From: Pontiellaceae bacterium B12227
GTDB lineage: Bacteria > Verrucomicrobiota > Kiritimatiellia > Kiritimatiellales > Pontiellaceae
Assembly (NCBI GenBank): GCA_029432775.1
Contig: JAROAZ010000008.1
Span: 124,001 to 188,000, forward strand
Length of the DNA: 64,000 nucleotides
Reading direction: 5' to 3'
The notes below the pieces were generated by a model, which had not been told where the DNA came from, did not search any database, and was given only the letters and a program-made list of their open reading frames with translations. This document shows positions 1 to 64,000 of this stretch, one piece after another. Both the position numbers and the translations under genes were made by a program. Position 1 is the first letter of the stretch. Each line of letters opens with the position of its first letter.

Positions 1-551
1 CCTTCGCCACCGGTTACTGCATAGCGAGTGGTACGAGTTTCATCGACACCGCCGCTCTCCCCTCCCGGATACTTATGGGAACCAAAAAATTTAAGTGAAT
101 ATATTTTTGCAGGATCCAACCCGGCCAGCTTGAACGTAAAGTTTGTACCGGAACTGGCGGAAAAATAATCAAAGATCGCATTCGTTACCCCCAGATCGCC
201 AAGAGCCACCGCATTGAAGGTGGAATTCGTGACTTTGCTTACGAAATAATTCGGACTGTTTGTGTCGGCCGATGTTGCTCCGGCAGGTCCATTAAAACTG
301 TCGGTCCCATGGCCGTTGACCCGCAGCAGATGGATCGTACTGGCAGAGTTGACGGTAGTAACCATATTGGACGGATCGGCGCCAGCACCAACTTCGTTCC
401 AATAATTCCCGTTTTCATCCGGTTCCGATACGCTTAGCGAGCGATAGGCACCATCGTTACCGAAGTCCACCAAGATTTTCTCCGCATTGACCCCACTCCC
501 GAGTCCTAAAGCCGCGATCATCGCGACTACTGTTCTTATCTGATTCTTCAT
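1..551 (-). CDS. Secreted protein, 3' part outside window
   Basis: The gene reads leftward and is cut by the window edge; 183 codons are visible. The ATG at 549-551 is preceded by a good GGAGGT ribosome site about 8 nt away. The first ~22 residues form a signal peptide (basic start, hydrophobic VVAMIAALGLG core). The rest contains the words VDFGND, YWNEV, DSFNGPAG, LGDLGVTNA and FFGSHKY. The same words occur in the same order in the N-terminal half (about residues 205-330) of the GH87/CBM6 protein at 8710-12213, so this is a shared exported module, perhaps beta-sandwich and carbohydrate- or surface-binding. I do not recognise the family. It lies downstream of the glucan genes on the same strand, behind its own 230-bp gap with an inverted repeat, so it may be separately controlled. 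Confidence 0.8.
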   Translation of the reverse strand, partial: MKNQIRTVVAMIAALGLGSGVNAEKILVDFGNDGAYRSLSVSEPDENGNYWNEVGAGADPSNMVTTVNSASTIHLLRVNGHGTDSFNGPAGATSADTNSPNYFVSKVTNSTFNAVALGDLGVTNAIFDYFSASSGTNFTFKLAGLDPAKIYSLKFFGSHKYPGGESGGVDETRTTRYAVTGGE

Positions 552-591
552 TGCTCTACCTCCTGTTTGCATGATTGATCTCCATTTAGCC

Positions 592-638
592 GGGCGCTTT
601 GCATACACCGCATACTCCATGCTCGGTGTATACGCCCG
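592..638. promoter_or_regulatory. Inverted repeat, candidate operator
   Basis: GCATACACCG (601-610) and CGGTGTATAC (624-633) form inverted arms matching at 9 of 10 positions, flanked by a second CGGGCG/CGCCCG pairing. It lies about 50 bp upstream of the start of the truncated secreted protein. The same word GCATACACC occurs as a tandem pair upstream of the GH71 gene (13911-13930), and ATACACCT recurs near 762-769. Binding by the GntR/LacI-type regulator at 13991-15202 is an inference. The rest of the gap 552-782 shows no gene. Confidence 0.4.
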
Positions 639-782
639 CCCTCTATTTCAGTCAAGCGATATTCGGAATATATTTTATTATATAGTAACATTGTTTGTAA
701 AAATGCCTATTTAAGCGGATTTACGTCAGAGCAGGAAATTCGATCTTAGGCGAAACATTCATACACCTTGTATTTAACCGGA

Positions 783-2078
783 TCATTGCATCCCTCTATC
801 CACTTTCAGCATGAATTTAAGCAAATATTGCAAGCCAGGGCGTTCGACGCCGCCGTGGTCTTTGCCCTTGAGTTCGTGCAGCTCGACGTTCTTGTGGCCA
901 TTGAGCTTGAGCATGCGCAGCAGGTAGGCGTTTTCCTCGTAGCGGCCGAGCAGCTCCAGCTCGCGGTCTCCGGTAACAAGCAGCACCGGCGGAGCATCGC
1001 CACGTACATGATTCAGCGGAGCAAGGCCATTGACCACTGGTTTTGCGCGGTCGATACCCTGTTCCTCGCGAACCGCCACATGGGTGATGGCCTGTCCGGC
1101 GAGCGACACGATGCCGGCGAGATCATCTGCATTAATGCTATGGACGGCAAGCCATTGCTTGTCGAGACCGACCATCAGGCTGAGATAGCCCCCCGCCGAT
1201 GCTCCGGCCACAACGATTTTCTTAGGCGATCCGCCCACTCTTTCGATATTCTGATAGACCCAGGCCACGGCCGCCGCGGCATCTTCGATGTATTCCGGAG
1301 CCTTCGCCTGCGGTGCAAGACGGTAATCGACCGCCACCACAGCGAATCCTTTGTTCATCAGTTCGCCGGGAATGTAGCGGTTGCCGCGCTTCAGTCCTCC
1401 GGAGTGAAACCAAACGACTGTGGCAAAATCTTCGGTGCTTTCCGGGTAGTACACATCGAGCTTACAGCGTTCCTGCATATAGCCGGTAACATCCTTCCCC
1501 CGGTACGGAATATCCCGCAGCGTTTTATAGGTGGTGGGCAACTTGGCCGGCGCGGCCTTTTGCGCCGCCGGTTCCACGCCCCCCATGGCGGAGAGGTCGT
1601 TGAAAGCCACGGCATAGTTGTTGCTACCGTGCCCGTCGTCCACCTGAATGTGAAGCCCCGTGAGCTTCGACAGATCCAGCCCCGGTGTGCCGCCTTCTTT
1701 CTGCACCTTATTCGGCGCGTTGAAATATTGGATCAATTCCTGGCGGCCGGGGTAGCAGTTATACCAGGAATAGGCGTTCACCGTGCCGTCCGCATCCTCG
1801 AGCACGACCACGAAACCAACCTCGCCATCCAACACTTCCGCATCGAGCTTCATACGGTCGTGAGCCGAAACATCGAGCGAACCCAAATGAGTGTAGACCC
1901 CTCCAAAATTATTCGCCCGCACCACGCAAGACGTAGCACCCGGCACTACTTCGCTAGTCGCCCAACCTTCGTAGGGCTTGCCCTGCGGTTTCCAATCATC
2001 GAAACTTTCAATAGGAGTTCCTTCCCCAAAGCTGTTCAAAGCCAGTGCGGTAAAAGCGATCCATTTTAAAATACCCAT
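783..2078 (-). CDS. Secreted alpha/beta-hydrolase (carbohydrate esterase-like)
   Basis: 431 residues. The start is the ATG at 2076-2078, behind a strong AGGAGG site. Residues 1-20 form a signal peptide. Residues ~25-175 look like a beta-sandwich (carbohydrate-binding-like) domain. The remainder is an alpha/beta-hydrolase of the BD-FAE/Abhydrolase_3 type: oxyanion HSGG near residue 224, nucleophile elbow GASAGG near 292, an Asp in TGDRE near 370 and His in KDHGG near 405. The family includes acetyl and feruloyl esterases acting on polysaccharides; the substrate here is unknown. It lies 26 bp downstream of the GH87-like gene in the same orientation, so it is probably co-transcribed and may remove acyl groups from the glucan or an associated polymer. 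Confidence 0.8.
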   Translation of the reverse strand: MGILKWIAFTALALNSFGEGTPIESFDDWKPQGKPYEGWATSEVVPGATSCVVRANNFGGVYTHLGSLDVSAHDRMKLDAEVLDGEVGFVVVLEDADGTVNAYSWYNCYPGRQELIQYFNAPNKVQKEGGTPGLDLSKLTGLHIQVDDGHGSNNYAVAFNDLSAMGGVEPAAQKAAPAKLPTTYKTLRDIPYRGKDVTGYMQERCKLDVYYPESTEDFATVVWFHSGGLKRGNRYIPGELMNKGFAVVAVDYRLAPQAKAPEYIEDAAAAVAWVYQNIERVGGSPKKIVVAGASAGGYLSLMVGLDKQWLAVHSINADDLAGIVSLAGQAITHVAVREEQGIDRAKPVVNGLAPLNHVRGDAPPVLLVTGDRELELLGRYEENAYLLRMLKLNGHKNVELHELKGKDHGGVERPGLQYLLKFMLKVDRGMQ

Positions 2079-2104
2079 CTTCCTATCCTCCTAAACTAAC
2101 CGGC

Positions 2105-3604
2105 CTAATGCCGGATGTTTTTCATCTCAATTTTTCGAAAGCCATACTTGCCGTGAAATGTGATGTTTGCACCGGCGGATTCCGTAATTTCCAAGCCGTC
2201 GATGAGAATCTCGGCCCCTACATCCGAATCGGCGGCATGCAGCCAAAGACCACCGACCCTTTCTCCGATGTGCGAGTCGCCGCCCGCCCCGTGGATGCGG
2301 TTGTTTTCAACTCGGATTTTTCCAGCCATTGAAACCGCCTTGAAGTTCGAGCTGATCAGAATGCCGCCACCCGAAAACACCGTTTCATGGATTTCATTGC
2401 TCGCAATTACATGGTCCTTGCCGCCATAGATAGCGATCCCGTTGGCCAGCCACGGCAACTCGATGGAATTGCCGATAAACGAATTATTGATGCAAGGCTT
2501 GCCTGACGACCACTCCCCCGAGGGTGACCAGCTCGCGAGCGCATCGTCCCCGGTATTCCTAAAATGACAGTTGCGAACAGTCGAGTAACTGGTGCCGTCA
2601 CAGAAGTTCAGGCCATCGGCCATCAGATTGCGGATCCGCGAATTTTCCAGCAGCATGTTTTTCGTTCCATGCTTGGTCCAGAACCCGCACTTCAGGTGCT
2701 CGATCCAGAGATTGGAAAATACCGACCCATCCCCCAGGTTGCCGTTGAAGGCGTTGTCCGGCGACTCATCGTCGCGGTGTCCGATCTCGCCAAAAAGTGC
2801 AAGATCTGAAAAATGGACAGCCTCCCCCGTGCCCTCGAACATCGGCGTTCCGGTCAGCGACGAGTGCCACATGCCCGCACCCTGCACATGCACACCGCCG
2901 ACCTGAATCCGGTCGCCTTCGTGCCGGTGCTGCCCTGGTGGTATCCAGACCACCTTATCCTGCGTCTTAGCCGCCTCGATACACTCCAAAAGGCAACTGA
3001 AATCGTTTATCGACAAACTATTCTCTGGACGTGCCAGCGGCGGCGCCACCTGCTCAAGCTCGATAAAATCGATCAGATAGTATTCAGCATCATCGCCCTC
3101 GCCCCTCACCAAACGGATTCGGTCGCCCGGCTTTACCTGCGGAACAAAGGTACGGCACTCATCCCAGAAATGATGGTCTTTACCAGCTGAAGGGTGATTC
3201 GACCATGGGAAATCGCCGTAAATCCAGGCATAACGCGAAGTCAGCTCCAGTTTCTTCACGAAGTTACCGTTGATCTCCAGCGAGAGCGTGGCATTTGTTC
3301 CCTCACCATCGAGACCATCGGGAATGCAGAAACGCATTACCAACGCATTAGCTGAGTCCTCAACCTGAAACTCGATATATTCATCCAGCTCATCAAGCCG
3401 GACACAGGAACGGCCCAGTGCTTCGGCCTGCGGCGTCAGGTATGTTCGCGACGGTTCCAGCACCTTCCCGTTGGTATGTGCTTCCTCTGCCGGATAGTTC
3501 TTCCAAGCCTTGGACGCGCCCAAGCGTTGTTCTGCCGTCGCACAACCGGTGGTTGCTGCCAGCGTTGCCGCCATTACAGATTCCATAATCCACCTCATGA
3601 GCAT
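2105..3604 (-). CDS. GH87-like right-handed beta-helix glucanase
   Basis: 499 residues from the first ATG. It overlaps the end of pgmB by 10 nt; inner ATGs at 3598 and 3589 are also possible, and an AGGTGG lies just before the latter. The N-terminus (MAATLAATTGC) resembles a lipoprotein signal. A beta-sandwich of about 150 residues is followed by a parallel beta-helix with QGAGMWH, DGLNF and RNTGDDALASWS (Asp pair near residue 353). These words match the larger protein at 8710-12213 and resemble GH87 alpha-1,3-glucanases, whose catalytic aspartates lie in the GDD segment; the family link is from memory. It has no CBM6, so it is the shorter paralogue. A pectate-lyase-like or GH28-like beta-helix enzyme is the alternative, less likely given the GH65 and GH71 neighbours. 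Confidence 0.68.
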   Translation of the reverse strand: MLMRWIMESVMAATLAATTGCATAEQRLGASKAWKNYPAEEAHTNGKVLEPSRTYLTPQAEALGRSCVRLDELDEYIEFQVEDSANALVMRFCIPDGLDGEGTNATLSLEINGNFVKKLELTSRYAWIYGDFPWSNHPSAGKDHHFWDECRTFVPQVKPGDRIRLVRGEGDDAEYYLIDFIELEQVAPPLARPENSLSINDFSCLLECIEAAKTQDKVVWIPPGQHRHEGDRIQVGGVHVQGAGMWHSSLTGTPMFEGTGEAVHFSDLALFGEIGHRDDESPDNAFNGNLGDGSVFSNLWIEHLKCGFWTKHGTKNMLLENSRIRNLMADGLNFCDGTSYSTVRNCHFRNTGDDALASWSPSGEWSSGKPCINNSFIGNSIELPWLANGIAIYGGKDHVIASNEIHETVFSGGGILISSNFKAVSMAGKIRVENNRIHGAGGDSHIGERVGGLWLHAADSDVGAEILIDGLEITESAGANITFHGKYGFRKIEMKNIRH

Positions 3605-4254
3605 GCAGGGTTAAGCATTTCATCCAGCGTGATGGCTGTCAGGTCGGACGCCTTAATCGTTGCTCCCGAATGCCCTGTTGCCGCCCCGACTGCCAGCACC
3701 GGCATGCCTGCCGCAAGTCCCGCATCCACCCCGGCATCAGCATCCTCGACCACGAGGCACTCCCCCGGCGACAAGCCCAACTGTTCACCGGCCATCGAAA
3801 ATACCTGGGGATCGGGCTTGGAGCGCTCGATATGCGTGCCGTCCACAACGACCTCAAAGGCATCGTCCAAACCAACTGCTGCCAGAATCGGTTGCGCGTT
3901 TTTACTGGAAGAACCAATCGCCATTTTAACATCGCGGGAACGGAATCCTTCAAGTACGTCCATGACCCCGGGGAGGATATCGGATGGAGTAAGGTTTTTG
4001 AGCGACTCACGGTAGATCTCATTCTTGCGGGTCGCCATTACCAACTTTTCTTCCTCCGAATAACCGCGTGTCGCCTTTTCTAGGATGATCTCCAGCGATT
4101 CCATGCGGCTAACCCCACGTAAACGTTCATTGTCCCCGCGGTCGAAGGGAATCCCCTCCGTCTCGGCGAGCTTGTTCCAAGCCTGGAAGTGATACTCGTC
4201 GGTTGAGACGATTACGCCATCCAGATCAAAAATTACTCCCCTGATTTTATTCAT
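3595..4254 (-). CDS. pgmB: Beta-phosphoglucomutase (HAD family)
   Basis: 219 residues, normal for the family. Converts beta-glucose 1-phosphate to glucose 6-phosphate in the cytoplasm. HAD motif 1 is FDLDGV near residues 9-14, with the nucleophile Asp and the acid/base Asp two residues on. The cap domain follows, then GSSSKN (motif 2), SKPDP (motif 3 Lys) and VVEDADAG (motif 4). The ATG at 4252-4254 overlaps the TGA of the upstream GH65 gene (ATGA), which suggests translational coupling. Placement directly after two GH65 genes is the standard arrangement for inverting disaccharide phosphorylases that release beta-glucose 1-phosphate. That context separates it from other HAD phosphatases. Confidence 0.9.
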   Translation of the reverse strand: MNKIRGVIFDLDGVIVSTDEYHFQAWNKLAETEGIPFDRGDNERLRGVSRMESLEIILEKATRGYSEEEKLVMATRKNEIYRESLKNLTPSDILPGVMDVLEGFRSRDVKMAIGSSSKNAQPILAAVGLDDAFEVVVDGTHIERSKPDPQVFSMAGEQLGLSPGECLVVEDADAGVDAGLAAGMPVLAVGAATGHSGATIKASDLTAITLDEMLNPACS

Positions 4255-6575
4255 ACCAATTTCTCCACTAGTTTGTTTTCAATATTCAATGCGATCTCCA
4301 CCGCCATCCCATCGGACAGCTCGAAACGTTGTTCCCCTACCACCATAGTCGCGCCGATGGCTCCTTCACCCGAAACCGCGACACGGCAAACCTCCGCATC
4401 GACCGAAAAGTCCAGCTTCCATCCGCGGTATCGGAGCGGGAAGCGGATGCGCTTCCAGGCCTTGGGAAGCGCGGGCTGGAAATAAATATGGTCTTCACGT
4501 ACCCGCATCCCCATGAAGCCGGCAATGGCCATCTGCCAAACGCCGCCGAGCGAGGCCGCGTGCAACCCGTCCTTGGTGGCGTTGCGCAGGTTGTCGAGAT
4601 CCAGCCCGGCCGCCTTGCGGAAATAGTCGTAGGCCTGTTCGTCGTTGCCGATGATCGCCGCCACGATCGAATGTGTGTTGTAGCTCAGCGAGGAAACATG
4701 CAGCGTCTTCGGCTCGTAGAATTCATAGCCGCGCCGGATTTCGCCGCGCGAGAAGCGGTCTTCGAGCAGGTACATCGCCAGCACGATGTCGGCCTGCTTG
4801 ATCACCTGCACCTCGCTGCGCTTCTGCCAGTATTCGGCTACGGTCATTTCAGAAATGTCCTCCGCCTTGCGCCCCAGGAAGAACGCATCCTGCAGCGGCA
4901 CGCCGGGGCAGCCGGGCACTTCGGGCACATTGATTTTCGAGGCGACGGCCTTCCACTCCGCGATTTCGTCCGCCCCCAGGTCGAGGCTCTCCGCGAGGAC
5001 TGCCGCCGCGTCGCCCGCCTGCATCCACCAGCGGTGGCTGATTTCCAGGCTGCGCTGCGCCATCAGGCAGGTGTATCCATTGTCCGGGCCATGCTCCTCA
5101 GCCTCGTCGGGGCCGACGGTTCCATCCAAGTGATATTTCCCATCCTCACCCAACTCCAGTTTTGAGATCCAGAAACGGGCGGTTTCGGCCAGCACCTCCA
5201 GTCCCTCGCCGATCATGAAAGCATCGTCGCCGGTGGCGCGGGCGTATTGATCAAAGGCATAGACAATATCGGCATTCTGGTGCCATAGGTATTCGTAGAG
5301 CCCCCAGGGTGCCTGCTCCAGCCCTTCATCGGCATCACCCTGCCAGGGGAAGATCGCTCCATCGGCTTTGAGTAGTTCTGCATTACGCCGCGCGCCGGGC
5401 AACGTTTTACAACGGAATCGCAGCATGTTACGGCCGACTTCCGGGGCGGAAAACTGATAGAAAGGCAGCAGGAAGATTTCACCATCCCAAAAATAGAGTC
5501 CGTTATATCGGTTATAGGCATAGCAACGAGCGGGCACACTCAAGTTGTCGGCATGAAACGGCGCAATCTGCAACAGACTGAAGATACCGAAACGCACCAG
5601 CACCTGATCCCGCGCGTTACCCTCGATTTCAATATCTGCATCGGCCCAGCGCTCCGACCAGACCGCAGCCTGTGCATCCAAAAAATCGCCATAGGATGCC
5701 GAAGACACCAGCGGGGCGACTATCTTCTCCGGTTGCGCTGCTCCATCCCGCGTGGTGGCTACTGCGGTATATCGGGACCATTCCCCAGATTGTCCGATGG
5801 TCAGATCGTGCCTGACCGTCTGCGATAACAACCCTCCTTCGTTGGAAAACGATGTTGCGGACCCATCGCCCTCCACACGACTTGCGTATGCAATCCGATG
5901 CGGGGTTCCGTCCAACGCCACCAAACCCGCCACCGTTTCTTCTTTCCCGGAGGTTTCCAGCACGGCGCAATGCGGACAAGCCACGTGCTGTTTGGCTGGA
6001 TCACCACACCGGAAATAGGTCGGCTGTGCAGCATTGTATTCCCAGATGATTTCCACACTGCCCGACCAGTTCACCGGCTCCGCTTCGATACGCTGAACCG
6101 CAAGGTTCGGTGTTTTTGTAGATAGAAAACGAATAAACGTCAGGTTGGTTGTATTGCCGAAGGGACTCGTCCAGCGAACAGAACGTGTAAGCACTCCCGT
6201 GCGCATATCCAAACTCTGGCGATAGGCTCCAATTTTGCCCGTAGTCAGATTGAACGTTTCGCCGTCGAGTGCAACCCAGGCGGAAAAGATTTCCGGCAGC
6301 GAAACCATCTGCTTTGAATCCCACGGATAGTCATGCACCACCATCCGGCGCGCCAACGGTGGCAGCTTGGAAAAAAGGCCGGCCAGATAACCTTCCCGCA
6401 GCGAAGGCGCAGCGTTATCGCATTCTTCGCGATAGCCACGAAATCCCATGTAGCCGTTGGCCTGACTAAAGATGGTTTCAAAATATACATTTTTTTCCGG
6501 CTCCCACTGATCGACAGTCAGCTCCCATGCATCGCCCGATGCATACCAGACATCATCGTTATTTTTTTCAAACAT
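4251..6575 (-). CDS. GH65 phosphorylase-family protein, divergent copy
   Basis: 774 residues from the ATG at 6573-6575, chosen for the AAGGAG site 8 nt upstream. GH65 inverting enzymes phosphorolyse alpha-glucosides to beta-glucose 1-phosphate. Visible family marks: YMGFRG near the N-terminus, FWDGEIF near residue 361, the general-acid Glu in GPDEAEEH near 487 and KQADIV near 593, followed by a C-terminal jelly roll. The usual GPDE(Y/F)H...NNNAYT segment is altered to GPDEAEEHGPDNGYT, so substrate preference probably differs from the neighbour at 6568-8640. It starts inside the end of that gene (8-nt overlap). No signal peptide is seen, so it acts on imported oligosaccharides. A GH65 hydrolase is possible but less likely beside pgmB. 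Confidence 0.82.
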   Translation of the reverse strand: MFEKNNDDVWYASGDAWELTVDQWEPEKNVYFETIFSQANGYMGFRGYREECDNAAPSLREGYLAGLFSKLPPLARRMVVHDYPWDSKQMVSLPEIFSAWVALDGETFNLTTGKIGAYRQSLDMRTGVLTRSVRWTSPFGNTTNLTFIRFLSTKTPNLAVQRIEAEPVNWSGSVEIIWEYNAAQPTYFRCGDPAKQHVACPHCAVLETSGKEETVAGLVALDGTPHRIAYASRVEGDGSATSFSNEGGLLSQTVRHDLTIGQSGEWSRYTAVATTRDGAAQPEKIVAPLVSSASYGDFLDAQAAVWSERWADADIEIEGNARDQVLVRFGIFSLLQIAPFHADNLSVPARCYAYNRYNGLYFWDGEIFLLPFYQFSAPEVGRNMLRFRCKTLPGARRNAELLKADGAIFPWQGDADEGLEQAPWGLYEYLWHQNADIVYAFDQYARATGDDAFMIGEGLEVLAETARFWISKLELGEDGKYHLDGTVGPDEAEEHGPDNGYTCLMAQRSLEISHRWWMQAGDAAAVLAESLDLGADEIAEWKAVASKINVPEVPGCPGVPLQDAFFLGRKAEDISEMTVAEYWQKRSEVQVIKQADIVLAMYLLEDRFSRGEIRRGYEFYEPKTLHVSSLSYNTHSIVAAIIGNDEQAYDYFRKAAGLDLDNLRNATKDGLHAASLGGVWQMAIAGFMGMRVREDHIYFQPALPKAWKRIRFPLRYRGWKLDFSVDAEVCRVAVSGEGAIGATMVVGEQRFELSDGMAVEIALNIENKLVEKLV

Positions 6576-8640
6576 TGCAGATCTCCTTACCGGGCGTAAC
6601 CTTTGTCTCACGCCCGTTTATTTCAACTTGATAGCGCTCACCTCGCCATTCGATTCCGAAAGACATCCCTGTCCATCGGCTCGGCAGGTTTGGATTCAAA
6701 TGGATTCCGTTTTCATCAACATGAAGCCCGGCAAATCCGAGCACGGCACTCAACCATGCACCACCGTTGGCAGCCGGATGCGTTCCTCCAATGTAGAGCG
6801 TACCAACATATTGCTTCGACTTGCCGGTCAGATCGACAGTTGCAGTCTTCATGAAATAGTCATAGGCCCAATCCGGGTTGCCGATGCGTGCAGCAACCAT
6901 CGCATAGGCGCAGGCACTCAGGCTGGAGCCATGTTCCGTGCGCGGCTCGTAGTATTCCCAGTTCGCGCGGATGGTCTCGACGTCGTAGTCCGACTGGAAC
7001 AGGTTCAACATCAATACTACATCGGCCTGTTTTAGGATTTTCGTGGTCGTGGCCAACCCGTTGCCGCCCCCGAAATATTCATTGGGATCCAATACCCGGC
7101 CCTTGATTTCCTTCAACGAACAATCCTCAAGTTTTTCATAGCCGTCGAACTGCTCAATCAAACCGGTCTGCGGATCGGGTGCGGGAATCCAGAGATTCGA
7201 GGCCATTTCCTTCCATGCATTCAGTTCGGCCATGAAACCGGTCCGGGTTTCCAAGCTTTGGAAGTCTGCCGGTAATTGTTCTTCGAGCAGATCCAGCACA
7301 CGAATGGCGGTATCGAGAGTGAATTTAACCATCCGGTTTGTATAGGCATTGTTATTCACACGTTCGTGATATTCATCGGGACCGGTTACATCCAAAAGTT
7401 CAAACCGCTCCTTGTCCTTCTTGAAAAAGGCATAGGAATAAAAGAAGCGGGCGCATTCGACGACCACTTCGGCGGCACCATCCGTAAAGATGGAGAAGTC
7501 ATTGGTTTGTTCATAGTACTTCCATATGGCATAGACGATGTCCGCGCTGATGTGGATCTGCTTGTCTCGGAAATACGTTCGCATCGGGCGGTTGGTAAAC
7601 ACATCGGTCACATTGAAGTGCGTGCAGGCGTCGTTACCGTGCTCCTGCCCTTCCCATGCATAGAAGGCACCCCGAAATCCATATTCGAGCGCCTTTTCGC
7701 GCGCGCCGCCCAACGTGTGGTAGCGGTACATGATCAAGTTACGTGCCACGGCGGGATCGGTCAGCGTAAAGACGGGCGTCATGAACATTTCCGTATCCCA
7801 GAAAACCGCGCCCTTGTAGACCTGTCCCGACAGCGCCCGCGCCGGGATCGAGACCCGGTCGGAATGGCGGGGGGCGGCCAACTGGAGTTGGTAGAGACTG
7901 TAGCGCAGGGCAAACTGCGCATCGTCGTCGCCCTCTATCCGAACGTCGCACCGGTTCCAGATTTCGTTCCACCGTGCATCGTGAGCCTCGCTTAGCTCCG
8001 CGTACCCCGCTGCCAGTGCTCTCACACAGCTTTCACGCGCGGCCGTGATCGGATCGGTGCAGTCCAGCGAGGTGTAGATGGAAGTGAATTTATGAAACGA
8101 CCTTTCATTGAGCCACTCTATCGCTGTACAGACCGCGACGGTGATACCCAGCTCGTTCGTTTTCACCACAACTTCCGTTTCATTTTGTTCCAGGCATTGG
8201 AAATGCGGGCCGTTGATATCCCATACATCGGTATCGATCCCGGTATGAATCGGGAGATCGCCCGATGCCGAGTACCGCAGGCAGATCAGATGCACGTCAG
8301 CCATGGAAACGAACCGGTCAGCCTCCACTATGGCGTTTTCATAGACGGTTTTGCGCGACACATGGCCAAAGCGAATATCGAGCACCTGTTCATGGGAAAT
8401 AATTTTTCCGGCACCTTCCACCACCGAGAACAATGGATTGGGTGCATTGACCGGCTCGCGCCATTGACCTGGTGCCTGATCGTAAACGCCGTTGAGCATC
8501 ACCCCGGCCAACTCATCTTTACCGTGCTCTTCGAGCGTGCCACGCACACCCATGTAGCCGTTGCCCAGCATGAAGCGATTGCCATTCAATGCAATCTCCT
8601 CTGCACTGTACTCATTGAGATTCAGTTGCCATTCATTCAT
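6568..8640 (-). CDS. GH65 alpha-glucoside phosphorylase (nigerose/kojibiose/maltose type)
   Basis: 690 residues from the ATG at 8638-8640, with AAGGA upstream; an earlier in-frame start lacks such a site. Cytoplasmic inverting phosphorylase of family GH65. Motifs: NGYMGVRG near residue 25, FWDTEMF near 281, general-acid Glu in TGPDEYHERVNNNAYT near 419, KQADVV near 539 and HGSSLS near 570 (phosphate-site region in the family). This arrangement is canonical. GH65 members differ in linkage (maltose, kojibiose, trehalose, nigerose). Sequence alone does not decide it, but GH71/GH87 context favours alpha-1,3-linked nigerose or oligonigerans. The gene holds the only two exact copies of the TTCCARNNNYTGGAA palindrome in the first 17 kb (7249 and 8188). 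Confidence 0.9.
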   Translation of the reverse strand: MNEWQLNLNEYSAEEIALNGNRFMLGNGYMGVRGTLEEHGKDELAGVMLNGVYDQAPGQWREPVNAPNPLFSVVEGAGKIISHEQVLDIRFGHVSRKTVYENAIVEADRFVSMADVHLICLRYSASGDLPIHTGIDTDVWDINGPHFQCLEQNETEVVVKTNELGITVAVCTAIEWLNERSFHKFTSIYTSLDCTDPITAARESCVRALAAGYAELSEAHDARWNEIWNRCDVRIEGDDDAQFALRYSLYQLQLAAPRHSDRVSIPARALSGQVYKGAVFWDTEMFMTPVFTLTDPAVARNLIMYRYHTLGGAREKALEYGFRGAFYAWEGQEHGNDACTHFNVTDVFTNRPMRTYFRDKQIHISADIVYAIWKYYEQTNDFSIFTDGAAEVVVECARFFYSYAFFKKDKERFELLDVTGPDEYHERVNNNAYTNRMVKFTLDTAIRVLDLLEEQLPADFQSLETRTGFMAELNAWKEMASNLWIPAPDPQTGLIEQFDGYEKLEDCSLKEIKGRVLDPNEYFGGGNGLATTTKILKQADVVLMLNLFQSDYDVETIRANWEYYEPRTEHGSSLSACAYAMVAARIGNPDWAYDYFMKTATVDLTGKSKQYVGTLYIGGTHPAANGGAWLSAVLGFAGLHVDENGIHLNPNLPSRWTGMSFGIEWRGERYQVEINGRETKVTPGKEICNV

Positions 8641-8709
8641 TTTAATTAAATCCTTTTCACCCGATATGCGGGCACAATCCAGTCTTTGAGAGGTTATCCA
8701 TCTCATCAC

Positions 8710-11700
8710 TTATTCCAGTGAAAACCAGTCGAGGTTGTAGCCGCCGGTTTCCATTTCGAAACGCAACGTAAACGTACCGTATGGAAGATCGATCGCCTCA
8801 TCGACCGTGGTCCAGTTTTGCCAACCGCCTGTAGCCGGGGCACTGAAGGTCGCGGCTTCGGCTCCATCGATGAGCACATTGATTATTCCCCCGCCCGAAG
8901 CACTCGCAGTGCTGCAGCTCAACGTATAGGCTCCGGCGGTGCTGTTCGTGAAATTGAATTCGAGCCACTCGCCAGCATCGATCCATCCCACATTGTACCC
9001 CCCTGCTGCACAAACCTCGATGTCCACATCGTCGACTCGGTAGACCCCGCCAGTGTTGCCGGGCGTGGTATCGTAGTAGTTGATATAGTTCTCGAATTCA
9101 GTTCGTCCGGCGGCAAGCCCGATGATGGTAAATTGGCTGGAGCCGTTTTGAATCGCGCCCACGCCGCGAACCGGATCAAGCTGTATATTCACATCGCCGA
9201 ACTCCATTTCGCCGACGGCAGAGCTCCTGACTTTTGTGCCGACCGGAACACGGGCCATTCGCACGTTATCAAATACGATATTTGTAAATGCGCCTCCCGT
9301 CCCATCTGTTTGATGGGCGACATAGATTCCACTGTTCATTACGTCATCAATCAGGATATCGCTGAATGTGATGTTTTCCACATCACCGTAGCGGGTCAGC
9401 AGATTAATCGCGCCATACTCGGCCGGAGAAGAACCGTAGCCCCCCAGCGTCCCGCTGCGGTACAGGGTGTTGCGGTAGACGGCCATGGTGTCGTTGGTGC
9501 TGAAGCCATACCCGGTCTGGGCAAACGTGGTGTTGAAGCGCAGCGCCGTTCCTGAGACGGAATCGCTGATCACGTTGTGGTGCACCCGATGGCCTTCCCC
9601 GCCGAAGATGCCCATGCCGGACGCGCGGTAGTTGCACTCGACGGTGTTGTAGCGGAAGATGTTTCCAATGCACTGCGGCACGGTGGCCGCCCCGGACGAC
9701 CAGGTCGCCATGGAGTCGTCGCCGGTCTGCCGGAAGTGGCAGTTTTCAATCACGGAATTTTTCGTACCATGCGCAAAGTTTACCCCATCGGCAAAGGTGT
9801 TGCGGAAGCGGCAGTTGCGGATCACCAAGCCGTCCGTTAGGTTGTATGGAGGGGTGTAATTGGCAATCCATGCCCCGACACCGACCTGCTCGGCCCAGAT
9901 ATTTTCGATGAGCGATCCCGTACCGAAGTTTTGCCGGAAGGCGTCGCCGGAACCGTCGCGCGAATGGGAGTTCGACCAGATGTAGAGATCGCGAACCGTG
10001 ACGTTGTTTCCATTACCCCAGAAGCCGCAATTCGACTTATCACCTTCGTATGCCGTGAACCGCAGTTCCGTATGCCACATGCCCGCGCCCTGGATAGCGA
10101 CATCACTCACAAGCAGGCGGCTGCTGAGGTGGAACACCCCATCCGGAACATAGACGCCCTTCCCGGCCGACTTGGCGGCGCTGATACAGGCATTAAATGC
10201 GGCCAGATCATCGACGCCATCGTTTGTCACCGCTCCGTAGTCGAGCACGTTGAGGTATTCAGACGGCACGTTCACGGTAATGGCCCCATCGACCAGTTCC
10301 GTCTCAATGACATCAATCCAGGCCAGCGGTTCACCGGATCCCCGACGCAGTACCAGAGTATAGTCCGGCAGGAGGGTTACCGTCGTCTTAACCCGTACTT
10401 CGTTAAAGCGCTTGGCTGGTCGCCCGTGGCTCGGTAGGTTAGATTCCACCATGCTTGTATCGAAATAGACCCAGGCCTGCTCGGAGGTAACCGGAATCAA
10501 ACTCGACTCGATCAGCGAACCACCGCCGTCTCGGATTTCGAGCGTGAGGGTGCCGTTGGCACCGCCTCCGCCAGGTGCGTCCTCGATAGCGTAACGCAAT
10601 ACGAAAGCATTCGCATTATCCGTTAATATCCATTTGGCATACGCTCCAATATTACCCAGTTCGATGCAGCTTCGCTTTTGCGCTTCGGCCTGAACCAACA
10701 GACGATCATAAGTCGGGGCAAGGATTGTCGCTCCGCCGCCGATGGCCTCAACGTTGTCTTCATCGTAGGATACCCAGGGGAGCAGGGCTCCCTGCGGCAA
10801 GGGCTCCAGTATAAATTTCTGCCCGTCGTCGTTCGTGTCGAGCGAGGCATAGGTTGCTGTTCCGGCGACATCGTCGCCAACGGTGGCAAATTCGTTGGAT
10901 TTCCAGCCGCTTTCAATCCGAAAGAATCCGGGTTCGGAGAGGAACTTCCAGCGGTAGCTGGTGAAGGTCGGGTTTAGTGTTCCCATCTGGAGGTTACCAG
11001 CGCCTGAGCCGGAGGTTGCGAGCTCTTCGATGCGCAAGGCATTGAGGTAACCGCTGTTGCCGGAATCGCCGACAAATGCCACATAAATCGTTCCGTCTGC
11101 TTCAGGAGACACATTGCCAATAACGGCTACCGAGTTGCTGTTGTGACCTGCCCCGACTCCGACCGTAAGGTTGGCGGAAGCCTGAACCGCACCGTTGCTG
11201 TCGGTTACGGAGTAAACCGTGATATTATCTGTGTTGTATTTGTGCGAACCAAAGAAGCTGAGGTTGTATTCCTTTGATACATCGAGATCGCGGATTTCAA
11301 AGGTTTCGACGCCAGCAAAATAATCATAGGCCGCATTGGTTATTCCGAGGTCGCCCAACGCGACCCCATCAATAATCGTATTGGCCGGATCAGGCGGGTT
11401 GCCTCCCCCAGCAGGACCATTAAAGCTGTCGGTTCCAAAGGAGGAGGTCATGACGATATCAAAAGGAGTCGAGTTACTTCCAACGTCAACCATATTGTTG
11501 GCTGGGGAATAGCCCACCTCGTTCCAGTAGTTTCCGTTGAGGTCGGGTCTAGAAACGCTTAGGCCACGAAAGGTGCCGTCGGTTCCGAAATCAACGAGCA
11601 GTTTTTTTCCTGAAGATCCTGAATTCTGCTGCTCTACATTAATACTCTCGCCGGTCTCCCTGTTCGTGATCCAATAGCGGTCCCCTTGTGCGGAATATTG

Positions 11701-12213
11701 AATCGACCAATGGGCACGGGTGTCGGCAAGCCCTAGTCCCGCGGCATATGCGACGGTATCGGCACCGGAATCATGAAAGAGTACTTTATCTCCATCCAGG
11801 CTGCGAAAGCGGACATAACTGGAGTCGAATTCATCCGCATAGGTTTCCACAGGCACTTCTACGACGGAACAGGACAAGCGATAGAACCCCTGCTCTGCGC
11901 TCACAGAACCATAAAAGTTTAAAGCTTCAAACTGCCCATTCATCAGATTATTTGAAACGGCATAAGCGGGATCGACCGTTGCGAAGGTTGAGCCATCCCC
12001 GCTGTAGGTTGCCACGGAAGTCCAGCCTCCGGTTAGACTGGTTGCCCGCTCCAGCGAGTAAAGCAATGCAGGCTCATCGATGCGCCTGGACGTGGCAGCA
12101 TCAACATAAACAGCGTTTGGAAACGAAAGTTCCAACGGCTTATCGGGATCAAGAACTACCGACGCAAACGCAATCTGCCCCACCGAAAGCAATAGAATCA
12201 AAAGCAGCTTCAT
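8710..12213 (-). CDS. GH87-like alpha-1,3-glucanase with CBM6-like module
   Basis: 1,167 residues, secreted. The ATG at 12211-12213 is preferred because GAGGA lies 9 nt upstream and it gives a clean signal peptide (KLLLILLLSVG). Domain order: N-terminal beta region (~20-115); a region carrying YWITNRETGE (~130-200); a module with LVDFGTDG, YWNEVG and DSFNGPAGG (~205-400) shared with the protein at 1-551; a beta-sandwich (~480-630); a pectate-lyase-3-like beta-helix start DYGAVTNDGVDD near 655; the catalytic helix with QGAGMWH, DGVNF and RQTGDDSMATWS (Asp pair near 830); and a C-terminal CBM6-like module (~1040-1167, ending LDWFSLE). GH87 is assigned from the GDD segment and gene context. It follows the GH71 stop by 4 nt. 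Confidence 0.75.
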   Translation of the reverse strand: MKLLLILLLSVGQIAFASVVLDPDKPLELSFPNAVYVDAATSRRIDEPALLYSLERATSLTGGWTSVATYSGDGSTFATVDPAYAVSNNLMNGQFEALNFYGSVSAEQGFYRLSCSVVEVPVETYADEFDSSYVRFRSLDGDKVLFHDSGADTVAYAAGLGLADTRAHWSIQYSAQGDRYWITNRETGESINVEQQNSGSSGKKLLVDFGTDGTFRGLSVSRPDLNGNYWNEVGYSPANNMVDVGSNSTPFDIVMTSSFGTDSFNGPAGGGNPPDPANTIIDGVALGDLGITNAAYDYFAGVETFEIRDLDVSKEYNLSFFGSHKYNTDNITVYSVTDSNGAVQASANLTVGVGAGHNSNSVAVIGNVSPEADGTIYVAFVGDSGNSGYLNALRIEELATSGSGAGNLQMGTLNPTFTSYRWKFLSEPGFFRIESGWKSNEFATVGDDVAGTATYASLDTNDDGQKFILEPLPQGALLPWVSYDEDNVEAIGGGATILAPTYDRLLVQAEAQKRSCIELGNIGAYAKWILTDNANAFVLRYAIEDAPGGGGANGTLTLEIRDGGGSLIESSLIPVTSEQAWVYFDTSMVESNLPSHGRPAKRFNEVRVKTTVTLLPDYTLVLRRGSGEPLAWIDVIETELVDGAITVNVPSEYLNVLDYGAVTNDGVDDLAAFNACISAAKSAGKGVYVPDGVFHLSSRLLVSDVAIQGAGMWHTELRFTAYEGDKSNCGFWGNGNNVTVRDLYIWSNSHSRDGSGDAFRQNFGTGSLIENIWAEQVGVGAWIANYTPPYNLTDGLVIRNCRFRNTFADGVNFAHGTKNSVIENCHFRQTGDDSMATWSSGAATVPQCIGNIFRYNTVECNYRASGMGIFGGEGHRVHHNVISDSVSGTALRFNTTFAQTGYGFSTNDTMAVYRNTLYRSGTLGGYGSSPAEYGAINLLTRYGDVENITFSDILIDDVMNSGIYVAHQTDGTGGAFTNIVFDNVRMARVPVGTKVRSSAVGEMEFGDVNIQLDPVRGVGAIQNGSSQFTIIGLAAGRTEFENYINYYDTTPGNTGGVYRVDDVDIEVCAAGGYNVGWIDAGEWLEFNFTNSTAGAYTLSCSTASASGGGIINVLIDGAEAATFSAPATGGWQNWTTVDEAIDLPYGTFTLRFEMETGGYNLDWFSLE

Positions 12214-12217
12214 AAAA

Positions 12218-13903
12218 TCATTCCTCTCTCTTTTCATCAGTCAAGTGGATGCCACGTTTCCAATTCGGAACCCCGGCATCATCCTGATCGTATTCGCAAG
12301 TGCTGACGGGCGACTTATCGCCGAATACCAGTTCCCAAACTCTGGAATATTCCGAGGAGTAGCCCACTGTTGCCCGGTCGGTACGATACGGCTCTTCTGT
12401 GATCCACTCCGGCGCGGTGAATTCGAAAACGGTTTGTCCGTCGCGCACCGCTTTGAGCGTTACCGCGCCCGGCTCGATCGGGATGCGCTTGACGGCAATG
12501 CCTGGTTCGACCACACCGACCTCCTTGCCATTCATGAACAGGATCGCCTTATTGGTGAGGACCGTCACCGCCTCGATGAAATCCTCTTCGGCAAGCGGAA
12601 TTTTTTCTTCCGACCGCACTTCGAAGTCGGCCAGCGAGGGTTTCGCCGAGGCGGGATATTTTTTGTAGAACACCATCCCGGTTTCCCGGCGGTTTAGCTC
12701 CGGTTTCCCCTGCCACAGGTTCTTGTAGGCCTGCAGCAGCAAGGCGAATGCAAAGTTATGGTTGATATCGGGACATATCTGATGGCCCTCCGGATAATCG
12801 TTCCAGGTCACGACGTTGATGATCGGTGCATCGGTACGGATCGCGCGCTCGGCGCTGGCGCGGAGCTCCGCGGACAATCCCGACACATACACCCAGCGCC
12901 ACATGCCATCGACGCCCAGCTGGAGCGCATCCTCCAAACGCCATACGCGATCGTAAAGTTTATCGGTCTTTTTCCGGAACAGCTTGGAGGTGTAGAAATC
13001 AGGGCAAATGCTTTCCGTGTAGGCCCGGTTGCGCCCGGCGCATTTCGCGGCAAACGCATCCCATTGCGCTCCATAGCGGCTGTTGACCGGAATGAAAGAC
13101 CAGAAGGCCGGATAGAAATCAAGCAACTGATCCATCACATCGGCGTGTTTCAGCATCCACCAACGGACATGATAAACATAGGCAATATCGATGCCGCAAT
13201 AGTCTGCCAATCGCTCGTAGGCCTCTGCATCGGCCGCCACCAGTTCGGGGCGCTTCAGTATGTCGCCGATGCCAAAGGCCTGATCGGTCAACCCGTCACC
13301 GATCCATTGATAGATGATGTAACGGCCGTCGGGCGTCTTCAGCCAGACATCGTCCCAAGTTCTTTCAGCCAACAGCTCTTTCAGAGCATCGCCCCACCAG
13401 CGGATTTTCTGTTCCTCGGGCATATCCTGCTCAGCAATGCAGAGGCACACCGTCAGCTTGAAATCCACCCCAAGCTTTTCCACCGCCAGGAAAAACGCCT
13501 TGATATTGCGATTGTATTCCCGTGCGACTTCCGGGCGGTCCAGCGGATAGAAAAACTGGAATCCGTCAACCCCCAACTCTATAGCGGTGAGGACCTCGAA
13601 CTCGGCCGCCTCTTCGGGTGTTTTGTCCGTTTCACGGAAATCCATGATCGGAAACGTTTGATTGAAACCGCCAATGGTGCCCGACGGGCCATCCAGCCGG
13701 AAATGCTCCCGCGAATCATAGGTTGGAACCGATTGCGCATCCTTGTGGTAGAGCATGTTGGACATGTAATGCGCTACAACCCGCTTTTGATTCAAAAGTG
13801 GAAGACCCAGCTCAGGCCGGTTGCGAAGCGGATTCTCTGCCATGTCAGCAACAACTGTGGCAGCACATAACCAAGCACATAGTACTAATTTAATTTTGAA
13901 CAT
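12218..13903 (-). CDS. GH71-like endo-alpha-1,3-glucanase
   Basis: 561 residues from the ATG at 13901-13903, which begins a signal peptide (MFKIKLVLCAWLCAATVVA); an earlier ATG at 13924 lies in the repeat region. The mature protein opens with KRVVAHYM, like the VFAHYM start of GH71 alpha-1,3-glucanases. It continues with LGVDGFQFFY, FYPAFWSFIP and DGMWRWVY, and ends the barrel with VVTWNDYPEGHQI, resembling the family's TWNDYGES segment. GH71 is best known in fungi and rarer in bacteria. A C-terminal beta domain (about 430-560) follows. It is the first gene after the regulator and probably heads the operon. The assignment rests on remembered motifs; a GH99-like or other TIM-barrel hydrolase is the alternative. 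Confidence 0.7.
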   Translation of the reverse strand: MFKIKLVLCAWLCAATVVADMAENPLRNRPELGLPLLNQKRVVAHYMSNMLYHKDAQSVPTYDSREHFRLDGPSGTIGGFNQTFPIMDFRETDKTPEEAAEFEVLTAIELGVDGFQFFYPLDRPEVAREYNRNIKAFFLAVEKLGVDFKLTVCLCIAEQDMPEEQKIRWWGDALKELLAERTWDDVWLKTPDGRYIIYQWIGDGLTDQAFGIGDILKRPELVAADAEAYERLADYCGIDIAYVYHVRWWMLKHADVMDQLLDFYPAFWSFIPVNSRYGAQWDAFAAKCAGRNRAYTESICPDFYTSKLFRKKTDKLYDRVWRLEDALQLGVDGMWRWVYVSGLSAELRASAERAIRTDAPIINVVTWNDYPEGHQICPDINHNFAFALLLQAYKNLWQGKPELNRRETGMVFYKKYPASAKPSLADFEVRSEEKIPLAEEDFIEAVTVLTNKAILFMNGKEVGVVEPGIAVKRIPIEPGAVTLKAVRDGQTVFEFTAPEWITEEPYRTDRATVGYSSEYSRVWELVFGDKSPVSTCEYDQDDAGVPNWKRGIHLTDEKREE

Positions 13904-13910
13904 ACCTACT

Positions 13911-13930
13911 GCATACACCTGCATACACCT
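13911..13930. promoter_or_regulatory. Tandem 10-bp repeat, candidate operator
   Basis: Two perfect, adjacent copies of GCATACACCT lie 8 bp upstream of the GH71 start. A related GCATACACCG inverted repeat lies upstream of the secreted-protein gene at the other end of the cluster (601-633). The spacing of one helical turn suits cooperative binding by a dimeric regulator. The protein partner is inferred, not shown. Confidence 0.45.
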
Positions 13931-13937
13931 CGTCGCA

Positions 13938-13964
13938 ACAAAAAAACCGAAGTTTCACCTCCGG
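13938..13964 (-). terminator. Terminator after regulator gene
   Basis: On the minus strand CCGGAG-GTGAAA-CTTCGG (stem with one G-T pair) is followed by a run of about seven T. It lies 27 bp after the regulator stop and would separate regulator transcription from the glucan genes, or act as a conditional terminator before GH71. Confidence 0.6.
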
Positions 13965-13990
13965 CCTCATTATTTACCTCACTCTCAGCA

Positions 13991-15202
13991 CTAGAAATGT
14001 ACAGCCTTTGACATTGAATCAATGCCCATGCTCGTCTCAATCGACGCATCTTCATTGCCTCTCGAATAACGGCCGTCCATTTCTTTCATTGTGATACCTG
14101 GAATAAATTTAAACTGCATCAACACTGCCGTTCTGGAAACCGTACGCTCCTTGGCATACTCAGCAAGCACGTCGAAACAGGTATCCATCATTTTGTCGAA
14201 ATCCGGCAGCATCCCGGTCATCAGGCCATTGTCTCTCCCGGGTACCGCAGCGGTACCGATGGACCCCACACTGAGTTTCCCCGGTATATCAACACCGCAC
14301 AACGGAGCCATATTGGTGAGTATGGTGGTGCGCCCAAGGGAACCGCAAACAAGGGCCGTGGGACGCTCGTGTTCAGACATCGCCATGATTTTTTTGAGGT
14401 AGCCATTCACTGAAACTAGGTCTTCATTGTCAATATCGCGCGAAAGCTCCAGCAAGGCCTCATCCACTTCAAGGCCACGTTGAGCCATCGCCCGCCGGTA
14501 ACCATTCAGGTGCAACTCCGCCTGCCGCCTATCCATTTCGCGACTTTCATAGCTGAACGCCGGGCATTTATGCCCGGCATCGATCATTCGATGCGTCAGC
14601 TCGAAGTAGGCATATTCCACATCAGCCGAAACCCGGGGCACACAACTTTCGTAAGGCGGACAAAGGAAAACATGGGGCAGCACAGATGCTTCATCGACCA
14701 ACGGCAACATCTTTTCAAACGCCGTCAACGATATGACTCCCGTTACCTCCCCACTAAACAAAACCCCAGGCTGCAAGGCCTTTACCGGCTCCACATCAGA
14801 CGGAAGCACTCTGACCTCCGTAATCATATTTCGCTTACCGGCGGCCTCCAGAATGATGTGCTGATACCACAAAATTAGCTGAACTGATCGTTGGTCCTCA
14901 TGCAGTAGTAAGCCGATTTTTCCTGTAGTGCGACGGTTTGGCGATGATGATTTCAGGAAAGTACCGCGATTACCGCGCATTTCCACATACCCATCCTCGC
15001 GCATTTTTTCAAACGCATTGTACATTGTTTTCGTTCCGAAGCCCGACTCTTTGGCCAGGGCCAGCATGCCCGGCAGACGATCGCCCACCTTCCAGCGCCC
15101 ATTGTGGATTTCCTCCACGAAGACATCCCGAATCTGCTGCTCAAACGTCAACTGGTGGTGAACAACAATCTGGTGTCCAAATAACTCAAAATGATCAGTC
15201 AT
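13991..15202 (-). CDS. GntR/LacI-type (AraR-like) transcription regulator
   Basis: 403 residues from the ATG at 15200-15202; a TTG at 15268 would add 22 residues but has no better ribosome site. Residues ~18-88 form a GntR winged helix (TFEQQIRDVF...GDRLPGMLALAKESGFGTKTMYNAFEKMR). Residues ~95-385 form a LacI/periplasmic-binding-like sugar-sensing domain (KIGLLLHEDQ, HKCPAFSYESREMDRR, GYRRAMAQRG, PTALVCGSLGR). This is the AraR architecture: DNA binding released by a sugar. Immediately upstream of the GH71-GH87-GH65 genes on the same strand, it is the probable local regulator. Likely operators are the GCATACACC repeats and the inverted repeat at 15260-15278. Confidence 0.88.
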   Translation of the reverse strand: MTDHFELFGHQIVVHHQLTFEQQIRDVFVEEIHNGRWKVGDRLPGMLALAKESGFGTKTMYNAFEKMREDGYVEMRGNRGTFLKSSSPNRRTTGKIGLLLHEDQRSVQLILWYQHIILEAAGKRNMITEVRVLPSDVEPVKALQPGVLFSGEVTGVISLTAFEKMLPLVDEASVLPHVFLCPPYESCVPRVSADVEYAYFELTHRMIDAGHKCPAFSYESREMDRRQAELHLNGYRRAMAQRGLEVDEALLELSRDIDNEDLVSVNGYLKKIMAMSEHERPTALVCGSLGRTTILTNMAPLCGVDIPGKLSVGSIGTAAVPGRDNGLMTGMLPDFDKMMDTCFDVLAEYAKERTVSRTAVLMQFKFIPGITMKEMDGRYSRGNEDASIETSMGIDSMSKAVHF

Positions 15203-15259
15203 TACAAATGCTCTCGGTTTATGTGCAACTATACAATCATATACCCCCTTTGTTTCAAG

Positions 15260-15278
15260 ACTATTCAATACGAATAGT
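15260..15278. promoter_or_regulatory. Perfect 7-bp inverted repeat upstream of regulator
   Basis: ACTATTC-AATAC-GAATAGT lies 58 bp upstream of the chosen regulator start. Its symmetry and position suit an autoregulatory operator; this is an inference. It differs from the GCATACACC repeats near the glucan genes. Confidence 0.4.
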
Positions 15279-16036
15279 TGTATCAGCTGTTATAAAATGG
15301 TGTCGGCTAAGTTTAGCGGGAGTCGCTCATTTTACGGACATGTGCGCCAGAAAACCAGCTATCAGGAAGTCAACGAACAAGACAACAAGCAACCACCCAT
15401 CGAAACCTGAATGCAAACCAGCCTCATCGTCCAAAAAACCACTGCCCACCCTGAAAATAAGGAATCAAACTTCCATACAGGCTATTTCAATTATCAAACA
15501 CATACGTAATTCTGAGTCTGAATTGTTCATTTTTAAGGTATGTAACACACTAAGAATCCGATTTCCACCCACCTAAACGCACTGCTTTTAAAGTCAGAGC
15601 TCTGCTCATTGCCACCCAGAATACTATCTGTGAAATTTGATTAGGAGGTTGGAAAATTGATAGCCCAGCATTGTGATTCATGATTTAAATACCGTTTTAT
15701 AGTGGCTATAAAGAGGTTCTGCAAAGGCCCTCGAAAGAACGAAAGTTGGTGTCCACTCACGACCCCACTCCACGTCTGGTTAATGAAGCTTGCAAGAGTT
15801 TCGATACAGCACACGGATTTCTCCTCCTCTTTTCCCGGGCACTGTTTTTTTTGCCCATACCCCAAGAATAATCCTGAATCTTTTTTGAACGTTCTCCGAC
15901 AGCATGGTCCACACCTGGAATCCACATAAACAGGTTTCTGCTTTTTTTCTGTTTAGAACAGCGCATGCCCCCCCCTTTTTTTCCGTGCGCTGTTTTTTGT
16001 GTCTACAGAATTCACTAAAGCGCTGACCGTTAGACT
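15279..16036. other. Gene-poor stretch between regulator and integrase
   Basis: About 760 bp with no convincing gene. A 37-codon frame from the ATG at 15298 (VSAKFSGSRSFYGH...) and short frames at 15641-15929 have no ribosome site or recognisable product. This may be remnant DNA next to the integrase. Confidence 0.5.
15957..15998 (+). terminator. Stem-loop with T-run
   Basis: AACAGCGCA and TGCGCTGTT pair around a C7/T7 loop and are followed by TTTTTT on the plus strand. It faces the integrase end, so it could stop plus-strand transcription entering the integrase gene; no plus-strand gene is recognised before it. Confidence 0.45.
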
Positions 16037-17347
16037 TTAGGCAGCAACTTGGTCGACGAGGGCTTTCAGTCGTTCGAGCAGCTCGGGTTTATCTAGATTA
16101 GGGGCCTCACGTGCCAGTCGATCCAACTCCTGCAGCGATTGATCAGCGGCCGGTGCAGTTCCTTGCGTCAACAATCTCGGCATAGCGGTTTCCAAAGCAC
16201 TGCGGAAGGCTTCACGGTCGGGACGGAAATAATACTTCAGCACGACTTCGACCGTGGAATGGCCGGTAACGCGCCGGACCAATTCCATGGGAACCCCGGC
16301 ACTGAGCGCCATGGTGATCCACGTGGTGCGCAGAGAGTGGAATCCTTTGACGGTGGCGTTCTGGATTCGGTCTTCGCACTCGAGATCGGTTTTGATCTTG
16401 GCGGCTTTAAGCACCTGCTTAACACGCCAGGAGATACCGAAGTTTTTGCATTGGTAGAGCTTTGCTGCTTTGGGGAAGATATATTTATCGGTTCGTGGCT
16501 GCCGTTCGATCTCTTCGCGCAAAGCCGGGAAGAGCGGGATCTCTGCGGTTTCCCCGGTTTTGGAGGTATGAACCGTGATGAAGGCGCCAAGCAGATCCAC
16601 GGCGTCCCACTTGAGCTGACAGCAGTCGCCCTGCCGCATGGCGGTGCACATGCCGACAATAAAGATCGAGCGCATGACGCCGTCGGCGTGTTGCAGGATG
16701 CGGTTAAGTTCGTCGAGCGTGAAGGGCTGGTGGTGCACCGTAGTCTTGAGCTTGGTCGGACAGTTACTAAACGGATTGCGGCCGATGCCGGCATCCTGGC
16801 CCATACGTTCAAAGAACCCTTTCAAGAGATGCATCTTATCGTTGTAGGTGGCCGCTGCATAGCCAAGTTCATCTAGGTGTCGGAGCCACTCCTGCGCCAT
16901 CCGCGGTGTTACCTGAGAAAGGTATTTTACCGCTGGGTGCCGCTCTCCAATAAATTCGCGGAATTTCCGTAGCGTGGTGCACTGATTTTTCTCCCACAGT
17001 TCGGTTCGGCGCTTCCGGCTGGGCAGATTCAGCCAACAGGATTCAATACCCACCAACGGAATCTGCTCAATAGAAGATCCCGATTTTAGCGCGTAGAGTT
17101 CTTCTAAATGTTTTTCTGCATTTTTCTGGCTGTGGGCCTCAGAAATCAAACCATCGAGTTTGACCTGGGCTTGTGTACGCGACCTTTCAAAAGCTAAATC
17201 CCCGACTTTTCGGAGGGTATTAGGCACTCGCCCCTTGATTTCCACCCCGAGGTTGATGGTTGTATTCTTCCCATTCATCGTGAAGCGCCCATACCACCAT
17301 TTCGAGCGCAGCGAACCATCCTTCTTGCGGGTAATTTCCAATCCCAT
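16037..17347 (-). CDS. Tyrosine-type integrase
   Basis: 436 residues; start ATG at 17345-17347 (GAGACAGG upstream). The N-terminal ~100 residues form an arm-type region (KKDGSLRSKWWYGRF), followed by a SAM-like core-binding domain (~115-200) and the catalytic domain. Catalytic residues visible: Arg in TAMRQGDCCQLKW near 235, Lys in TSKTGE near 260, HSLR near 337, GHS near 360 and Tyr in LKYYFRP near 373. Site-specific recombinases of this shape move integrative elements. It sits 157 bp from the 3' end of tRNA-Pro and is read in the same direction, a common layout at an integration end. No duplicate of the tRNA end is visible in the window, so the other boundary lies outside or has decayed. 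Confidence 0.88.
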   Translation of the reverse strand: MGLEITRKKDGSLRSKWWYGRFTMNGKNTTINLGVEIKGRVPNTLRKVGDLAFERSRTQAQVKLDGLISEAHSQKNAEKHLEELYALKSGSSIEQIPLVGIESCWLNLPSRKRRTELWEKNQCTTLRKFREFIGERHPAVKYLSQVTPRMAQEWLRHLDELGYAAATYNDKMHLLKGFFERMGQDAGIGRNPFSNCPTKLKTTVHHQPFTLDELNRILQHADGVMRSIFIVGMCTAMRQGDCCQLKWDAVDLLGAFITVHTSKTGETAEIPLFPALREEIERQPRTDKYIFPKAAKLYQCKNFGISWRVKQVLKAAKIKTDLECEDRIQNATVKGFHSLRTTWITMALSAGVPMELVRRVTGHSTVEVVLKYYFRPDREAFRSALETAMPRLLTQGTAPAADQSLQELDRLAREAPNLDKPELLERLKALVDQVAA

Positions 17348-17454
17348 TGCCTGTCTCCGTTTATGCGACTATTTGCACCGCTTCTATTCAAAGCGAACGA
17401 ATCAAACGGCCCCAACCCGAAGTATCCCCCGAAGTCAGGACCGAAGCAGACAGA

Positions 17455-17489
17455 CAAAAAAACACAGCACCTGCATTAAGTGCTGTGTT
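17455..17489 (-). terminator. tRNA-Pro terminator
   Basis: A perfect 10-bp stem (AACACAGCAC/GTGCTGTGTT) with a 9-nt loop is followed on the minus strand by a T-rich run. It lies 15 bp after the tRNA 3' end. Confidence 0.85.
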
Positions 17490-17503
17490 TGAATGACTTA
17501 AAA

Positions 17504-17580
17504 TGGTCGGGGCGACTGGATTCGAACCAGCGACTTCTACGTCCCGAACGTAGCGCTCTACCAGGCTGAGCCACGCCCCG
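17504..17580 (-). tRNA. tRNA-Pro (anticodon CGG)
   Basis: 77 nt including encoded CCA (TGG at 17504-17506 on the plus strand). The acceptor stem CGGGGCG/CGCCCCG pairs fully. The anticodon stem CTACG/CGTAG holds the loop TTCGGGA, giving anticodon CGG. GGTTCGAATCC is the T arm. The neighbouring integrase suggests its 3' end serves, or served, as an attachment site. Confidence 0.96.
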
Positions 17581-17665
17581 TATTGACCAAAAGACTGCGT
17601 ATAGTATAGATCCCCGTTTGAATGGCAAGCGGGAAAATGGAGGTTTTTTACAACCCCTGAAAAAG

Positions 17666-17680
17666 TTCCAATGTTTGGAA
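17666..17680. repeat. Dispersed palindrome copy (intergenic)
   Basis: TTCCA-ATGTT-TGGAA, one of 20 exact copies of TTCCARNNNYTGGAA in the window. It ends 1 bp before the xerC/D stop codon. Confidence 0.8.
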
Positions 17681-17681
17681 A

Positions 17682-18638
17682 TCAGGCGCGCGGATGCGCC
17701 AGCTGATAAACCTCTTTCAGGCGCTCCACCGAGACGTGTGTGTAGATTTGAGTTGTGGAGAGCGAAGCATGGCCCAGCAGTTCCTGAACACTGCGCAAAT
17801 CGGCACCGGCATCGAGCAGATGCGTGGCAAAGCTGTGGCGCAGACTGTGCGGCGTCAACTCGGCATTCAGGTGACAGAAGAGCACATATTTCTTCATCAT
17901 ACGCTCAATGGAGCGCGCAGAAATCGGCCCACCGTTTTTATTCAGGAAAACCGGACTGCGGACATCGCGCTTTCCTTCCAGCAGCCACACATTCTCGCGC
18001 AGCTCCAGATTTTTCGCCAGCGCCCGTTCGGCCGGGGCTCCGAGCGGACAGAGCCGTTCCTTTTTCCCTTTACCGCGCACCCGCGCCACGCCGGACAGCA
18101 TATCGACGCCCTCTTCGGGCAGTGTGACGAGCTCATTGATGCGCATGCCGGTGGAATAGAGCAGCTCCAGAATGGCGGTATCGCGCGCCACCATGTATTC
18201 GCGCCAGAACTTGATTTTCGGATTATTCGACCGCGTCTGCTGCTCGTCATACTTAGCCGGCGCATCCAGCAGCCGCCCGACTTCGTTGACGGATAGAATC
18301 TGCGGCAGATAGTTCCCCTTCTTTGGCAGGTTCAGGCCGCTGAAGGGATTCTGCTCCACATACTCCTCGCGCAGCAGAAACTTATAGAACGAACGTAGCG
18401 CTGAAAGCTTCCGACCGGTGGTGGTCGGTGCCATTTCCAGCTTCTGGAAAAAGACCAGAAATTTCCGGGCGGAAAAGCGATCCGCCGTTTTCCAATTATA
18501 GGGAGCCTCAGCCGTCTCGCCCCACACGATCTCGCAGAACTGCCGGATATCAATCAGGTAGTTGCTGATCGTATGCTCGGAAGCATTTTTCTCTGCTTCC
18601 AGATACTGGATAAAATGCTTAACGCACGGATCGATCAT
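17682..18638 (-). CDS. XerC/XerD-type tyrosine recombinase
   Basis: 318 residues from the ATG at 18636-18638, chosen for the AAGGA site; the upstream in-frame extension runs through a hairpin repeat. Chromosome-dimer resolution recombinase acting at dif with FtsK. The N-terminal SAM-like domain (CVKHFIQYLEAEKNASEHTISNY) is followed by catalytic Arg in TGMRINEL near 165, Lys in RGKGKKE near 190, HSLRHSF near 264, GHASLSTTQ near 288 and Tyr in IYTH near 297. Residues ~133-155 form a short linker insertion rich in polar residues. It follows topA on the same strand and is a housekeeping gene, unlike the integrase at 16037. Whether it is XerC or XerD cannot be told without the partner. Confidence 0.9.
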   Translation of the reverse strand: MIDPCVKHFIQYLEAEKNASEHTISNYLIDIRQFCEIVWGETAEAPYNWKTADRFSARKFLVFFQKLEMAPTTTGRKLSALRSFYKFLLREEYVEQNPFSGLNLPKKGNYLPQILSVNEVGRLLDAPAKYDEQQTRSNNPKIKFWREYMVARDTAILELLYSTGMRINELVTLPEEGVDMLSGVARVRGKGKKERLCPLGAPAERALAKNLELRENVWLLEGKRDVRSPVFLNKNGGPISARSIERMMKKYVLFCHLNAELTPHSLRHSFATHLLDAGADLRSVQELLGHASLSTTQIYTHVSVERLKEVYQLAHPRA

Positions 18639-18647
18639 AAATCCTTC

Positions 18648-18710
18648 AAACACAAAAGGCACAAAGAAATCCAATTTCAGATTCTCCGTGTCCTTTGCGC
18701 CTTAGTGTTT
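18648..18710. repeat. Post-stop hairpin element (CACAAAG type)
   Basis: Imperfect arms AAACACAAAAGGCACAAAG (18648-18666) and CTTTGCGCCTTAGTGTTT (18693-18710), each built of ~10-bp spaced words. It abuts the topA stop codon exactly. Confidence 0.75.
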
Positions 18711-21263
18711 CTACTCTTCGGCAGCCGCTTCTTCTTTTTTCGGCTTGGGCTTGCGCGGAGCGGGCAGGCCGTATTGATCCATCGCTTCGGCATAACCTGG
18801 AATCTGCTCTGAATAGCGTGCGGCCATCTTCTTGAGTGCCGCCAGCTGACGATCGGAGAGAGCGCCCTTGCCTTTAAACTGACTGGAGATCGACTCAAAG
18901 AAGGTTTTGTCGTTGAACTCCCGCTTGCCACGCATCGTCGGCTCAGCCCATTCCTTGATGTTTTCCATCAAAGCAATCACCGGTGCGGTGGTGGGATCGG
19001 CTTCGACTTCCGGCTTTTCATCCAGCTTGAATTCGGCCTTCAATGCGTCAAAGTTTTCCAGCTGATCGGAATATTTGGTCAGCAGCGTGTCCAGGTAGGC
19101 CACCTGACGATCGGACAGGCGTTTCCCCATCGTGACCTGATCGCCCAGCGAAGTGACAAACTTCTTATCGTCGTACGTGCGTTTGCCTACCGCCCGCGGC
19201 TCCTCGAAATTCACGTTGATGAGCAGCTCGATCTTACGCGGCGTATCACCACGAACCGCTTCCGGCTCGACCAACTCGAGCTCGGTCACCATGCCTTCCG
19301 GAACCTGCTTGATGTAGCGACAGCACATCTTATGCAGCATTTCGCCCTGACGCTTGGAGAGCAGTTCCCCTTCCCCGACCTTTTCCTTCAGGTCTTCAAA
19401 GGTTTTATGATCATCATAGGTACGGCGACCGGACTTCACCGCGGGCGCCCACTCGGTGACGGCTTCCAATGCTTGGAAACATTTGGCCACAAAGGCCGGC
19501 TCGGCGGTTTCTTTGGCGTGCTCGATCCACTCGAGCAGCGAAGGATAAAACTCCTTCATCATTTCGGTCCACTCGATCTTGCCCTCTTCCACATCGTCGA
19601 GTTTGCTTTCCATATTCGCCGTAAAGTGCGCCTCGAACAGGTCGACCTTGTTATCGGTCTTCAGTTTCTCTTCGGTGCGCAGAATCAGTGTGATCAGCTC
19701 ATTGCCAAGCTCCGTCGGAACCAGAGAACGCTTCTCTTTCACCACATATTCACGCTCGTCGAGCTTCGACATAATCGCGGCATAGGTGGAAGGACGGCCC
19801 ACGCCGTTTTCTTCCAATGCCCGGATCAACGATGCTTCGGTGTAGCGCGCAACCGGCTTGGTTTCTTTTTGCTCCGTCTGCCAGTCCAGCACGTCGAGGT
19901 TTTCATCTTTGGTCAGCGGCGGAATGGTTTCCGTCTCTGAATCGTCGCCCTCTTTCGGTTTATCAGCCGCCGCTTCAATACCGGATGCTTTCATATAACC
20001 GGGAAAGGCAATCTCGGAAGCTGTGGCACGGAACAGATACGTGTTTTCAGAACCGGCTTCCACCTCAACCGTACGGCGGGCAATTTTTGCAGGCACCATC
20101 TGTGAAGCAACAAAGCGCTCCCAGATCAAACGATAGAGTTTCTGTTCTGCAGCATCGAGCTTCACGCCTTCGCGGCCCGGCTCAACCGATACGTCGGTCG
20201 GACGGATGGCTTCATGGGCTTCCTGCGCTGCGCCTTTACTCTTATAGAAGTTCGGCTTTTCCGGAACATACTGCGAACCATAACTGTCGCCCACAAACTG
20301 GCGGCATTCATCCTGCGCGGACTTGGCGATATTGAAGGAGTCGGTACGCATGTAGGTGATGAGTCCGCTTTCATACAGCTTCTGCGCCAGTCCCATTGTA
20401 CGGGCCGGAGCGAAACCGAGCGAGCCGGAGGCCGACTGCTGCAGCGTGGAGGTGATGAAAGGCGGGCGCGCCCGGCGGGTGACTTCTTTCGTGATCACAT
20501 CGCTGACCTTCAGCGGGCTGTTATCCAGCTCCTTCTGAATACACTCGAGCTGCTCCATGGTCTTTACAGCACCGGGCAGCAGCTTGCGGTCTTTAATCCC
20601 GATCGGCTCCCCGTTGATCCGGGCCAGCTTAACCGTGAAGGGATCCAGCGGCGCTTCCTGCTTACGCACCTGGGCACCGACCGTGAAATAGGCTTCCGGC
20701 TGGAAATCGGTAATCTCTTTTTCGCGCTCAACCACGAGGCGCAGCGCCACGGTCTGCACGCGGCCGACACTGTTGGCACCGCGGATCTGCTTGCGCACCA
20801 CCGGGCTGCCCTGGAATCCAACCAGACGGTCGAGAATACGGCGCGCCTGCTGCGCATTCACGCGATCCATATCAATCTGCTCCGGCTGCTCGAAAGCGGC
20901 CAGAATGGCAGGCTTGGTGATTTCGTTATAGGTGACCCGATAGAAATTTTCTTCGCCGACGTTTTTCTTCAGCGCTTCAAACAGATGCCAGGCAATGGCT
21001 TCTCCTTCGCGGTCCGGGTCGGGGGCGAGGAACACCTTCTCGCATTTCTTGGCTTCCGCCTTCAGCTCTTTCAGCACCTTCTTGCCGCGGGTCGTGCTGA
21101 CGTAGTCCGGCTCAAATTCTTTTTCAACATCCACACCCAGCTTCTTGGCCGGCAGGTCGCGCACGTGACCGACCGAAGCCATCACAATGTAGTCCTTGCC
21201 CAGGAACTGGTTAATCTTCTTCGCCTTAGCCGGCGACTCCACAATGACCAAATTTTTACTCAT
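18711..21263 (-). CDS. topA: DNA topoisomerase I (type IA) with unusual C-terminus
   Basis: 850 residues from the ATG at 21261-21263 (AGGAAA upstream). Relaxes negative supercoils. TOPRIM motifs are VIVESPAKAKKI near residue 6 and DPDREGEAIAWHL near 85; the active Tyr is in GLITYMRTDSF near 310. The core through ~590 is conserved. Instead of the usual C-terminal four-Cys zinc ribbons, there are three repeats near residues 608-655, 691-737 and 773-820. Each reads roughly G(R/K)R-TYDDK-F...LS-RQ...L...RY-(K/E)Q, and a basic/acidic tail follows. No zinc-type Cys clusters remain. The gene contains a palindrome copy at 19464. It lies between dprA and xerC/D on the minus strand, each gap filled by a hairpin repeat. 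Confidence 0.95.
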   Translation of the reverse strand: MSKNLVIVESPAKAKKINQFLGKDYIVMASVGHVRDLPAKKLGVDVEKEFEPDYVSTTRGKKVLKELKAEAKKCEKVFLAPDPDREGEAIAWHLFEALKKNVGEENFYRVTYNEITKPAILAAFEQPEQIDMDRVNAQQARRILDRLVGFQGSPVVRKQIRGANSVGRVQTVALRLVVEREKEITDFQPEAYFTVGAQVRKQEAPLDPFTVKLARINGEPIGIKDRKLLPGAVKTMEQLECIQKELDNSPLKVSDVITKEVTRRARPPFITSTLQQSASGSLGFAPARTMGLAQKLYESGLITYMRTDSFNIAKSAQDECRQFVGDSYGSQYVPEKPNFYKSKGAAQEAHEAIRPTDVSVEPGREGVKLDAAEQKLYRLIWERFVASQMVPAKIARRTVEVEAGSENTYLFRATASEIAFPGYMKASGIEAAADKPKEGDDSETETIPPLTKDENLDVLDWQTEQKETKPVARYTEASLIRALEENGVGRPSTYAAIMSKLDEREYVVKEKRSLVPTELGNELITLILRTEEKLKTDNKVDLFEAHFTANMESKLDDVEEGKIEWTEMMKEFYPSLLEWIEHAKETAEPAFVAKCFQALEAVTEWAPAVKSGRRTYDDHKTFEDLKEKVGEGELLSKRQGEMLHKMCCRYIKQVPEGMVTELELVEPEAVRGDTPRKIELLINVNFEEPRAVGKRTYDDKKFVTSLGDQVTMGKRLSDRQVAYLDTLLTKYSDQLENFDALKAEFKLDEKPEVEADPTTAPVIALMENIKEWAEPTMRGKREFNDKTFFESISSQFKGKGALSDRQLAALKKMAARYSEQIPGYAEAMDQYGLPAPRKPKPKKEEAAAEE

Positions 21264-21283
21264 AGCTTTTCCTACCTGTTTTA

Positions 21284-21347
21284 AACCACTAATTGGCACT
21301 AATTTTCGCTAATCCTGATTAGTGCCGATTAGCGAAGATTAGTGGTT
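21284..21347. repeat. Post-stop hairpin element (CACTAAT type, copy 1)
   Basis: AACCACTAAT...GCACTAAT pairs with ATTAGTGCC...GATTAGTGGTT. Words of 7 bp recur about every 10 bp in each arm. It overlaps the dprA stop codon. Sister copies: 22481-22555 and 40431-40495. Confidence 0.85.
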
Positions 21348-22473
21348 ACATAAATCCTGTTCGTAAATCATCTGCGAGTTCAACCATTCGGCCCGGCAGG
21401 GTTCGAATGACCCGTTTCATCTCAAGGCCGAGCAGAACTCCACTGAGTTCATGGCTTTTAATTCCAAGCTCCCTGGCCAGCGAATCGACATCCATCGGCT
21501 CCTGCCACAGGGCTTCCACAATTTTTGATTCCTGATCGGTCAGCGGCACATCGGGCCTTGCGGCCGTGGCCGCCTCCGGAGCCTCCAACTCTGACGGCGG
21601 AATAAGGAATTCATACTCTTCTAAAATGTCATCCAAGGATTCGACGAGCTTAGCCCCGTTTTTGATCAGCATATGCGGGCCCTTAGCACCCGGCGTATCA
21701 ATCCGTCCCGGCAACGCAAAAACTGTGCGACCCTGATCGGTCGCGGCTTCCATCGTATGCATGGAACCGCCCTTAATATCGGACTCAATCAACAGCACGC
21801 CCATACTCAGGCCGCTGATGATGCGGTTGCGGTACGGGAAGGTCATACGGTCAGCCTGACGGCCCATCGGATATTCGCTGATCACCGCGCCCTGCTTCGC
21901 AATCTGCTCCGCCAGCTCCGCATTCTCCGGCGGATACAGACAATCAAGCGCTCCGCCCAGCACCGCAATGGTGCGTCCACCACTTTTCAAGGCGCCCCGA
22001 TGCGCAGCGGTATCGGTTCCACGCGCCAGTCCGCTGACTACCGTAAAACCGGTCTGCCCCAGCCGAAATGCCATCCGGTCCGCCGCACTTAATCCATAGT
22101 GCGAGGTCGATCGCGAGCCGACAATGCCCAGCGCTTTTCCATCCTCCGGAAGAAAGCACCCTTTTATGTAGAGCGCCAACGGCGGGCCGTGAATGGCTTT
22201 CAACGCTTCCGGATATTCTTCATCCAACGGGGTAATGATGCGCGCGCCGACATCGGCCGCCTTATCAATTTCAACACCGACGTCAATCGAGTCCCGCTGG
22301 GTAATAATCTTGAGCGCCAGCTTTTCGCCGACACCCCGGGCTTCCATTAACTCTTCACGCTCCGCCTCCAGGATCGCCTTTGGCGAACCCAGACAATCGA
22401 TGAGCCGGCGGACGCTGACCGGCCCGAGCCCTTCGATCATATTCAAAACAATATATGCTTCCCGATCCTGCAT
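21346..22473 (-). CDS. dprA: DNA-processing protein DprA
   Basis: 375 residues from the ATG at 22471-22473 (an upstream TTG adds three residues). Loads RecA on incoming single-stranded DNA in natural transformation. A helix-hairpin-helix/SAM-like start (IEGLGPVSVRRLIDCLGSP) leads into the Rossmann-like domain with IVGSR near 120, SGLARGTDTAAH near 155, VLGGALDCLYPPEN, FPYRNRIISGLS and GSMHTMEAATDQGR, where the single-stranded DNA-binding arginines and lysines of the family lie. A C-terminal winged helix (LTDQESKIVEALWQEPMDVDSLARELG) matches the DprA-winged helix. With comF, prepilin peptidase and PilB/C-like genes nearby, it supports a competence capacity; DprA alone is also found in non-competent bacteria. 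Confidence 0.94.
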   Translation of the reverse strand: MQDREAYIVLNMIEGLGPVSVRRLIDCLGSPKAILEAEREELMEARGVGEKLALKIITQRDSIDVGVEIDKAADVGARIITPLDEEYPEALKAIHGPPLALYIKGCFLPEDGKALGIVGSRSTSHYGLSAADRMAFRLGQTGFTVVSGLARGTDTAAHRGALKSGGRTIAVLGGALDCLYPPENAELAEQIAKQGAVISEYPMGRQADRMTFPYRNRIISGLSMGVLLIESDIKGGSMHTMEAATDQGRTVFALPGRIDTPGAKGPHMLIKNGAKLVESLDDILEEYEFLIPPSELEAPEAATAARPDVPLTDQESKIVEALWQEPMDVDSLARELGIKSHELSGVLLGLEMKRVIRTLPGRMVELADDLRTGFM

Positions 22474-22480
22474 TTTTCCC

Positions 22481-22555
22481 AACCACTAATTTTCACTAAT
22501 CTGCACTCATTACAAATGCGGAAGGATTAGTGTCCATTAGTGTAGATTAGTGGTT
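22481..22555. repeat. Post-stop hairpin element (CACTAAT type, copy 2)
   Basis: AACCACTAATTTTCACTAAT at the left pairs with ATTAGTG...GATTAGTGGTT at the right. It overlaps the aroB stop codon by one base and ends just before dprA. Confidence 0.85.
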
Positions 22556-23640
22556 CAAAGTTCGTTCCAGAGTTTTCCCATGAGGTCTTCAGGGAGTTCG
22601 TTTCCGATGCTCGATTTCCCAATCTCCGAAATGAGCACAAATTTCGGCATGCCGCCGACGGTTTTTTTATCGACCGACAGGGCTTCGCGCAACGCAGGCC
22701 ATTCAAGGCCGGGCGCCGTGACGGGGAGTTCCAATGCCTGGAAAATCTTTTCGATGCGCTCGCAGTCCTCCTGCGACAGGCCGCACAACTCGGCCGAAGC
22801 GCGGGCGGCATAGACCGAGCCGATGGCCACCGCTTCGCCGTGCACATACTCACCGTAGCCGGCGACATTTTCGATGGCGTGGCCAACGGTGTGCCCGAAG
22901 TTCAGAATGGCACGCAGTCCGCCTTCGCGTTCGTCCTGCGCCACCACTTCCGCTTTCACTTCGCAGCTGCGGCCCACCATTTTGGCGAGCAGCTCGGAGT
23001 TGTTGACGTCGGCGAGGCCTTCAATATTTTCTTCCAGGGTCTGGAAAAACGGTGCGTCGTAGATGATGCCGTATTTGACGACTTCGGCCAGGCCGGCGGC
23101 ATATTCGCGCGGCGGCAGGGTTTTGAGTGTGTCGAGATCGGCCAGCACGAGCTGCGGCTGATAGAACGCCCCCACAAGGTTTTTGCCCTCGGGAATATTC
23201 ACGCCGGTTTTTCCGCCCACGGAGCTGTCGACCATCGAAAGCAGCGAGGTGGGCACCTGCACAAAGTCTATCCCTCTTAAGTAGGTCGCGGCCACGAATC
23301 CGGCCAGGTCGCCGATCACGCCGCCGCCGAGCGCCACGATGAATGATTTCCGGTCGAGCCCGGCCTTTACACATTCGCTCTGCAGCGCAAAAACATTCTC
23401 GCCGCATTTGGTCGGTTCGCCCGGCTTCATGGTGATGGTGCTTACGCAATAGCCGGCTTTTTCCAATGATTGGAAAACCGGCTCCGCATAGAGCGCCCCC
23501 ACGTTTTCATCGGTAATGATTAAACAGTTGCCTTTGAGCCCGGCGTCGGAGCACAGCCCGCCGATCCGGTCCAAAATTCCCGCCCCGATATGAATTTCAT
23601 AGGAGCGATCGCCTAGATTTACTGGTACGTCGTATAACAT
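22555..23640 (-). CDS. aroB: 3-dehydroquinate synthase
   Basis: 361 residues from the ATG at 23638-23640; the ribosome site is weak. Second step of the shikimate pathway: cyclises DAHP to 3-dehydroquinate with NAD and Zn. NAD site GGGVIGDLAGFVAATYLRG near residue 98, Lys region SSVGGKTGVN near 130, zinc ligands in GLAEVVKYG (Glu ~182), LNFGHTVGHAIE (His ~250) and GEAVAIG (near 270). It contains palindrome copies at 22729 and 23461 that encode IFQALE and VFQSLE. It is probably the first gene of a minus-strand run into dprA. aroE and pheA of the same pathway occur elsewhere in the window. Confidence 0.96.
   Translation of the reverse strand: MLYDVPVNLGDRSYEIHIGAGILDRIGGLCSDAGLKGNCLIITDENVGALYAEPVFQSLEKAGYCVSTITMKPGEPTKCGENVFALQSECVKAGLDRKSFIVALGGGVIGDLAGFVAATYLRGIDFVQVPTSLLSMVDSSVGGKTGVNIPEGKNLVGAFYQPQLVLADLDTLKTLPPREYAAGLAEVVKYGIIYDAPFFQTLEENIEGLADVNNSELLAKMVGRSCEVKAEVVAQDEREGGLRAILNFGHTVGHAIENVAGYGEYVHGEAVAIGSVYAARASAELCGLSQEDCERIEKIFQALELPVTAPGLEWPALREALSVDKKTVGGMPKFVLISEIGKSSIGNELPEDLMGKLWNEL
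23461..23475. repeat. Dispersed palindrome, archetype copy inside aroB
   Basis: TTCCA-ATGAT-TGGAA. Exact copies of TTCCARNNNYTGGAA start at 7249, 8188, 17666, 19464, 22729, 23461, 24424, 24983, 28522, 31570, 35745, 37607, 38514, 42463, 43271, 52229, 53432, 53770, 54141 and 61366. Fifteen are inside genes. One-mismatch forms include 24529, 24750, 25326, 33459, 39259, 39864, 42823, 49766, 52344, 52963 and 53309. Confidence 0.9.
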
Positions 23641-23731
23641 AGCTCGGAGTGTGTAGGGGCTCGCAGGGGGCCAAGTCAAACCAATTCTGAATACGTAATG
23701 AACTACAGGGATTTTAAGATGATCCCGAATG

Positions 23732-23795
23732 ATGTAATAAGCGTTACATTTTTTTCACATTTCGGGGTTGATCCCGAAATCGCGCCATGTATATT
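23732..23795 (+). promoter_or_regulatory. Promoter with two inverted repeats
   Basis: ATGTAA-N6-TTACAT (23732-23749) and ATTTCGGG-N6-CCCGAAAT (23759-23780) are perfect inverted repeats. The second overlaps a -35-like TTGATC (23768-23773), followed after 16 bp by TATATT (23790-23795). Transcription would start near 23802 and serve the 54-codon gene at 23848. The repeats look like operators. Confidence 0.55.
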
Positions 23796-23847
23796 AGACC
23801 ACATTAGTACCAATTAAAATCTAACTAACCGAAACTAGGAGAATACC

Positions 23848-24012
23848 ATGAACGTTGATCAGCATCTGAAAGTTGCAACCTGGCACATCGAACAGGCTCG
23901 TCTTCACGCTACTGTTGAAGAAGGCCACAAATGCGGATGCCCGCTGAACGATGACTATGCAAAAATCATCGAGCAGGTTGAAAGCGGCAACATTGTTGAC
24001 GAAGGTCACTAG
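23848..24012 (+). CDS. Small 54-residue protein, unknown
   Basis: ATG at 23848-23850 with AGGAG 7 nt upstream, stop TAG at 24010-24012, followed by a strong terminator. The product begins MNVDQHLKVATWHIEQAR, has a central GHKCGCPLND segment with two cysteines and ends with VESGNIVDEGH. It is acidic and probably alpha-helical, with no signal peptide or membrane segment. Codon use is clean and resembles that of fusA and rpsU, suggesting good expression. A monocistronic unit with its own promoter, paired inverted repeats and terminator supports a real gene. I do not recognise the family. A metal-binding or regulatory role for the CGC motif is speculation. Confidence 0.8.
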   Translation: MNVDQHLKVATWHIEQARLHATVEEGHKCGCPLNDDYAKIIEQVESGNIVDEGH

Positions 24013-24041
24013 ACCGCCCCACTCATTTTTGAGTGATTCAG

Positions 24042-24070
24042 GAACCGCCCCTTCCGGCGGTTCTTTTTTT
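24042..24070 (+). terminator. Terminator of small-protein gene
   Basis: GAACCGCC/GGCGGTTC, a perfect 8-bp stem with a 6-nt loop, followed by a run of eight T. A smaller ACTCA/TGAGT hairpin lies just before at 24021-24034. Confidence 0.9.
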
Positions 24071-24338
24071 TGTGCCCATCGGCCACAAAGCTTTCTAAGT
24101 TTATGCACAAACTTTATCATGGCATGAAAAGTGCTGAACCACTGATTGGGAGACAAAAGGAGAAACAACCAGTGAAAAACATAAAGATTCGAACAAAAAG
24201 GGAGAACTCGAAACGAGCGTGGTCGCGGCTGGACCACCAACTGTTTCGATTGAATTTAACGATCTATCAGTCCGATCCCGGCGTGCCGTCGCAGGAAAAA
24301 CGTCAATCGGTTGTAAAAACCAGCCATCGGCGAGCCGT

Positions 24339-25628
24339 TTAAAGGCCGAGCGCCTGCTTCAGATAAAGTGAGCCGGTAATGACGACGAGACGGTCCGGAT
24401 CGTCGGCCCACTCTTTTGCGGAGTTCCAGACCTTGGAAACTTCGGCCGGCTCGGCGGTGATTCCGGCCACCTGGCATTGCAGCGCCGCCTGCTCGGCGGT
24501 GGTGCCGCGCGGGGCGTCGATCTCGACGGTCCAGGCTTTGGAAACAAAGGGTTTGATGGTGCGCAGGAACTCGACCGACTCCTTATCGTCGAGAAACCCG
24601 AAAATAAAGCCGATCTGTTTACGCGGATAGAGCTCTTTCAACGTTTTGGCCATGGCCCGCCCGGCGGAGGGGTTATGCGCGCCGTCGAGAATGATCAGCG
24701 GGTCGGTTTGACGCTTCGCTCCAGTTTCTCCGAAACTGGCTCCCTTCGGGTCCAATGTCTGGAAACGCGCGCCCCATTCCACAGACTCGAGACCCTTTTT
24801 AAAGTTGAGCTCCACATCGAGCATATCGCTGAGCACTTCCAGCGCCGCCACCGCCACACCGCAGTTTTCGCGCTGACACCCTCCCACTAACGGAAGATTT
24901 ATCGACGGGAGGTTCTGTGAATGGGTTTCAATCCGCAGCTTTTGCGGCTCCCCGATCTTATTCACCGAAACCATTTCGGAACTTCCAATGATTGGAAGAC
25001 CGGCCTTCTGCAGCTCAGCCATGGCCGCTTCGCACTGCGGAGCGGAAACGGCCGGGCGCCCCGGTTTTATGATGCCCGCCTTTTCAGATGCGATCTGTTC
25101 AATGGTATCGCCGAGAAAATGGGTGTGGTCGATATCGATGTGGGTAATGACCGAAATCAGTGGAATGACCACATTTGTGGCATCCCAGCGCCCGCCCATA
25201 CCGGTTTCGATGATGGCGATATCAACGGCTTCATCGGCAAAGTATTGAAAGGCCAGGGCGGTGGAAATTTCAAAAAAAGTTGCGCCGCGCAGGCCGGAGG
25301 AGGACTCCAGCTCATCCGCCGTTTTTTCCAATGATTGGATATAATCGTTCAGCTTCTCCTCGGAGATCTCTTCGCCGTTCACGCGGAAGCGTTCGGAAAA
25401 GTTGACCAGGTGCGGCGAGGTATAGAGCCCGGTTTTAAAGCCCGATGCGCGCAGCACCGATTCGAGCATGGCGCAGACGGAACCCTTGCCATTCGTACCA
25501 GCCACATGAATGGCTGCCAGCTTTTGATGCGGATTTCCCAATGCCTCCAGCAACGCTTCCGTTACTTCAAGTCCAGGTTTGATTCCAGCAGTGGTGCGCT
25601 TAAAAAGCGTTTCGTAAGGAGTATTCAT
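24339..25628 (-). CDS. folC: Dihydrofolate synthase / folylpolyglutamate synthase
   Basis: 429 residues. Adds glutamate to dihydropteroate and folates, using ATP. P-loop HVAGTNGKGSVCAML near residue 40, TSPHLVNFSERFRVNG near 70, GMGGRWDATN near 143 and the SVITHIDIDHTHFLG segment near 158, all typical of the Mur-ligase-like FolC family. LDGAHNPSAGRA near 320 marks the C-terminal domain. The ATG at 25626-25628 follows directly on a hairpin repeat element, and no ribosome site is visible in front of it. It is preceded by accD on the same strand, as in many bacteria. Exact palindrome copies lie at 24424 and 24983, with further variants at 24529, 24750 and 25326. Confidence 0.94.
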   Translation of the reverse strand: MNTPYETLFKRTTAGIKPGLEVTEALLEALGNPHQKLAAIHVAGTNGKGSVCAMLESVLRASGFKTGLYTSPHLVNFSERFRVNGEEISEEKLNDYIQSLEKTADELESSSGLRGATFFEISTALAFQYFADEAVDIAIIETGMGGRWDATNVVIPLISVITHIDIDHTHFLGDTIEQIASEKAGIIKPGRPAVSAPQCEAAMAELQKAGLPIIGSSEMVSVNKIGEPQKLRIETHSQNLPSINLPLVGGCQRENCGVAVAALEVLSDMLDVELNFKKGLESVEWGARFQTLDPKGASFGETGAKRQTDPLIILDGAHNPSAGRAMAKTLKELYPRKQIGFIFGFLDDKESVEFLRTIKPFVSKAWTVEIDAPRGTTAEQAALQCQVAGITAEPAEVSKVWNSAKEWADDPDRLVVITGSLYLKQALGL

Positions 25629-25630
25629 TT

Positions 25631-25683
25631 TGACAGGATCAACATGATGGACAGGATATCCAGTAAACCCTGTTAATCCTGTC
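25631..25683. repeat. Post-stop hairpin element (ACAGGAT type)
   Basis: GACAGGAT-C-AACA at 25632-25644 pairs with TGTT-A-ATCCTGTC at 25671-25683; ACAGGAT recurs inside. It fills nearly the whole gap between the accD stop and the folC start. Confidence 0.75.
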
Positions 25684-25692
25684 GGAACTATA

Positions 25693-26541
25693 TTAGTCGT
25701 CGCAGAGATATTCGAGAATGAGGATCATCTGCTCACGCATTTCACTGCGCGGGATCACCTTATCAATCAACCCGTGATCCTGCAGAAATTCCGAGCGCTG
25801 GAAACCTTCGGGCAGATCCTGCTGAATGGTTTCCTTAATCACGCGCGGACCGGCAAAGCCGATGAGTGCTTCCGGTTCGGCCACAATCAGGTCGCCGAGG
25901 GTGGCGAACGAGGCCATCACTCCGGCCATGGTCGGGTGCGTGAGAATGGGAATAAAAGGAAGTCCGGCGGAAGCGTGGCGCGCCAGCGCCGCGGACGTTT
26001 TTGCCATCTGCATTAAACTGAGCAGCCCTTCATACATGCGGGCTCCGCCGGATGCACAGGAGAGCAGCACGGGGCGCCCCTCTTTGGTGGAACGCTCAAT
26101 GAGATGTGTGACGCGCTCACCAACCACACTGCCCATGGAGGCACCGAGGAAGGAGAAATCCATGACACCAAGACCAATCTCACGGCCATTCAGTGTGCAG
26201 CCGCCGACGGTGACGGCATCGTCCCAACCGGATTTTTTCTGATTGGCTTCGAGTTTATCGATGTAGGACAGCTTACCGGTGAAGCCCAGCGTGTCGACCG
26301 ATTTAATGTTGCTGGCCCACTCAACAAATGAGCCGGCATCGGACAACAGATCCAGGCGAGCCTGACGCGGCAGGGTGAAATGATGGTCGCACTTGGTGCA
26401 GACCTCGAGGTTGGCTGCCACTTCTTCTTTATAGACGATTTCGCCGCAGGACGGACATTTCATCCAGAGTCCATCCGGCACATCGCGCTTTTTTACCGTA
26501 ATGGTTGAATAGTTTTTCTTGTTGCCGCCAAACAAAGCCAT
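25693..26541 (-). CDS. accD: Acetyl-CoA carboxylase carboxyltransferase, beta subunit
   Basis: 282 residues; ATG at 26539-26541 with AGGAC upstream. Transfers carboxyl from biotin to acetyl-CoA with AccA, the first step of fatty acid synthesis. The N-terminal zinc ribbon has four cysteines (CPSCGE near residue 30 and CTKCDHH near 52). The crotonase-like domain shows GVMDFSFLGASMGSVVGE and LSCASGGARMYEG, with the GG oxyanion motif, and PTMAGVMASFATLGD. Length is normal. It lies between comF and folC on the minus strand; accA is not in the window. Confidence 0.96.
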   Translation of the reverse strand: MALFGGNKKNYSTITVKKRDVPDGLWMKCPSCGEIVYKEEVAANLEVCTKCDHHFTLPRQARLDLLSDAGSFVEWASNIKSVDTLGFTGKLSYIDKLEANQKKSGWDDAVTVGGCTLNGREIGLGVMDFSFLGASMGSVVGERVTHLIERSTKEGRPVLLSCASGGARMYEGLLSLMQMAKTSAALARHASAGLPFIPILTHPTMAGVMASFATLGDLIVAEPEALIGFAGPRVIKETIQQDLPEGFQRSEFLQDHGLIDKVIPRSEMREQMILILEYLCDD

Positions 26542-26556
26542 TTTTAAGTCCTCATG

Positions 26557-27330
26557 TTATCCGCGCGCCACAGTCAACACATGTACCGACTGTGCCCCAC
26601 CCTGTTTCAGGGCTTTTGCGCATGCATTCACGGTTGCTCCCGTGGTCATCACATCATCCACCAACAGAACGTTTCGTTCGGCCAGCCGCTCATGTCTCCT
26701 CGATTCAAAAGCGTTGTTCACGTTACTAAGCCGCTGAGGTGCTGTCAAATTTGTTTGCGTACTCGTCGGCCGAATTCGACGAAGCAATCTTCGCCCGGAT
26801 TCACATCCGATTCGCCGGGCAAGCGCTCTGCTCAACAAGGCCGACTGGTTATAGCCCCGCTCCCGGCGGCGGACATGATGCAATGGAACCGGCAGTACAC
26901 AATCGAATTTCAAGTCTGAATATTCCGCCTGAAGGCAGCTCAGCAGCAACTCGGCCAGATCGGGTACCAACCAAAGCGCCTTTTCATACTTAAGCTGCCG
27001 TAGCGCTTCGCCCACAACGCCGTCATAGCGCGCGGCCGAACGGGCGCCCTCAAAAAACGGTTTTTCCGCAGAACAGGCATAACAGACAAATTCATGATCC
27101 ACGGAACCGGCGACCGGATCGCCGCACAGACGGCAGAACGGGGCCTCTATACGGGAAGCATCTGACCAGCAATCCCAGCAGATATATCGAAAGGCCCCGG
27201 GAGAAGAAACCCCGCATCCAACACAGTTGCGGGGATAGCACATATCCAGCACCGCACGCCCCGAACGGGCGAAAGCCTCTCGGTCAAAAGTCGAAAGTCT
27301 CTTTCTTCCTGACCTTTGGCCCTTAGACAT
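26557..27330 (-). CDS. comF: ComF-family phosphoribosyltransferase-like protein
   Basis: 257 residues from the ATG at 27328-27330; an inner ATG 29 codons on (MCYPRNCVGCG) is also possible. The N-terminal zinc-finger part has CVGCG...CWDC and CRLCGDPV...CYACS pairs. The C-terminal PRTase domain has the PRPP-site segment VLLVDDVMTTGATVNACA near residue 220. ComF proteins assist DNA uptake in Bacillus and Haemophilus, and homologues are widespread. It is 5 bp downstream of the SH3 gene and 15 bp upstream of accD. Together with dprA it is consistent with natural competence, but not proof. Confidence 0.88.
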   Translation of the reverse strand: MSKGQRSGRKRLSTFDREAFARSGRAVLDMCYPRNCVGCGVSSPGAFRYICWDCWSDASRIEAPFCRLCGDPVAGSVDHEFVCYACSAEKPFFEGARSAARYDGVVGEALRQLKYEKALWLVPDLAELLLSCLQAEYSDLKFDCVLPVPLHHVRRRERGYNQSALLSRALARRIGCESGRRLLRRIRPTSTQTNLTAPQRLSNVNNAFESRRHERLAERNVLLVDDVMTTGATVNACAKALKQGGAQSVHVLTVARG

Positions 27331-27335
27331 GCGAG

Positions 27336-28166
27336 CTAGTCCGCGATAATCGGATTCTTATTGATCGTTTTCGGCTGAATGATCGGCAGGTCCACATCCT
27401 TGGCCCAATAGATCGGCCCTTCAATCAGAAGCGAACGGTTCAGCAATTGCTCGAGCTGGCTTTCTTTTCCGCGAACCAGACAGATCGGCTCTTCAATCTC
27501 GCCGGCAATCAACACCAGCTTATAGAGCCCCGGATTTGCTCTGCGCAGCACACCGGGAATCCGATCCATCTTACCCTGCGGCTTGGAATCGTCCAGCACC
27601 AGCATCAGGGGCTGCTCCTCCGGTCTGGGCTCCACGACCACCTCTTCAACCACCGGCTTCTCAACTACAGGCTCTTCAACCACCGGTTCCGGAACGGGTT
27701 CGGGCTCAGGAACGACCACCGGCTCCGGCTTGGGCGGCTCGATGACTTCAACATAATCTGCACTGATCCAGACACGACTCCCGATCGGCGGAGCAATCTT
27801 CAGCCAGTCATTGAATTCTCCGCGCACAGTCAGAGCGTCGTCGCGTTCAACAATGGCCACCACATTATAGTTACGGCTCGGGCCGGAGCGAACATTCAGC
27901 TTTTTCGGCTGAACAATGCCTTCTTTGATAAATTCACCGGCCACCCAGAAGTTCAGGCTGTCGGGGGCCTGCACGGCAACCCAACCGTTGGTCTGCTCAA
28001 AATAGACCATTTCCTCGCCGCGCATGGCGCGGTCGAGCAGTTCGCCATCCAGGCTCGGTTTGGCCCGCAGGCTGACCCGGTCGCCGGTTACTTTGATTCT
28101 GGGAGCTTCGTTGGTTTGAGCAACCGCGAGGGAAGCGGAAGCCAGCAGCAGTACTAAAAATTTCAT
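27336..28166 (-). CDS. Secreted protein with two SH3-like domains
   Basis: 276 residues; ATG at 28164-28166 with GAGGATG upstream. Signal peptide MKFLVLLLASASLAVA. Two bacterial SH3-like units (about 22-80: VSLRAKPSLDGELLDRA...GWVAV; about 85-140: LNVRSGPSRNYNVVAIV...WLKI) are followed by a low-complexity segment of about 40 residues rich in Pro, Glu and Val. A C-terminal domain of ~90 residues with no recognised family follows (RANPGLYKLVLIAGEIEEPICLVRG). SH3b domains typically bind cell-wall peptides, so a periplasmic or envelope role is likely. It lies between tatD and comF in a tightly packed run. Confidence 0.82.
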   Translation of the reverse strand: MKFLVLLLASASLAVAQTNEAPRIKVTGDRVSLRAKPSLDGELLDRAMRGEEMVYFEQTNGWVAVQAPDSLNFWVAGEFIKEGIVQPKKLNVRSGPSRNYNVVAIVERDDALTVRGEFNDWLKIAPPIGSRVWISADYVEVIEPPKPEPVVVPEPEPVPEPVVEEPVVEKPVVEEVVVEPRPEEQPLMLVLDDSKPQGKMDRIPGVLRRANPGLYKLVLIAGEIEEPICLVRGKESQLEQLLNRSLLIEGPIYWAKDVDLPIIQPKTINKNPIIAD

Positions 28167-28184
28167 TTACATCCTCAAAATGGA

Positions 28185-28961
28185 TTAGAGCGCAAAAAGG
28201 GCGCGCGCATTCGTTGCGGTTAAATTCGCAATAGATTCTAGCGAACAACCCTTCAGTTCCGCAAGCCGATTAGCAGTATGAACCACATAAGCCGGCTCAC
28301 AGCGGTTTCCACGCATCGGCACCGGAGCCAGATAGGGCGAGTCGGTTTCTATTAATAGACGATCGCCCGGCACATATTGAACCACCTCGCGCAGCGGATC
28401 GGCGTTGGCAAAAGTGACAATGCCGCTGAAGCTGACCATGAGCCCCAGATCAAGCACCTGCCGGGCAAATGCGGTATCGCGCGTAAAACAGTGGAGCACT
28501 CCGCAGCGGCCTTCCTCCCCTTTCCAGGCATTGGAAAAATCTTTCAGAATGGCCACCGTGTCCTCATCGGCATCGCGGCTATGCACCACCACCGGCTTTT
28601 CAAACTCCACCGCCAGCGCCAAGTTTTCGTTAAAGAGCTTTTGCTGCTCTGTGGCGGTATCAGCCGTGTAATAGTAGTCCAGTCCGGTTTCGCCCACCGC
28701 CTTCACCAGAGGATTCGCCACAAACTCGCCGAGTTCGACAAGATCATACCCTTCTGCGGCAAGGTCCCGGTCGTAGCCGGCGCAGCCGAAAATGCGCCCC
28801 GGATATTCCTCAGCCAGCTTCAGTGAAAGTGCATTGGCTTCGGCCGATCCGCCAATTGCAATCATTTCGTGAACCTGAGCCTCTTTTGCAGCTGCCAGAA
28901 TGTCTTCAAAGGTGCCGTCCTTTACAAAACGGTCAAAGTGTACATGGGAATCAATAAACAT
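28185..28961 (-). CDS. tatD: TatD-family metal-dependent hydrolase/DNase
   Basis: 258 residues, typical length. TIM-barrel amidohydrolase-fold nuclease. Metal ligands visible: DSHVHFD at residues 4-10, GETGLDYYY near 92 (Glu), VVHSRDADED near 127 (His), LHCFT near 152 (His) and IETDSPYLAP near 203 (Asp). The ATG at 28959-28961 has no clear ribosome site. It is the first gene of a minus-strand run, divergent from fusA across 217 bp that must hold both promoters. A palindrome copy lies at 28522. Confidence 0.92.
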   Translation of the reverse strand: MFIDSHVHFDRFVKDGTFEDILAAAKEAQVHEMIAIGGSAEANALSLKLAEEYPGRIFGCAGYDRDLAAEGYDLVELGEFVANPLVKAVGETGLDYYYTADTATEQQKLFNENLALAVEFEKPVVVHSRDADEDTVAILKDFSNAWKGEEGRCGVLHCFTRDTAFARQVLDLGLMVSFSGIVTFANADPLREVVQYVPGDRLLIETDSPYLAPVPMRGNRCEPAYVVHTANRLAELKGCSLESIANLTATNARALFAL

Positions 28962-29178
28962 AATGCGCGGCAGTAAACGAAACTATCGGCATGCGGGCGA
29001 GAATTATTCCGATAAAATGCGTATTTACCGGAACACCAACTTTTAACGAATTATACCTTGAAGATGACCCGTACAGGAGGCATATTGTCGCGCCTTTATA
29101 GGAATAAAGAAAATTTACGCATACAAATGGCTCCGCAGGGCGGCGCTGCGCAGTTGTAATTATTAACGAGGTAAAACA

Positions 29179-31263
29179 ATGGCTAGAACAGTCCCTTTGA
29201 AGAATGTCCGAAATATCGGCATCATGGCGCATATTGACGCCGGTAAGACTACTGTATCCGAACGCATTCTGTACTACACAGGCCGTTCGCATAAGATCGG
29301 TGAAGTACATGATGGTGCGGCCACCATGGACTGGATGGAGCAGGAACAGGAACGTGGTATCACCATTACTTCCGCTGCGACCACCTGTATGTGGAAAGAC
29401 CACATGATCTCGATCATCGACACTCCCGGCCACGTGGACTTCACGATGGAAGTGGAACGTGCCCTTCGTGTACTCGACGGTGCGATTGCGCTGTACTGCG
29501 CGGTTGGCGGCGTTCAGCCTCAGTCCGAAACCGTTTGGCATCAGTCCGAACGTTATGAAGTGCCGAAGATTGCTTTCGTAAACAAAATGGACCGTATCGG
29601 TGCAGACTTCTATGCCGTGGTTGACGGAATTCAGGACATGCTCGGAGCAAACGCCGTTCCGGTTGTGATTCCGATCGGCGCCTCCGATGACTTCAAAGGT
29701 GTTATCGACCTGATCACTATGAAAGCCCTCATCTTCAATGAAGATGCCAAAGGTGCTGAGTGGGACGAAATCGACGTTCCGGACGATCTGCTCGAGAACG
29801 CAAAAAACTGGCGCAACAACCTCGTTGAAAAATGTGCCGAAATGGACGAAGAGCTGCTCGAAAAATATTTCGAAGAAGGCGACCTGACCGAAGACGAAAT
29901 CTGGACCATCCTGCGTAAAGCCACCTGTGCCCGTCAGGTTGTTCCGGTATACTGCGGATCTGCATTCAAGAACAAAGGTGTTCAGCAGGTTCTCGACGGC
30001 GTCATCAAGATTCTTCCTGCGCCGAACGAAATTCCGCCGATCATCTGCACCAAAAACCCGGAAAACCAGCGCAAAGTAGACGACAACGAAGTCTTCTCCG
30101 CACTGGCCTTCAAAATCATGTCCGACAAACACATGGGTAAACTGACTTACCTGCGTATTTACTCAGGAACCATGACTGCCGGCACCAACATCTGGAACTC
30201 TTCGCAACAGAAGAAACAGCGTATCGGCCGTCTGCTCCGCATGCACTCCAACCGCCAGGAAGCCATCGACGTGGCTGTGGCCGGTGACATTGTTGCCGTG
30301 GCCGGTCTTTCCGAAACAAAAACCGGTGATACCCTGTGCGATAAGGACAACGAAATTTTCCTCGAGTCCATGGACTTCCCGGCACCGGTTATCTCGATTT
30401 CCATCAAGCCGGAATCTAATGCCGACAACGAAAAGCTTGGCGACGCCCTGCATCGTCTGGCCGACGAAGACCCGACCTTCACCGTGGCCTTCGACCACGA
30501 AACCAGCGAAACCATCATCGCCGGCATGGGCGAGCTTCACCTCGAAATCATCGTGGACCGCCTGAAGCGCGAATTCGGTGTTGTTGCTGAAGTCGGTCGT
30601 CCGGAAGTGGCGTACCGCGAAACTGCAACCTCCCCGGCGGATGGTTCCTACAAGCACTCCAAGCAGTCCGGTGGTCGCGGTCAGTATGGTCACGTGGTCA
30701 TGTCTGTTGAGCCAGGCAAACCGGGCGACGGCTTCGAGTTCGAAAACAAGGTTGTGGGTGGACGTATTCCTTCCGAATACATCCCGTCCGTTGAAAAAGG
30801 TATCATCCAGGCACTGGAAGCCGGTCCGTTTGCCGGTTACCCGGTTGTGGACATGAAAGCCACGCTGCTTGACGGTTCCTATCACGATGTTGACTCCTCC
30901 GACTTTGCCTTTCAGATTGCCGGTCGTCAGGGCTTCAAGGAACTCTTCATGCAGGGTAACCCGCAGCTGCTCGAGCCGATCATGGCCATCGAGATCACAA
31001 CTCCGGAAGAATTCATGGGGCCATGTAACTCTACCATCGCTCAGCGTCGTGGACGTATTGAGTCCATGGATGAGCGTGGCGGAATGAAGATTGTTAAGGG
31101 ATTTGTACCGCTGAGCGAAATGTTCGGCTACTCCAACACAATCCGCTCCCTCACTCAGGGCCGCGCGTCCTTCTCCATGACGTTCGAACACTACGAAGCC
31201 GTTCCGATCAACATCGCGAACGAAGTCGTTGAGAAACGTCGCGCCGAAGGCAAAATCAAGTAA
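29179..31263 (+). CDS. fusA: Elongation factor G
   Basis: 694 residues, full length. Translocation GTPase. G1 AHIDAGKTT near residue 18, G2 RGITIT near 62, G3 DTPGHVDF near 85, G4 NKMD near 138 and G5 GSAFKNKG near 262. Domains II-V follow, with GMGELHLEI near 450 and [10 protein letters not shown] near 500. The start ATG has GAGGT 10 nt upstream. Codon use is strongly biased, as expected for a highly expressed gene, which produces long spurious antisense frames. It stands alone with its own terminator rather than in the usual str operon. Confidence 0.98.
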
Positions 31264-31282
31264 GCATCGCTTATTCGATTGC

Positions 31283-31314
31283 AAAAGGTCGTCCTCCGGG
31301 GCGGCCTTTTTTAT
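31283..31314 (+). terminator. fusA terminator
   Basis: AAAAGGTCG-TCC pairs with GG-GGCGGCCTTTT, followed by TTTATTT; 20 bp after the fusA stop. Confidence 0.88.
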
Positions 31315-31490
31315 TTAAAAACCTCAATAAAAACCGGTTTTTAAAAATAAACTCAAAAAAAAGCATCTTTTGAGTAACGATCACAATAAAGCCTACGTAT
31401 TACATGATAGAACCCAACAATTTCATATGCGGCGGTAACCCAAGTGAACCCAAACTCATTCACCGCCCTACTCCGAGAGAGCCTCGCCCT

Positions 31491-31511
31491 AACCCAGCGG
31501 GGTTTCTTTTT
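31491..31511 (+). terminator. Second terminator-like hairpin before gspE
   Basis: AACCC-AGCG-GGGTT with a T-rich tail (TCTTTTT). It stands in a 330-bp gap (31264-31592) with no recognised gene; the GC-rich stretch 31430-31490 has potential CGGCGGT/ACCGCC pairing and might be a leader RNA. Confidence 0.5.
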
Positions 31512-31569
31512 GCCCACACACCGCGAACACCCCGCTGATTGACACTATCGGCTCCCTATGAGACCTTTT

Positions 31570-31584
31570 TTCCAACTATTGGAA
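31570..31584. repeat. Dispersed palindrome copy at gspE ribosome site
   Basis: TTCCA-ACTAT-TGGAA; the right arm supplies the GGAAG that serves as the probable ribosome site of the GTG-started gspE at 31593. Confidence 0.75.
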
Positions 31585-31592
31585 GTTTTGCC

Positions 31593-33248
31593 GTGAACAA
31601 TACTCTCATCGCCGAAATCATAAAAAATGAAGTCAGCCCTATGGAGCTCGACGCCGCGGTTTCCGATGCAGGCCGTTCTGAAAACACCCTGCTCGATGTA
31701 CTCGCGGACCTGGGGCACGATAAAGCGCGCCTTTTCGGATGCATCGCCACCCATTTCGGCATGGAAACCGCTGAGCTGCATGCCGGCTTCCCCGCCGCCT
31801 CGAATGCGCACCTGCTCGATGCCGAAACGGCCCGGCGCTACCGCATTGTTCCACTGCAGAAAAATGAATTTGCTTTTGGCGATCCGGCCGACATCGAAAC
31901 ACTCGATACCCTGCGCTATCTCTTTAAGGAGCCCATCCAGCTAAAAGCCGCGCTCCCCGAACAGATCAGCGCCGCCATGGAACGGCTCTATCCATCGGTC
32001 GACGGCGATGCCGAAACCATCATCGGCCAGATGGGCGATGATGAAAAACTTCAGTTTGAGAAGGAAGATGTCGCCCTCACCCTGAACGACGACAGCGAAG
32101 AACCAATTATTAAACTGGTGAACCTGCTGATTCTCGAAGGCTTTAAGCAACGGGCATCTGATATCCATCTGGAACCCCTTTCCACGCAGTTCCGTGTGCG
32201 CTACCGGATCGACGGTGCCCTGCGCGAAGTGGAAGGCCCGCCGCGCCGCCTGCACCCCTCCGTGATCAGCCGGCTGAAGATCATGGCCGGCATGAAGATT
32301 TCTGAAAAGCGCCTACCACAGGATGGACGCATTGAAATCCGGGTGACCGGCCGCGACCTCGACCTGCGCGTTTCGTCAATTCCATCGAATCACGGCGAAA
32401 GCATCGTGATGCGTATTCTGGATAAACAGAATCTGACGCTCGGACTTCCAAACCTTGGATTCCACGAGGACGACCAGAAAACCTTTCAGCGGCTGATCCA
32501 GTATCCAGACGGCATTCTGCTCATTACCGGTCCCACCGGTTCGGGCAAAACCACTTCGCTCTACGCCTGCCTTAACGAACTGAATAAACCGGATCGCAAA
32601 ATTATTACGGTGGAAGATCCGGTGGAATATCAGCTCAGCGGGATTAATCAGGTACATGTGCGCGCCGACATCGGCCTGACCTTCAGCGCCGCTCTGCGTT
32701 CCATGCTGCGCCAGGCCCCGAACATCATCATGATCGGCGAAATCCGCGACCGGGAAACCGCCGAGATTGCCGTGAATGCCGCCCTCACCGGCCATCTGGT
32801 GCTGAGCACCCTGCACACAAACGACGCACCCAGTGCCGTCACCCGCCTGGCAGACATCGGCGTAAAACCCTTTCTCGTCTCCTCATCGGTGCGCGGCATC
32901 ATGGCGCAACGGCTCGTCAGGACGATCTGCAAGCACTGCAAAAAACCGCACCCACCGACTGCAGCCGAACAAAACCTCGTCGGCATGGTTTCCAATGTCT
33001 GGGAAGGCGATGGTTGCGCGGCGTGCGGTCACACCGGCTATCTGGGCCGCAAAGGCATCTTCGAGCTGATGAACGTGAACGATGATCTGCGACAGATGAT
33101 CTACAACGGCGCCAGCTCCACCGAACTGCGTGCCTCCGCCCGCGCACTCGGCATGCGAACGCTCCGCGAAGACGGCCTGCGGAAAGTCGCCGACGGCATC
33201 ACCACTGTTAACGAAGTCCTGCGTGTAACCATGAGGGACAAAAGCTGA
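31593..33248 (+). CDS. gspE: GspE/PilB-type secretion ATPase, first of tandem pair
   Basis: 551 residues from GTG at 31593-31595, chosen because GGAAG lies 8 nt upstream; no ATG fits. Hexameric ATPase powering type II secretion or type IV pilus extension. A GspE N-domain of ~150 residues is followed by SDIHLEP near 200, the P-loop GPTGSGKTT near 315, the Walker B region NIIMIGEIRD near 380, and LSTLHTND. A zinc site CKHCKKP...CAACGHTG near 450-480 completes the family pattern. The usual QDPD before Walker B is QAPN. It is followed 2 bp later by a second, related ATPase (33251), an uncommon arrangement. Confidence 0.92.
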   Translation: MNNTLIAEIIKNEVSPMELDAAVSDAGRSENTLLDVLADLGHDKARLFGCIATHFGMETAELHAGFPAASNAHLLDAETARRYRIVPLQKNEFAFGDPADIETLDTLRYLFKEPIQLKAALPEQISAAMERLYPSVDGDAETIIGQMGDDEKLQFEKEDVALTLNDDSEEPIIKLVNLLILEGFKQRASDIHLEPLSTQFRVRYRIDGALREVEGPPRRLHPSVISRLKIMAGMKISEKRLPQDGRIEIRVTGRDLDLRVSSIPSNHGESIVMRILDKQNLTLGLPNLGFHEDDQKTFQRLIQYPDGILLITGPTGSGKTTSLYACLNELNKPDRKIITVEDPVEYQLSGINQVHVRADIGLTFSAALRSMLRQAPNIIMIGEIRDRETAEIAVNAALTGHLVLSTLHTNDAPSAVTRLADIGVKPFLVSSSVRGIMAQRLVRTICKHCKKPHPPTAAEQNLVGMVSNVWEGDGCAACGHTGYLGRKGIFELMNVNDDLRQMIYNGASSTELRASARALGMRTLREDGLRKVADGITTVNEVLRVTMRDKS

Positions 33249-33250
33249 CC

Positions 33251-34945
33251 ATGACCCATCCCTTTCTATCTGAATTGGTTAAAAACCGCATCATTTCCAC
33301 CGATCAGGCGGACGCGATCCACGAAGAGCATCTTGCGCAGGGAAAAAACGTCCGGGATATCATCATCGAACAGAACTATCTGGACGAAGCGGCCTATCTG
33401 ACCGAAGTCGCCCGGGTTCTGGAAACCGAACGGATCGACCTTTCCGCCGCACGGATTCCTCCAACCATTGGAACCGCTGTGCCGGCGGGCATTGCCCGGA
33501 TGTATGCCGCGGCACCGGTCCGGATCGATGGCAATGCCGTTGTTTTTGCTGTCTACGACTGGCCCACTCCGGCCGTCACGGATGACATTGCGTTCATCCT
33601 CTCCAAACGTGTTGATTATGTGGTTGCAACAAAAGAGGCGGTCGAAGCGGCCATTCTGAAACTCTACGGCGAGGAGAGCGACTCGATCAACGAACTGCTA
33701 TCCGAACTCGGGTCCGATCTGGAAAAAGCGGGCGATCTGGTGCACCTGGGCGATCATGCCGACCTGGAAGATATCGAGCATGCAGCGAGCGCCACTCCGG
33801 TGATCCGGTTTGTGAATTTAGTGCTCTATCAGGCCGTGCGGGACCGGGCATCCGACATTCATTTTGAACCTTTTGAAAATGAATTCAAAATCCGCTACCG
33901 GATCGATGGCGCCCTCTTTGAAATGGCCCCGCCTCCGAAAAACCTGGCGCTCCCGATTATTTCGCGCGTCAAAGTGATCTCCGGATTGGACATTGCTGAA
34001 TCCCGCCTGCCTCAGGATGGCCGGATTCAACTGAACGTAGGCGGACGCTCCATCGACTTCCGCGTCTCCACCCTGCCCACCCAGTTCGGCGAAAGTGTGG
34101 TGCTCCGCGTGCTCGACCGCTCGAATGTGCAGCTCGATATTGAAAACATCGGCTTTCCCGAAGATATTAAGGAATACTTTCTCGAAGACATCCGGAAACC
34201 GAACGGTATTGTGATCGTCACCGGCCCGACCGGATCGGGTAAAACCACCACGCTGTATGCCGCGCTGCAGCAGATCAACAACATCGAAACCAAAATCCTG
34301 ACCGCAGAGGATCCGGTGGAATATGATGTGGAAGGCATCATCCAGCTGCCGGTCCGAGAAAATATCGGGCTCACGTTTTCATCGGCCCTGCGTTCGTTCC
34401 TGCGTCAGGACCCGGATGTGATCATGGTCGGTGAAATCCGCGACCTCGATACGGCCCAGATTTCGATCCAGGCCTCGCTCACCGGCCACCTCGTATTCAG
34501 CACCCTGCACACCAATGATGCACCGGGAGCCATTACCCGGCTGATCGACATGGATGTGGAGCCCTACCTGATTGCATCCACGCTCGAAGCTGTCATGGGC
34601 CAACGACTCCTCCGCACCATCTGCCCGGCATGCAGGAAGGCCTACACCCCCGGCGACGATATGCTCCAGCTCCTGGAACTCGACCGCAGCCAGATCGGCA
34701 GCCAACCTTTTTATCGCGGCGAAGGCTGCGAGGCCTGCGGCCACAGTGGCTATGCCGGGCGGCGGGCGATCTTCGAATACCTTCCGATCACCGATACGCT
34801 GCGCGCGGCCATCATTGAAAAGCAACCCACCCTGGCCCTGCGCAATATCGCCGTTGAATCGGGCATGCGCACGCTGCGGGAGGACGGCATCCGCTGCATT
34901 CTCGATGGATACACAACGGTTGAGGAAGTGGTGCAGTACACATGA
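33251..34945 (+). CDS. GspE/PilB-type secretion ATPase, second of tandem pair
   Basis: 564 residues; ATG two bases after the previous stop. N-terminal GspE domain (~1-150), SDIHFEP near 200, P-loop GPTGSGKTTT near 325, Walker B DVIMVGEIRD near 392, LHTNDAPGA, and a four-Cys zinc site CPACRKA...CEACGHSG. It keeps every hallmark, so both ATPases look active. One may drive pseudopilus or secretion assembly and the other a pilus motor, or they may form a hetero-oligomer; sequence does not tell. The stop overlaps the start of the next gene (ATGA). A gspF gene follows. Confidence 0.92.
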   Translation: MTHPFLSELVKNRIISTDQADAIHEEHLAQGKNVRDIIIEQNYLDEAAYLTEVARVLETERIDLSAARIPPTIGTAVPAGIARMYAAAPVRIDGNAVVFAVYDWPTPAVTDDIAFILSKRVDYVVATKEAVEAAILKLYGEESDSINELLSELGSDLEKAGDLVHLGDHADLEDIEHAASATPVIRFVNLVLYQAVRDRASDIHFEPFENEFKIRYRIDGALFEMAPPPKNLALPIISRVKVISGLDIAESRLPQDGRIQLNVGGRSIDFRVSTLPTQFGESVVLRVLDRSNVQLDIENIGFPEDIKEYFLEDIRKPNGIVIVTGPTGSGKTTTLYAALQQINNIETKILTAEDPVEYDVEGIIQLPVRENIGLTFSSALRSFLRQDPDVIMVGEIRDLDTAQISIQASLTGHLVFSTLHTNDAPGAITRLIDMDVEPYLIASTLEAVMGQRLLRTICPACRKAYTPGDDMLQLLELDRSQIGSQPFYRGEGCEACGHSGYAGRRAIFEYLPITDTLRAAIIEKQPTLALRNIAVESGMRTLREDGIRCILDGYTTVEEVVQYT

Positions 34946-35532
34946 CCAAATGGATCTTCACCTTTATCTGCATGGTCGGGTTTGTTCTGCTCATGACCAA
35001 TAAAAAGATGGAAATGAAAACCATCTTCAATGACTACCAATATTGTAAAGGCCCCTGGAATAAAGAACTGCACGTGGACCGTGCCCGGGAGATTATGAGG
35101 CCACGGCTGATCCCCTACATTCTCGAGATCTACACCTCCGGGCAGGACATCGAATTTGCCGAAGCCATGATCGATGCATGCGACAGCCAGAAAGGAACCG
35201 ATTATCTCTGGGAAATCGCATTGGATGATGAAACGCCCCAACTGACCCGCACCATCTGTCTGGCCCACCTGCTCAACCGCGACCAGCTCCGCGCCTGGAC
35301 GGAAATCACTGAAGAAGATATCGAATCCATCAACACCTCTATGCCCGCCCACGTGGTTCACTGGAAACACCTGCTGGTTAAATACCTCGGACTCACCCAC
35401 GCCTATTTAAACAAAGACACCTTTCCCGAGCGTCACAAATTTAAAGCAGCCATGCGAAAATGCATTCAGCAGTACTCCGTGCAAGAGGAATACCGTAAGA
35501 AAATCACCGAATCGCAGATTCCTTCTGAATAA
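34942..35532 (+). CDS. Membrane-anchored protein of unknown function in secretion operon
   Basis: 196 residues. The ATG overlaps the TGA of the upstream ATPase gene. Residues 4-19 form a single hydrophobic segment (WIFTFICMVGFVLLM), followed by a short basic stretch and a soluble, mostly helical domain with YCKGPWNKELHVDRAREIMR, HEAT-like helical repeats (YILEIYTSGQDIEFAEAMIDAC, LWEIALDDETPQLTRTICLAHLL) and a Lys-rich end. I recognise no family. Its tight coupling between gspE-type and gspF-type genes suggests a function in the same machine, for example as an inner-membrane assembly factor; this is inference. Confidence 0.72.
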   Translation: MTKWIFTFICMVGFVLLMTNKKMEMKTIFNDYQYCKGPWNKELHVDRAREIMRPRLIPYILEIYTSGQDIEFAEAMIDACDSQKGTDYLWEIALDDETPQLTRTICLAHLLNRDQLRAWTEITEEDIESINTSMPAHVVHWKHLLVKYLGLTHAYLNKDTFPERHKFKAAMRKCIQQYSVQEEYRKKITESQIPSE

Positions 35533-35599
35533 CCTTTCCCTCGCAAGACAGAATTAAATCCTGCTACAATCAGCCTATTAAATAAGCGGATATAAAAAA

Positions 35600-36859
35600 A
35601 TGCCCAGGTTTCAATACACAGCGCACGACATCAATGGTGACGAAAAAAAAGGCAGCGTTAATGCGCCCGATCAGGCCGCAGCAACCGCACAACTGAAAAG
35701 CAAGGGCCTCTTCCCGACAGAAGTCTCCGGCACCGACCTGAAACTTCCAGGCACTGGAAATCCGAAACCGCGGAGCAAAGGCCTGAGCACGGAAATTCAT
35801 CTCCCGGCTGCGCTGAGCACTGTCCACCCCAAACAGCTGATGGTCCTGACCCGCCAAATGGCTACGCTGGTTCATGCCGGCCTGCCCCTGCTCCGCGGAC
35901 TGAAGGTGCTGGAGCGGCAGGAAAGCAACCCGGCTCTGAAAAAAGCGGTGCACGAAATTTCGGAATCAATTGAAGGCGGCAGCACGTTTGCGGATGCACT
36001 GGCCGCCCACCCGCGCATTTTCAACAAGCTGTATATCAATATGGTCAAGGCCGGAGAAGCCGGTGGCGTGCTGGACGTCGTGCTCGACCGGCTTGCCACC
36101 TATATGGAAAAGGCCCAGAAGGTGAAAAACAAGGTCAGGAGCGCCATGACCTATCCCATCGTGGTCCTGCTGGCTTCCAGCGGCATTATGATTTTCCTGA
36201 TGGTCGCCATTATTCCAAAGTTTGAAACCATCTTTGCCGATATGCTCGACGGCCGCCCGCTGCCGCGCCTCACCCTGTTTGTGATGGGGGCCAGTGAGCT
36301 GATTAAAGAAAACTGGCCCATGGGGCTCGGCATACTGGCCGCACTAATTGCGCTGATTGCACTCCTGAAACAATTCCGTATCGGCCGGGTCATTCTCGAT
36401 TCGCTGAAGCTCGCCTTTCCCCTGTTTGGAAACCTCGTCCGTATGTCGGCCCTCGCCCGTTTTGCACGAACCCTCGGCACGCTGATGGAATCAGGTGTTC
36501 CGATCCTGCAGGCACTGACGATTGTCAAAGAGACCATGAACAATGAAATTGTCTCAAAGGCCGTACAGGAAATTCATGATAACATCAAAGAAGGCGAACC
36601 GATGGCCGCCCCGGTCGAAGCCAACCGTATTTTCCCACCGATTTTCGGGGGCATGGTGGAGGTCGGCGAAGAAACCGGCGAGCTTCCGGCCATGCTGCTG
36701 AAAACGGCGGATATGTATGAGGACGAAGTAGATAACGTGGTTGCCGGGCTGAGCTCCATCATTGAACCCCTCCTGATTGTAATACTTGCCGTGGTTGTCG
36801 GCACAATTGTGATTGCCATGTTCCTTCCCATGGTGTCTATTATCGGTAACCTGAGCTAG
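35600..36859 (+). CDS. gspF: GspF/PilC-type inner-membrane platform protein
   Basis: 419 residues, normal length. It starts with the characteristic MPRFQYTAHDINGDEKKGSV and has two duplicated T2SSF domains (~80-205 and ~285-410), each with a four-helix bundle (LTRQMATLVHAGLPLLRGL; FARTLGTLMESGVPILQAL) and membrane helices near residues 185-210, 240-265 and 385-415 (LLIVILAVVVGTIVIAMFL). It anchors the ATPase and pseudopilus in type II secretion or type IV pili. A palindrome copy at 35745 lies in the linker. The preceding 67-bp gap contains TACAAT, a possible -10. Confidence 0.93.
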   Translation: MPRFQYTAHDINGDEKKGSVNAPDQAAATAQLKSKGLFPTEVSGTDLKLPGTGNPKPRSKGLSTEIHLPAALSTVHPKQLMVLTRQMATLVHAGLPLLRGLKVLERQESNPALKKAVHEISESIEGGSTFADALAAHPRIFNKLYINMVKAGEAGGVLDVVLDRLATYMEKAQKVKNKVRSAMTYPIVVLLASSGIMIFLMVAIIPKFETIFADMLDGRPLPRLTLFVMGASELIKENWPMGLGILAALIALIALLKQFRIGRVILDSLKLAFPLFGNLVRMSALARFARTLGTLMESGVPILQALTIVKETMNNEIVSKAVQEIHDNIKEGEPMAAPVEANRIFPPIFGGMVEVGEETGELPAMLLKTADMYEDEVDNVVAGLSSIIEPLLIVILAVVVGTIVIAMFLPMVSIIGNLS

Positions 36860-36896
36860 CGGAAAAACCGCCTGTATGATTACCTAGGAGACTACG

Positions 36897-37301
36897 ATGA
36901 AAGCACTTTTAATTGTCGCCCACGGCAGCCGCCGAAAAGAGTCCAACGACGAGGTTCGCCGACTGGCCACCCGGATCGATGAAAACTCAGGCCCGGCATT
37001 TAACCTGGTCAGCAGTGCATTTCTTGAAATCTCCAGCCCCCAGATCGACTCGGCGGTAGCTGATCTCATCGAAGCCGGCGCCACAGAAATCAAGGTCTTC
37101 CCCTATTTCCTGGCAGCCGGAACGCACGTCGTGAACGACATCCCCAGGCTGATAAAGGAAGAGGAGGAAAACCATCCTTCCGTGCACTTCGAAGTGCTCC
37201 CGCACCTCGGCGCCCTGCAGGGAATCAGCACCCTGATTATCAACCAGATCTATAAAGGTGCACCGCTCAATCACGATCTTGCAGAGCTGGCCACCGACTA
37301 A
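36897..37301 (+). CDS. CbiX/SirB-type sirohydrochlorin chelatase-like protein
   Basis: 134 residues, about the size of the short archaeal CbiX and of SirB halves. LLIVAHGSRRKESNDEV at the start holds the catalytic-type His, and VFPYFLAAGTHVVNDIPRLI near residues 68-87 holds the second conserved His. The family inserts Co or Fe into sirohydrochlorin for cobalamin or siroheme. The ATG at 36897 has AGGAG 6 nt upstream. No other tetrapyrrole gene is nearby, so the metal and pathway are unknown. It sits between gspF and rpsU. Confidence 0.85.
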   Translation: MKALLIVAHGSRRKESNDEVRRLATRIDENSGPAFNLVSSAFLEISSPQIDSAVADLIEAGATEIKVFPYFLAAGTHVVNDIPRLIKEEEENHPSVHFEVLPHLGALQGISTLIINQIYKGAPLNHDLAELATD

Positions 37302-37330
37302 CCCTCCTTCCGCTTCACAAACAGCTGAAA

Positions 37331-37377
37331 TCAAACGGAATATTCCGTTTGACTTCCCCTCCCTATTGCCCTAGGTT
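37331..37377 (+). promoter_or_regulatory. rpsU promoter overlapped by 22-bp perfect palindrome
   Basis: A perfect 22-bp palindrome (37331-37352, centred on AACGGAATATTCCGTT) overlaps a -35-like TTGACT (37349-37354), followed after 17 bp by TAGGTT (37372-37377). The palindrome is placed where a repressor could block polymerase; as RNA it could also end the upstream transcript. Confidence 0.55.
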
Positions 37378-37422
37378 CTCCGCTCTTTTGACCCCAAATG
37401 CATGGGGGAGGTGAAATTTAAA

Positions 37423-37605
37423 ATGGCCCAAGAAACTTGTGAAGTAAAAGTACGTCGCGGCGAAAGCGTTGATCGCGCACTGCGTCGTCTGAAAAAGGCA
37501 CTGGATAAAGAAGGTGTTCTGAAAACGATGCGTTCCAAGCGCTGCTACGAAAAGCCGAGCGAAAAGAAAAAACGCCTGGCAAACAGCCGTCGCGGACGTC
37601 GTTAA
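37423..37605 (+). CDS. rpsU: 30S ribosomal protein S21
   Basis: 60 residues from the ATG at 37423-37425; the GGGAGGTG ribosome site lies 8 nt upstream, which rules out the earlier in-frame start. Begins [23 protein letters not shown] and ends with a strongly basic tail, as S21 proteins do. Codon use is that of a highly expressed gene. It is followed by a palindrome copy and a terminator, so it is probably a single-gene unit. Confidence 0.94.
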
Positions 37606-37606
37606 T

Positions 37607-37621
37607 TTCCAATCATTGGAA
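37607..37621. repeat. Dispersed palindrome copy (intergenic, after rpsU)
   Basis: TTCCA-ATCAT-TGGAA, extended to 17 bp of symmetry, lies 1 bp after the rpsU stop and 6 bp before its terminator. Confidence 0.8.
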
Positions 37622-37627
37622 ATGCTG

Positions 37628-37656
37628 AAAAGCTCCCTCAATCGGGGAGCTTTTTT
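37628..37656 (+). terminator. rpsU terminator
   Basis: AAAAGCTCCC and GGGGAGCTTTT form a stem with loop TCAATC, followed by TTTTTT. It may also serve the converging aldo/keto reductase gene. Confidence 0.92.
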
Positions 37657-37665
37657 GTACCTGGA

Positions 37666-38559
37666 TTAAACGACCGGATACTCCGCCATCAGCGCCAGAT
37701 TTTCATCCACCTGCTCCGGGGAGACGGCCCCGATGGTCATGGCATCAAACACCCCGTTGGACTGCGCATACTGCATGCACTCGTCCCGCTTATCCACCAG
37801 CTTGCCCTCGCCATAGATCTTCATGCCGATGATTGATTTGCCGTTAGCTTTGGCTTTTTTAAGGAGCGCCTGCACCTCTTCGGGCGTTGAGTCGCACATC
37901 ACGCCAAACGGGTTCAAGCGGGCGAGCATTACATCCACCCACGGCAGCTCCGCGGCCGTCTGCATGGCTCCGAAATTATGACAGGACACGCCCAGCGCTT
38001 TGATGCGGCCGGCGGCTTTTTCCTCGCTGAGCACATCCATATAGGGCTGCATTTCCCCGACCCATTCTTTCTGAACCAGACAGTGCAGCAGCACCATATC
38101 GAGATAATCAGTCTGCAGCTCATGCCGAAAGCGATCCACCGCCACCTTTGCAGAACGGGACCGATGTGCAACGGATAGTTCGCCCGGCTTATTGCCGTCA
38201 GAGCGCCACCAAAGTTTGGTCATAATCGAAACCTTCTCGCGCGGAATATACCGTAAAGCCTCGCGACAATAAGGATGCGAACCATACCAATCCGCCAGAT
38301 CAAAGAAGGTAATCCCGCGGTCATAGCAATGGCGAAACAGGTTCACAAAGGCTTCGAAGCCCTGCCGGGTCATGGCCGACTTTTTCTTCGCAGCCTTCAC
38401 CCCGGTGCCGAAACCGAGGCGGGACATCGTGATCCCCGTCCTCCCGAGCGACACCTGCGGAGGGGGAACAATGACCGGGTCGGCCCCCGGACTGGATGAT
38501 GCCAATGCCGCCGTTCCAAGCATTGGAACAACAAAGTTTCTCCGACTGAATCCATCCAT
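37666..38559 (-). CDS. Tat-exported aldo/keto reductase
   Basis: 297 residues; ATG at 38557-38559 with GGAGG upstream. N-terminal SRRNFVVPMLGTAALASS is a twin-arginine signal, so the enzyme is probably periplasmic with prebound cofactor. The AKR barrel shows GRTGITMSRLGFGTG near 40, the catalytic tetrad Asp/Tyr in FDLADWYGSHP near 88, Lys in MTKLWW near 112 and His in LLHCL near 155, and ALGVSCHNFG near 190. Substrate unknown; Tat-exported members are common in PVC bacteria. It has no clear link to neighbours. The palindrome copy at 38514 encodes part of the signal peptide (PMLG). Confidence 0.88.
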   Translation of the reverse strand: MDGFSRRNFVVPMLGTAALASSSPGADPVIVPPPQVSLGRTGITMSRLGFGTGVKAAKKKSAMTRQGFEAFVNLFRHCYDRGITFFDLADWYGSHPYCREALRYIPREKVSIMTKLWWRSDGNKPGELSVAHRSRSAKVAVDRFRHELQTDYLDMVLLHCLVQKEWVGEMQPYMDVLSEEKAAGRIKALGVSCHNFGAMQTAAELPWVDVMLARLNPFGVMCDSTPEEVQALLKKAKANGKSIIGMKIYGEGKLVDKRDECMQYAQSNGVFDAMTIGAVSPEQVDENLALMAEYPVV

Positions 38560-38623
38560 AACAACCTCCGGTTGAGTGCGATGAATATCAAGTTAACCGG
38601 GAAATGGCGAACTCCAAGAAGAA

Positions 38624-39439
38624 TTAATAGGCCCCGCCCTGCATCCACTGGATGTATAGCTCCCAGAGCTTTGATCCGCCCAGCATCCATATGATAGCCG
38701 CGAGGGAAATGTACGGTCCGAACGGAATCTTGCTCTGCCACTCTTTATTGCCCGATGCAATGAAACCGACTCCGACAATGGTGCCTAGCAGGGAAGAAAC
38801 AAAAACAATGAAAATGATCGATTCCCAGCCCAGAAAAGCGCCCAGTGCGCCCATCAGCTTTACATCGCCGAAACCCATCGCATCCTTTTTCAGAATCAGT
38901 TTCCCGATAACCCCGACCAACCAGAGCGAACCGAAACCGACGGCCAGACCGATCAGCGAAGAAATCAGACTTTCCAGCCAGCTTTCCGCACCGTGCATGG
39001 AAGGAATCAGGATACTGAACAGCGGCCCGAGAATCATTCCACCGATCGTGCAGCGGTCGGGAATCCACATTTCATCAAAGTCCACCATGCTGCCGAGGAT
39101 CAGGCCGAACACCAGAACAACATAAGGAAGCACCACCGGCTGATACGGATAGACCAGCCAAATCAGCGTAAACAGAATCGCCGTCAGGAGCTCGATGGAA
39201 GGATAGCGGGGCGAAATAGGCGCTTTGCAATAGCGGCACTTACCTCCCAGGAAAATCCATCCAAGGATTGGAATATTATCTTTCCAGGCCAGATTGGTCA
39301 TACACTTCGGGCAACGCGAGCGCGGTTTGACCACGGACAGCTCTGCCGGAATACGATAGATGCACACATTCAGGAAACTGCCCCAGCAGGCTCCGAACAT
39401 GAACACCACAAAAGTGAAGTACCAATCTATAAAACTCAT
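38624..39439 (-). CDS. pilD: Prepilin peptidase (GspO/PilD)
   Basis: 271 residues. Bifunctional leader peptidase and N-methylase for type IV prepilins and pseudopilins, in the inner membrane. The N-terminal GACWGSFLNVCIYRIP is typical. The cytoplasmic zinc loop has CPKC near residue 44 and CRYC near 69. The catalytic aspartates of the aspartyl-type peptidase are in VDFDEMWIPD near 122 and GFGDVKLMG near 190. Seven to eight membrane helices follow the usual spacing. It would process substrates for the gspE/gspF machine at 31.6-36.9 kb. Confidence 0.95.
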   Translation of the reverse strand: MSFIDWYFTFVVFMFGACWGSFLNVCIYRIPAELSVVKPRSRCPKCMTNLAWKDNIPILGWIFLGGKCRYCKAPISPRYPSIELLTAILFTLIWLVYPYQPVVLPYVVLVFGLILGSMVDFDEMWIPDRCTIGGMILGPLFSILIPSMHGAESWLESLISSLIGLAVGFGSLWLVGVIGKLILKKDAMGFGDVKLMGALGAFLGWESIIFIVFVSSLLGTIVGVGFIASGNKEWQSKIPFGPYISLAAIIWMLGGSKLWELYIQWMQGGAY

Positions 39440-39460
39440 TCGAAATCCAATCTATTCTTT

Positions 39461-39550
39461 CACCACCCAGTCGCATCGCTCCTTAGAGAGCACGGAGACA
39501 CAGAGCAAACAAGACTCCGAGTCTCTGTGTCCTCCAGCGTAGCGGGTGGT
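39461..39550. repeat. Post-stop hairpin element (CACGGAG type, copy 1)
   Basis: CACCACCC (39461) pairs with GGGTGGT (39544); inside, GGAGACACAGAG pairs with CTCTGTGTCCTCC. The tail GTAGCGGGTGGTA is shared with the element at 51805-51884 (GAAGCGGGTGGTA). It ends 4 bp from the aroE stop codon. Confidence 0.8.
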
Positions 39551-39554
39551 AAAC

Positions 39555-40412
39555 TTATCCGTATACTGCTTTCTCCAATGCTTTCCGCATCGCCGGGACG
39601 GACGGTTCGGTACTGGTCCAGATCTCGAAGGCGCGAGCGCCCTGATGCAGCAGCATGCCCAGACCATTTGCAATTTCCGCGCCAGATTCGCGCGCGGTGG
39701 TCAGGAAGGCCGTTTCGGGATACATATAAATCAGGTCAAATGCACGCTGCCCTTCACGGAACGCTTCCGGTGGCAGCAGCGAAGGATCGGCTTTCTTCAT
39801 GCCGACCGGCGAGGCCTGTACTACCAGATCGCAACCGCGGCAGAGCTCGACCTGTTTCTCTTTTTCCGAGGCCTGGAAAATTTCTACGCCCGGCGCAACC
39901 GACTTCACCTCATCTTCCAGCTTCTGAACGCGCTCGGCATCAATATCGGCCAGCACCAGCAACTTTGCCCCTGCGGTTGCCGCCTGCAGCGCAGTGGCCC
40001 GCCCTGCTCCACCGCAACCCAGCACAAAGATGGAATCGCCTTTGACCGTCTTGCCGAATGCCTCTTCCAGTGCCTTCATGAATCCGTAGCCGTCGGTGTT
40101 ATGCCCAACCATTCCGTCTTCCGTAAACTCAACGGTATTGGCTGCGCCGAACAGCTTGGCGCTGTCATCCAGTGTTGTAAGTCCCCGGAAAGCGATCTCT
40201 TTATGCGGCACCGTCAGGTTAACGCCGGCAAAACCCATCAGGGCCATCGACGGAAGCACTTCCATCAGGCGGTCCGGATGCACATCCAGCGCCAGATAGA
40301 TTCCATCAAACTTCAGTTCTTCCATCGATGCATTGTGCATCACTGGCGATAGTGTGTGCCCAATTGGATGCCCCAGCACCGCAAACGGTTTCGTATGTCC
40401 ACTCAGATTCAT
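39555..40412 (-). CDS. aroE: Shikimate dehydrogenase
   Basis: 285 residues; ATG at 40410-40412 with AGGAG upstream. Reduces 3-dehydroshikimate with NADPH. The substrate domain has GHPIGHTLSPVMHNA (shikimate-binding Ser) and NLTVPHKE with the catalytic Lys, and NTDGYG with the Asp. The NADP domain has the GCGGAGRA turn near residue 130 and ends with GLGMLLHQGARAFEIW, where the conserved Gln lies. Length is normal. It follows leuA across a CACTAAT hairpin; aroB lies 17 kb away. Confidence 0.96.
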   Translation of the reverse strand: MNLSGHTKPFAVLGHPIGHTLSPVMHNASMEELKFDGIYLALDVHPDRLMEVLPSMALMGFAGVNLTVPHKEIAFRGLTTLDDSAKLFGAANTVEFTEDGMVGHNTDGYGFMKALEEAFGKTVKGDSIFVLGCGGAGRATALQAATAGAKLLVLADIDAERVQKLEDEVKSVAPGVEIFQASEKEKQVELCRGCDLVVQASPVGMKKADPSLLPPEAFREGQRAFDLIYMYPETAFLTTARESGAEIANGLGMLLHQGARAFEIWTSTEPSVPAMRKALEKAVYG

Positions 40413-40430
40413 TCAGCAACTCCTTTTGAA

Positions 40431-40495
40431 AACCACTAATTTTCACTAATCGGCACTAATGTTCCATTAGTGAATATTAGTGTCGATTAGTGGTT
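40431..40495. repeat. Post-stop hairpin element (CACTAAT type, copy 3)
   Basis: AACCACTAAT, TCACTAAT and GCACTAAT at 10-bp spacing pair with ATTAGTG, ATTAGTG and GATTAGTGGTT. It ends 1 bp from the leuA stop codon. Confidence 0.85.
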
Positions 40496-40496
40496 C

Positions 40497-42173
40497 CTAC
40501 TTTTTCGCGATACGGTTAAGGCCCGCAATGATGGCCTTGACGGCGGCCTGGTTAATATTGGAATCAGAACCAACTCCGTAAATTACAGCGGCCCCATCAA
40601 CTTCCAGCGGCACATATGCCATGGCCTTGGCATCGGCGCCCTCGCCGATCGCCTCTTCATCGTAGTCATGAACCTTGAAATCAAAATCAACCACATTGCG
40701 CATGGCATTCACAAAGGCCGAGATCGGACCGTTGCCGTCGGCCTCAACCGTTTGCTCTCCGCCGTTCACGGTCACCTTCACTTCGCCATGAATGAAGGTC
40801 GGATCATTGTCATCCGGGCGCGGCCAGTAACCGACGAGTTCATACGGCCCCTTAGGCGAAACAAACTCGCTTTGAAAAACCGAGTACACCTCATCGGCGC
40901 TGATTTCGCGGCCGACCTTTTCGCTGTAGCCCTGCACATATTTACTGAGCTCCGGCTGCATGGCCTTTGGAACTTCGATACCGAAATCCTGCTCGAGCAC
41001 CCACGCAATCCCGCCCTTCCCGGACTGGGAGTTAATACGGATGAGCCGCTCAAACTTACGACCGACGTCGGCCGGGTCGATATGAAGATACGGCACCTTC
41101 CAGCCCATACCGAAACGGTCCGGCGCTTCGCCCAGTTTGTGCACGCCTTTATTGATGGCGTCCTGATGTGAACCGGAGAATGCCGTAAAGGCATAGCTGC
41201 CCGCATAGGGCTGGCGGTAATAGATCGGCATGCCAGTCAAACGCTCAACGGTCTCCGCCACATGGCCGAGATCGGAAAAATCGATGCCCGTTTCGATGCC
41301 GCGCGAATAGAGGTTGCTGATGCAGGTAACGAGATCCACGTTGCCCGTGCGTTCGCCATGCCCGAAGAGTGTGCCTTCCACCCGGTCGGCGCCTGCCATG
41401 AGAGCCAGCTCGGTAGCAGCCACGGCCATGCCCTGGTCGTTGTGTGAATGGAGCGACACCATAATGCAATCCCGCTTTGAGAAATCGCGGCAGAACTTTT
41501 CAATCATGTCGGCATAGTGATTCGGCGGACGACGCTCCACCGTGGCCGGCAGATTCATGATCACCGGCTTTTCAGGCGTACCCTTGCCCCATGCTTCAAA
41601 CACGGCTTCGCAGAGCTCCACGGAGAAATCCACATCGGTATCGGTGTACTCTTCCGGCGAGAACTCGTAACGAATGTCCGACTCCGGCATCGCATCGGCG
41701 AGATCGCGGATCTGCTTCGTGGCAGCAATCGCCGTTTCAATGAGTTGCGGGCGCTCCATTCCGAACACCTGACGCATGTGGAGATCCGACGGAGCAATAT
41801 AGGCATGCACGATACCGCGCTTGCAGCCCTTGAACGCTTCGAGCGTACGTTCGATCAAATGCGGGCGCGACTGCGTGAGCCCCATAATGAATACATCATC
41901 GGGAATGAGATCTTCTTCGATGAGCTTACGGAAGAAATCGAATTCATCCTGACTGGCCGACGGGAAGCCGATTTCGATGTGCTTGAACCCGACATCGCAG
42001 AGCATTTTGAAGTATTCGAGTTTCTGATCCGGATCCATCGGATCAGGCAACGCCTGATTTCCATCACGCAGATCCACCGAACACCACTGGGGTGACTTCG
42101 TTATACTCTTCGACGGCCACTGGCGGTCGGGGAGATCGATCATCTCCGGGATTACATATTTTGGTACACTCAT
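40497..42173 (-). CDS. leuA: 2-isopropylmalate synthase (LeuA2 type)
   Basis: 558 residues; ATG at 42171-42173 with AGGAGA upstream. First committed step of leucine synthesis. The barrel begins with WCSVDLRDGNQALPDPM, where the metal-binding Asp and the catalytic Arg of the DRE-TIM family lie; SLHSHNDQGMAVA near residue 245 gives the HxH metal ligands, and GTLFGHGERTGNVD near 275 is the second signature. The C-terminal regulatory domain (~430-558) binds leucine in this family. The length and ending match the longer LeuA2 class found in actinobacteria and fungi. The upstream 270 bp holds a leucine-rich leader peptide and an attenuator, so leuA is controlled by leucine supply. Confidence 0.96.
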   Translation of the reverse strand: MSVPKYVIPEMIDLPDRQWPSKSITKSPQWCSVDLRDGNQALPDPMDPDQKLEYFKMLCDVGFKHIEIGFPSASQDEFDFFRKLIEEDLIPDDVFIMGLTQSRPHLIERTLEAFKGCKRGIVHAYIAPSDLHMRQVFGMERPQLIETAIAATKQIRDLADAMPESDIRYEFSPEEYTDTDVDFSVELCEAVFEAWGKGTPEKPVIMNLPATVERRPPNHYADMIEKFCRDFSKRDCIMVSLHSHNDQGMAVAATELALMAGADRVEGTLFGHGERTGNVDLVTCISNLYSRGIETGIDFSDLGHVAETVERLTGMPIYYRQPYAGSYAFTAFSGSHQDAINKGVHKLGEAPDRFGMGWKVPYLHIDPADVGRKFERLIRINSQSGKGGIAWVLEQDFGIEVPKAMQPELSKYVQGYSEKVGREISADEVYSVFQSEFVSPKGPYELVGYWPRPDDNDPTFIHGEVKVTVNGGEQTVEADGNGPISAFVNAMRNVVDFDFKVHDYDEEAIGEGADAKAMAYVPLEVDGAAVIYGVGSDSNINQAAVKAIIAGLNRIAKK

Positions 42174-42302
42174 TTAATCTCTCCTAAAATGGGGCATAAT
42201 CTAAACAACCCCGCTTCTCTATTCCATTCCATTCATATTTTTTCTAGCCACCTATGAACCGGGTTTCTATCTGAGTTCTTCCGTGTTTTATCCGTGGCCT
42301 AA

Positions 42303-42341
42303 AACCAAAAAACCTCCGCAGGTTGCCCTACGGAGGTTTTC
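42303..42341 (-). terminator. leuA attenuator (conditional terminator)
   Basis: On the minus strand AAAACCTCCG pairs with CGGAGGTTTT (10 bp), followed by TTTTTTGG. Strand 4 carries the decamer CCTCCGCAGG (plus strand, 42313-42322), which is repeated exactly at 42379-42388 within the leader peptide. The leader copy can therefore pair with strand 3 (42326-42336) instead and prevent the terminator. Confidence 0.85.
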
Positions 42342-42364
42342 AAAAGAGTTGTCTTTTCAGCAAC

Positions 42365-42445
42365 CTATAGGCAAACCGCCTCCGCAGGATCATTCCCATC
42401 GAGTAGTAGCAGGCCGAGTAGTAGATTGTTGAATTCGTGTTTCAT
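42365..42445 (-). CDS. leuL: leuA leader peptide, 26 residues, leucine-rich
   Basis: ATG at 42443-42445, stop TAG at 42365-42367. The product begins MKHEFNNLLLGLLLLDG: seven Leu codons in eight positions (CTA CTA CTC, Gly, CTG CTA CTA CTC). This is the classical layout of a leucine leader peptide. The decamer that can form the antiterminator lies in codons 19-23, after the Leu codons and just before the stop, so a ribosome stalled at Leu codons leaves it free, and one at the stop covers it. No good ribosome site is seen: the predicted transcription start is within a few bases of the ATG, so translation may be leaderless. Confidence 0.85.
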   Translation of the reverse strand: MKHEFNNLLLGLLLLDGNDPAEAVCL

Positions 42446-42455
42446 AACGGTGGGC

Positions 42456-42485
42456 AACATAGTTCCAATGGCTGGAACCTGTCAA
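42456..42485 (-). promoter_or_regulatory. leuL-leuA promoter with palindrome as spacer
   Basis: On the minus strand TTGACA (42480-42485), an 18-bp spacer and TATGTT (42456-42461). The spacer is almost exactly the dispersed palindrome (GTTCCA-N5-TGGAAC, 42462-42478). Transcription should start near 42445-42449, at or just before the leader ATG. Confidence 0.75.
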
Positions 42486-42512
42486 CCTTCAATAAAACTC
42501 ATTTCCCGCCAT

Positions 42513-43604
42513 TCATAACAACGGCGCGCGTTTGTTATAATTTTCCAGCAGCCGGTTTTTCAGTGCGTTGGTATTCGACGCATCCGGTTTGTGCAGGGCA
42601 ACTTCAGTCAAAAGCGCAACAAGCGATTCAAAGTCGCGAAGATCAATCTGCTCCGGAGCAATGGCCGTTTTTCCCATATTGTGATAATTCCCGAGCGGCA
42701 GGCAGACCGCGCAGGTTTGATAGCCCAGCAACGCCAGCCCCGTCGACTCGCAACTCCCGCCGGGCATGAGTGACTCGACAAAGTGCAGGGTCTTATCTTT
42801 TAACTTCAGCTCCCGCGCAGTTTTCCGAAGGTTGGAAGTCAGCTCCGGATTAAATACGGTGGTGGCATCGCCCACGCGCACAATGGCGCCCTGCCCCAGT
42901 TTTGCATTCGGTTGCGCCTTCGATGCTTCGATGCCCAGAACCGGCCAAGCTGGTTCAATCAATTTATTGTTTGCGGCGGCAATGGCCCCGACAAAGCCGA
43001 CCTCTTCCGCGCGAGTCAACAAACCATGCACCGTGCGCCGGCACCCCTCTTCTTTCAGCCGAGCCAGTGCCAGCAGAATGGAAGCCACGCCGCAGAGATC
43101 GTCCGCAACCCGGAGATTGAGTTTATTCCCGCTCTTCCGCCAGACCGGCAGGTCCCACATCCCCAAGGTGCCTTTCGGAAGATCAGCAACCTGATCCAGC
43201 TTGATCCGACACTTCAGAAAACCGATTTCTTTATTGCGCCGAATGAACTGAATCGTTCCAGAAACCGGAGTTCCAGGCCTTGGAAAAAATTGAACACGGG
43301 CTTCAGGAAAATAGCTTTCGGCCACCCCGCCGCGGAACCAGGCTTGCACCGTTGAACCGCGCCGACTGATCACCTCGAATCCGGGATGATCCATATGTGC
43401 CTGCAGTACCCAGGGATTCCGGGGCTTCCGCCCCCGACCTTTACAAGTCAGCAGGATGTTCCCGGACGGGTCCTGTTGGAAACCGATGCCCTGTTCCTGC
43501 GCCCAGGATTGTATAAACCCTTGCACATTGGATTCGCAGAACGGTGCCGTCGGCAGCGAAACCACATCCTTGAGCAGCGTAATTTCTTTTTTATTCATAC
43601 CCAT
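42513..43604 (-). CDS. M42-family aminopeptidase
   Basis: 363 residues; ATG at 43602-43604 (or the second Met at 43598). Cytoplasmic, co-catalytic metal aminopeptidase fold. Metal ligands: His/Asp in LQAHMDHPGF near residue 70, Asp in RVADDLCGV near 168, Glu pair in TRAEEVGFVGA near 203 (catalytic and ligand), Asp/Glu position in LGIEASK near 227, and His in NYHNMGK near 315. Family members trim peptides from the N-terminus. It is transcribed toward leuA but ends 68 bp before the leuL start, next to the leuL promoter. Exact palindrome copy at 43271 and a variant at 42823. Confidence 0.88.
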   Translation of the reverse strand: MGMNKKEITLLKDVVSLPTAPFCESNVQGFIQSWAQEQGIGFQQDPSGNILLTCKGRGRKPRNPWVLQAHMDHPGFEVISRRGSTVQAWFRGGVAESYFPEARVQFFPRPGTPVSGTIQFIRRNKEIGFLKCRIKLDQVADLPKGTLGMWDLPVWRKSGNKLNLRVADDLCGVASILLALARLKEEGCRRTVHGLLTRAEEVGFVGAIAAANNKLIEPAWPVLGIEASKAQPNAKLGQGAIVRVGDATTVFNPELTSNLRKTARELKLKDKTLHFVESLMPGGSCESTGLALLGYQTCAVCLPLGNYHNMGKTAIAPEQIDLRDFESLVALLTEVALHKPDASNTNALKNRLLENYNKRAPLL

Positions 43605-43618
43605 TGTCTCTAACTTTT

Positions 43619-44404
43619 TTAGTTGTCGAATCCTGGGCGACGGAACACCAGTGCTTCAGGCATTCGGTGCTCAAGCGCTGCTTTGATTCGTACTAAACAA
43701 ATTTGAAGATCCAATGCTTCATCCTGAAGATCAAGTTGCCCTCCTAGCGTCTGCCATGCGCCGAGACTTCGATCGATCGCGATCAGCGCAATTTTTGCAG
43801 ATCCAAGCGCGTCATCCATCATATCTTGCTCCTCATCCTCAAGCCCCATCAGAGCACGAGAAATCTTGGGATAGAGGAAATATTGATACCAACGCACAAC
43901 CTCAACTGCATCGTGGAGATCCAGAAGAGCGGGAATGGGATCGTGGCCAGATATCCCCATATCGACCTCCCGTTTCATTTGCTTCAACTGCTCCGCAAAC
44001 TGCTCTTCATATCGCCCCATCCAGTCATCTACGGCAGTGGCATAGGCTTTCGATTCTCTGCCAAGGAAACTTCCATCAACCAAACGTTCTTTACGCCGCT
44101 CTCTTTTTTCGAGTTCAACATCCACGTCTGCATTCAGATCCAGTCCCCATTGTTCGGCCGACTCCTGAAGCAGTTCCATGGCGAGCTGAAAGCTTTCGTG
44201 AATTCCTTCCCAGAATTGCTCATTCCCGGGATCGCTTCGTGGTGAGTCCTTGGTCCGCAGATCGGGATCCATGGCAAACGAAAGACATCGACTGCGCATG
44301 GTGCACCGCTCGCACCAGCGGTCGCAATAGTTGTAGATACCGGAAACAAACTGCTCGTCCCCAGCCAGTCTTTTCAACCGTTCCTTCTTCTCTTCAACAC
44401 CCAT
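43619..44404 (-). CDS. Unknown protein with N-terminal Cys cluster
   Basis: 261 residues. Near residue 25 there is a tight cysteine group, YNYCDRWCERCTMRSRC (four Cys within 14 residues), reminiscent of a metal or Fe-S site. The rest is acidic and helical, with long charged helices (EKRERRKERLV, YEEQFAEQLKQMKREVD) and no membrane segment. I have a vague memory of uncharacterised proteins with a similar YCD-WCERC start in Bacteroidetes and PVC genomes, but no function. The ATG at 44402-44404 is preceded by a short palindrome CCGCCTTTAGGCGG. It lies between pheA and the M42 peptidase on the same strand. Confidence 0.78.
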   Translation of the reverse strand: MGVEEKKERLKRLAGDEQFVSGIYNYCDRWCERCTMRSRCLSFAMDPDLRTKDSPRSDPGNEQFWEGIHESFQLAMELLQESAEQWGLDLNADVDVELEKRERRKERLVDGSFLGRESKAYATAVDDWMGRYEEQFAEQLKQMKREVDMGISGHDPIPALLDLHDAVEVVRWYQYFLYPKISRALMGLEDEEQDMMDDALGSAKIALIAIDRSLGAWQTLGGQLDLQDEALDLQICLVRIKAALEHRMPEALVFRRPGFDN

Positions 44405-44438
44405 AACATAACCGCCTAAAGGCGGAACTACATGCCGT

Positions 44439-45503
44439 TTAAATTTCTGCTTTAGGATAAGAGCCGAGAACGGTCATGAGTGTGCAGTGCTCCTGCAGCT
44501 CGTCGAGAGCCCGCTTCACTTCCGCATCATCCGAATGACCATCAATGTCGACGAAGAAATAGTATTCCCAGTTCTTATTCTTGCTCGGGCGCGACTCGAT
44601 CTTTGTCATGTTAATGTTATCGGCTTTGAAAACAGAAAGGGCGTCATAGAGCGCGCCCACCTTATGCTTCACGCCGAACATGACAGATGTTTTATCGTCA
44701 CCGGTCGGAGCGCTGTATTCCTGCCCGATAATGAGGAAGCGGGTGGTATTGCCCTGCATGTCCTGAATATTTTCGGCCAGCACATCAATTTTATACATGT
44801 CGGAAGCCATGACACTGGCGACCGCGGCGGCCCCCGGTGTTTCCAGCGCCAGCTGCACCGCCTTGGTGGTGCTTTCCACCGGCGAAAGTTTTGCATTCGG
44901 CATATTGGCCGCCAGCCAGGCACGGCACTGGCCGAATGCTTCCTGTTTACTGAAAATCAGGTTCACGTCGTCGCGCGCCTCATTTGAAAGCAGCGTGAGT
45001 GAAATAGGCAGATAAATTTCCGCACAGATTTTCAGTGTGGTCGAAGCAAATTGATCGAAGGTGTGGGTAACCGCACCTTCGGTGGAGTTCTCCACCGGCA
45101 CCACACCGTAGTCCGCCGTCCGGCTTGCCACGCGGTCGAACACTTCCGCAATCGTGCTGGTCGGAATGTAGTCGACACTGACGCCGAATTTATTGCGGGC
45201 GGCCTGATGCGTAAAGGTGGCTTCCGGCCCGAGATAGGCAATCTTCATCTCCGTTTCCAGCGCGAGCGCGGCCGACATAATTTCGCGGTAAATCGCATGA
45301 GCGGACTCTTCCGGCAGCGGACCGGCATTCAGCGATTTAATCTTATCGAACACCGCCCGTTCGCGGGATGGAACATAGATTTCGGCTCCGTTTTTCTTTT
45401 TCTCTTCACCGATCTTGAGCACCACATTAATGCGCTCATTGAGCAGACGTACAATTTCGCTATCCAGCGAATCGATCTCTATTCTGTATTCATCAAGATT
45501 CAT
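44439..45503 (-). CDS. pheA: Chorismate mutase / prephenate dehydratase (P-protein)
   Basis: 354 residues; ATG at 45501-45503 with GAGGTGG upstream. An AroQ-type chorismate mutase domain (1-85: IDSLDSEIVRLLNERINVVLKIGE...IYREIMSA) is fused to prephenate dehydratase (~90-265: YLGPEATFTHQAA, VVPVENSTEGAV near 143, and NTTRFLIIG) and a C-terminal ACT domain (~275-350) with ESRPSKNKNWEYYFFVDIDGH, the phenylalanine-binding ESRP motif. It makes phenylpyruvate for phenylalanine and is feedback-inhibited by phenylalanine through the ACT domain. It follows scpB by 74 bp on the same strand, with no leader peptide visible. Confidence 0.96.
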   Translation of the reverse strand: MNLDEYRIEIDSLDSEIVRLLNERINVVLKIGEEKKKNGAEIYVPSRERAVFDKIKSLNAGPLPEESAHAIYREIMSAALALETEMKIAYLGPEATFTHQAARNKFGVSVDYIPTSTIAEVFDRVASRTADYGVVPVENSTEGAVTHTFDQFASTTLKICAEIYLPISLTLLSNEARDDVNLIFSKQEAFGQCRAWLAANMPNAKLSPVESTTKAVQLALETPGAAAVASVMASDMYKIDVLAENIQDMQGNTTRFLIIGQEYSAPTGDDKTSVMFGVKHKVGALYDALSVFKADNINMTKIESRPSKNKNWEYYFFVDIDGHSDDAEVKRALDELQEHCTLMTVLGSYPKAEI

Positions 45504-45577
45504 ATTCCACCTCTTCTATTGAAGCAGCCGCAACGGGGCACAAAACCCGGCGCACAGCTCTTTGTGCTTTTTTACGG

Positions 45578-46339
45578 CTATCCTTCTTTTTCTTTCGTTT
45601 CGGTATCCACCGCTTCATCTGAAGTCTGGATTTCTTCATCCAGCGCGGCCATGGACTCCTCGGCAAGGTCCTGATCCGCAGCTTCATTTTTCAGCTCTTC
45701 CTTCGTTTTCGGAAGGTCTTCAGCAGTCTCTTTCTTTCTCTTCTCTCCTGCCGGCAGGGTACGTTTCAGTTCCTGACTGCCCGGCAGATCGTTAATATCA
45801 TTAATGCCAAAGTGTTCCAGGAACTTCTGTGTGGTTCCGAACAGCCACGGACGGCCCGGCAACTCGGAACGCTTCACAACGCGCACCAGCTGCATATCGA
45901 TCAGCTTACGCAAAACGGCATCCACCGACACACCGCGGACTTCTTCAATCTCGGAGCGCAGACAGGGTTGGCGATAGGCCACGATGGCGAGTGTTTCCAA
46001 CGCCGGCTTGGAGAGTCGCATAGTCTGGTTTTTTTCCAGCAATGCCCGGACAAACGGACCGCAGGCGGCATCGTTCTGCAGACGATAGGCTCCGGCAACC
46101 AGCGCAATGCCTAAACCGACTTTGGCCTTTTCCAGATCCTCCGTCAGTTGCTCAACGGCCCCCTCTATCTGTTTGTCCGTTGCTTTGGCATATTGCTCAT
46201 AAGGCCCGCCGAAACCATTCCCGGTTTCGATCATCGCCTTGCGCATGCGCTTAACCGTCAGCGGCTCTTTGGCCGCAAACAGCAGGGCACCGACAATCTG
46301 TTTCAATTCTGGAAGTACTTCCACTGTGCTTTCGCTCAT
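45578..46339 (-). CDS. scpB: Segregation and condensation protein B
   Basis: 253 residues; ATG with GGAGACG upstream. Kleisin-binding partner of SMC-ScpA in chromosome condensation. Two winged helices: IVGALLFAAKEPLTVKRMRKAM at the start and the conserved LSKPALETLAIVAYRQPCLRSEIEEVRGVSVDAVLRKL near 118-156, then GRPWLFGTTQKFLEHFGI. The C-terminal ~55 residues are a charged, Glu/Lys-rich low-complexity tail. It lies 17 bp after scpA, as usual. Confidence 0.95.
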   Translation of the reverse strand: MSESTVEVLPELKQIVGALLFAAKEPLTVKRMRKAMIETGNGFGGPYEQYAKATDKQIEGAVEQLTEDLEKAKVGLGIALVAGAYRLQNDAACGPFVRALLEKNQTMRLSKPALETLAIVAYRQPCLRSEIEEVRGVSVDAVLRKLIDMQLVRVVKRSELPGRPWLFGTTQKFLEHFGINDINDLPGSQELKRTLPAGEKRKKETAEDLPKTKEELKNEAADQDLAEESMAALDEEIQTSDEAVDTETKEKEG

Positions 46340-46356
46340 CTTCGTCTCCGTCGCAA

Positions 46357-47223
46357 CTAAAGCTCGTCTTCCTCGTCATCTTCAAATTCGTCCTCGTCGG
46401 ACTCGTCCTTCACGGCCGCGGGCTCATCGCCCAGTTGAAATTCCGGATGAGGCTCTTCCTCCTCTTCCGGCGGCAGGGTCGGCTCCGGATCGGGTTCACG
46501 CGGCTCCACCATGATGGCACTGAAATGATCGTCCTGCACGCAGGCAATCTTGTTCAGCTTGATCAGCTCCAGCACCGCCAGAAATGTGCAGACAATTTCC
46601 TGCCGGGAAGTCATGCCGCCAAACAAATCCGAAACGCACATCCGCTTCACGACCTTCAGGTTTTCAACGATAAACGAAACCTTCTGGCCCACCGTATATT
46701 CCTCGGCAAAGATTTCCTGAAGATCCTCTTCCTGCACCCGGCCCAGTGCTTCGTTCATGGCGGAGATCAGATCGAAAATACTCGCATCCTTCAAATCCAC
46801 ATCCGGCGCAGCACCCAGCTCAACGTGCTCGCTTTCGCGGGCGAACACATTCTCCATATGGAGTTCCAGATCCTCGAGGTGATCGGCGGCATCTTTGAAC
46901 TTCTTATATTCCACCAGCTGACGAACCAGATCCCAACGCGGATCTTCCTCTTCTTCGTCATCATTATCCTTGCGCTCATCAACCGGCAGCAGCATCCGGC
47001 TCTTAATCAGCATCAGCGTCGCCGACATCACAATAAAGTCACCGGCAATATTCAGATCCAGCACCTTCATCAGACTGAGATATTCCATATACTGATCCGT
47101 AATGCGGCCGATCGGAATATCATAGATATCCACCTCGTCCTTTTTGATCAGATACAAAAGTAGATCCAGCGGTCCCTCGAAAACTTCGAGCTGAACTTTG
47201 TAGTCGTCTTTAATTAGTTCCAT
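46357..47223 (-). CDS. scpA: Segregation and condensation protein A
   Basis: 288 residues from the ATG at 47221-47223; a GTG four codons upstream (47235) is an alternative with similarly weak ribosome sites. Kleisin of the SMC condensin. The N-terminal VFEGPLDLLLYLIKKDEVDIYDIPI motif is diagnostic. IAGDFIVMSATLMLIKSRMLLP follows, then an acidic linker, and VCTFLAVLELIKLNKI near 205 marks the C-terminal winged helix. The end is a very acidic tail (DEDEFEDDEEDEL), longer than usual. It is followed by scpB and preceded by trpS. Confidence 0.95.
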   Translation of the reverse strand: MELIKDDYKVQLEVFEGPLDLLLYLIKKDEVDIYDIPIGRITDQYMEYLSLMKVLDLNIAGDFIVMSATLMLIKSRMLLPVDERKDNDDEEEEDPRWDLVRQLVEYKKFKDAADHLEDLELHMENVFARESEHVELGAAPDVDLKDASIFDLISAMNEALGRVQEEDLQEIFAEEYTVGQKVSFIVENLKVVKRMCVSDLFGGMTSRQEIVCTFLAVLELIKLNKIACVQDDHFSAIMVEPREPDPEPTLPPEEEEEPHPEFQLGDEPAAVKDESDEDEFEDDEEDEL

Positions 47224-47304
47224 AGAGCTAGACACACAATCCTGTTGTTCGTGGCGCGGGCACCCTGCCCGAGATCCACAGGCAGAACGCCCATGCTGCG
47301 ATTC

Positions 47305-48267
47305 TTATTCAAGTCCGACCGCCTGCCGGGCTTTGTTCAGCGTTTCGCGTGCGAGAATCGATGCTTTCTCGGCACCGGCTTTCAGTACGTCTTCAACGTA
47401 GTCCATATTTTCCACCAGTTCGCGGCGTTTTTCACGCATCGGGCCGAAATGTTCGTTGATCTTATCCAGCAGCTCGATTTTCGCATGACCGTAGCCCATA
47501 CCCCCGGCGCGGTAGCGGTCTGCAAGGGCCGCCTGTTCCTCTTCCGTGGCCAGCAGTTTATAGAGAGCGAAAACGTTGTCGCCTTCCGGCTCCTTGGGTT
47601 CTTCCATCTCCTTGCTGTCCGTCAGGATTTTCATGACCCGCTTTTTCAGCGGTTTGCCTTCCATGAAGATCTCGAGTGTATTGTCGTAGGATTTGGACAT
47701 CTTCTGCCCGTCCACCCCCGGCACCACCGCCACATTCTCGCGAATGGAGGGCTCCGGAATCGTGAAAACCTCACCGAAGGTGTTATTAAACTTCGTCGCC
47801 AGGTCGCGGGTCACCTCCACGTGCTGCTTCTGGTCTTTCCCCACCGGCACCACATTGGCCTGCGGCGCAAGAATATCCGCCGCCATCAGCACCGGATAGG
47901 CAAAAAGGCCGTGCATGGTGGCAAATCCTTTGGCAATCTTATCTTTATAAGAATGGCAGCGCTCCAACAGCCCCATCGGACAGACGTTCGAAAGCAGCCA
48001 CGCCAGCTCGTGCACTTCCGGTACATCGCTCTGGCGATAAAGTGCCGTACGCTCCGGATCAATGCCCGCCGCCAGAAAGTCCAGCGCCACATCCGTGGTC
48101 ATTTCGCGCAAAGCCGCCGCATCCTGCACCGTGGTCATCGCATGGTAGTTTGCAATAAAAATATAGGCGTCGCCCTGCTCCTGCAGTTCAACCGCCGGCT
48201 TCATCGCTCCGAAATAGTTACCGATATGCAGTTTGCCCGAAGGCTGAATACCCGTCAGAATTCTCAT
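47305..48267 (-). CDS. trpS: Tryptophanyl-tRNA synthetase
   Basis: 320 residues from the ATG at 48265-48267 (GGAG 8 nt upstream); the longer upstream frame is not used. Class I synthetase charging tRNA-Trp. HIGH-like motif PSGKLHIGNYFG near residue 9, tryptophan pocket region CHSYKDKIA and MAADILAPQANVVPVGKDQKQHVE, and the KMSKS motif in GQKMSKSYDN near 193. Length is typical of the bacterial short form. It is transcribed toward scpA with an 81-bp gap that contains a GC-rich inverted repeat (GGGCA-CCC-TGCCC). No T-box or Trp-rich leader is seen upstream. Confidence 0.96.
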   Translation of the reverse strand: MRILTGIQPSGKLHIGNYFGAMKPAVELQEQGDAYIFIANYHAMTTVQDAAALREMTTDVALDFLAAGIDPERTALYRQSDVPEVHELAWLLSNVCPMGLLERCHSYKDKIAKGFATMHGLFAYPVLMAADILAPQANVVPVGKDQKQHVEVTRDLATKFNNTFGEVFTIPEPSIRENVAVVPGVDGQKMSKSYDNTLEIFMEGKPLKKRVMKILTDSKEMEEPKEPEGDNVFALYKLLATEEEQAALADRYRAGGMGYGHAKIELLDKINEHFGPMREKRRELVENMDYVEDVLKAGAEKASILARETLNKARQAVGLE

Positions 48268-49069
48268 TAAAATCGCTCCAAATCTCTTTCTAAAATACAG
48301 AACCCGTGTTTTTACCTGTTCCGCGCCCCCGTTACAAATCCCAAAACGGCACAACTCAAAGCAAATGGTGTGTAATGGAATAACCGGAAGATCCCGGAGC
48401 TGATATACCCATCATACACCGTCCAGCGGGGTGCCATACCAGCGTCACATGGATCCTCGTCGATGAAGGGACGACCTCTATGCCGCCCTACCGTCCAAAT
48501 AGACTTGCAGAAACTGGACGGGACAGAGCCCATTTAGCACAAAGCCACGATGGCGGATTTAAATCTACAACAACGCATTCCACACCTTTCACCAATCGTG
48601 ACACATCATTTTGCGTGCTTCTTGCATGCCTTAACACCTGGCTGGTATGGCCTCGCGACCCGGGATCGTCGATCAACCCGCCCCTACCGCCTTCACCTTC
48701 AATGATGGCGGCAATAAACCGGGAGTTGCAGACCTCCGGGGCCCAGAGCCCCGGGTTGTGTCCGGATCTTCCGGAAGACCTTCCTTGAAAGTCATGTAGA
48801 TGTCTGTATTCCGCACAACCGGGGCATAAGGAATAATTTAGGTAAGATCTGTTAAAACAATCCAGCTGTCGGCAGACGAAATGATCGTCAGCAGTCCTGC
48901 GCCTTCCATCTGTTGCGCGCACCACTGCGCACGCGTATTTTGACTTATCCCTGCCTCCCAGCGTATTGGTGTAGCTATCCGAACAAATATGTATTTTCAC
49001 CCTTCCGATGGATTTGACGGAGAGCCCCCGTATTTGGTGGAGAGCCTGAAATTGAGACCACGACGGCAA
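48268..49069. other. 800-bp stretch without recognisable gene
   Basis: No frame has a plausible start, ribosome site and protein-like composition together. The longest frame (48488-49069, minus) reads through low-complexity and stop-flanked sequence and looks accidental. The region may be decayed DNA; it adjoins two identical tRNA-Glu genes. Confidence 0.5.
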
Positions 49070-49103
49070 TAAAAAAGCTCATGCGTCGAAACGATGCATG
49101 AGC
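49070..49103 (-). terminator. tRNA-Glu terminator
   Basis: GCTCATGC/GCATGAGC, a perfect 8-bp stem with an 11-nt loop, followed on the minus strand by TTTTTTATT. Confidence 0.9.
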
Positions 49104-49110
49104 AAAAAAG

Positions 49111-49186
49111 TGGCGACCCCTACGGGACTCGAACCCGTGTTGCCAGGATGAAAACCTGGAGTCCTAGGCCACTAGACGAAGGGGTC
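49111..49186 (-). tRNA. tRNA-Glu (anticodon TTC), copy 2
   Basis: 76 nt including CCA. Acceptor stem GACCCCT/AGGGGTC; anticodon stem CCAGG/CCTGG with loop TTTTCAT, anticodon TTC; T arm ACGGGTTCGAGTCCCGT. Identical to the copy at 49221-49296 and probably co-transcribed, 34 bp apart. Confidence 0.97.
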
Positions 49187-49220
49187 GCTAGAATGTTTTT
49201 CCGAAGCGCCATTAAAAAAA

Positions 49221-49296
49221 TGGCGACCCCTACGGGACTCGAACCCGTGTTGCCAGGATGAAAACCTGGAGTCCTAGGCCACTAGACGAAGGGGTC
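49221..49296 (-). tRNA. tRNA-Glu (anticodon TTC), copy 1
   Basis: 76 nt including CCA, base for base the same as the downstream copy. A recent tandem duplication or gene conversion keeps the pair identical. Confidence 0.97.
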
Positions 49297-49391
49297 TTCG
49301 GTAAAAACGAGGGCGTAATGTAGCAGACCGATCAGACTCAGCAACAAAAAATTTCAATTTTTTCAAATCACCTCAAATTCACCTCGAAAAA

Positions 49392-49429
49392 GTCACGGAA
49401 GTTCTCACGATCGTGAGTACTTCCGTGAC
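49392..49429. repeat. 38-bp near-perfect palindrome
   Basis: GTCACGGAAGT at the left and ACTTCCGTGAC at the right enclose a central CTCACGATCGTGAG. Only one base pair breaks the symmetry. No T-run follows. It stands between the tRNA-Glu promoter side and the TPP riboswitch. Only one copy is seen in the window. Confidence 0.75.
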
Positions 49430-49485
49430 CTCGCCGGATTTGCGCGCCTTCCCGCTTTACTTCGTTTCCGCCAATTGGCAGGGTC

Positions 49486-49581
49486 TCACTTCAATCACCC
49501 GGGGTGCCTTTCCAATGGTTTGGAATGAGCTGAGATTATACCCGTTGAACCTGATCCGGATCATGCCGGCGAAAGGAAGCG
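49486..49581 (+). promoter_or_regulatory. TPP riboswitch (THI box)
   Basis: Conserved elements in order: GGGGTGCC (49501-49508), a variable stem containing a palindrome-like TTCCAATGGTTTGGAA, GAGCTGAGAT, ACCCGTTGAACCTGATC, GGATCATGCCGGCGAAAGGA. Binds thiamin pyrophosphate. It lies upstream of thiS-thiG-thiH with a terminator as expression platform, so it should switch the operon off when TPP is plentiful. Confidence 0.93.
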
Positions 49582-49595
49582 TGGAGCATTTTTCC

Positions 49596-49627
49596 AGCGT
49601 TTCCGGGTTCCGGGAACGCTTTTTTTG
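49596..49627 (+). terminator. Riboswitch-controlled terminator
   Basis: AGCGTTTCCG pairs with CGGGAACGCT (one G-T pair), followed by a run of seven T. It ends 14 bp before thiS. Confidence 0.88.
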
Positions 49628-49640
49628 TGGAGATAGCAGA

Positions 49641-49841
49641 ATGAAACTGACCGTAAACGGAGAGGCCCACGTGCATGAGGGCAATGGAACCATCGCCGCC
49701 CTGCTCGAAGAACTGGGTGCAAACCCGGCGCACACAGCGCTGATGGTGAATGGCGATGTGATTCCTTCCGAAGGTTGGAAAAACACAACACTGAATGAAA
49801 ATGATGAAGTCGAAATGCTCGTCTTCGTTGGCGGCGGATAG
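49641..49841 (+). CDS. thiS: Sulfur carrier protein ThiS
   Basis: 66 residues from the ATG at 49641-49643, directly after the riboswitch terminator; the open frame upstream runs through the riboswitch and is not coding. Ubiquitin-like beta-grasp fold (MKLTVNGEAHVHEGNGTIAALLEELG...) ending with the required Gly-Gly (VFVGGG). It donates sulfur to ThiG for the thiazole of thiamin. A one-mismatch palindrome copy lies at 49766. No thiF is seen in the window. Confidence 0.95.
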   Translation: MKLTVNGEAHVHEGNGTIAALLEELGANPAHTALMVNGDVIPSEGWKNTTLNENDEVEMLVFVGGG

Positions 49842-49890
49842 CGAACCGTAGAATAAGGAACTCCGAATACTGAATTTCGAAAGGGTAACT

Positions 49891-50679
49891 ATGACAAACG
49901 ATATTTTAAAAGTAGGCGACCAGGAGCTGGGCTCACGCCTTTTTCTGGGGACCGGTAAATTTTCCAGCACACAGGCGATGATCGAAGCCGTAAAGGCTTC
50001 CGGCACCGAACTGGTGACCGTGGCCCTGCGCCGCTTCAACCGCGATCAGGCCGAAGACGATCTCTACGGCCCGCTCTCCCTGCTTGAAAACGTAAAGCTC
50101 ATGCCCAACACCTCCGGTGCCATGAATGCGAAAGAGGCCGTTCGTGCGGCCATGCTCGGTCGTGAACTCAGTAAAAGCCGTATCGTCAAACTGGAAATCC
50201 ACCCGAACCCGCATCATCTGCTGCCAGACGCCATCGAAACATTCGAAGCCGCCATTGAGCTGGTGAAACAGGATTTCCTCGTCCTGCCCTACATTCCGGC
50301 CGATCCGGTTCTGGCCAAGCGGCTCGAAGATATCGGTTGCGCGGCGGTCATGCCGCTGGGCGCCGCGATTGGCACCGGCAAAGGACTCTCCACTGCGGAG
50401 ATGATTAAAATCATCGTGCGCGATGCCAGCGTACCCGTCGTGGTCGATGCCGGTCTGCGCTCCCCGTCCGAAGCCGCCGCAGCCATGGAAATGGGTTGCG
50501 ACGCGGTGCTGGTGAACTCCGCCGTTGCCGCCGCCGAAAATCCGGCCGCCATGGGCGCCGCCTTCAAAACAGGCACCGAAGCCGGGCGCATGGCATTTGA
50601 AGCCGGCCTTATGCCGACCTCCGAGATCGCGGTGGCCAGCTCCCCCTTAACCTCTTTCCTATCGGCTTCAGATGATTGA
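49891..50679 (+). CDS. thiG: Thiazole synthase ThiG
   Basis: 262 residues; ATG at 49891. TIM-barrel enzyme that makes thiazole phosphate from DXP, dehydroglycine and ThiS thiocarboxylate. [12 protein letters not shown] near residue 14, VTVALRR near 41, [23 protein letters not shown] near 70, the Lys region RIVKLEIHP near 98, [15 protein letters not shown] near 152, [20 protein letters not shown] near 184 and [17 protein letters not shown] near 210 all match the family. It overlaps thiH by 8 nt. Confidence 0.97.
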
Positions 50680-51799
50680 ACAACTTCCTGATTGGTTAAA
50701 TCCAGAGCCCTGGCTCAATCTCGATTTTTCGGCCGCTGACATTGAGCGGGCCATTGGTGCGGATGCACCGAACGAAAAAACCATGGCGGCCCTGCTGTCG
50801 CCCAGGGCCGCGGAATTTCTTGAGCCCATGGCGCAGCGCGCACAGGCCATCACCAAGCGGCACTTCGGGCGCACGATTTCGCTGTATACCCCGCTCTACC
50901 TTTCGAACTTCTGCAACGGCGGCTGCCTTTACTGCGGACTCGCGGCCGACCGCCGCGCCCAGCGTGCCGTGCTCAATGAAGCCCAGCTGCGCCACGAGAT
51001 GGAAGCCATCAAGGAAATGCATCTGGAAGAGCTGGTGCTGCTGACGGGCGAGCGCATGCCGGAGGCGGACGTTCCCTACCTCAAGGAGTGCATTTCCATT
51101 GCCGCGGAATACATCCACAATGTGAACATCGAAGTGTTTCCCATGCCCGAAAGCGAATACCGCGAGCTGGCCGAGGCCGGCTGCACCGGCGTAACGCTCT
51201 ATCAGGAGACCTATGATCAGGACATTTATGAAAAAATGCACCGATGGGGCGATAAGCGCGATTTCTTTTCCCGGTTGGATGCGCCGGACCGCGCGCTGAA
51301 AGGCGGCTTCCGGGCGGTAGGTATCGGGGCCCTGCTGGGACTGGCCGACCCGACCTACGACATGCTCTGCGTTTACCGCCATGCAAAATACCTGCTGAAA
51401 ACCTACTGGCAGGCCGGGGTCTCCGTTTCATTCCCGCGCATCCGCCCGCAGATGGGCGGGTTCCAGGCCGACTATCCGGTCGATGAAAAAATGCTGGCGC
51501 AATATATTTTCGCCATGCGGATCTGCCTGCCGGAAATTCCGCTGGTGCTCTCCACCCGCGAACCGCGCCGCGTGCGCGACGGCATGGCCGGGCTCGGCAT
51601 CTCGAAAATGAGTGTCGCCAGCAAAACCACGGTCGGCGGCTACAGCGACGACTCCGAGGAATCAACAGAGCAGTTCGAAATTTCCGACGAACGCAACATT
51701 CCCGAGTTCTGCGAAATGCTTCGCACCCGCGGCTTTGAACCGGTCTTCAAAAACTGGGACGCCACCTACCGCGAACCGGCCCACTACGCAAAAGCATAA
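50672..51799 (+). CDS. thiH: 2-iminoacetate synthase ThiH
   Basis: 375 residues. Radical SAM enzyme cleaving tyrosine to dehydroglycine for the thiazole ring, used in anaerobic-type thiamin synthesis in place of ThiO. The Fe-S motif is CNGGCLYC near residue 87 (CxxxCxxC); [13 protein letters not shown] and [15 protein letters not shown] follow, and the C-terminal BATS domain region has [14 protein letters not shown] near 250 and [10 protein letters not shown]. The start overlaps thiG, so the two are coupled. It is followed by a hairpin repeat. Confidence 0.96.
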
Positions 51800-51804
51800 C
51801 CTTT

Positions 51805-51884
51805 CACCACGGAGGACCCGGAGGAACACGGAGGAAAGAAATTTAACCTCCTTTAACTCCGTGCTCTCGAGCGAAGCGGGTGGT
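51805..51884. repeat. Post-stop hairpin element (CACGGAG type, copy 2)
   Basis: Left arm words CACGGAGGA, CCCGGAGGA, CACGGAGGA at about 10-bp spacing face CCTCC...CTCCGTG; outer CACCAC pairs with GGTGGT. It begins 5 bp after the thiH stop. Confidence 0.8.
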
Positions 51885-51898
51885 AGAAAGGAGGGCTT

Positions 51899-54187
51899 AT
51901 GAATACACCATTTCAACCTGAACTCCTCGCCCCGGCCGGCAGCCCCGATGCAGCGTGGGCCGCGCTGAGCTATGGCGCCGATGCCGTCTTTACCGGTCTC
52001 CAGCGCTTTTCCGCCCGGGCCGAAGCCGTGAACCTGTCCGAAGAGGAACTGGACGAGCTGATCGGCTTTGCCCATGCCAACGATCGGAAAGTCTACATCA
52101 CCCTCAACACGCTGACCCAGCAGCACGAGCTGGCCGACACGCTCGACGTGCTCGCCATGATCAGCAACCTGAATGCCGACGGCATCATTGTGCAGGATAT
52201 GGGCGTGGCGCGCATGGCCAAGCGCTTTTTCCAATCATTGGAACTGCATGCCAGCACCCAGCTGGCCGTCCACAACCTTGAAGGCGCGCAGCTGCTGGGC
52301 GATATCGGTTTCAGCCGCGTGGTGCTTGCCCGCGAGCTGAGTCTTCCGGAGATTGGAAACATTACGCAGAACTGCGGCATCGAGACCGAGGTCTTCATTC
52401 ACGGCGCGCTCTGCTATTCCTACAGCGGGCTCTGCCTCTTTTCCTCGCACGTCAACAGCCGCAGCGGGAACCGCGGAAAATGCGCCTATTGCTGCCGGCA
52501 GAAGTTCGACACCGATGAAGGCAAAGGCCTGCCCTTTTCGATGAAGGACTTTGCGGTCGGCGAATATTTCGACGAGCTGCTCGCCACGGGCGTGGCCTCG
52601 CTGAAGATTGAAGGCCGCATGAAAGGCGCGGCCTATGTGGGCGCGGTGACGGACTTTTACCGCAAGCGAATGGACCGCGGACTGGATGAAACGGAACAGA
52701 GAAACCTGCTCGCCGACATTCAGACCATTTTCGGCCGCCCGGCCACCGACCTCTATCTGAAAAATGCCGACACCAATCCGATCGACCCGACCACCAACGG
52801 ACATCGCGGCGCGCAGATCGGAACCATCGGCCACATTAAAACGGAAGACAACGACCACTGGATTCGTTTTAAAACCAACCGCGCACTCCAGAAATTCGAT
52901 GGGCTTAAAATTGAAATGGACGGCAAAGAGCCCTACGGCTTTTCCGCCACCGAAATCCGTTTTTCCAATGATCGGAAAAAACACCTGAAGTTTGAAGTGC
53001 CGGAAAACTCCGACATCGAAATTAAACTACCGCACGGCCACCCGTTCCTCGAACCGGGCCTGCCGGTCTATTGCTCGATCTCGCAGGAAGTTCGCCAGCG
53101 CTATGGTTTTGAAACGCCGCGCCCGGGCGTCTACCGCCAGCAAAAACCGTTCGACGCAACGGTGGAGCTGACGCCGGAAGGCATCACAGCGCGCGCGGAG
53201 GGCTCCGAGATTCGGATCGAAGAACCGCTCAGCGAAGCGCGGAATCCGGACAAGACCCTTGCGGCCATCCGGAAGAGTTTTGAGAAAACCGGCGGCACGG
53301 AGTGGAAGCTCCAAACCCTGGAAACCCTCGACAACGGGCTGTTTGCTCCGGCTTCCATCCTCAACGATGCGCGCCGCCGACTGCTCGAAGAACTGAGTTC
53401 CAACCTTCGGGACCAACAACAGGCAGAACACTTCCAACGATTGGAAGAACTGGTTCAACCGCCCGCCGAACCGGGCGCTGAAGAGCGCTGGTCGATTAAA
53501 CTGCGTGACCTTGCCCTGCTCGACGAACTGACCGAGGAAGAGCTGAAGCAGATTGATGAAGTGGTATTGGAGGGCGACGCTTCGTCGTCGCCGGCGATGA
53601 CAAAGCATCGCCCTCCAGTTCGACTGGCAGTTCCTGTGATCCAGCGCCAAGCATCAAGTATCGAGTATCAAGGCCCGGTCGAAGTCGCCAACGTCGGCGC
53701 GCTCTACACCCACCGGCAGTCCACCGACCTCATTGCCGACTGGCCGCTGTATACGCTCAACTCCGAATCTTCCAACCATTGGAAGGAACTGGGCATTGGG
53801 CAGTGCGTGCTGTCCCCGGAGGATACGGGCGATAACCTGAAGGCGCTGATCGGCCTGATGGGCAACCGCGCGATTGTTCCGGTTTATCAGCACACACCGA
53901 TGATGATTTCCGCCACGCCGCCGGATTCCGGCGATCACCTTTCCGACCGTCGGAACAAACCGATGCACGTTGAAAAAAGCGGCGACCAATTTGTGCTGAT
54001 TTTTGAAGAGCCGTTTTCGCTGGTGGAACATCTCGACGAACTGCGCGAAGCGGGCGGGCGCAACTTCCGGATCGACCTGACCTATGGCGTTGCCGATGCA
54101 CAGCATGCCGCGGAGATTATCCGCGACACCCTGGCCGGACTTCCAATGATTGGAAGCCACGACGGAAACTACGGGCGCACGCTTTAA
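51899..54187 (+). CDS. Peptidase U32-family protein (RlhA-like rRNA hydroxylation)
   Basis: 762 residues; ATG at 51899 with AGGAGGG upstream. It begins with PELLAPAGSPDAAWAALSYGADAVFTG, the family start, and has GRDLSxPE-like ARELSLPEI, FIHGALCYSYSGLCLFSS near 180 and the four-Cys region RSGNRGKCAYCCRQ near 200, then KIEGRMKGAAYV. Long members with an added C-terminal domain include E. coli RlhA, which hydroxylates C2501 of 23S rRNA; related YegQ/TrhP proteins act on tRNA. The length fits RlhA better. At residues ~557-573 the protein contains a segment encoded by an in-frame REP-like palindrome (53568-53617). Four exact TTCCARNNNYTGGAA copies (52229, 53432, 53770, 54141) lie in this gene, the densest in the window. 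Confidence 0.88.
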   Translation: MNTPFQPELLAPAGSPDAAWAALSYGADAVFTGLQRFSARAEAVNLSEEELDELIGFAHANDRKVYITLNTLTQQHELADTLDVLAMISNLNADGIIVQDMGVARMAKRFFQSLELHASTQLAVHNLEGAQLLGDIGFSRVVLARELSLPEIGNITQNCGIETEVFIHGALCYSYSGLCLFSSHVNSRSGNRGKCAYCCRQKFDTDEGKGLPFSMKDFAVGEYFDELLATGVASLKIEGRMKGAAYVGAVTDFYRKRMDRGLDETEQRNLLADIQTIFGRPATDLYLKNADTNPIDPTTNGHRGAQIGTIGHIKTEDNDHWIRFKTNRALQKFDGLKIEMDGKEPYGFSATEIRFSNDRKKHLKFEVPENSDIEIKLPHGHPFLEPGLPVYCSISQEVRQRYGFETPRPGVYRQQKPFDATVELTPEGITARAEGSEIRIEEPLSEARNPDKTLAAIRKSFEKTGGTEWKLQTLETLDNGLFAPASILNDARRRLLEELSSNLRDQQQAEHFQRLEELVQPPAEPGAEERWSIKLRDLALLDELTEEELKQIDEVVLEGDASSSPAMTKHRPPVRLAVPVIQRQASSIEYQGPVEVANVGALYTHRQSTDLIADWPLYTLNSESSNHWKELGIGQCVLSPEDTGDNLKALIGLMGNRAIVPVYQHTPMMISATPPDSGDHLSDRRNKPMHVEKSGDQFVLIFEEPFSLVEHLDELREAGGRNFRIDLTYGVADAQHAAEIIRDTLAGLPMIGSHDGNYGRTL
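53568..53617. repeat. REP-like palindrome in frame inside U32 gene
   Basis: TGGAGGGCGACGCTT (53568-53582) and AAGCATCGCCCTCCA (53603-53617) are inverted arms differing at one position. The 35-nt middle does not break the frame. Just after, at 53650-53670, words like CAAGTAT/CGAGTAT repeat every 7 bp. It lies in a likely linker between domains. Confidence 0.8.
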
Positions 54188-54245
54188 GACAGGACCAGTG
54201 AACCGGACGGAATCGCATCAAAACGGTGTTGTTCTGAGGCAAACG

Positions 54246-54448
54246 GCGCAGAGCACTAATGGCGCTGACTTAAGCATTTTGTAGGGCGAGAACGGTTGAG
54301 CTTGCGAGACCTTCCCGCCGCAATTCAGTCAAGGATCCTCTTTGCATAGGCGGCTGGAAGGCATCGTTCCTCAGCCATTCCAGCCCTACAATTATTAGGC
54401 ACTCCCATGACAAATGCCCCTTAAGTCAGCGCCATTAGCGCAGAGCAC
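54246..54448. mobile_element. MITE-like element with 11-bp target duplication
   Basis: Perfect 18-bp terminal inverted repeats, TAATGGCGCTGACTTAAG (54257-54274) and its complement (54420-54437), bound a 181-bp element. It is flanked by exact direct repeats GCGCAGAGCAC at 54246-54256 and 54438-54448, a target-site duplication. An inner TGTAGGGC/GCCCTACA pair gives a second symmetrical level. There is no coding capacity, so it would need a transposase in trans. An 11-bp duplication is in the range of IS4-type elements. It lies between the convergent U32 and feoC genes. Confidence 0.88.
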
Positions 54449-54471
54449 CGTTCTACTGGACTCGTCACGAC

Positions 54472-54699
54472 TCAATCATCAATCATCAATTTATAGAAGG
54501 TCATGGAGTCGGCTTTGGTGCAGCCGCCGGCGCAACCGGTTCCACAGGGGAGCTCCACTTTGATGAGCTTTCCCTTGCGCTCGAGCATTTCGAGCATGGG
54601 ATGCAACGCACTGGATTCAATATCGAGCGCGAGGCTGATTTCCTGAACGGAAAGTGCGCCGCCGCGCTCGTTGAGTAGCTTAAGGATTCCACTAAGCAT
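54472..54699 (-). CDS. feoC: FeoC-like winged-helix protein
   Basis: 75 residues, the size of FeoC. A small winged helix (LSGILKLLNERGGALSVQEISLALDIESSALHPMLEMLERKGKL) is followed by a cysteine wing, PCGTGCAGGC, with three Cys at three-residue spacing, as in FeoC proteins thought to bind an Fe-S cluster. It overlaps the end of feoB by 8 nt and closes the operon. FeoC is proposed to control or stabilise FeoB; the role varies between species. Confidence 0.88.
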   Translation of the reverse strand: MLSGILKLLNERGGALSVQEISLALDIESSALHPMLEMLERKGKLIKVELPCGTGCAGGCTKADSMTFYKLMIDD

Positions 54700-56992
54700 T
54701 TTTAATGGCCCGGTTCCCTGCCGTCCTCAGCCCGATATAAAAGGCGGCCAGAATGGCCCCACAGAGCGCGAGCCAGCCTGCGGAGGCAGGGGGATTCACC
54801 GAGAAGGTGGCCAGCTGATAATAGGCCGTGGAGATGACCCACGCCAGAATCGTGAGATAGGAAACGGCGAACAGCATCCACTTCATCCCGATTTCGCGGG
54901 CAATGGCGGCCAGCGCGGCCACGCAGGGTGCATAGATCAGAATGAAGAGCAAATAGGCAAAGGCGGACTCAGGACCGTGCTCACCAAAGCGGTCCACCAT
55001 GGTAGTATATTGACCCGACTCGGTTTCTTCCAGCTCGTCCATGGCACCGGAGAGGCCCAGCGGATCTTTTAATCCGTCAAAGAAACCTTCAAATCCTGCC
55101 GGGATGGCCGAGAAGGCATCGATAATGCCGGCCCAGAACTCGAACTTCACTTCGGCCTGCTCGGAAAGAATTTCTGCCTCTTCCGCCACTTCCAGCTGTG
55201 AATAAATCGAATCCAGCGTTCCCACTACCGCTTCTTTCGCAAAGATGCCCGTGAACAGGCCAACCGTGGCGGGCCAGTTTTCGTCCTCGATCCCCATCGG
55301 GCGGAAGACCGGAGTCACCGCACGGCTCATGGCACTGAGCACAGAATTTTTGGAGTCGTTATTTCCGAACGACCCATCGGTTCCCATGGAGTTCAGAAAC
55401 CCGAGCACCGCGACGATCAGCAGAATCACCTTTCCGGCTTTAATCAGGAACGATTTAAGACGATGCCACGTGTGATACATCACCCCGCTGAAGGTCGGCA
55501 TGTGATAGGGCGGCAGCTCCATGACAAAACTGCTGACCTGACCGCGCAACAGCGTCTTCTTGAAGAGCAGTCCGGTCATGACGGCCAGCGCCAGACCAAT
55601 CATATAGATCCCGAAGATCACCACCCCGCCCTGTTGCGGAAAGAAGGCAGCCGCAAAGAGCGTGTACACCGGCAATCGCGCCCCGCACGACATAAACGGA
55701 TTCATGAGAATCGCCAGAATACGATCCCGATGACTTTCCAGCGTCCGTGTTGCCATGATGCCTGGAACGTTACAACCAAACCCGACCAACATGGGAATGA
55801 ACGCTTTTCCCGGCAAACCGATTTTGCGAAGAAAATGGTCCATCACAAAGGCTGCGCGCGACATATAGCCCGAGTCTTCCAGGAATGAAAGACACAGGAA
55901 GATGAAGAAAATCGGAGGGATGAAAGTGGAGACCGTCTGAATGCCCCCGCCAATGCCTTCCGCAAGAATGGCAACAAGCCAGGCCGGCGTATGGACCGCT
56001 TCAAGCAAAGCCCCGAATCCGTCGACAAAAATCGTTCCGCAGAGTCCATCAAAGAAATCGATGAACGGGCCGCCCACATTAATGGTGATGGCAAAAACCA
56101 TATACATCACAAAAAAGAAAATGGGGAATCCCAGAATACGGTTGAGCACGACTTTATCGACCATGTCGGAGAAGGATTTTCGAAGCTTATCACTGCCGGC
56201 CGTGACATCGCGCGCCAGCCCGTGAATAAATCCATACCGTCCGTCCGCAATAATCATATCGATGTCTTCGCCAACGATACGTTCCACCTTTTTCAGCTCT
56301 TGTGCCAGATCCGGTAAGAGCGCTTTATCCGCGCCGATGATGTCCTGTGCGAGCTCATCTTTTTCAAGGAACTTTATGGCCAGCCAGCGGGCGGATACTT
56401 TATTGGTTAGAGCAACATCCCCCAAACTGAGCTCCAAAGACTGGAGGACCTTTTCAATATCCTTTTCGTAGGATACCTGGACGCCGGGCTTACGCCCCGT
56501 TTTACTGATATCGCAGATGGCCGACTGCAGTTCCTCGATTCCCTTCTTCTTGGAGGCGATCACCGGAAGAACCGGGCAGCCCAGATGCTCTTTAAGATGC
56601 TCAATTTCAATTCGGATCCCGCGCTGCTTGGCCATATCCATCATGTTGAGCACCACCACCACTGGAACATCCATTTCGAGGAGCTGGGTGGTGAGGTACA
56701 GGTTACGCTCCAGATTGGAGGCATCAATGACGTTTATTACGACGTCGGGGGTATCGAACAGAATATGTTTTCGCGCAACCTCTTCGTCGGGCGAGAGCGC
56801 CGAGAAGGAATAGATGCCCGGCAGGTCGGTGGCTTCGACCGTCGCATTGCAATGGGTGTATTCACCCACCACGCGTTCGACGGTTACACCGGGCCAGTTT
56901 CCGACCTGCTGTTTTGAGCCGGTCAGCGCGTTAAAAACAGTGGTTTTCCCACTGTTTGGATTCCCAACCAGGGCGATTTTCAAATTACTCAT
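54692..56992 (-). CDS. feoB: Ferrous iron transporter FeoB
   Basis: 766 residues, full length. Inner-membrane Fe(II) transporter with N-terminal G domain: G1 GNPNSGKTT near residue 9, G3 DLPGIYSF near 55, G4 NMMD near 114, followed by the helical spacer domain and Gate domains. LVGFGCNVPGIMATRTLE near 385 and SCGARLPVYTLFAAAFF near 435 are the conserved Cys-bearing gate segments. About eight to ten membrane helices are visible. The start ATG overlaps the end of feoA by 4 nt (ATGA). Confidence 0.97.
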   Translation of the reverse strand: MSNLKIALVGNPNSGKTTVFNALTGSKQQVGNWPGVTVERVVGEYTHCNATVEATDLPGIYSFSALSPDEEVARKHILFDTPDVVINVIDASNLERNLYLTTQLLEMDVPVVVVLNMMDMAKQRGIRIEIEHLKEHLGCPVLPVIASKKKGIEELQSAICDISKTGRKPGVQVSYEKDIEKVLQSLELSLGDVALTNKVSARWLAIKFLEKDELAQDIIGADKALLPDLAQELKKVERIVGEDIDMIIADGRYGFIHGLARDVTAGSDKLRKSFSDMVDKVVLNRILGFPIFFFVMYMVFAITINVGGPFIDFFDGLCGTIFVDGFGALLEAVHTPAWLVAILAEGIGGGIQTVSTFIPPIFFIFLCLSFLEDSGYMSRAAFVMDHFLRKIGLPGKAFIPMLVGFGCNVPGIMATRTLESHRDRILAILMNPFMSCGARLPVYTLFAAAFFPQQGGVVIFGIYMIGLALAVMTGLLFKKTLLRGQVSSFVMELPPYHMPTFSGVMYHTWHRLKSFLIKAGKVILLIVAVLGFLNSMGTDGSFGNNDSKNSVLSAMSRAVTPVFRPMGIEDENWPATVGLFTGIFAKEAVVGTLDSIYSQLEVAEEAEILSEQAEVKFEFWAGIIDAFSAIPAGFEGFFDGLKDPLGLSGAMDELEETESGQYTTMVDRFGEHGPESAFAYLLFILIYAPCVAALAAIAREIGMKWMLFAVSYLTILAWVISTAYYQLATFSVNPPASAGWLALCGAILAAFYIGLRTAGNRAIKNA

Positions 56993-57216
56993 TTCACCTC
57001 TACCTCAAAGGCATCCGCTTCATCAGAACGAAGGACCAGACGGGACCCTTTCACCTCGAGTTCAATCGGGCCGCCGAACGGAGCTTTTCGAACTACTTTG
57101 AATTCGGAACTACGGGTCAGCCCCATACGTAAGAGCTTTTGGCGATATTGCGGATCAGACGTTGTGAATTCTGATACGGCTCCGGTTTGACCCACCTTCA
57201 TTTTCCTGAGTTTCAT
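56989..57216 (-). CDS. feoA: FeoA protein
   Basis: 75 residues. SH3-like small protein (MKLRKMKVGQTGAVSEFTTSDPQYRQKLLRMGLTRSSEFKVV...FGGPIELEVKGSRLVLRSDEAD) with the typical RLxxMG-like segment. It interacts with FeoB in ferrous iron uptake. It is 20 bp downstream of the lbtU gene and overlaps feoB, giving an lbtU-feoA-feoB-feoC order. Confidence 0.95.
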   Translation of the reverse strand: MKLRKMKVGQTGAVSEFTTSDPQYRQKLLRMGLTRSSEFKVVRKAPFGGPIELEVKGSRLVLRSDEADAFEVEVK

Positions 57217-57236
57217 TGCGACCCCAATAATCTAAA

Positions 57237-58319
57237 TTAAAATTCCAAACCAAACTGCACCGTAACTAAATCACCGCGGGCATCGTTTTCCAGTTTTTCT
57301 AAATGCATATATTCAGCAGCCACCGAGGCATACTCGACAAATTGATAAGCCACAACAGCTCCGTAGGCCCGGCCCGGAAGTTTATCGCCATATTGAGCCA
57401 GCGAGCGATCATAGGCCGCATAAAGATCCTCACTCGCTTCGTACTTCAACCCCACCGCGACCTTCTCATGCACAGCAAAGGAACCTTCGAGGCTGTAAGC
57501 CATGGGACGGTATCGGCCGCCTCCTAGCATGTAATCATCGAGCGCAGAGGCAAACTCCGCATTCAGGGTGAGACGTCCAAGATACGCATTGGCATAGATC
57601 CCAGCGGCTCCGACTTTTTCATAGCCGGGCTGGTCAGCAATGTCTTCGCCGAGATTCCCGTAGTTATAGGTTTCCATCAGATCAGATAACCAATACGCCC
57701 CGACTTTAATCTGCTCAACCGGCGTGAGAGCGACCGAAGCAAAAAAGTCCGAGATGGTCGGGTCTCCACCATCCCCTGCCGCCGTGCCTTTTTTGGTGTC
57801 GCCATTAAAGGCACCTGCACTGAGATCGATCACGGAATTCGCATAGCCCACCATGCCGGCCGTACGGTTCATTTCCATCAGCTCCAACGTCAGAGGATCG
57901 GAAATAAACGCGGATTCAAAATTACCGACGGGTTGGTAAAAGCGACCGAGCACTAAATAAAACGGGATCGTTTCAGAGGCACCGAATGCCAGATAGGCTT
58001 CGTCGATGTTATCGTCTTCGCGAGAGTCCTGCTCCCAAAGCACACCCACATGACCGAGCATCCAGTCATTGATGGCCATTTCAAGATCGAAGGCAACGGT
58101 TGCCACAACGAGATCACTCTCATTCTGTCCATCAATGCGAGAGCCAAAGCCTTCCACTTCCAGCAGCACACCATAGTCGAGACTCTTGATCGTATTGGTT
58201 GGCCAGCCCGACACCTGCTCTTCTCCAACCGAACGGCTCGGTTTTGCTGAAAAGCTGTTTATGGCCAAAAATAGCGTAACTAATAGTCCTGCGTGTATTC
58301 CCTTATTCATTTCGTTCAT
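57237..58319 (-). CDS. LbtU-like outer-membrane barrel protein
   Basis: 360 residues. Signal peptide at residues ~1-25 (ATG at 58319 or 58310). The mature part is a beta-barrel: alternating aromatic and polar strands, WMLGHVGVLWEQDSREDDNIDEAYLAFGASETIPFYLVLGRFYQPVG, and a C-terminal Phe (VQFGLEF) as the BAM signal requires. The pattern matches the LbtU family, described in Legionella for siderophore (legiobactin) import. In front of feoABC it is more likely an outer-membrane iron route, substrate uncertain. A general porin is the alternative. Confidence 0.8.
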   Translation of the reverse strand: MNEMNKGIHAGLLVTLFLAINSFSAKPSRSVGEEQVSGWPTNTIKSLDYGVLLEVEGFGSRIDGQNESDLVVATVAFDLEMAINDWMLGHVGVLWEQDSREDDNIDEAYLAFGASETIPFYLVLGRFYQPVGNFESAFISDPLTLELMEMNRTAGMVGYANSVIDLSAGAFNGDTKKGTAAGDGGDPTISDFFASVALTPVEQIKVGAYWLSDLMETYNYGNLGEDIADQPGYEKVGAAGIYANAYLGRLTLNAEFASALDDYMLGGGRYRPMAYSLEGSFAVHEKVAVGLKYEASEDLYAAYDRSLAQYGDKLPGRAYGAVVAYQFVEYASVAAEYMHLEKLENDARGDLVTVQFGLEF

Positions 58320-58330
58320 TCCATTAAAGC

Positions 58331-58356
58331 AACAGGTCTTTCCATAAGACCCTGTT
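58331..58356. promoter_or_regulatory. Inverted repeat upstream of lbtU-feoABC
   Basis: AACAGGTCTT-TCCAT-AAGACCCTGTT: arms of 10 and 11 bp with one bulged base, 12 bp before the first lbtU start. It may be an operator for an iron-responsive repressor or a 5' mRNA hairpin. It does not resemble a canonical Fur box. Confidence 0.45.
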
Positions 58357-58402
58357 CACTTTAAGTCTATGTCTAATCCGCTTCGGGCACACCCCGACAG
58401 CA

Positions 58403-58594
58403 TTAGTTTCTCAAACTCATCTGATCGCTATCCACCACATAGCGGTACTGCTTGCCGCACCGAATGATGATTTCCTTCTGCCCCTTCTTAAGGATCTTGA
58501 AGTCAATCGACATCTCTCCATATCCATCATGCTCAACGAGCATGTTGTACAATACATTGATCCGTTTTTTCACATCTTGATGGTGATCTGCCAT
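58403..58594 (-). CDS. Small protein of unknown function
   Basis: 63 residues; ATG at 58592-58594, with GGGA about 10 nt upstream and a CCGC/GCGG hairpin just before. The product (MADHHQDVKKRINVLYNMLVEH...) looks globular, with a short helix followed by amphipathic strands (SIDFKILKKGQKEIIIRCG-QYRYVVD). No Cys cluster, signal or membrane segment. It lies between the symporter and lbtU on the same strand. The family is not recognised; coding status is supported by composition only. Confidence 0.55.
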   Translation of the reverse strand: MADHHQDVKKRINVLYNMLVEHDGYGEMSIDFKILKKGQKEIIIRCGKQYRYVVDSDQMSLRN

Positions 58595-58912
58595 AGCGCG
58601 ATTCCCGCTTAAAAATTGCGGGCTAATTTAGACAGTATCTTATTTAGGTCAATTCTATTCGCCTTTTTTTTGCTGCGCCTAACATTCTTGAATTGAAGAC
58701 GGAACCAGCCGGTTCGTCAACTATGGACTTTCCCCTTATTTCTAAATATACGTATTCGGCGGCCATAAATACGTGAATCCAGCTCCCCTCCCTCTTCCAC
58801 GGGGTTGAAATCCCCATCCAGAGATATCCGAACGCCCTGAATCTACACATTTGAAAGCAAAAAAGGCGCCCCGAACGGGACACCCTTTTGTACTTCCAAT
58901 TAGTTGGAAAAA
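58595..58912. other. Intergenic region downstream of symporter
   Basis: About 320 bp with no gene seen. It holds the symporter terminator near 58859-58890 and a 16-bp palindrome TTCCAATTAGTTGGAA at 58894-58909, a form of the dispersed motif with a six-base centre. Confidence 0.5.
58859..58890 (-). terminator. Symporter gene terminator
   Basis: On the minus strand AAAAGGGTGTCCCG pairs imperfectly with CGGGGCGCCTTTT and is followed by more T; 23 bp after the stop. Confidence 0.7.
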
Positions 58913-60730
58913 TTACCAGAAGATCACGTAGAGCGCGACCGTCAGGATGGACACGGCAATACCTGCATACATTGCGCCTTTGGAAGGCGTGAGGTCCATG
59001 GTGGTGTTGGAAGCGAACACGACCTTCTCTTTGTTCTTGAAGATCAAGCCGTAGACGAAGAGTACCGCGAGGACTACGCCCAGACAGACCGACATGCTGT
59101 AAAGAAAGTGCATGTCCGCGTGCTTTTTGAGCATGTAATGGTAGATGCCGGCGTTGACCACAATGCCGATCACGCCCGCCCACTGGCCACCGGAGCGGTT
59201 CAACAGGCCATAGATGAACACCGCGAGAATACCCGTGGAAACATAGCCCTGAATCGACTGGATATAATCAAAGATACTCTGAAAATTAACCAGCATCGGT
59301 GCCAAAACACAGCCAATCACCACGAAAACACCGATGCAAATACGGCCAAAGGTAACGAATTCAAACTGCTTGGCCTCGGGCCGGATATAGCGCTGGTAGA
59401 CGTCCATGGTGAACAGCGTCGAAGCCGCGTTCAGAATTGCCGCGAGCGAGGAAACAATCGCGCCGAGCAGCGCCGCGAAGACGAATCCAAGCAATCCCTT
59501 GTTTTTCGGAATGAGCTTTGAAATCAACAGCCCCATCGCGTCATCGTATTTGTAGGCATTGATCGCCTTCTTCACAACGTTACCTTCGCCTGCACGGGCG
59601 ATAACCGTCTCATTGAATGCGGTGATCTCCGCGGCTTTCTCCGGGTGTGTGGCGGCATACTTCACATCGAGATCGAAGACAAACGTGGTGGCCGGGTCGG
59701 CCTGCGCTTCCTCATACATAGCGAAGACATTTCCACCCGCATCGATGTTCGCGCCCTCAGCCATATCATTGGAGTAGAGGTTGAAAGCGATGATGCCCGG
59801 AATTACGATAACAAACGGGATGAGCAACTTAAGGAAGCCAGCGAAAACGAGACCCTTCTGGCCTTCCGCGAGCGACGCGGAGCCCAGGATGCGCTGCGTG
59901 ATGTACTGGTTCAGGCCCCAGTAGTAGAAGTTCGGAATCCAGATACCGATGATCAGGACCGGCCATGGCATCGAGGGGGTGTCCATGTGTAAGGCAGTCT
60001 CATTCAAGGTGCCGAATTTCTCCATAGCGCCCGCGCCGGCATCGACCGTAGCCGCCGCTCCGGAAGCGTCGACCAGCTCAGATACATTCGTAATACCCAG
60101 CTTCTGGAAAGCGAAGTAGGTGATCAGAGCACCACCAACGATCAGGGCGGTGCCTTGCAGCAAGTCAGCCCAGGCACATGCTTTGAGTCCGCCTACCGCA
60201 ACGTAGCCCGCAGCCAGGCCACCGAGAATCCAGCAGGCAACCGGCAAGGGGATGTCCGTTCCGAACTCGGAAAACAGCTTCGTCATCGCGATGGCCCCTG
60301 CATAGATGACACCGATCAGGCTGACAAAGATCAGAATAAGCGTCATGGAAATCGTCATCACCAGGCGCGCCCAGTGGTTGTAACGCACTTCCAGGAATTC
60401 CGGAATCGTCGTGATACCGGTCCGCAGAAAGTAGGGAAGCAACACAAATGCAACGACCACTAAGGTGATTGCAGCGATCCATTCCCAGCTCGAAACGGAA
60501 AGGCCGTCCAGGCCCGCGCCCTTTCCGGCCATGCCCACGAACTGCTCCGCCGAAATATTCGCAGCGATCAAGGAAATACCAATCAACCACCACGTCAACC
60601 CGCGGCCGGCCAGGAAGTAATCTTCAGCGCCTACTTCGCCATGTGTATCCTCGCCTTTGGATTTATATAAGCCGACGAATAATACCGCCGCGATAAATCC
60701 GAAAAATACTATGATGTCAATTATTCCCAT
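58913..60730 (-). CDS. Sodium/solute symporter (SGLT-like)
   Basis: 605 residues; ATG at 60728-60730 with AAGGAGG upstream. SSS family: first helix near residues 5-25, AGRGLTWWLIGISLIAANISAEQFVGMAG near 42-70 (sodium-site region of TM1), GIWIPNFYYWGLNQYITQR near 265 and LGAIVSSLAAILNAASTLFTMDVYQRY near 430, the SGLT-type signature with the sodium-binding Ser/Thr. Fourteen or more membrane segments. Such proteins take up sugars with Na+, in keeping with a marine sugar degrader. It is far from the glucan cluster, so a link to nigerose uptake is not supported. The promoter region is the 410-bp gap upstream. Confidence 0.92.
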   Translation of the reverse strand: MGIIDIIVFFGFIAAVLFVGLYKSKGEDTHGEVGAEDYFLAGRGLTWWLIGISLIAANISAEQFVGMAGKGAGLDGLSVSSWEWIAAITLVVVAFVLLPYFLRTGITTIPEFLEVRYNHWARLVMTISMTLILIFVSLIGVIYAGAIAMTKLFSEFGTDIPLPVACWILGGLAAGYVAVGGLKACAWADLLQGTALIVGGALITYFAFQKLGITNVSELVDASGAAATVDAGAGAMEKFGTLNETALHMDTPSMPWPVLIIGIWIPNFYYWGLNQYITQRILGSASLAEGQKGLVFAGFLKLLIPFVIVIPGIIAFNLYSNDMAEGANIDAGGNVFAMYEEAQADPATTFVFDLDVKYAATHPEKAAEITAFNETVIARAGEGNVVKKAINAYKYDDAMGLLISKLIPKNKGLLGFVFAALLGAIVSSLAAILNAASTLFTMDVYQRYIRPEAKQFEFVTFGRICIGVFVVIGCVLAPMLVNFQSIFDYIQSIQGYVSTGILAVFIYGLLNRSGGQWAGVIGIVVNAGIYHYMLKKHADMHFLYSMSVCLGVVLAVLFVYGLIFKNKEKVVFASNTTMDLTPSKGAMYAGIAVSILTVALYVIFW

Positions 60731-60955
60731 TTCATCCTCCTTGGAGTTTCCTTACACAACACACCCATCCACTTCCATGAATCTCAATGTTCCACGCTAG
60801 CGGGTCTCAAGTCATATATCCAGCAGTCTTTACAACTATGTAACGACATATTCCGAATGGTTCCATAATACGGTAGACGCCTCTATAGGCCATAGGAGAA
60901 ATGGGCATACAAATGGACAAATAATGCATAAGATGCCTTTTTTACACCTTTATAA

Positions 60956-61120
60956 AAAAAGCAGGACATACAAAACATCCAACTCATCAAAGATGAGGAG
61001 GTTATTGAGATATCGGCCGGCTCTATGGTGGGGTTAAAACAGGGTAGTACAGTTGAATTCGTTCCGAACTACACGAAACTATTAGAATTCGGAAGAAATA
61101 AAAAGAAAACCCACTATTGA
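60956..61120 (+). pseudogene. Possible gene remnant
   Basis: In the 410-bp gap 60731-61142 one plus-strand frame of 54 codons between stops reads like protein: QDIQNIQLIKDEEVIEISAG, MVGLKQGSTVEFVPNY, LLEFGRN, then stop at 61118-61120. It has no start codon at its beginning (an ATG occurs only at 61026), so it may be the 3' end of a decayed gene. It overlaps the tRNA-Leu terminator. The rest of the gap shows nothing recognisable. Confidence 0.3.
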
Positions 61121-61138
61121 TCAACAATAGCAGGGTTA
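61101..61138 (-). terminator. tRNA-Leu terminator
   Basis: On the minus strand AACCC...GGGTT enclose CTATTG/CAATAG, followed by TTCTTTTTATTT; 5 bp after the tRNA. Confidence 0.7.
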
Positions 61139-61142
61139 AAGA

Positions 61143-61230
61143 TGGTGCCCAGGGCCGGACTTGAACCGGCAAGGCCGCAATGGCCGAGGGAGTTTAAGTC
61201 CCTTGTGTTTACCAATTTCACCACCTGGGC
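61143..61230 (-). tRNA. tRNA-Leu (anticodon TAA)
   Basis: 88 nt including CCA. Acceptor GCCCAGG/CCTGGGC; anticodon stem AGGGA/TCCCT with loop CTTAAAC, anticodon TAA; long variable arm as expected of class II tRNA; T arm GCCGGTTCAAGTCCGGC. Confidence 0.97.
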
Positions 61231-61365
61231 GGTAAAAGCGGGAATTTATACCTCTGGAACCTACCGTTGGCAACCCTCTATCATAAGGAAGACGTAATTA
61301 CGGGGTGCCACAAATCATATGACACCAAAGCAACCGCTCTTAAATGTGCCAATGCATCGTTGTAT

Positions 61366-61380
61366 TTCCAGTGCCTGGAA
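61366..61380. repeat. Dispersed palindrome copy (intergenic)
   Basis: TTCCA-GTGCC-TGGAA, 20 bp after the acyl ligase/acyltransferase gene. Confidence 0.8.
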
Positions 61381-61400
61381 ATATGTGGCCCTCTCCCCGC

Positions 61401-63869
61401 TCAACCCCCTACTTCTTTTACTGCATGACAATGCTGCTCGATGCGGTTGCGGACCAGATCGTTAAGCATGTCATAATCCGCATCTGCCGGATAGACGGGT
61501 TCAAGAAAGTGCACGTCGATTTTCTGGCCGACCTTTGGAATATAGCGGCCGCGCGGCAGGGCCTCGAAGGCTCCATCAATCGCGACCGGCACCACCGGAA
61601 CATTGAGTTCTTTGCTCAGGATCGCAAACGTTTTACGAAACTCCCCCAACTCGCCCGTACGGCTCCGGGTTCCCTCGGGAAAAATGATGATACTGCGGCC
61701 GGAGCGCAGCACCTCGGCCAGTGTCTGAATGGAGCCCTTCACATCGTTATCAATATCGACCACCAGTATATTGAAGCGGTCGGCAAAGCCCCGTGATATC
61801 CGGTTCCGCACATGCTTTTCTTTGGCAAAAAAGAAGGTGCGTTTGATCCGCGTTTTTTCCAGAAACATGGAAACAAACAATCCGTCAAAATAGCTCTGGT
61901 GATTCGGCGCAAAAATGCAGGCCCCTTGCGGAATGTGTTCCGTTCCGCTTGCGCTGACCTTAAACAGGCCTTTGAGAATGGTGGTGAAGCCAAAATGAAC
62001 GGGCAGGTGCAGTCGTGATCCGCGCGGCAGACGAATTTTCGGGACATGCTCTTTAATGATGGCCGCCCAATCGACGGTCTTGGTATCGAACTTACTTTTC
62101 ATCGCACGGGTAAACTCGGCGAGTTTCCGAACAGTGGAATACTGCCCCATCGTTTCTTCATCGACCTGCATGCCGAAGGTTTGCTGCAGGTAGGCCAGCA
62201 GACTGACCCGGTCGAGCGAGTCGAGGCCCAGGTCGAACTCCAGATGATCGTCGGGACCGACGCTGATGGTCCGCTGCTGCTCAAGAAACTGTTTGATTTC
62301 GCGATACTCGGGGGTCTGCGGTTCCGGACGGCTATATTCCGGGCGCGCCTGATTGGTCAGCAGTTCTTTAAGCTCAAAACGCTTAATTTTTCCGAGCCGG
62401 GTTTTCGGAAGCTCCTCATGGATGATGGTATACTTGAGAATCCGTTTATAGGGAGCCACCCGATCGTTGTAGGGAACAATCAGTTCGTTCTTCAGTTTTT
62501 CGTCCAGCTCCTCGGCGGGCAGCCGCCGCAGACCGGCCACCGGATACAGCAGCGCGTGGAGCATATCGTTGTTCATGAAGACCGCAACTTCCTCCAGCAG
62601 CGGCTCAATGGAAAACAGTTTGGTTTCCACTTCGTCCGGACTGATATTTTTCCCGTTGGGCAGAATGATCAGCTCTTTTTTGCGGCCGGTGATGAACAGA
62701 AAGCCATCCTCATCAAGATAGCCCAGATCGCCGGTATAGAGCCAGCCGTCGCGCAGGGCTTCGCGGGTTGCTTCCGGTTTATTGAAATAGCCGGAGAAGA
62801 GATTACCGCCCCGCACGATCACTTCGCCGTCGACAATGCGGATTTCATTGCAGGAAACCGCCTGCCCCACCGCACCGCACTTTACATGGCCCATGCGGGG
62901 GAACGAGATCAGCGGGGCACATTCGGTCATGCCGTAGCCTTCCATCATGCTGAAGCCCAGCGTATGGAAATCCTCAGCAACCTCGCGCCCCAGCGGCGCC
63001 CCGCCCGAAACCATAACCTCCAGCGCGCCGCCAAACTTCCGGTGCACCTTCCCGAAAATGATGCGCGAAAAAGTTTTGCTGTCCAGCCGCTTTGCCAGGC
63101 GGAAGAGTCCGCTCGCCAAGCCGCTGGCATGGATCTTTTCCATGATCCCCCGATGCAGCATGGTGTAGAAACGCGGCACCGCAACCATCAGGTCGATTTT
63201 GTGTTCCTGCAGCGTTTTAACAAGGTCCGTCGGGCTCAGCGAGGGACACACCGCAATGGTTGCGCCCACCGAAAGCGGCGCAACGATGGTACCCAGCAAC
63301 GGCAGAATATGATGAAACGGCAGCAGCGCCATCACGCGTCGTTCCGGCGTGTAATATCCTGACTCCGGCCCCACCGCTTCAATATTTGCCTGCAGGCTGC
63401 GGAAGGTCAGCACCACCCCTTTGGGGCCGCCCGTGGTCCCGCTGGTATAAATGAGCAGCGCAACATCTTCGGCGGCCGGCTCAAAAGGGTCGGCGGCTTC
63501 CGGCGATGCGGGTTCGAGATCATCGAAACAGATCAGCTGCGGCACGTAGGAAAGGCCGTCAACCGCCTCCTGCAGCGACGGACGGTTGGCGGCCGAACAG
63601 AAAACAATCTCGGGCTGACAGTCCTCCAGAATGTAGAGGACATCATCCGGCGTCGACAGAAAGTCGATCGGCACAACGGCTGCCCCGGATCGCCAGCCCC
63701 CATAAAGGGCATAGATCCACTCCGGCCGGTTTTCAGAATAGATCGCCACCCGCTTCGTATCCGCCGGAATCAATGCGGCAATCTGCCGGGTCATGCCCGA
63801 CAACTGCTCATAACTCAGACGCAGCTCGTTGTAGGCCAGCGCAACTTTGGGGTGGTTCTCTAATTTCAT
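61401..63869 (-). CDS. AMP-ligase / acyl carrier / acyltransferase fusion
   Basis: 822 residues from the ATG at 63867-63869. Three parts: (1) acyl-AMP ligase, residues ~1-520, with P-loop-like YTSGTTGGPKGV near 152, GYGMTECAP near 305 and YTGDLGYLDEDG...GRKKELIILPNGKNISPDEVE near 390-420; (2) acyl carrier domain ~530-600 with phosphopantetheine Ser in LGLDSLDRVSLL; (3) PlsC-type acyltransferase ~640-815, with NHQSYFD (HX4D catalytic) and FPEGTRSRTG. The order suggests a fatty acid is activated, loaded on the internal carrier and passed to a glycerophospholipid or similar acceptor. Related Aas-type enzymes recycle lysophospholipids, but Aas has the acyltransferase first and no carrier domain. 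Membrane-associated but without strong helices. Confidence 0.88.
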   Translation of the reverse strand: MKLENHPKVALAYNELRLSYEQLSGMTRQIAALIPADTKRVAIYSENRPEWIYALYGGWRSGAAVVPIDFLSTPDDVLYILEDCQPEIVFCSAANRPSLQEAVDGLSYVPQLICFDDLEPASPEAADPFEPAAEDVALLIYTSGTTGGPKGVVLTFRSLQANIEAVGPESGYYTPERRVMALLPFHHILPLLGTIVAPLSVGATIAVCPSLSPTDLVKTLQEHKIDLMVAVPRFYTMLHRGIMEKIHASGLASGLFRLAKRLDSKTFSRIIFGKVHRKFGGALEVMVSGGAPLGREVAEDFHTLGFSMMEGYGMTECAPLISFPRMGHVKCGAVGQAVSCNEIRIVDGEVIVRGGNLFSGYFNKPEATREALRDGWLYTGDLGYLDEDGFLFITGRKKELIILPNGKNISPDEVETKLFSIEPLLEEVAVFMNNDMLHALLYPVAGLRRLPAEELDEKLKNELIVPYNDRVAPYKRILKYTIIHEELPKTRLGKIKRFELKELLTNQARPEYSRPEPQTPEYREIKQFLEQQRTISVGPDDHLEFDLGLDSLDRVSLLAYLQQTFGMQVDEETMGQYSTVRKLAEFTRAMKSKFDTKTVDWAAIIKEHVPKIRLPRGSRLHLPVHFGFTTILKGLFKVSASGTEHIPQGACIFAPNHQSYFDGLFVSMFLEKTRIKRTFFFAKEKHVRNRISRGFADRFNILVVDIDNDVKGSIQTLAEVLRSGRSIIIFPEGTRSRTGELGEFRKTFAILSKELNVPVVPVAIDGAFEALPRGRYIPKVGQKIDVHFLEPVYPADADYDMLNDLVRNRIEQHCHAVKEVGG

Positions 63870-64000
63870 CGTTCTTCTTTTTCCCGGTGGAGATCGCCAT
63901 ACGGTTTCCACAATCTACCAGTGCGGGGAAGAGAAGGATCCGTTTTTCACCGTTAAAATTATAGAAAACGGCCGCGTGGGTAAATCTCATAATCCCCCGC

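Follow-up and report, generated by a model that had tools for sequence, protein, structure and literature searches.

A probable leucine attenuator preceding leuA in the Pontiella group of Kiritimatiellota, with related forms in a neighbouring family and in Phycisphaerae

Does the short Leu-rich reading frame that precedes leuA in Pontiellaceae bacterium B12227 control that gene by attenuation, with ribosome position deciding between two mutually exclusive RNA helices? The locus lies in a 64,000-nt stretch of the genome (the window), for which an earlier note had proposed a leucine attenuator that chooses between an antiterminator and a terminator and had pointed to the CTA codons of its leader. 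Conservation, covariation in the terminator and a model of RNA folding around the ribosome support this proposal, and we consider the feature very probably to be a ribosome-mediated leucine transcription attenuator of leuA. The host was correctly taken to have a PVC-type genome: it falls in a genus-level group that includes Pontiella (Kiritimatiellota), and its nearest named relatives are Pontiellaceae B12219, B1224 and P. sulfatireligans.

Anatomy of the leuA leader region

All elements of the locus lie on the minus strand and follow one another, 5′ to 3′, as a promoter, a gap of 10 nt, the leader ORF, a short spacer, a terminator hairpin with its T-run, and leuA. The putative controlled gene (40497–42173) encodes a 2-isopropylmalate synthase of 558 aa, identified by its match to NF002991 (720 bits against a cut-off of 455) and by its catalytic and LeuA_dimer domains; it is followed by aroE rather than leuBCD. 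Upstream, on the same strand as leuA, is an M42-peptidase gene (42513–43604). The predicted promoter is of the sigma-70 type, with a consensus match TTGACA-N18-TATGTT at 42456–42485. The leader ORF (MKHEFNNLLLGLLLLDGNDPAEAVCL; 42365–42445) has the 26 codons described in the earlier note plus a TAG stop, and its LLLGLLLL block occupies codons 8–15 (CTA CTA CTC GGC CTG CTA CTA CTC; 42401–42424). CTA indeed makes up four of the block's seven Leu codons and is also the final codon of the ORF, giving five of eight overall.

Four RNA segments can be distinguished. Segment 1 (CTCGATGGGA, 42394–42403) lies at the end of the Leu block and forms the 5′ arm of a small protector hairpin in the 19-sequence consensus structure described below. 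Segment 2 (42379–42388), within the leader ORF, and segment 4 (42313–42322), the 3′ arm of the terminator, are exact copies of one decamer, CCTCCGCAGG on the plus strand and CCTGCGGAGG in the transcript. Segment 3 (CCTCCGTAGG, 42327–42336) can pair with either copy, with one G-U pair in each case, which confirms the common partner suggested previously. Because the leader holds an exact 10-nt copy of the terminator 3′ arm, the two compete for a single 5′ arm, as antiterminator (2:3) or terminator (3:4). The terminator (42308–42341) has arms AAAACCTCCGTAGG and CCTGCGGAGGTTTT around a GCAA loop, is followed by a T-run, and stands about 134 nt from the leuA ATG. The T-run had been recognized before, but the stem is longer than the 10 bp first ascribed to it, with 11 pairs around the decamer and 15 when the A/U flanks are counted.

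This combination of elements is not readily produced by chance. When both strands of the window were scanned mechanically, 10 strong terminators emerged, of which exactly one has upstream of it both a Leu-run ORF and a repeat of 9 nt or more from its own 3′ arm. Among the 150 terminators found in 200 Markov-simulated windows, one had a Leu-run ORF, none had the repeat and none had both. CTA accounts for 3.0% of the 1726 Leu codons in the genes of the window and for 52 of 130 (40%) in the leaders of 19 congeneric loci; the latter are kin, and these counts are thus not independent.

The spacing between promoter and leader is also nearly constant. Exactly 10 nt lie between the −10 hexamer and the leader ATG at 18 of the 19 congeneric loci, and 9 nt at the remaining one; TTGAC stands 17–18 nt from the −10 element. 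If transcription starts 6–8 nt past the −10 element, where we infer the start sites to lie, the 5′ untranslated region would be 2–5 nt long. A near-leaderless leader ORF is thus predicted, and it would be the most unusual trait of the attenuator. In a neighbouring family of the same order the corresponding distance, read by eye, is about 9–14 nt; the leaders of Phycisphaerae have longer 5′ untranslated regions, some with a purine-rich site.

A further element lies just upstream of leuA, at 42191–42226 (minus strand). It consists of TGGAAT or TGGATA, 17 nt and TAGATT, the second of these boxes lying within a GGGG..CCCC dyad (GGGGTTGTTTAGATTATGCCCC). This is the sole exact copy of the pattern in the genome; about 20 congeneric loci share the element, including loci with other sequence inserted alongside. 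It has the look of an additional leuA promoter or operator, one independent of the attenuator.

Conservation in congeners and more distant relatives

Two questions bear on whether these elements act together: (i) are they retained as a unit in related genomes and (ii) do the alternative helices change in a compensatory manner. For the first, the leader, segment 2 and the terminator are found together ahead of leuA at 19 loci of the genus-level group; the encoded peptides follow the pattern M[KR]NEFNNLLLGLLL(L)AGNDPVEAVCL, in which the C-terminal VCL is also conserved. Nine further loci in the neighbouring family retain a divergent arrangement. The earlier note had named loss of the leader in relatives as evidence that would count against it; retention is instead what we observe. 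There are exceptions: the leader is absent from two 1.2-Mb congener genomes (L024 and L025) and missing at L096 in the neighbouring family, and one congeneric locus (L021) has lost the Leu codons by deletion but keeps the terminator and the last part of the ORF.

For the second question, alignment of the 19 congeneric sequences (A1) shows helix 1 of the terminator to be 99.3% paired with three doubly changed pairs, a covariation score matched by one of 500 shuffles. The antiterminator is paired in 88% of cells, compared with 34–61% for slid versions of the helix, but has no double changes beyond those in shuffles, so its support in these 19 loci comes from complementarity and conservation rather than covariation. 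RNAalifold on the same sequences recovers the terminator and a small hairpin, CTCGCTGGGA/TCCTGCGGAG, which corresponds to the protector and has one pair doubly changed in four sequences. Pairs were counted separately because RNAalifold cannot display the alternative fold.

Some other pairings and genes were also noticed. A long pairing of the FNN codons with GGTTGCTGA, past the stop codon, is complementary in most congeners, but its covariation does not rise above that of shuffles and it was rejected. A hairpin GGTTG..CAACC after the stop was sighted by eye; it is poorly placed by the automatic alignment and was left uncounted. At L008 and L017 (L036), an extra ORF, of cupin type by eye, lies between the terminator and leuA, and an attenuator there would therefore govern that ORF too.

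In the neighbouring family, the nine leaders preceding leuA read MxxxFNSLELLLLAGETLREFCAC, and the terminator has the different sequence AACCTCTCCGCAxxCCGGAGAGGTT, matching a segment 2 of CTGCGGGAG. At the L097 locus an in-frame TAA directly after LLLLAG shortens the leader and the downstream RNA segments are intact, which argues that the C-terminus of the peptide is dispensable.

A related form precedes leuA at 13 distinct loci in Phycisphaerae (Planctomycetota), with the leader M[IV]R[QRH]xx[SN]LxLxLLxGLLLR-stop. Here the first codons (GATCCGTCA) pair with a region spanning the stop codon (TGACGGATC), and the latter pairs in turn with the 5′ arm of the terminator. In the alignment of these 13 sequences (A2), all nine pairs of the 1:2 helix are formed in all 13 sequences, two of them doubly changed (a result reached by 22 of 500 shuffles). 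The 2:3 and 3:4 helices are both 90% paired; the former has four doubly changed cells (six of 500 shuffles) and the latter 13 (0 of 500). These compensatory changes directly support the three-way choice in the related form; in the window's own group it is supported by complementarity and conservation. Of the two alignments, only that of Phycisphaerae shows covariation in 2:3.

The type of leuA involved is patchy in distribution: of 288 genomes in the class to which the window belongs, 40 have it, as do 16 of the 198 in the class that contains a Phycisphaerae relative, and identity between the two phyla is about 68–69%. The patchiness and the cross-phylum identity hint that leuA has moved together with its leader. 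That the leader ORF in Kiritimatiellota is translated from the extreme 5′ end of its RNA, that the leader is shared with Phycisphaerae through such joint travel and that it arose independently of the proteobacterial leu attenuator is a tentative proposal that we regard as somewhat doubtful.

A different conserved type of leader was seen upstream of leuA in other Planctomycetota, in Lentisphaerota and in a Methylacidiphilales genome (L051, L054, L059, L068, L070, L074–L077, L080 and L081). These loci have short ORFs with [L/I]-R(CGA)-L-[T/S/R/C], for example CTTCGACTTA, often ahead of a terminator or hairpin; the loci that were scanned match no Rfam family. The planctomycete contig L051, which also carries leuA, has an Acido-Lenti-1 RNA at 67–112 (minus strand). 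Elsewhere in the window, a TPP riboswitch (49490–49596, plus strand; 62.5 bits) adjoins two tRNA-Glu genes.

Ribosome position and alternative explanations

In the mechanism that we propose, transcription would begin a few nucleotides ahead of the leader ATG, with the ribosome loading almost at the 5′ end of the transcript. When charged tRNA-Leu is ample, the ribosome would cross the Leu block to the stop codon and cover segment 2; segment 3 would then pair with segment 4 and transcription would end before leuA. When charged tRNA-Leu is scarce, above all the isoacceptor for the rare CUA codon, the ribosome would stall on codons 8–15 with its leading edge short of segment 2, the 2:3 helix would form before segment 4 is made, and polymerase would read through to leuA. 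The translation of the ORF, the stalling and the response to leucine are thus presumed steps of this scheme.

To model the position of the ribosome, the RNA downstream of it was folded at equilibrium, with the A site placed at each codon and the RNA cut off where segment 3 ends, so that segment 4 was still absent. Lacking segment 4, the window RNA folds as the antiterminator. With the A site at codons 2–16, a stretch that spans the entire Leu block, the probability of 2:3 is 0.87–0.95; it drops to 0.10 at codon 18 and to 0 from codon 20 to the stop. Averaged over the 19 loci, it is 0.75 on the Leu codons and 0 at the stop, the zero being partly by construction because segment 2 then sits behind the ribosome edge; values are similar for footprints of 9–18 nt, and the neighbouring family and Phycisphaerae behave in the same way. 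The control codons are thus sited, in the model, such that a stall on them would free segment 2 and a ribosome at the stop codon would cover it. Without a ribosome, 2:3 has low probability in 13 of the 19 loci, most likely because the consensus small hairpin masks segment 2. For the window's own RNA it is 0.93, the 1:2 protector being too weak to win, and the untranslated state would therefore read through, unlike textbook superattenuation.

Could the terminator instead be a mere 3′ end of the M42-peptidase transcript, with the Leu-rich ORF incidental and leuA served by its own downstream promoter? The peptidase gene does precede the terminator on the same strand, and the conserved promoter-like element at 42191–42226 could be that promoter. 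This account must nevertheless accommodate a strong predicted promoter between the peptidase gene and the leader ORF, as well as the retention of the ORF, the CTA bias and segment 2 at all 19 loci despite varying upstream sequence. A plain terminator, moreover, needs no upstream copy of its 3′ arm, and such a copy is found again in Phycisphaerae and in the neighbouring family, each time with other sequence. We give this explanation very little credence.

Direct reading of the leader RNA by a protein or ligand, as suggested for the actinobacterial LEU element, has a slim chance of being correct. The leuA leader of Actinobacteria has Leu codons, and its mutants are reported not to behave as in classical attenuation (PMC1262725); in our alignment, nearly invariant nucleotides occur outside the main helices (A1 columns 31–33 and 74–76). 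However, the conserved part has the character of a translated frame in which the number of Leu codons varies and a rare codon is favoured, and these Leu codons sit at positions where stalling would release segment 2. No aptamer-like unpaired core is conserved, and Rfam gives no riboswitch or T-box. That the peptide acts in trans, as reported for peTrpL of Sinorhizobium meliloti, rather than through attenuation in cis, seems scarcely credible. The conserved VCL would suit such a role, but the codons for these residues coincide in part with conserved RNA segments, a possible reason for their conservation, and the L097 leader is cut after LLLLAG with the downstream RNA segments remaining. Cis-acting, ribosome-mediated attenuation is therefore the reading that we retain.

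Implications and relation to known leader systems

The lineages, the predicted near-leaderless leader ORF and the patchy distribution with leuA across two phyla appear to be new. We found no earlier report of such a leader in Kiritimatiellota or Phycisphaerae, although a mention of PVC bacteria in the broad attenuator survey of Lopatovskaya et al. 2010 (Mol Biol 44:128) is possible; in the PVC literature we found only a TrpL annotation in Chlamydia, itself doubted (PMC7755916). No such leader lies ahead of ilvB, trpE or hisG of the same genome, so that it is not a general habit among the genes tested. A covarying attenuator in two PVC phyla, with no detectable homology to the proteobacterial one, would point to an older or a repeated origin. 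It would also imply tight coupling of transcription and translation at leuA, which has hardly been studied in such organisms, and could furnish a leucine-responsive part for Pontiella genetics.

Outside Proteobacteria, where the earlier note did not expect this type of control, comparable leaders are in fact published for Actinobacteria and Staphylococcus. Rfam searches at the leader gave no match to RF00512 (Leu_leader) even at E up to 10, and no T-box, riboswitch or other family; the best-scoring leader family, His_leader, reached 25.6 bits against a threshold of 49. The enterobacterial leuL (RF00512) nonetheless has the same logic, with a Leu-rich ORF, rare CUA codons and exclusive antiterminator and terminator helices before leuA, and the leu attenuator of Salmonella is reportedly blunted when CUG replaces CUA (Carter et al., cited in PMC1183508). 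The Pontiella-group leader differs from leuL in its lack of detectable homology, its predicted near-leaderless ORF, its shorter protector and the order of leuA followed by aroE.

In Actinobacteria, classical attenuators have been predicted at trp, trpS and leuS (PMC1262725), and Streptomyces has leaderless Leu-rich leaders at leuA (leuL1) and leuS (leuL2) (PMC8079986). These leaders and the LEU element resemble the present one in placing a Leu-rich leader before leuA, translated there without a 5′ untranslated region and here, by prediction, with almost none. The actinobacterial leuA leader, however, has no typical intrinsic terminator and a proposed pseudoknot, whereas here we find a strong terminator and the 2:3 alternative; this terminator does not fit an element of the LEU type, which lacks one and in which the Leu run pairs with the leuA Shine-Dalgarno sequence. 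A further such leader outside Proteobacteria is that of Corynebacterium ilvB (PMC10272879). The ilv-leu operon of S. aureus has a Leu-responsive attenuator with experimental support (PMC5794164) and shares with the present locus a 26-aa leader, Leu codons and a terminator, but it has mixed Ile and Leu codons, an antiterminator that sequesters the U-tract, a ribosome binding site and a position before ilvD. The S. meliloti trpL attenuator (PMC7298713) is similar in that its transcript begins at the leader AUG; it differs in responding to tryptophan, in preceding trpE(G) and in belonging to Alphaproteobacteria. If the near-leaderless leader is confirmed, attenuation here, like that of S. meliloti trpL and Streptomyces, would keep its timing with no Shine-Dalgarno site.
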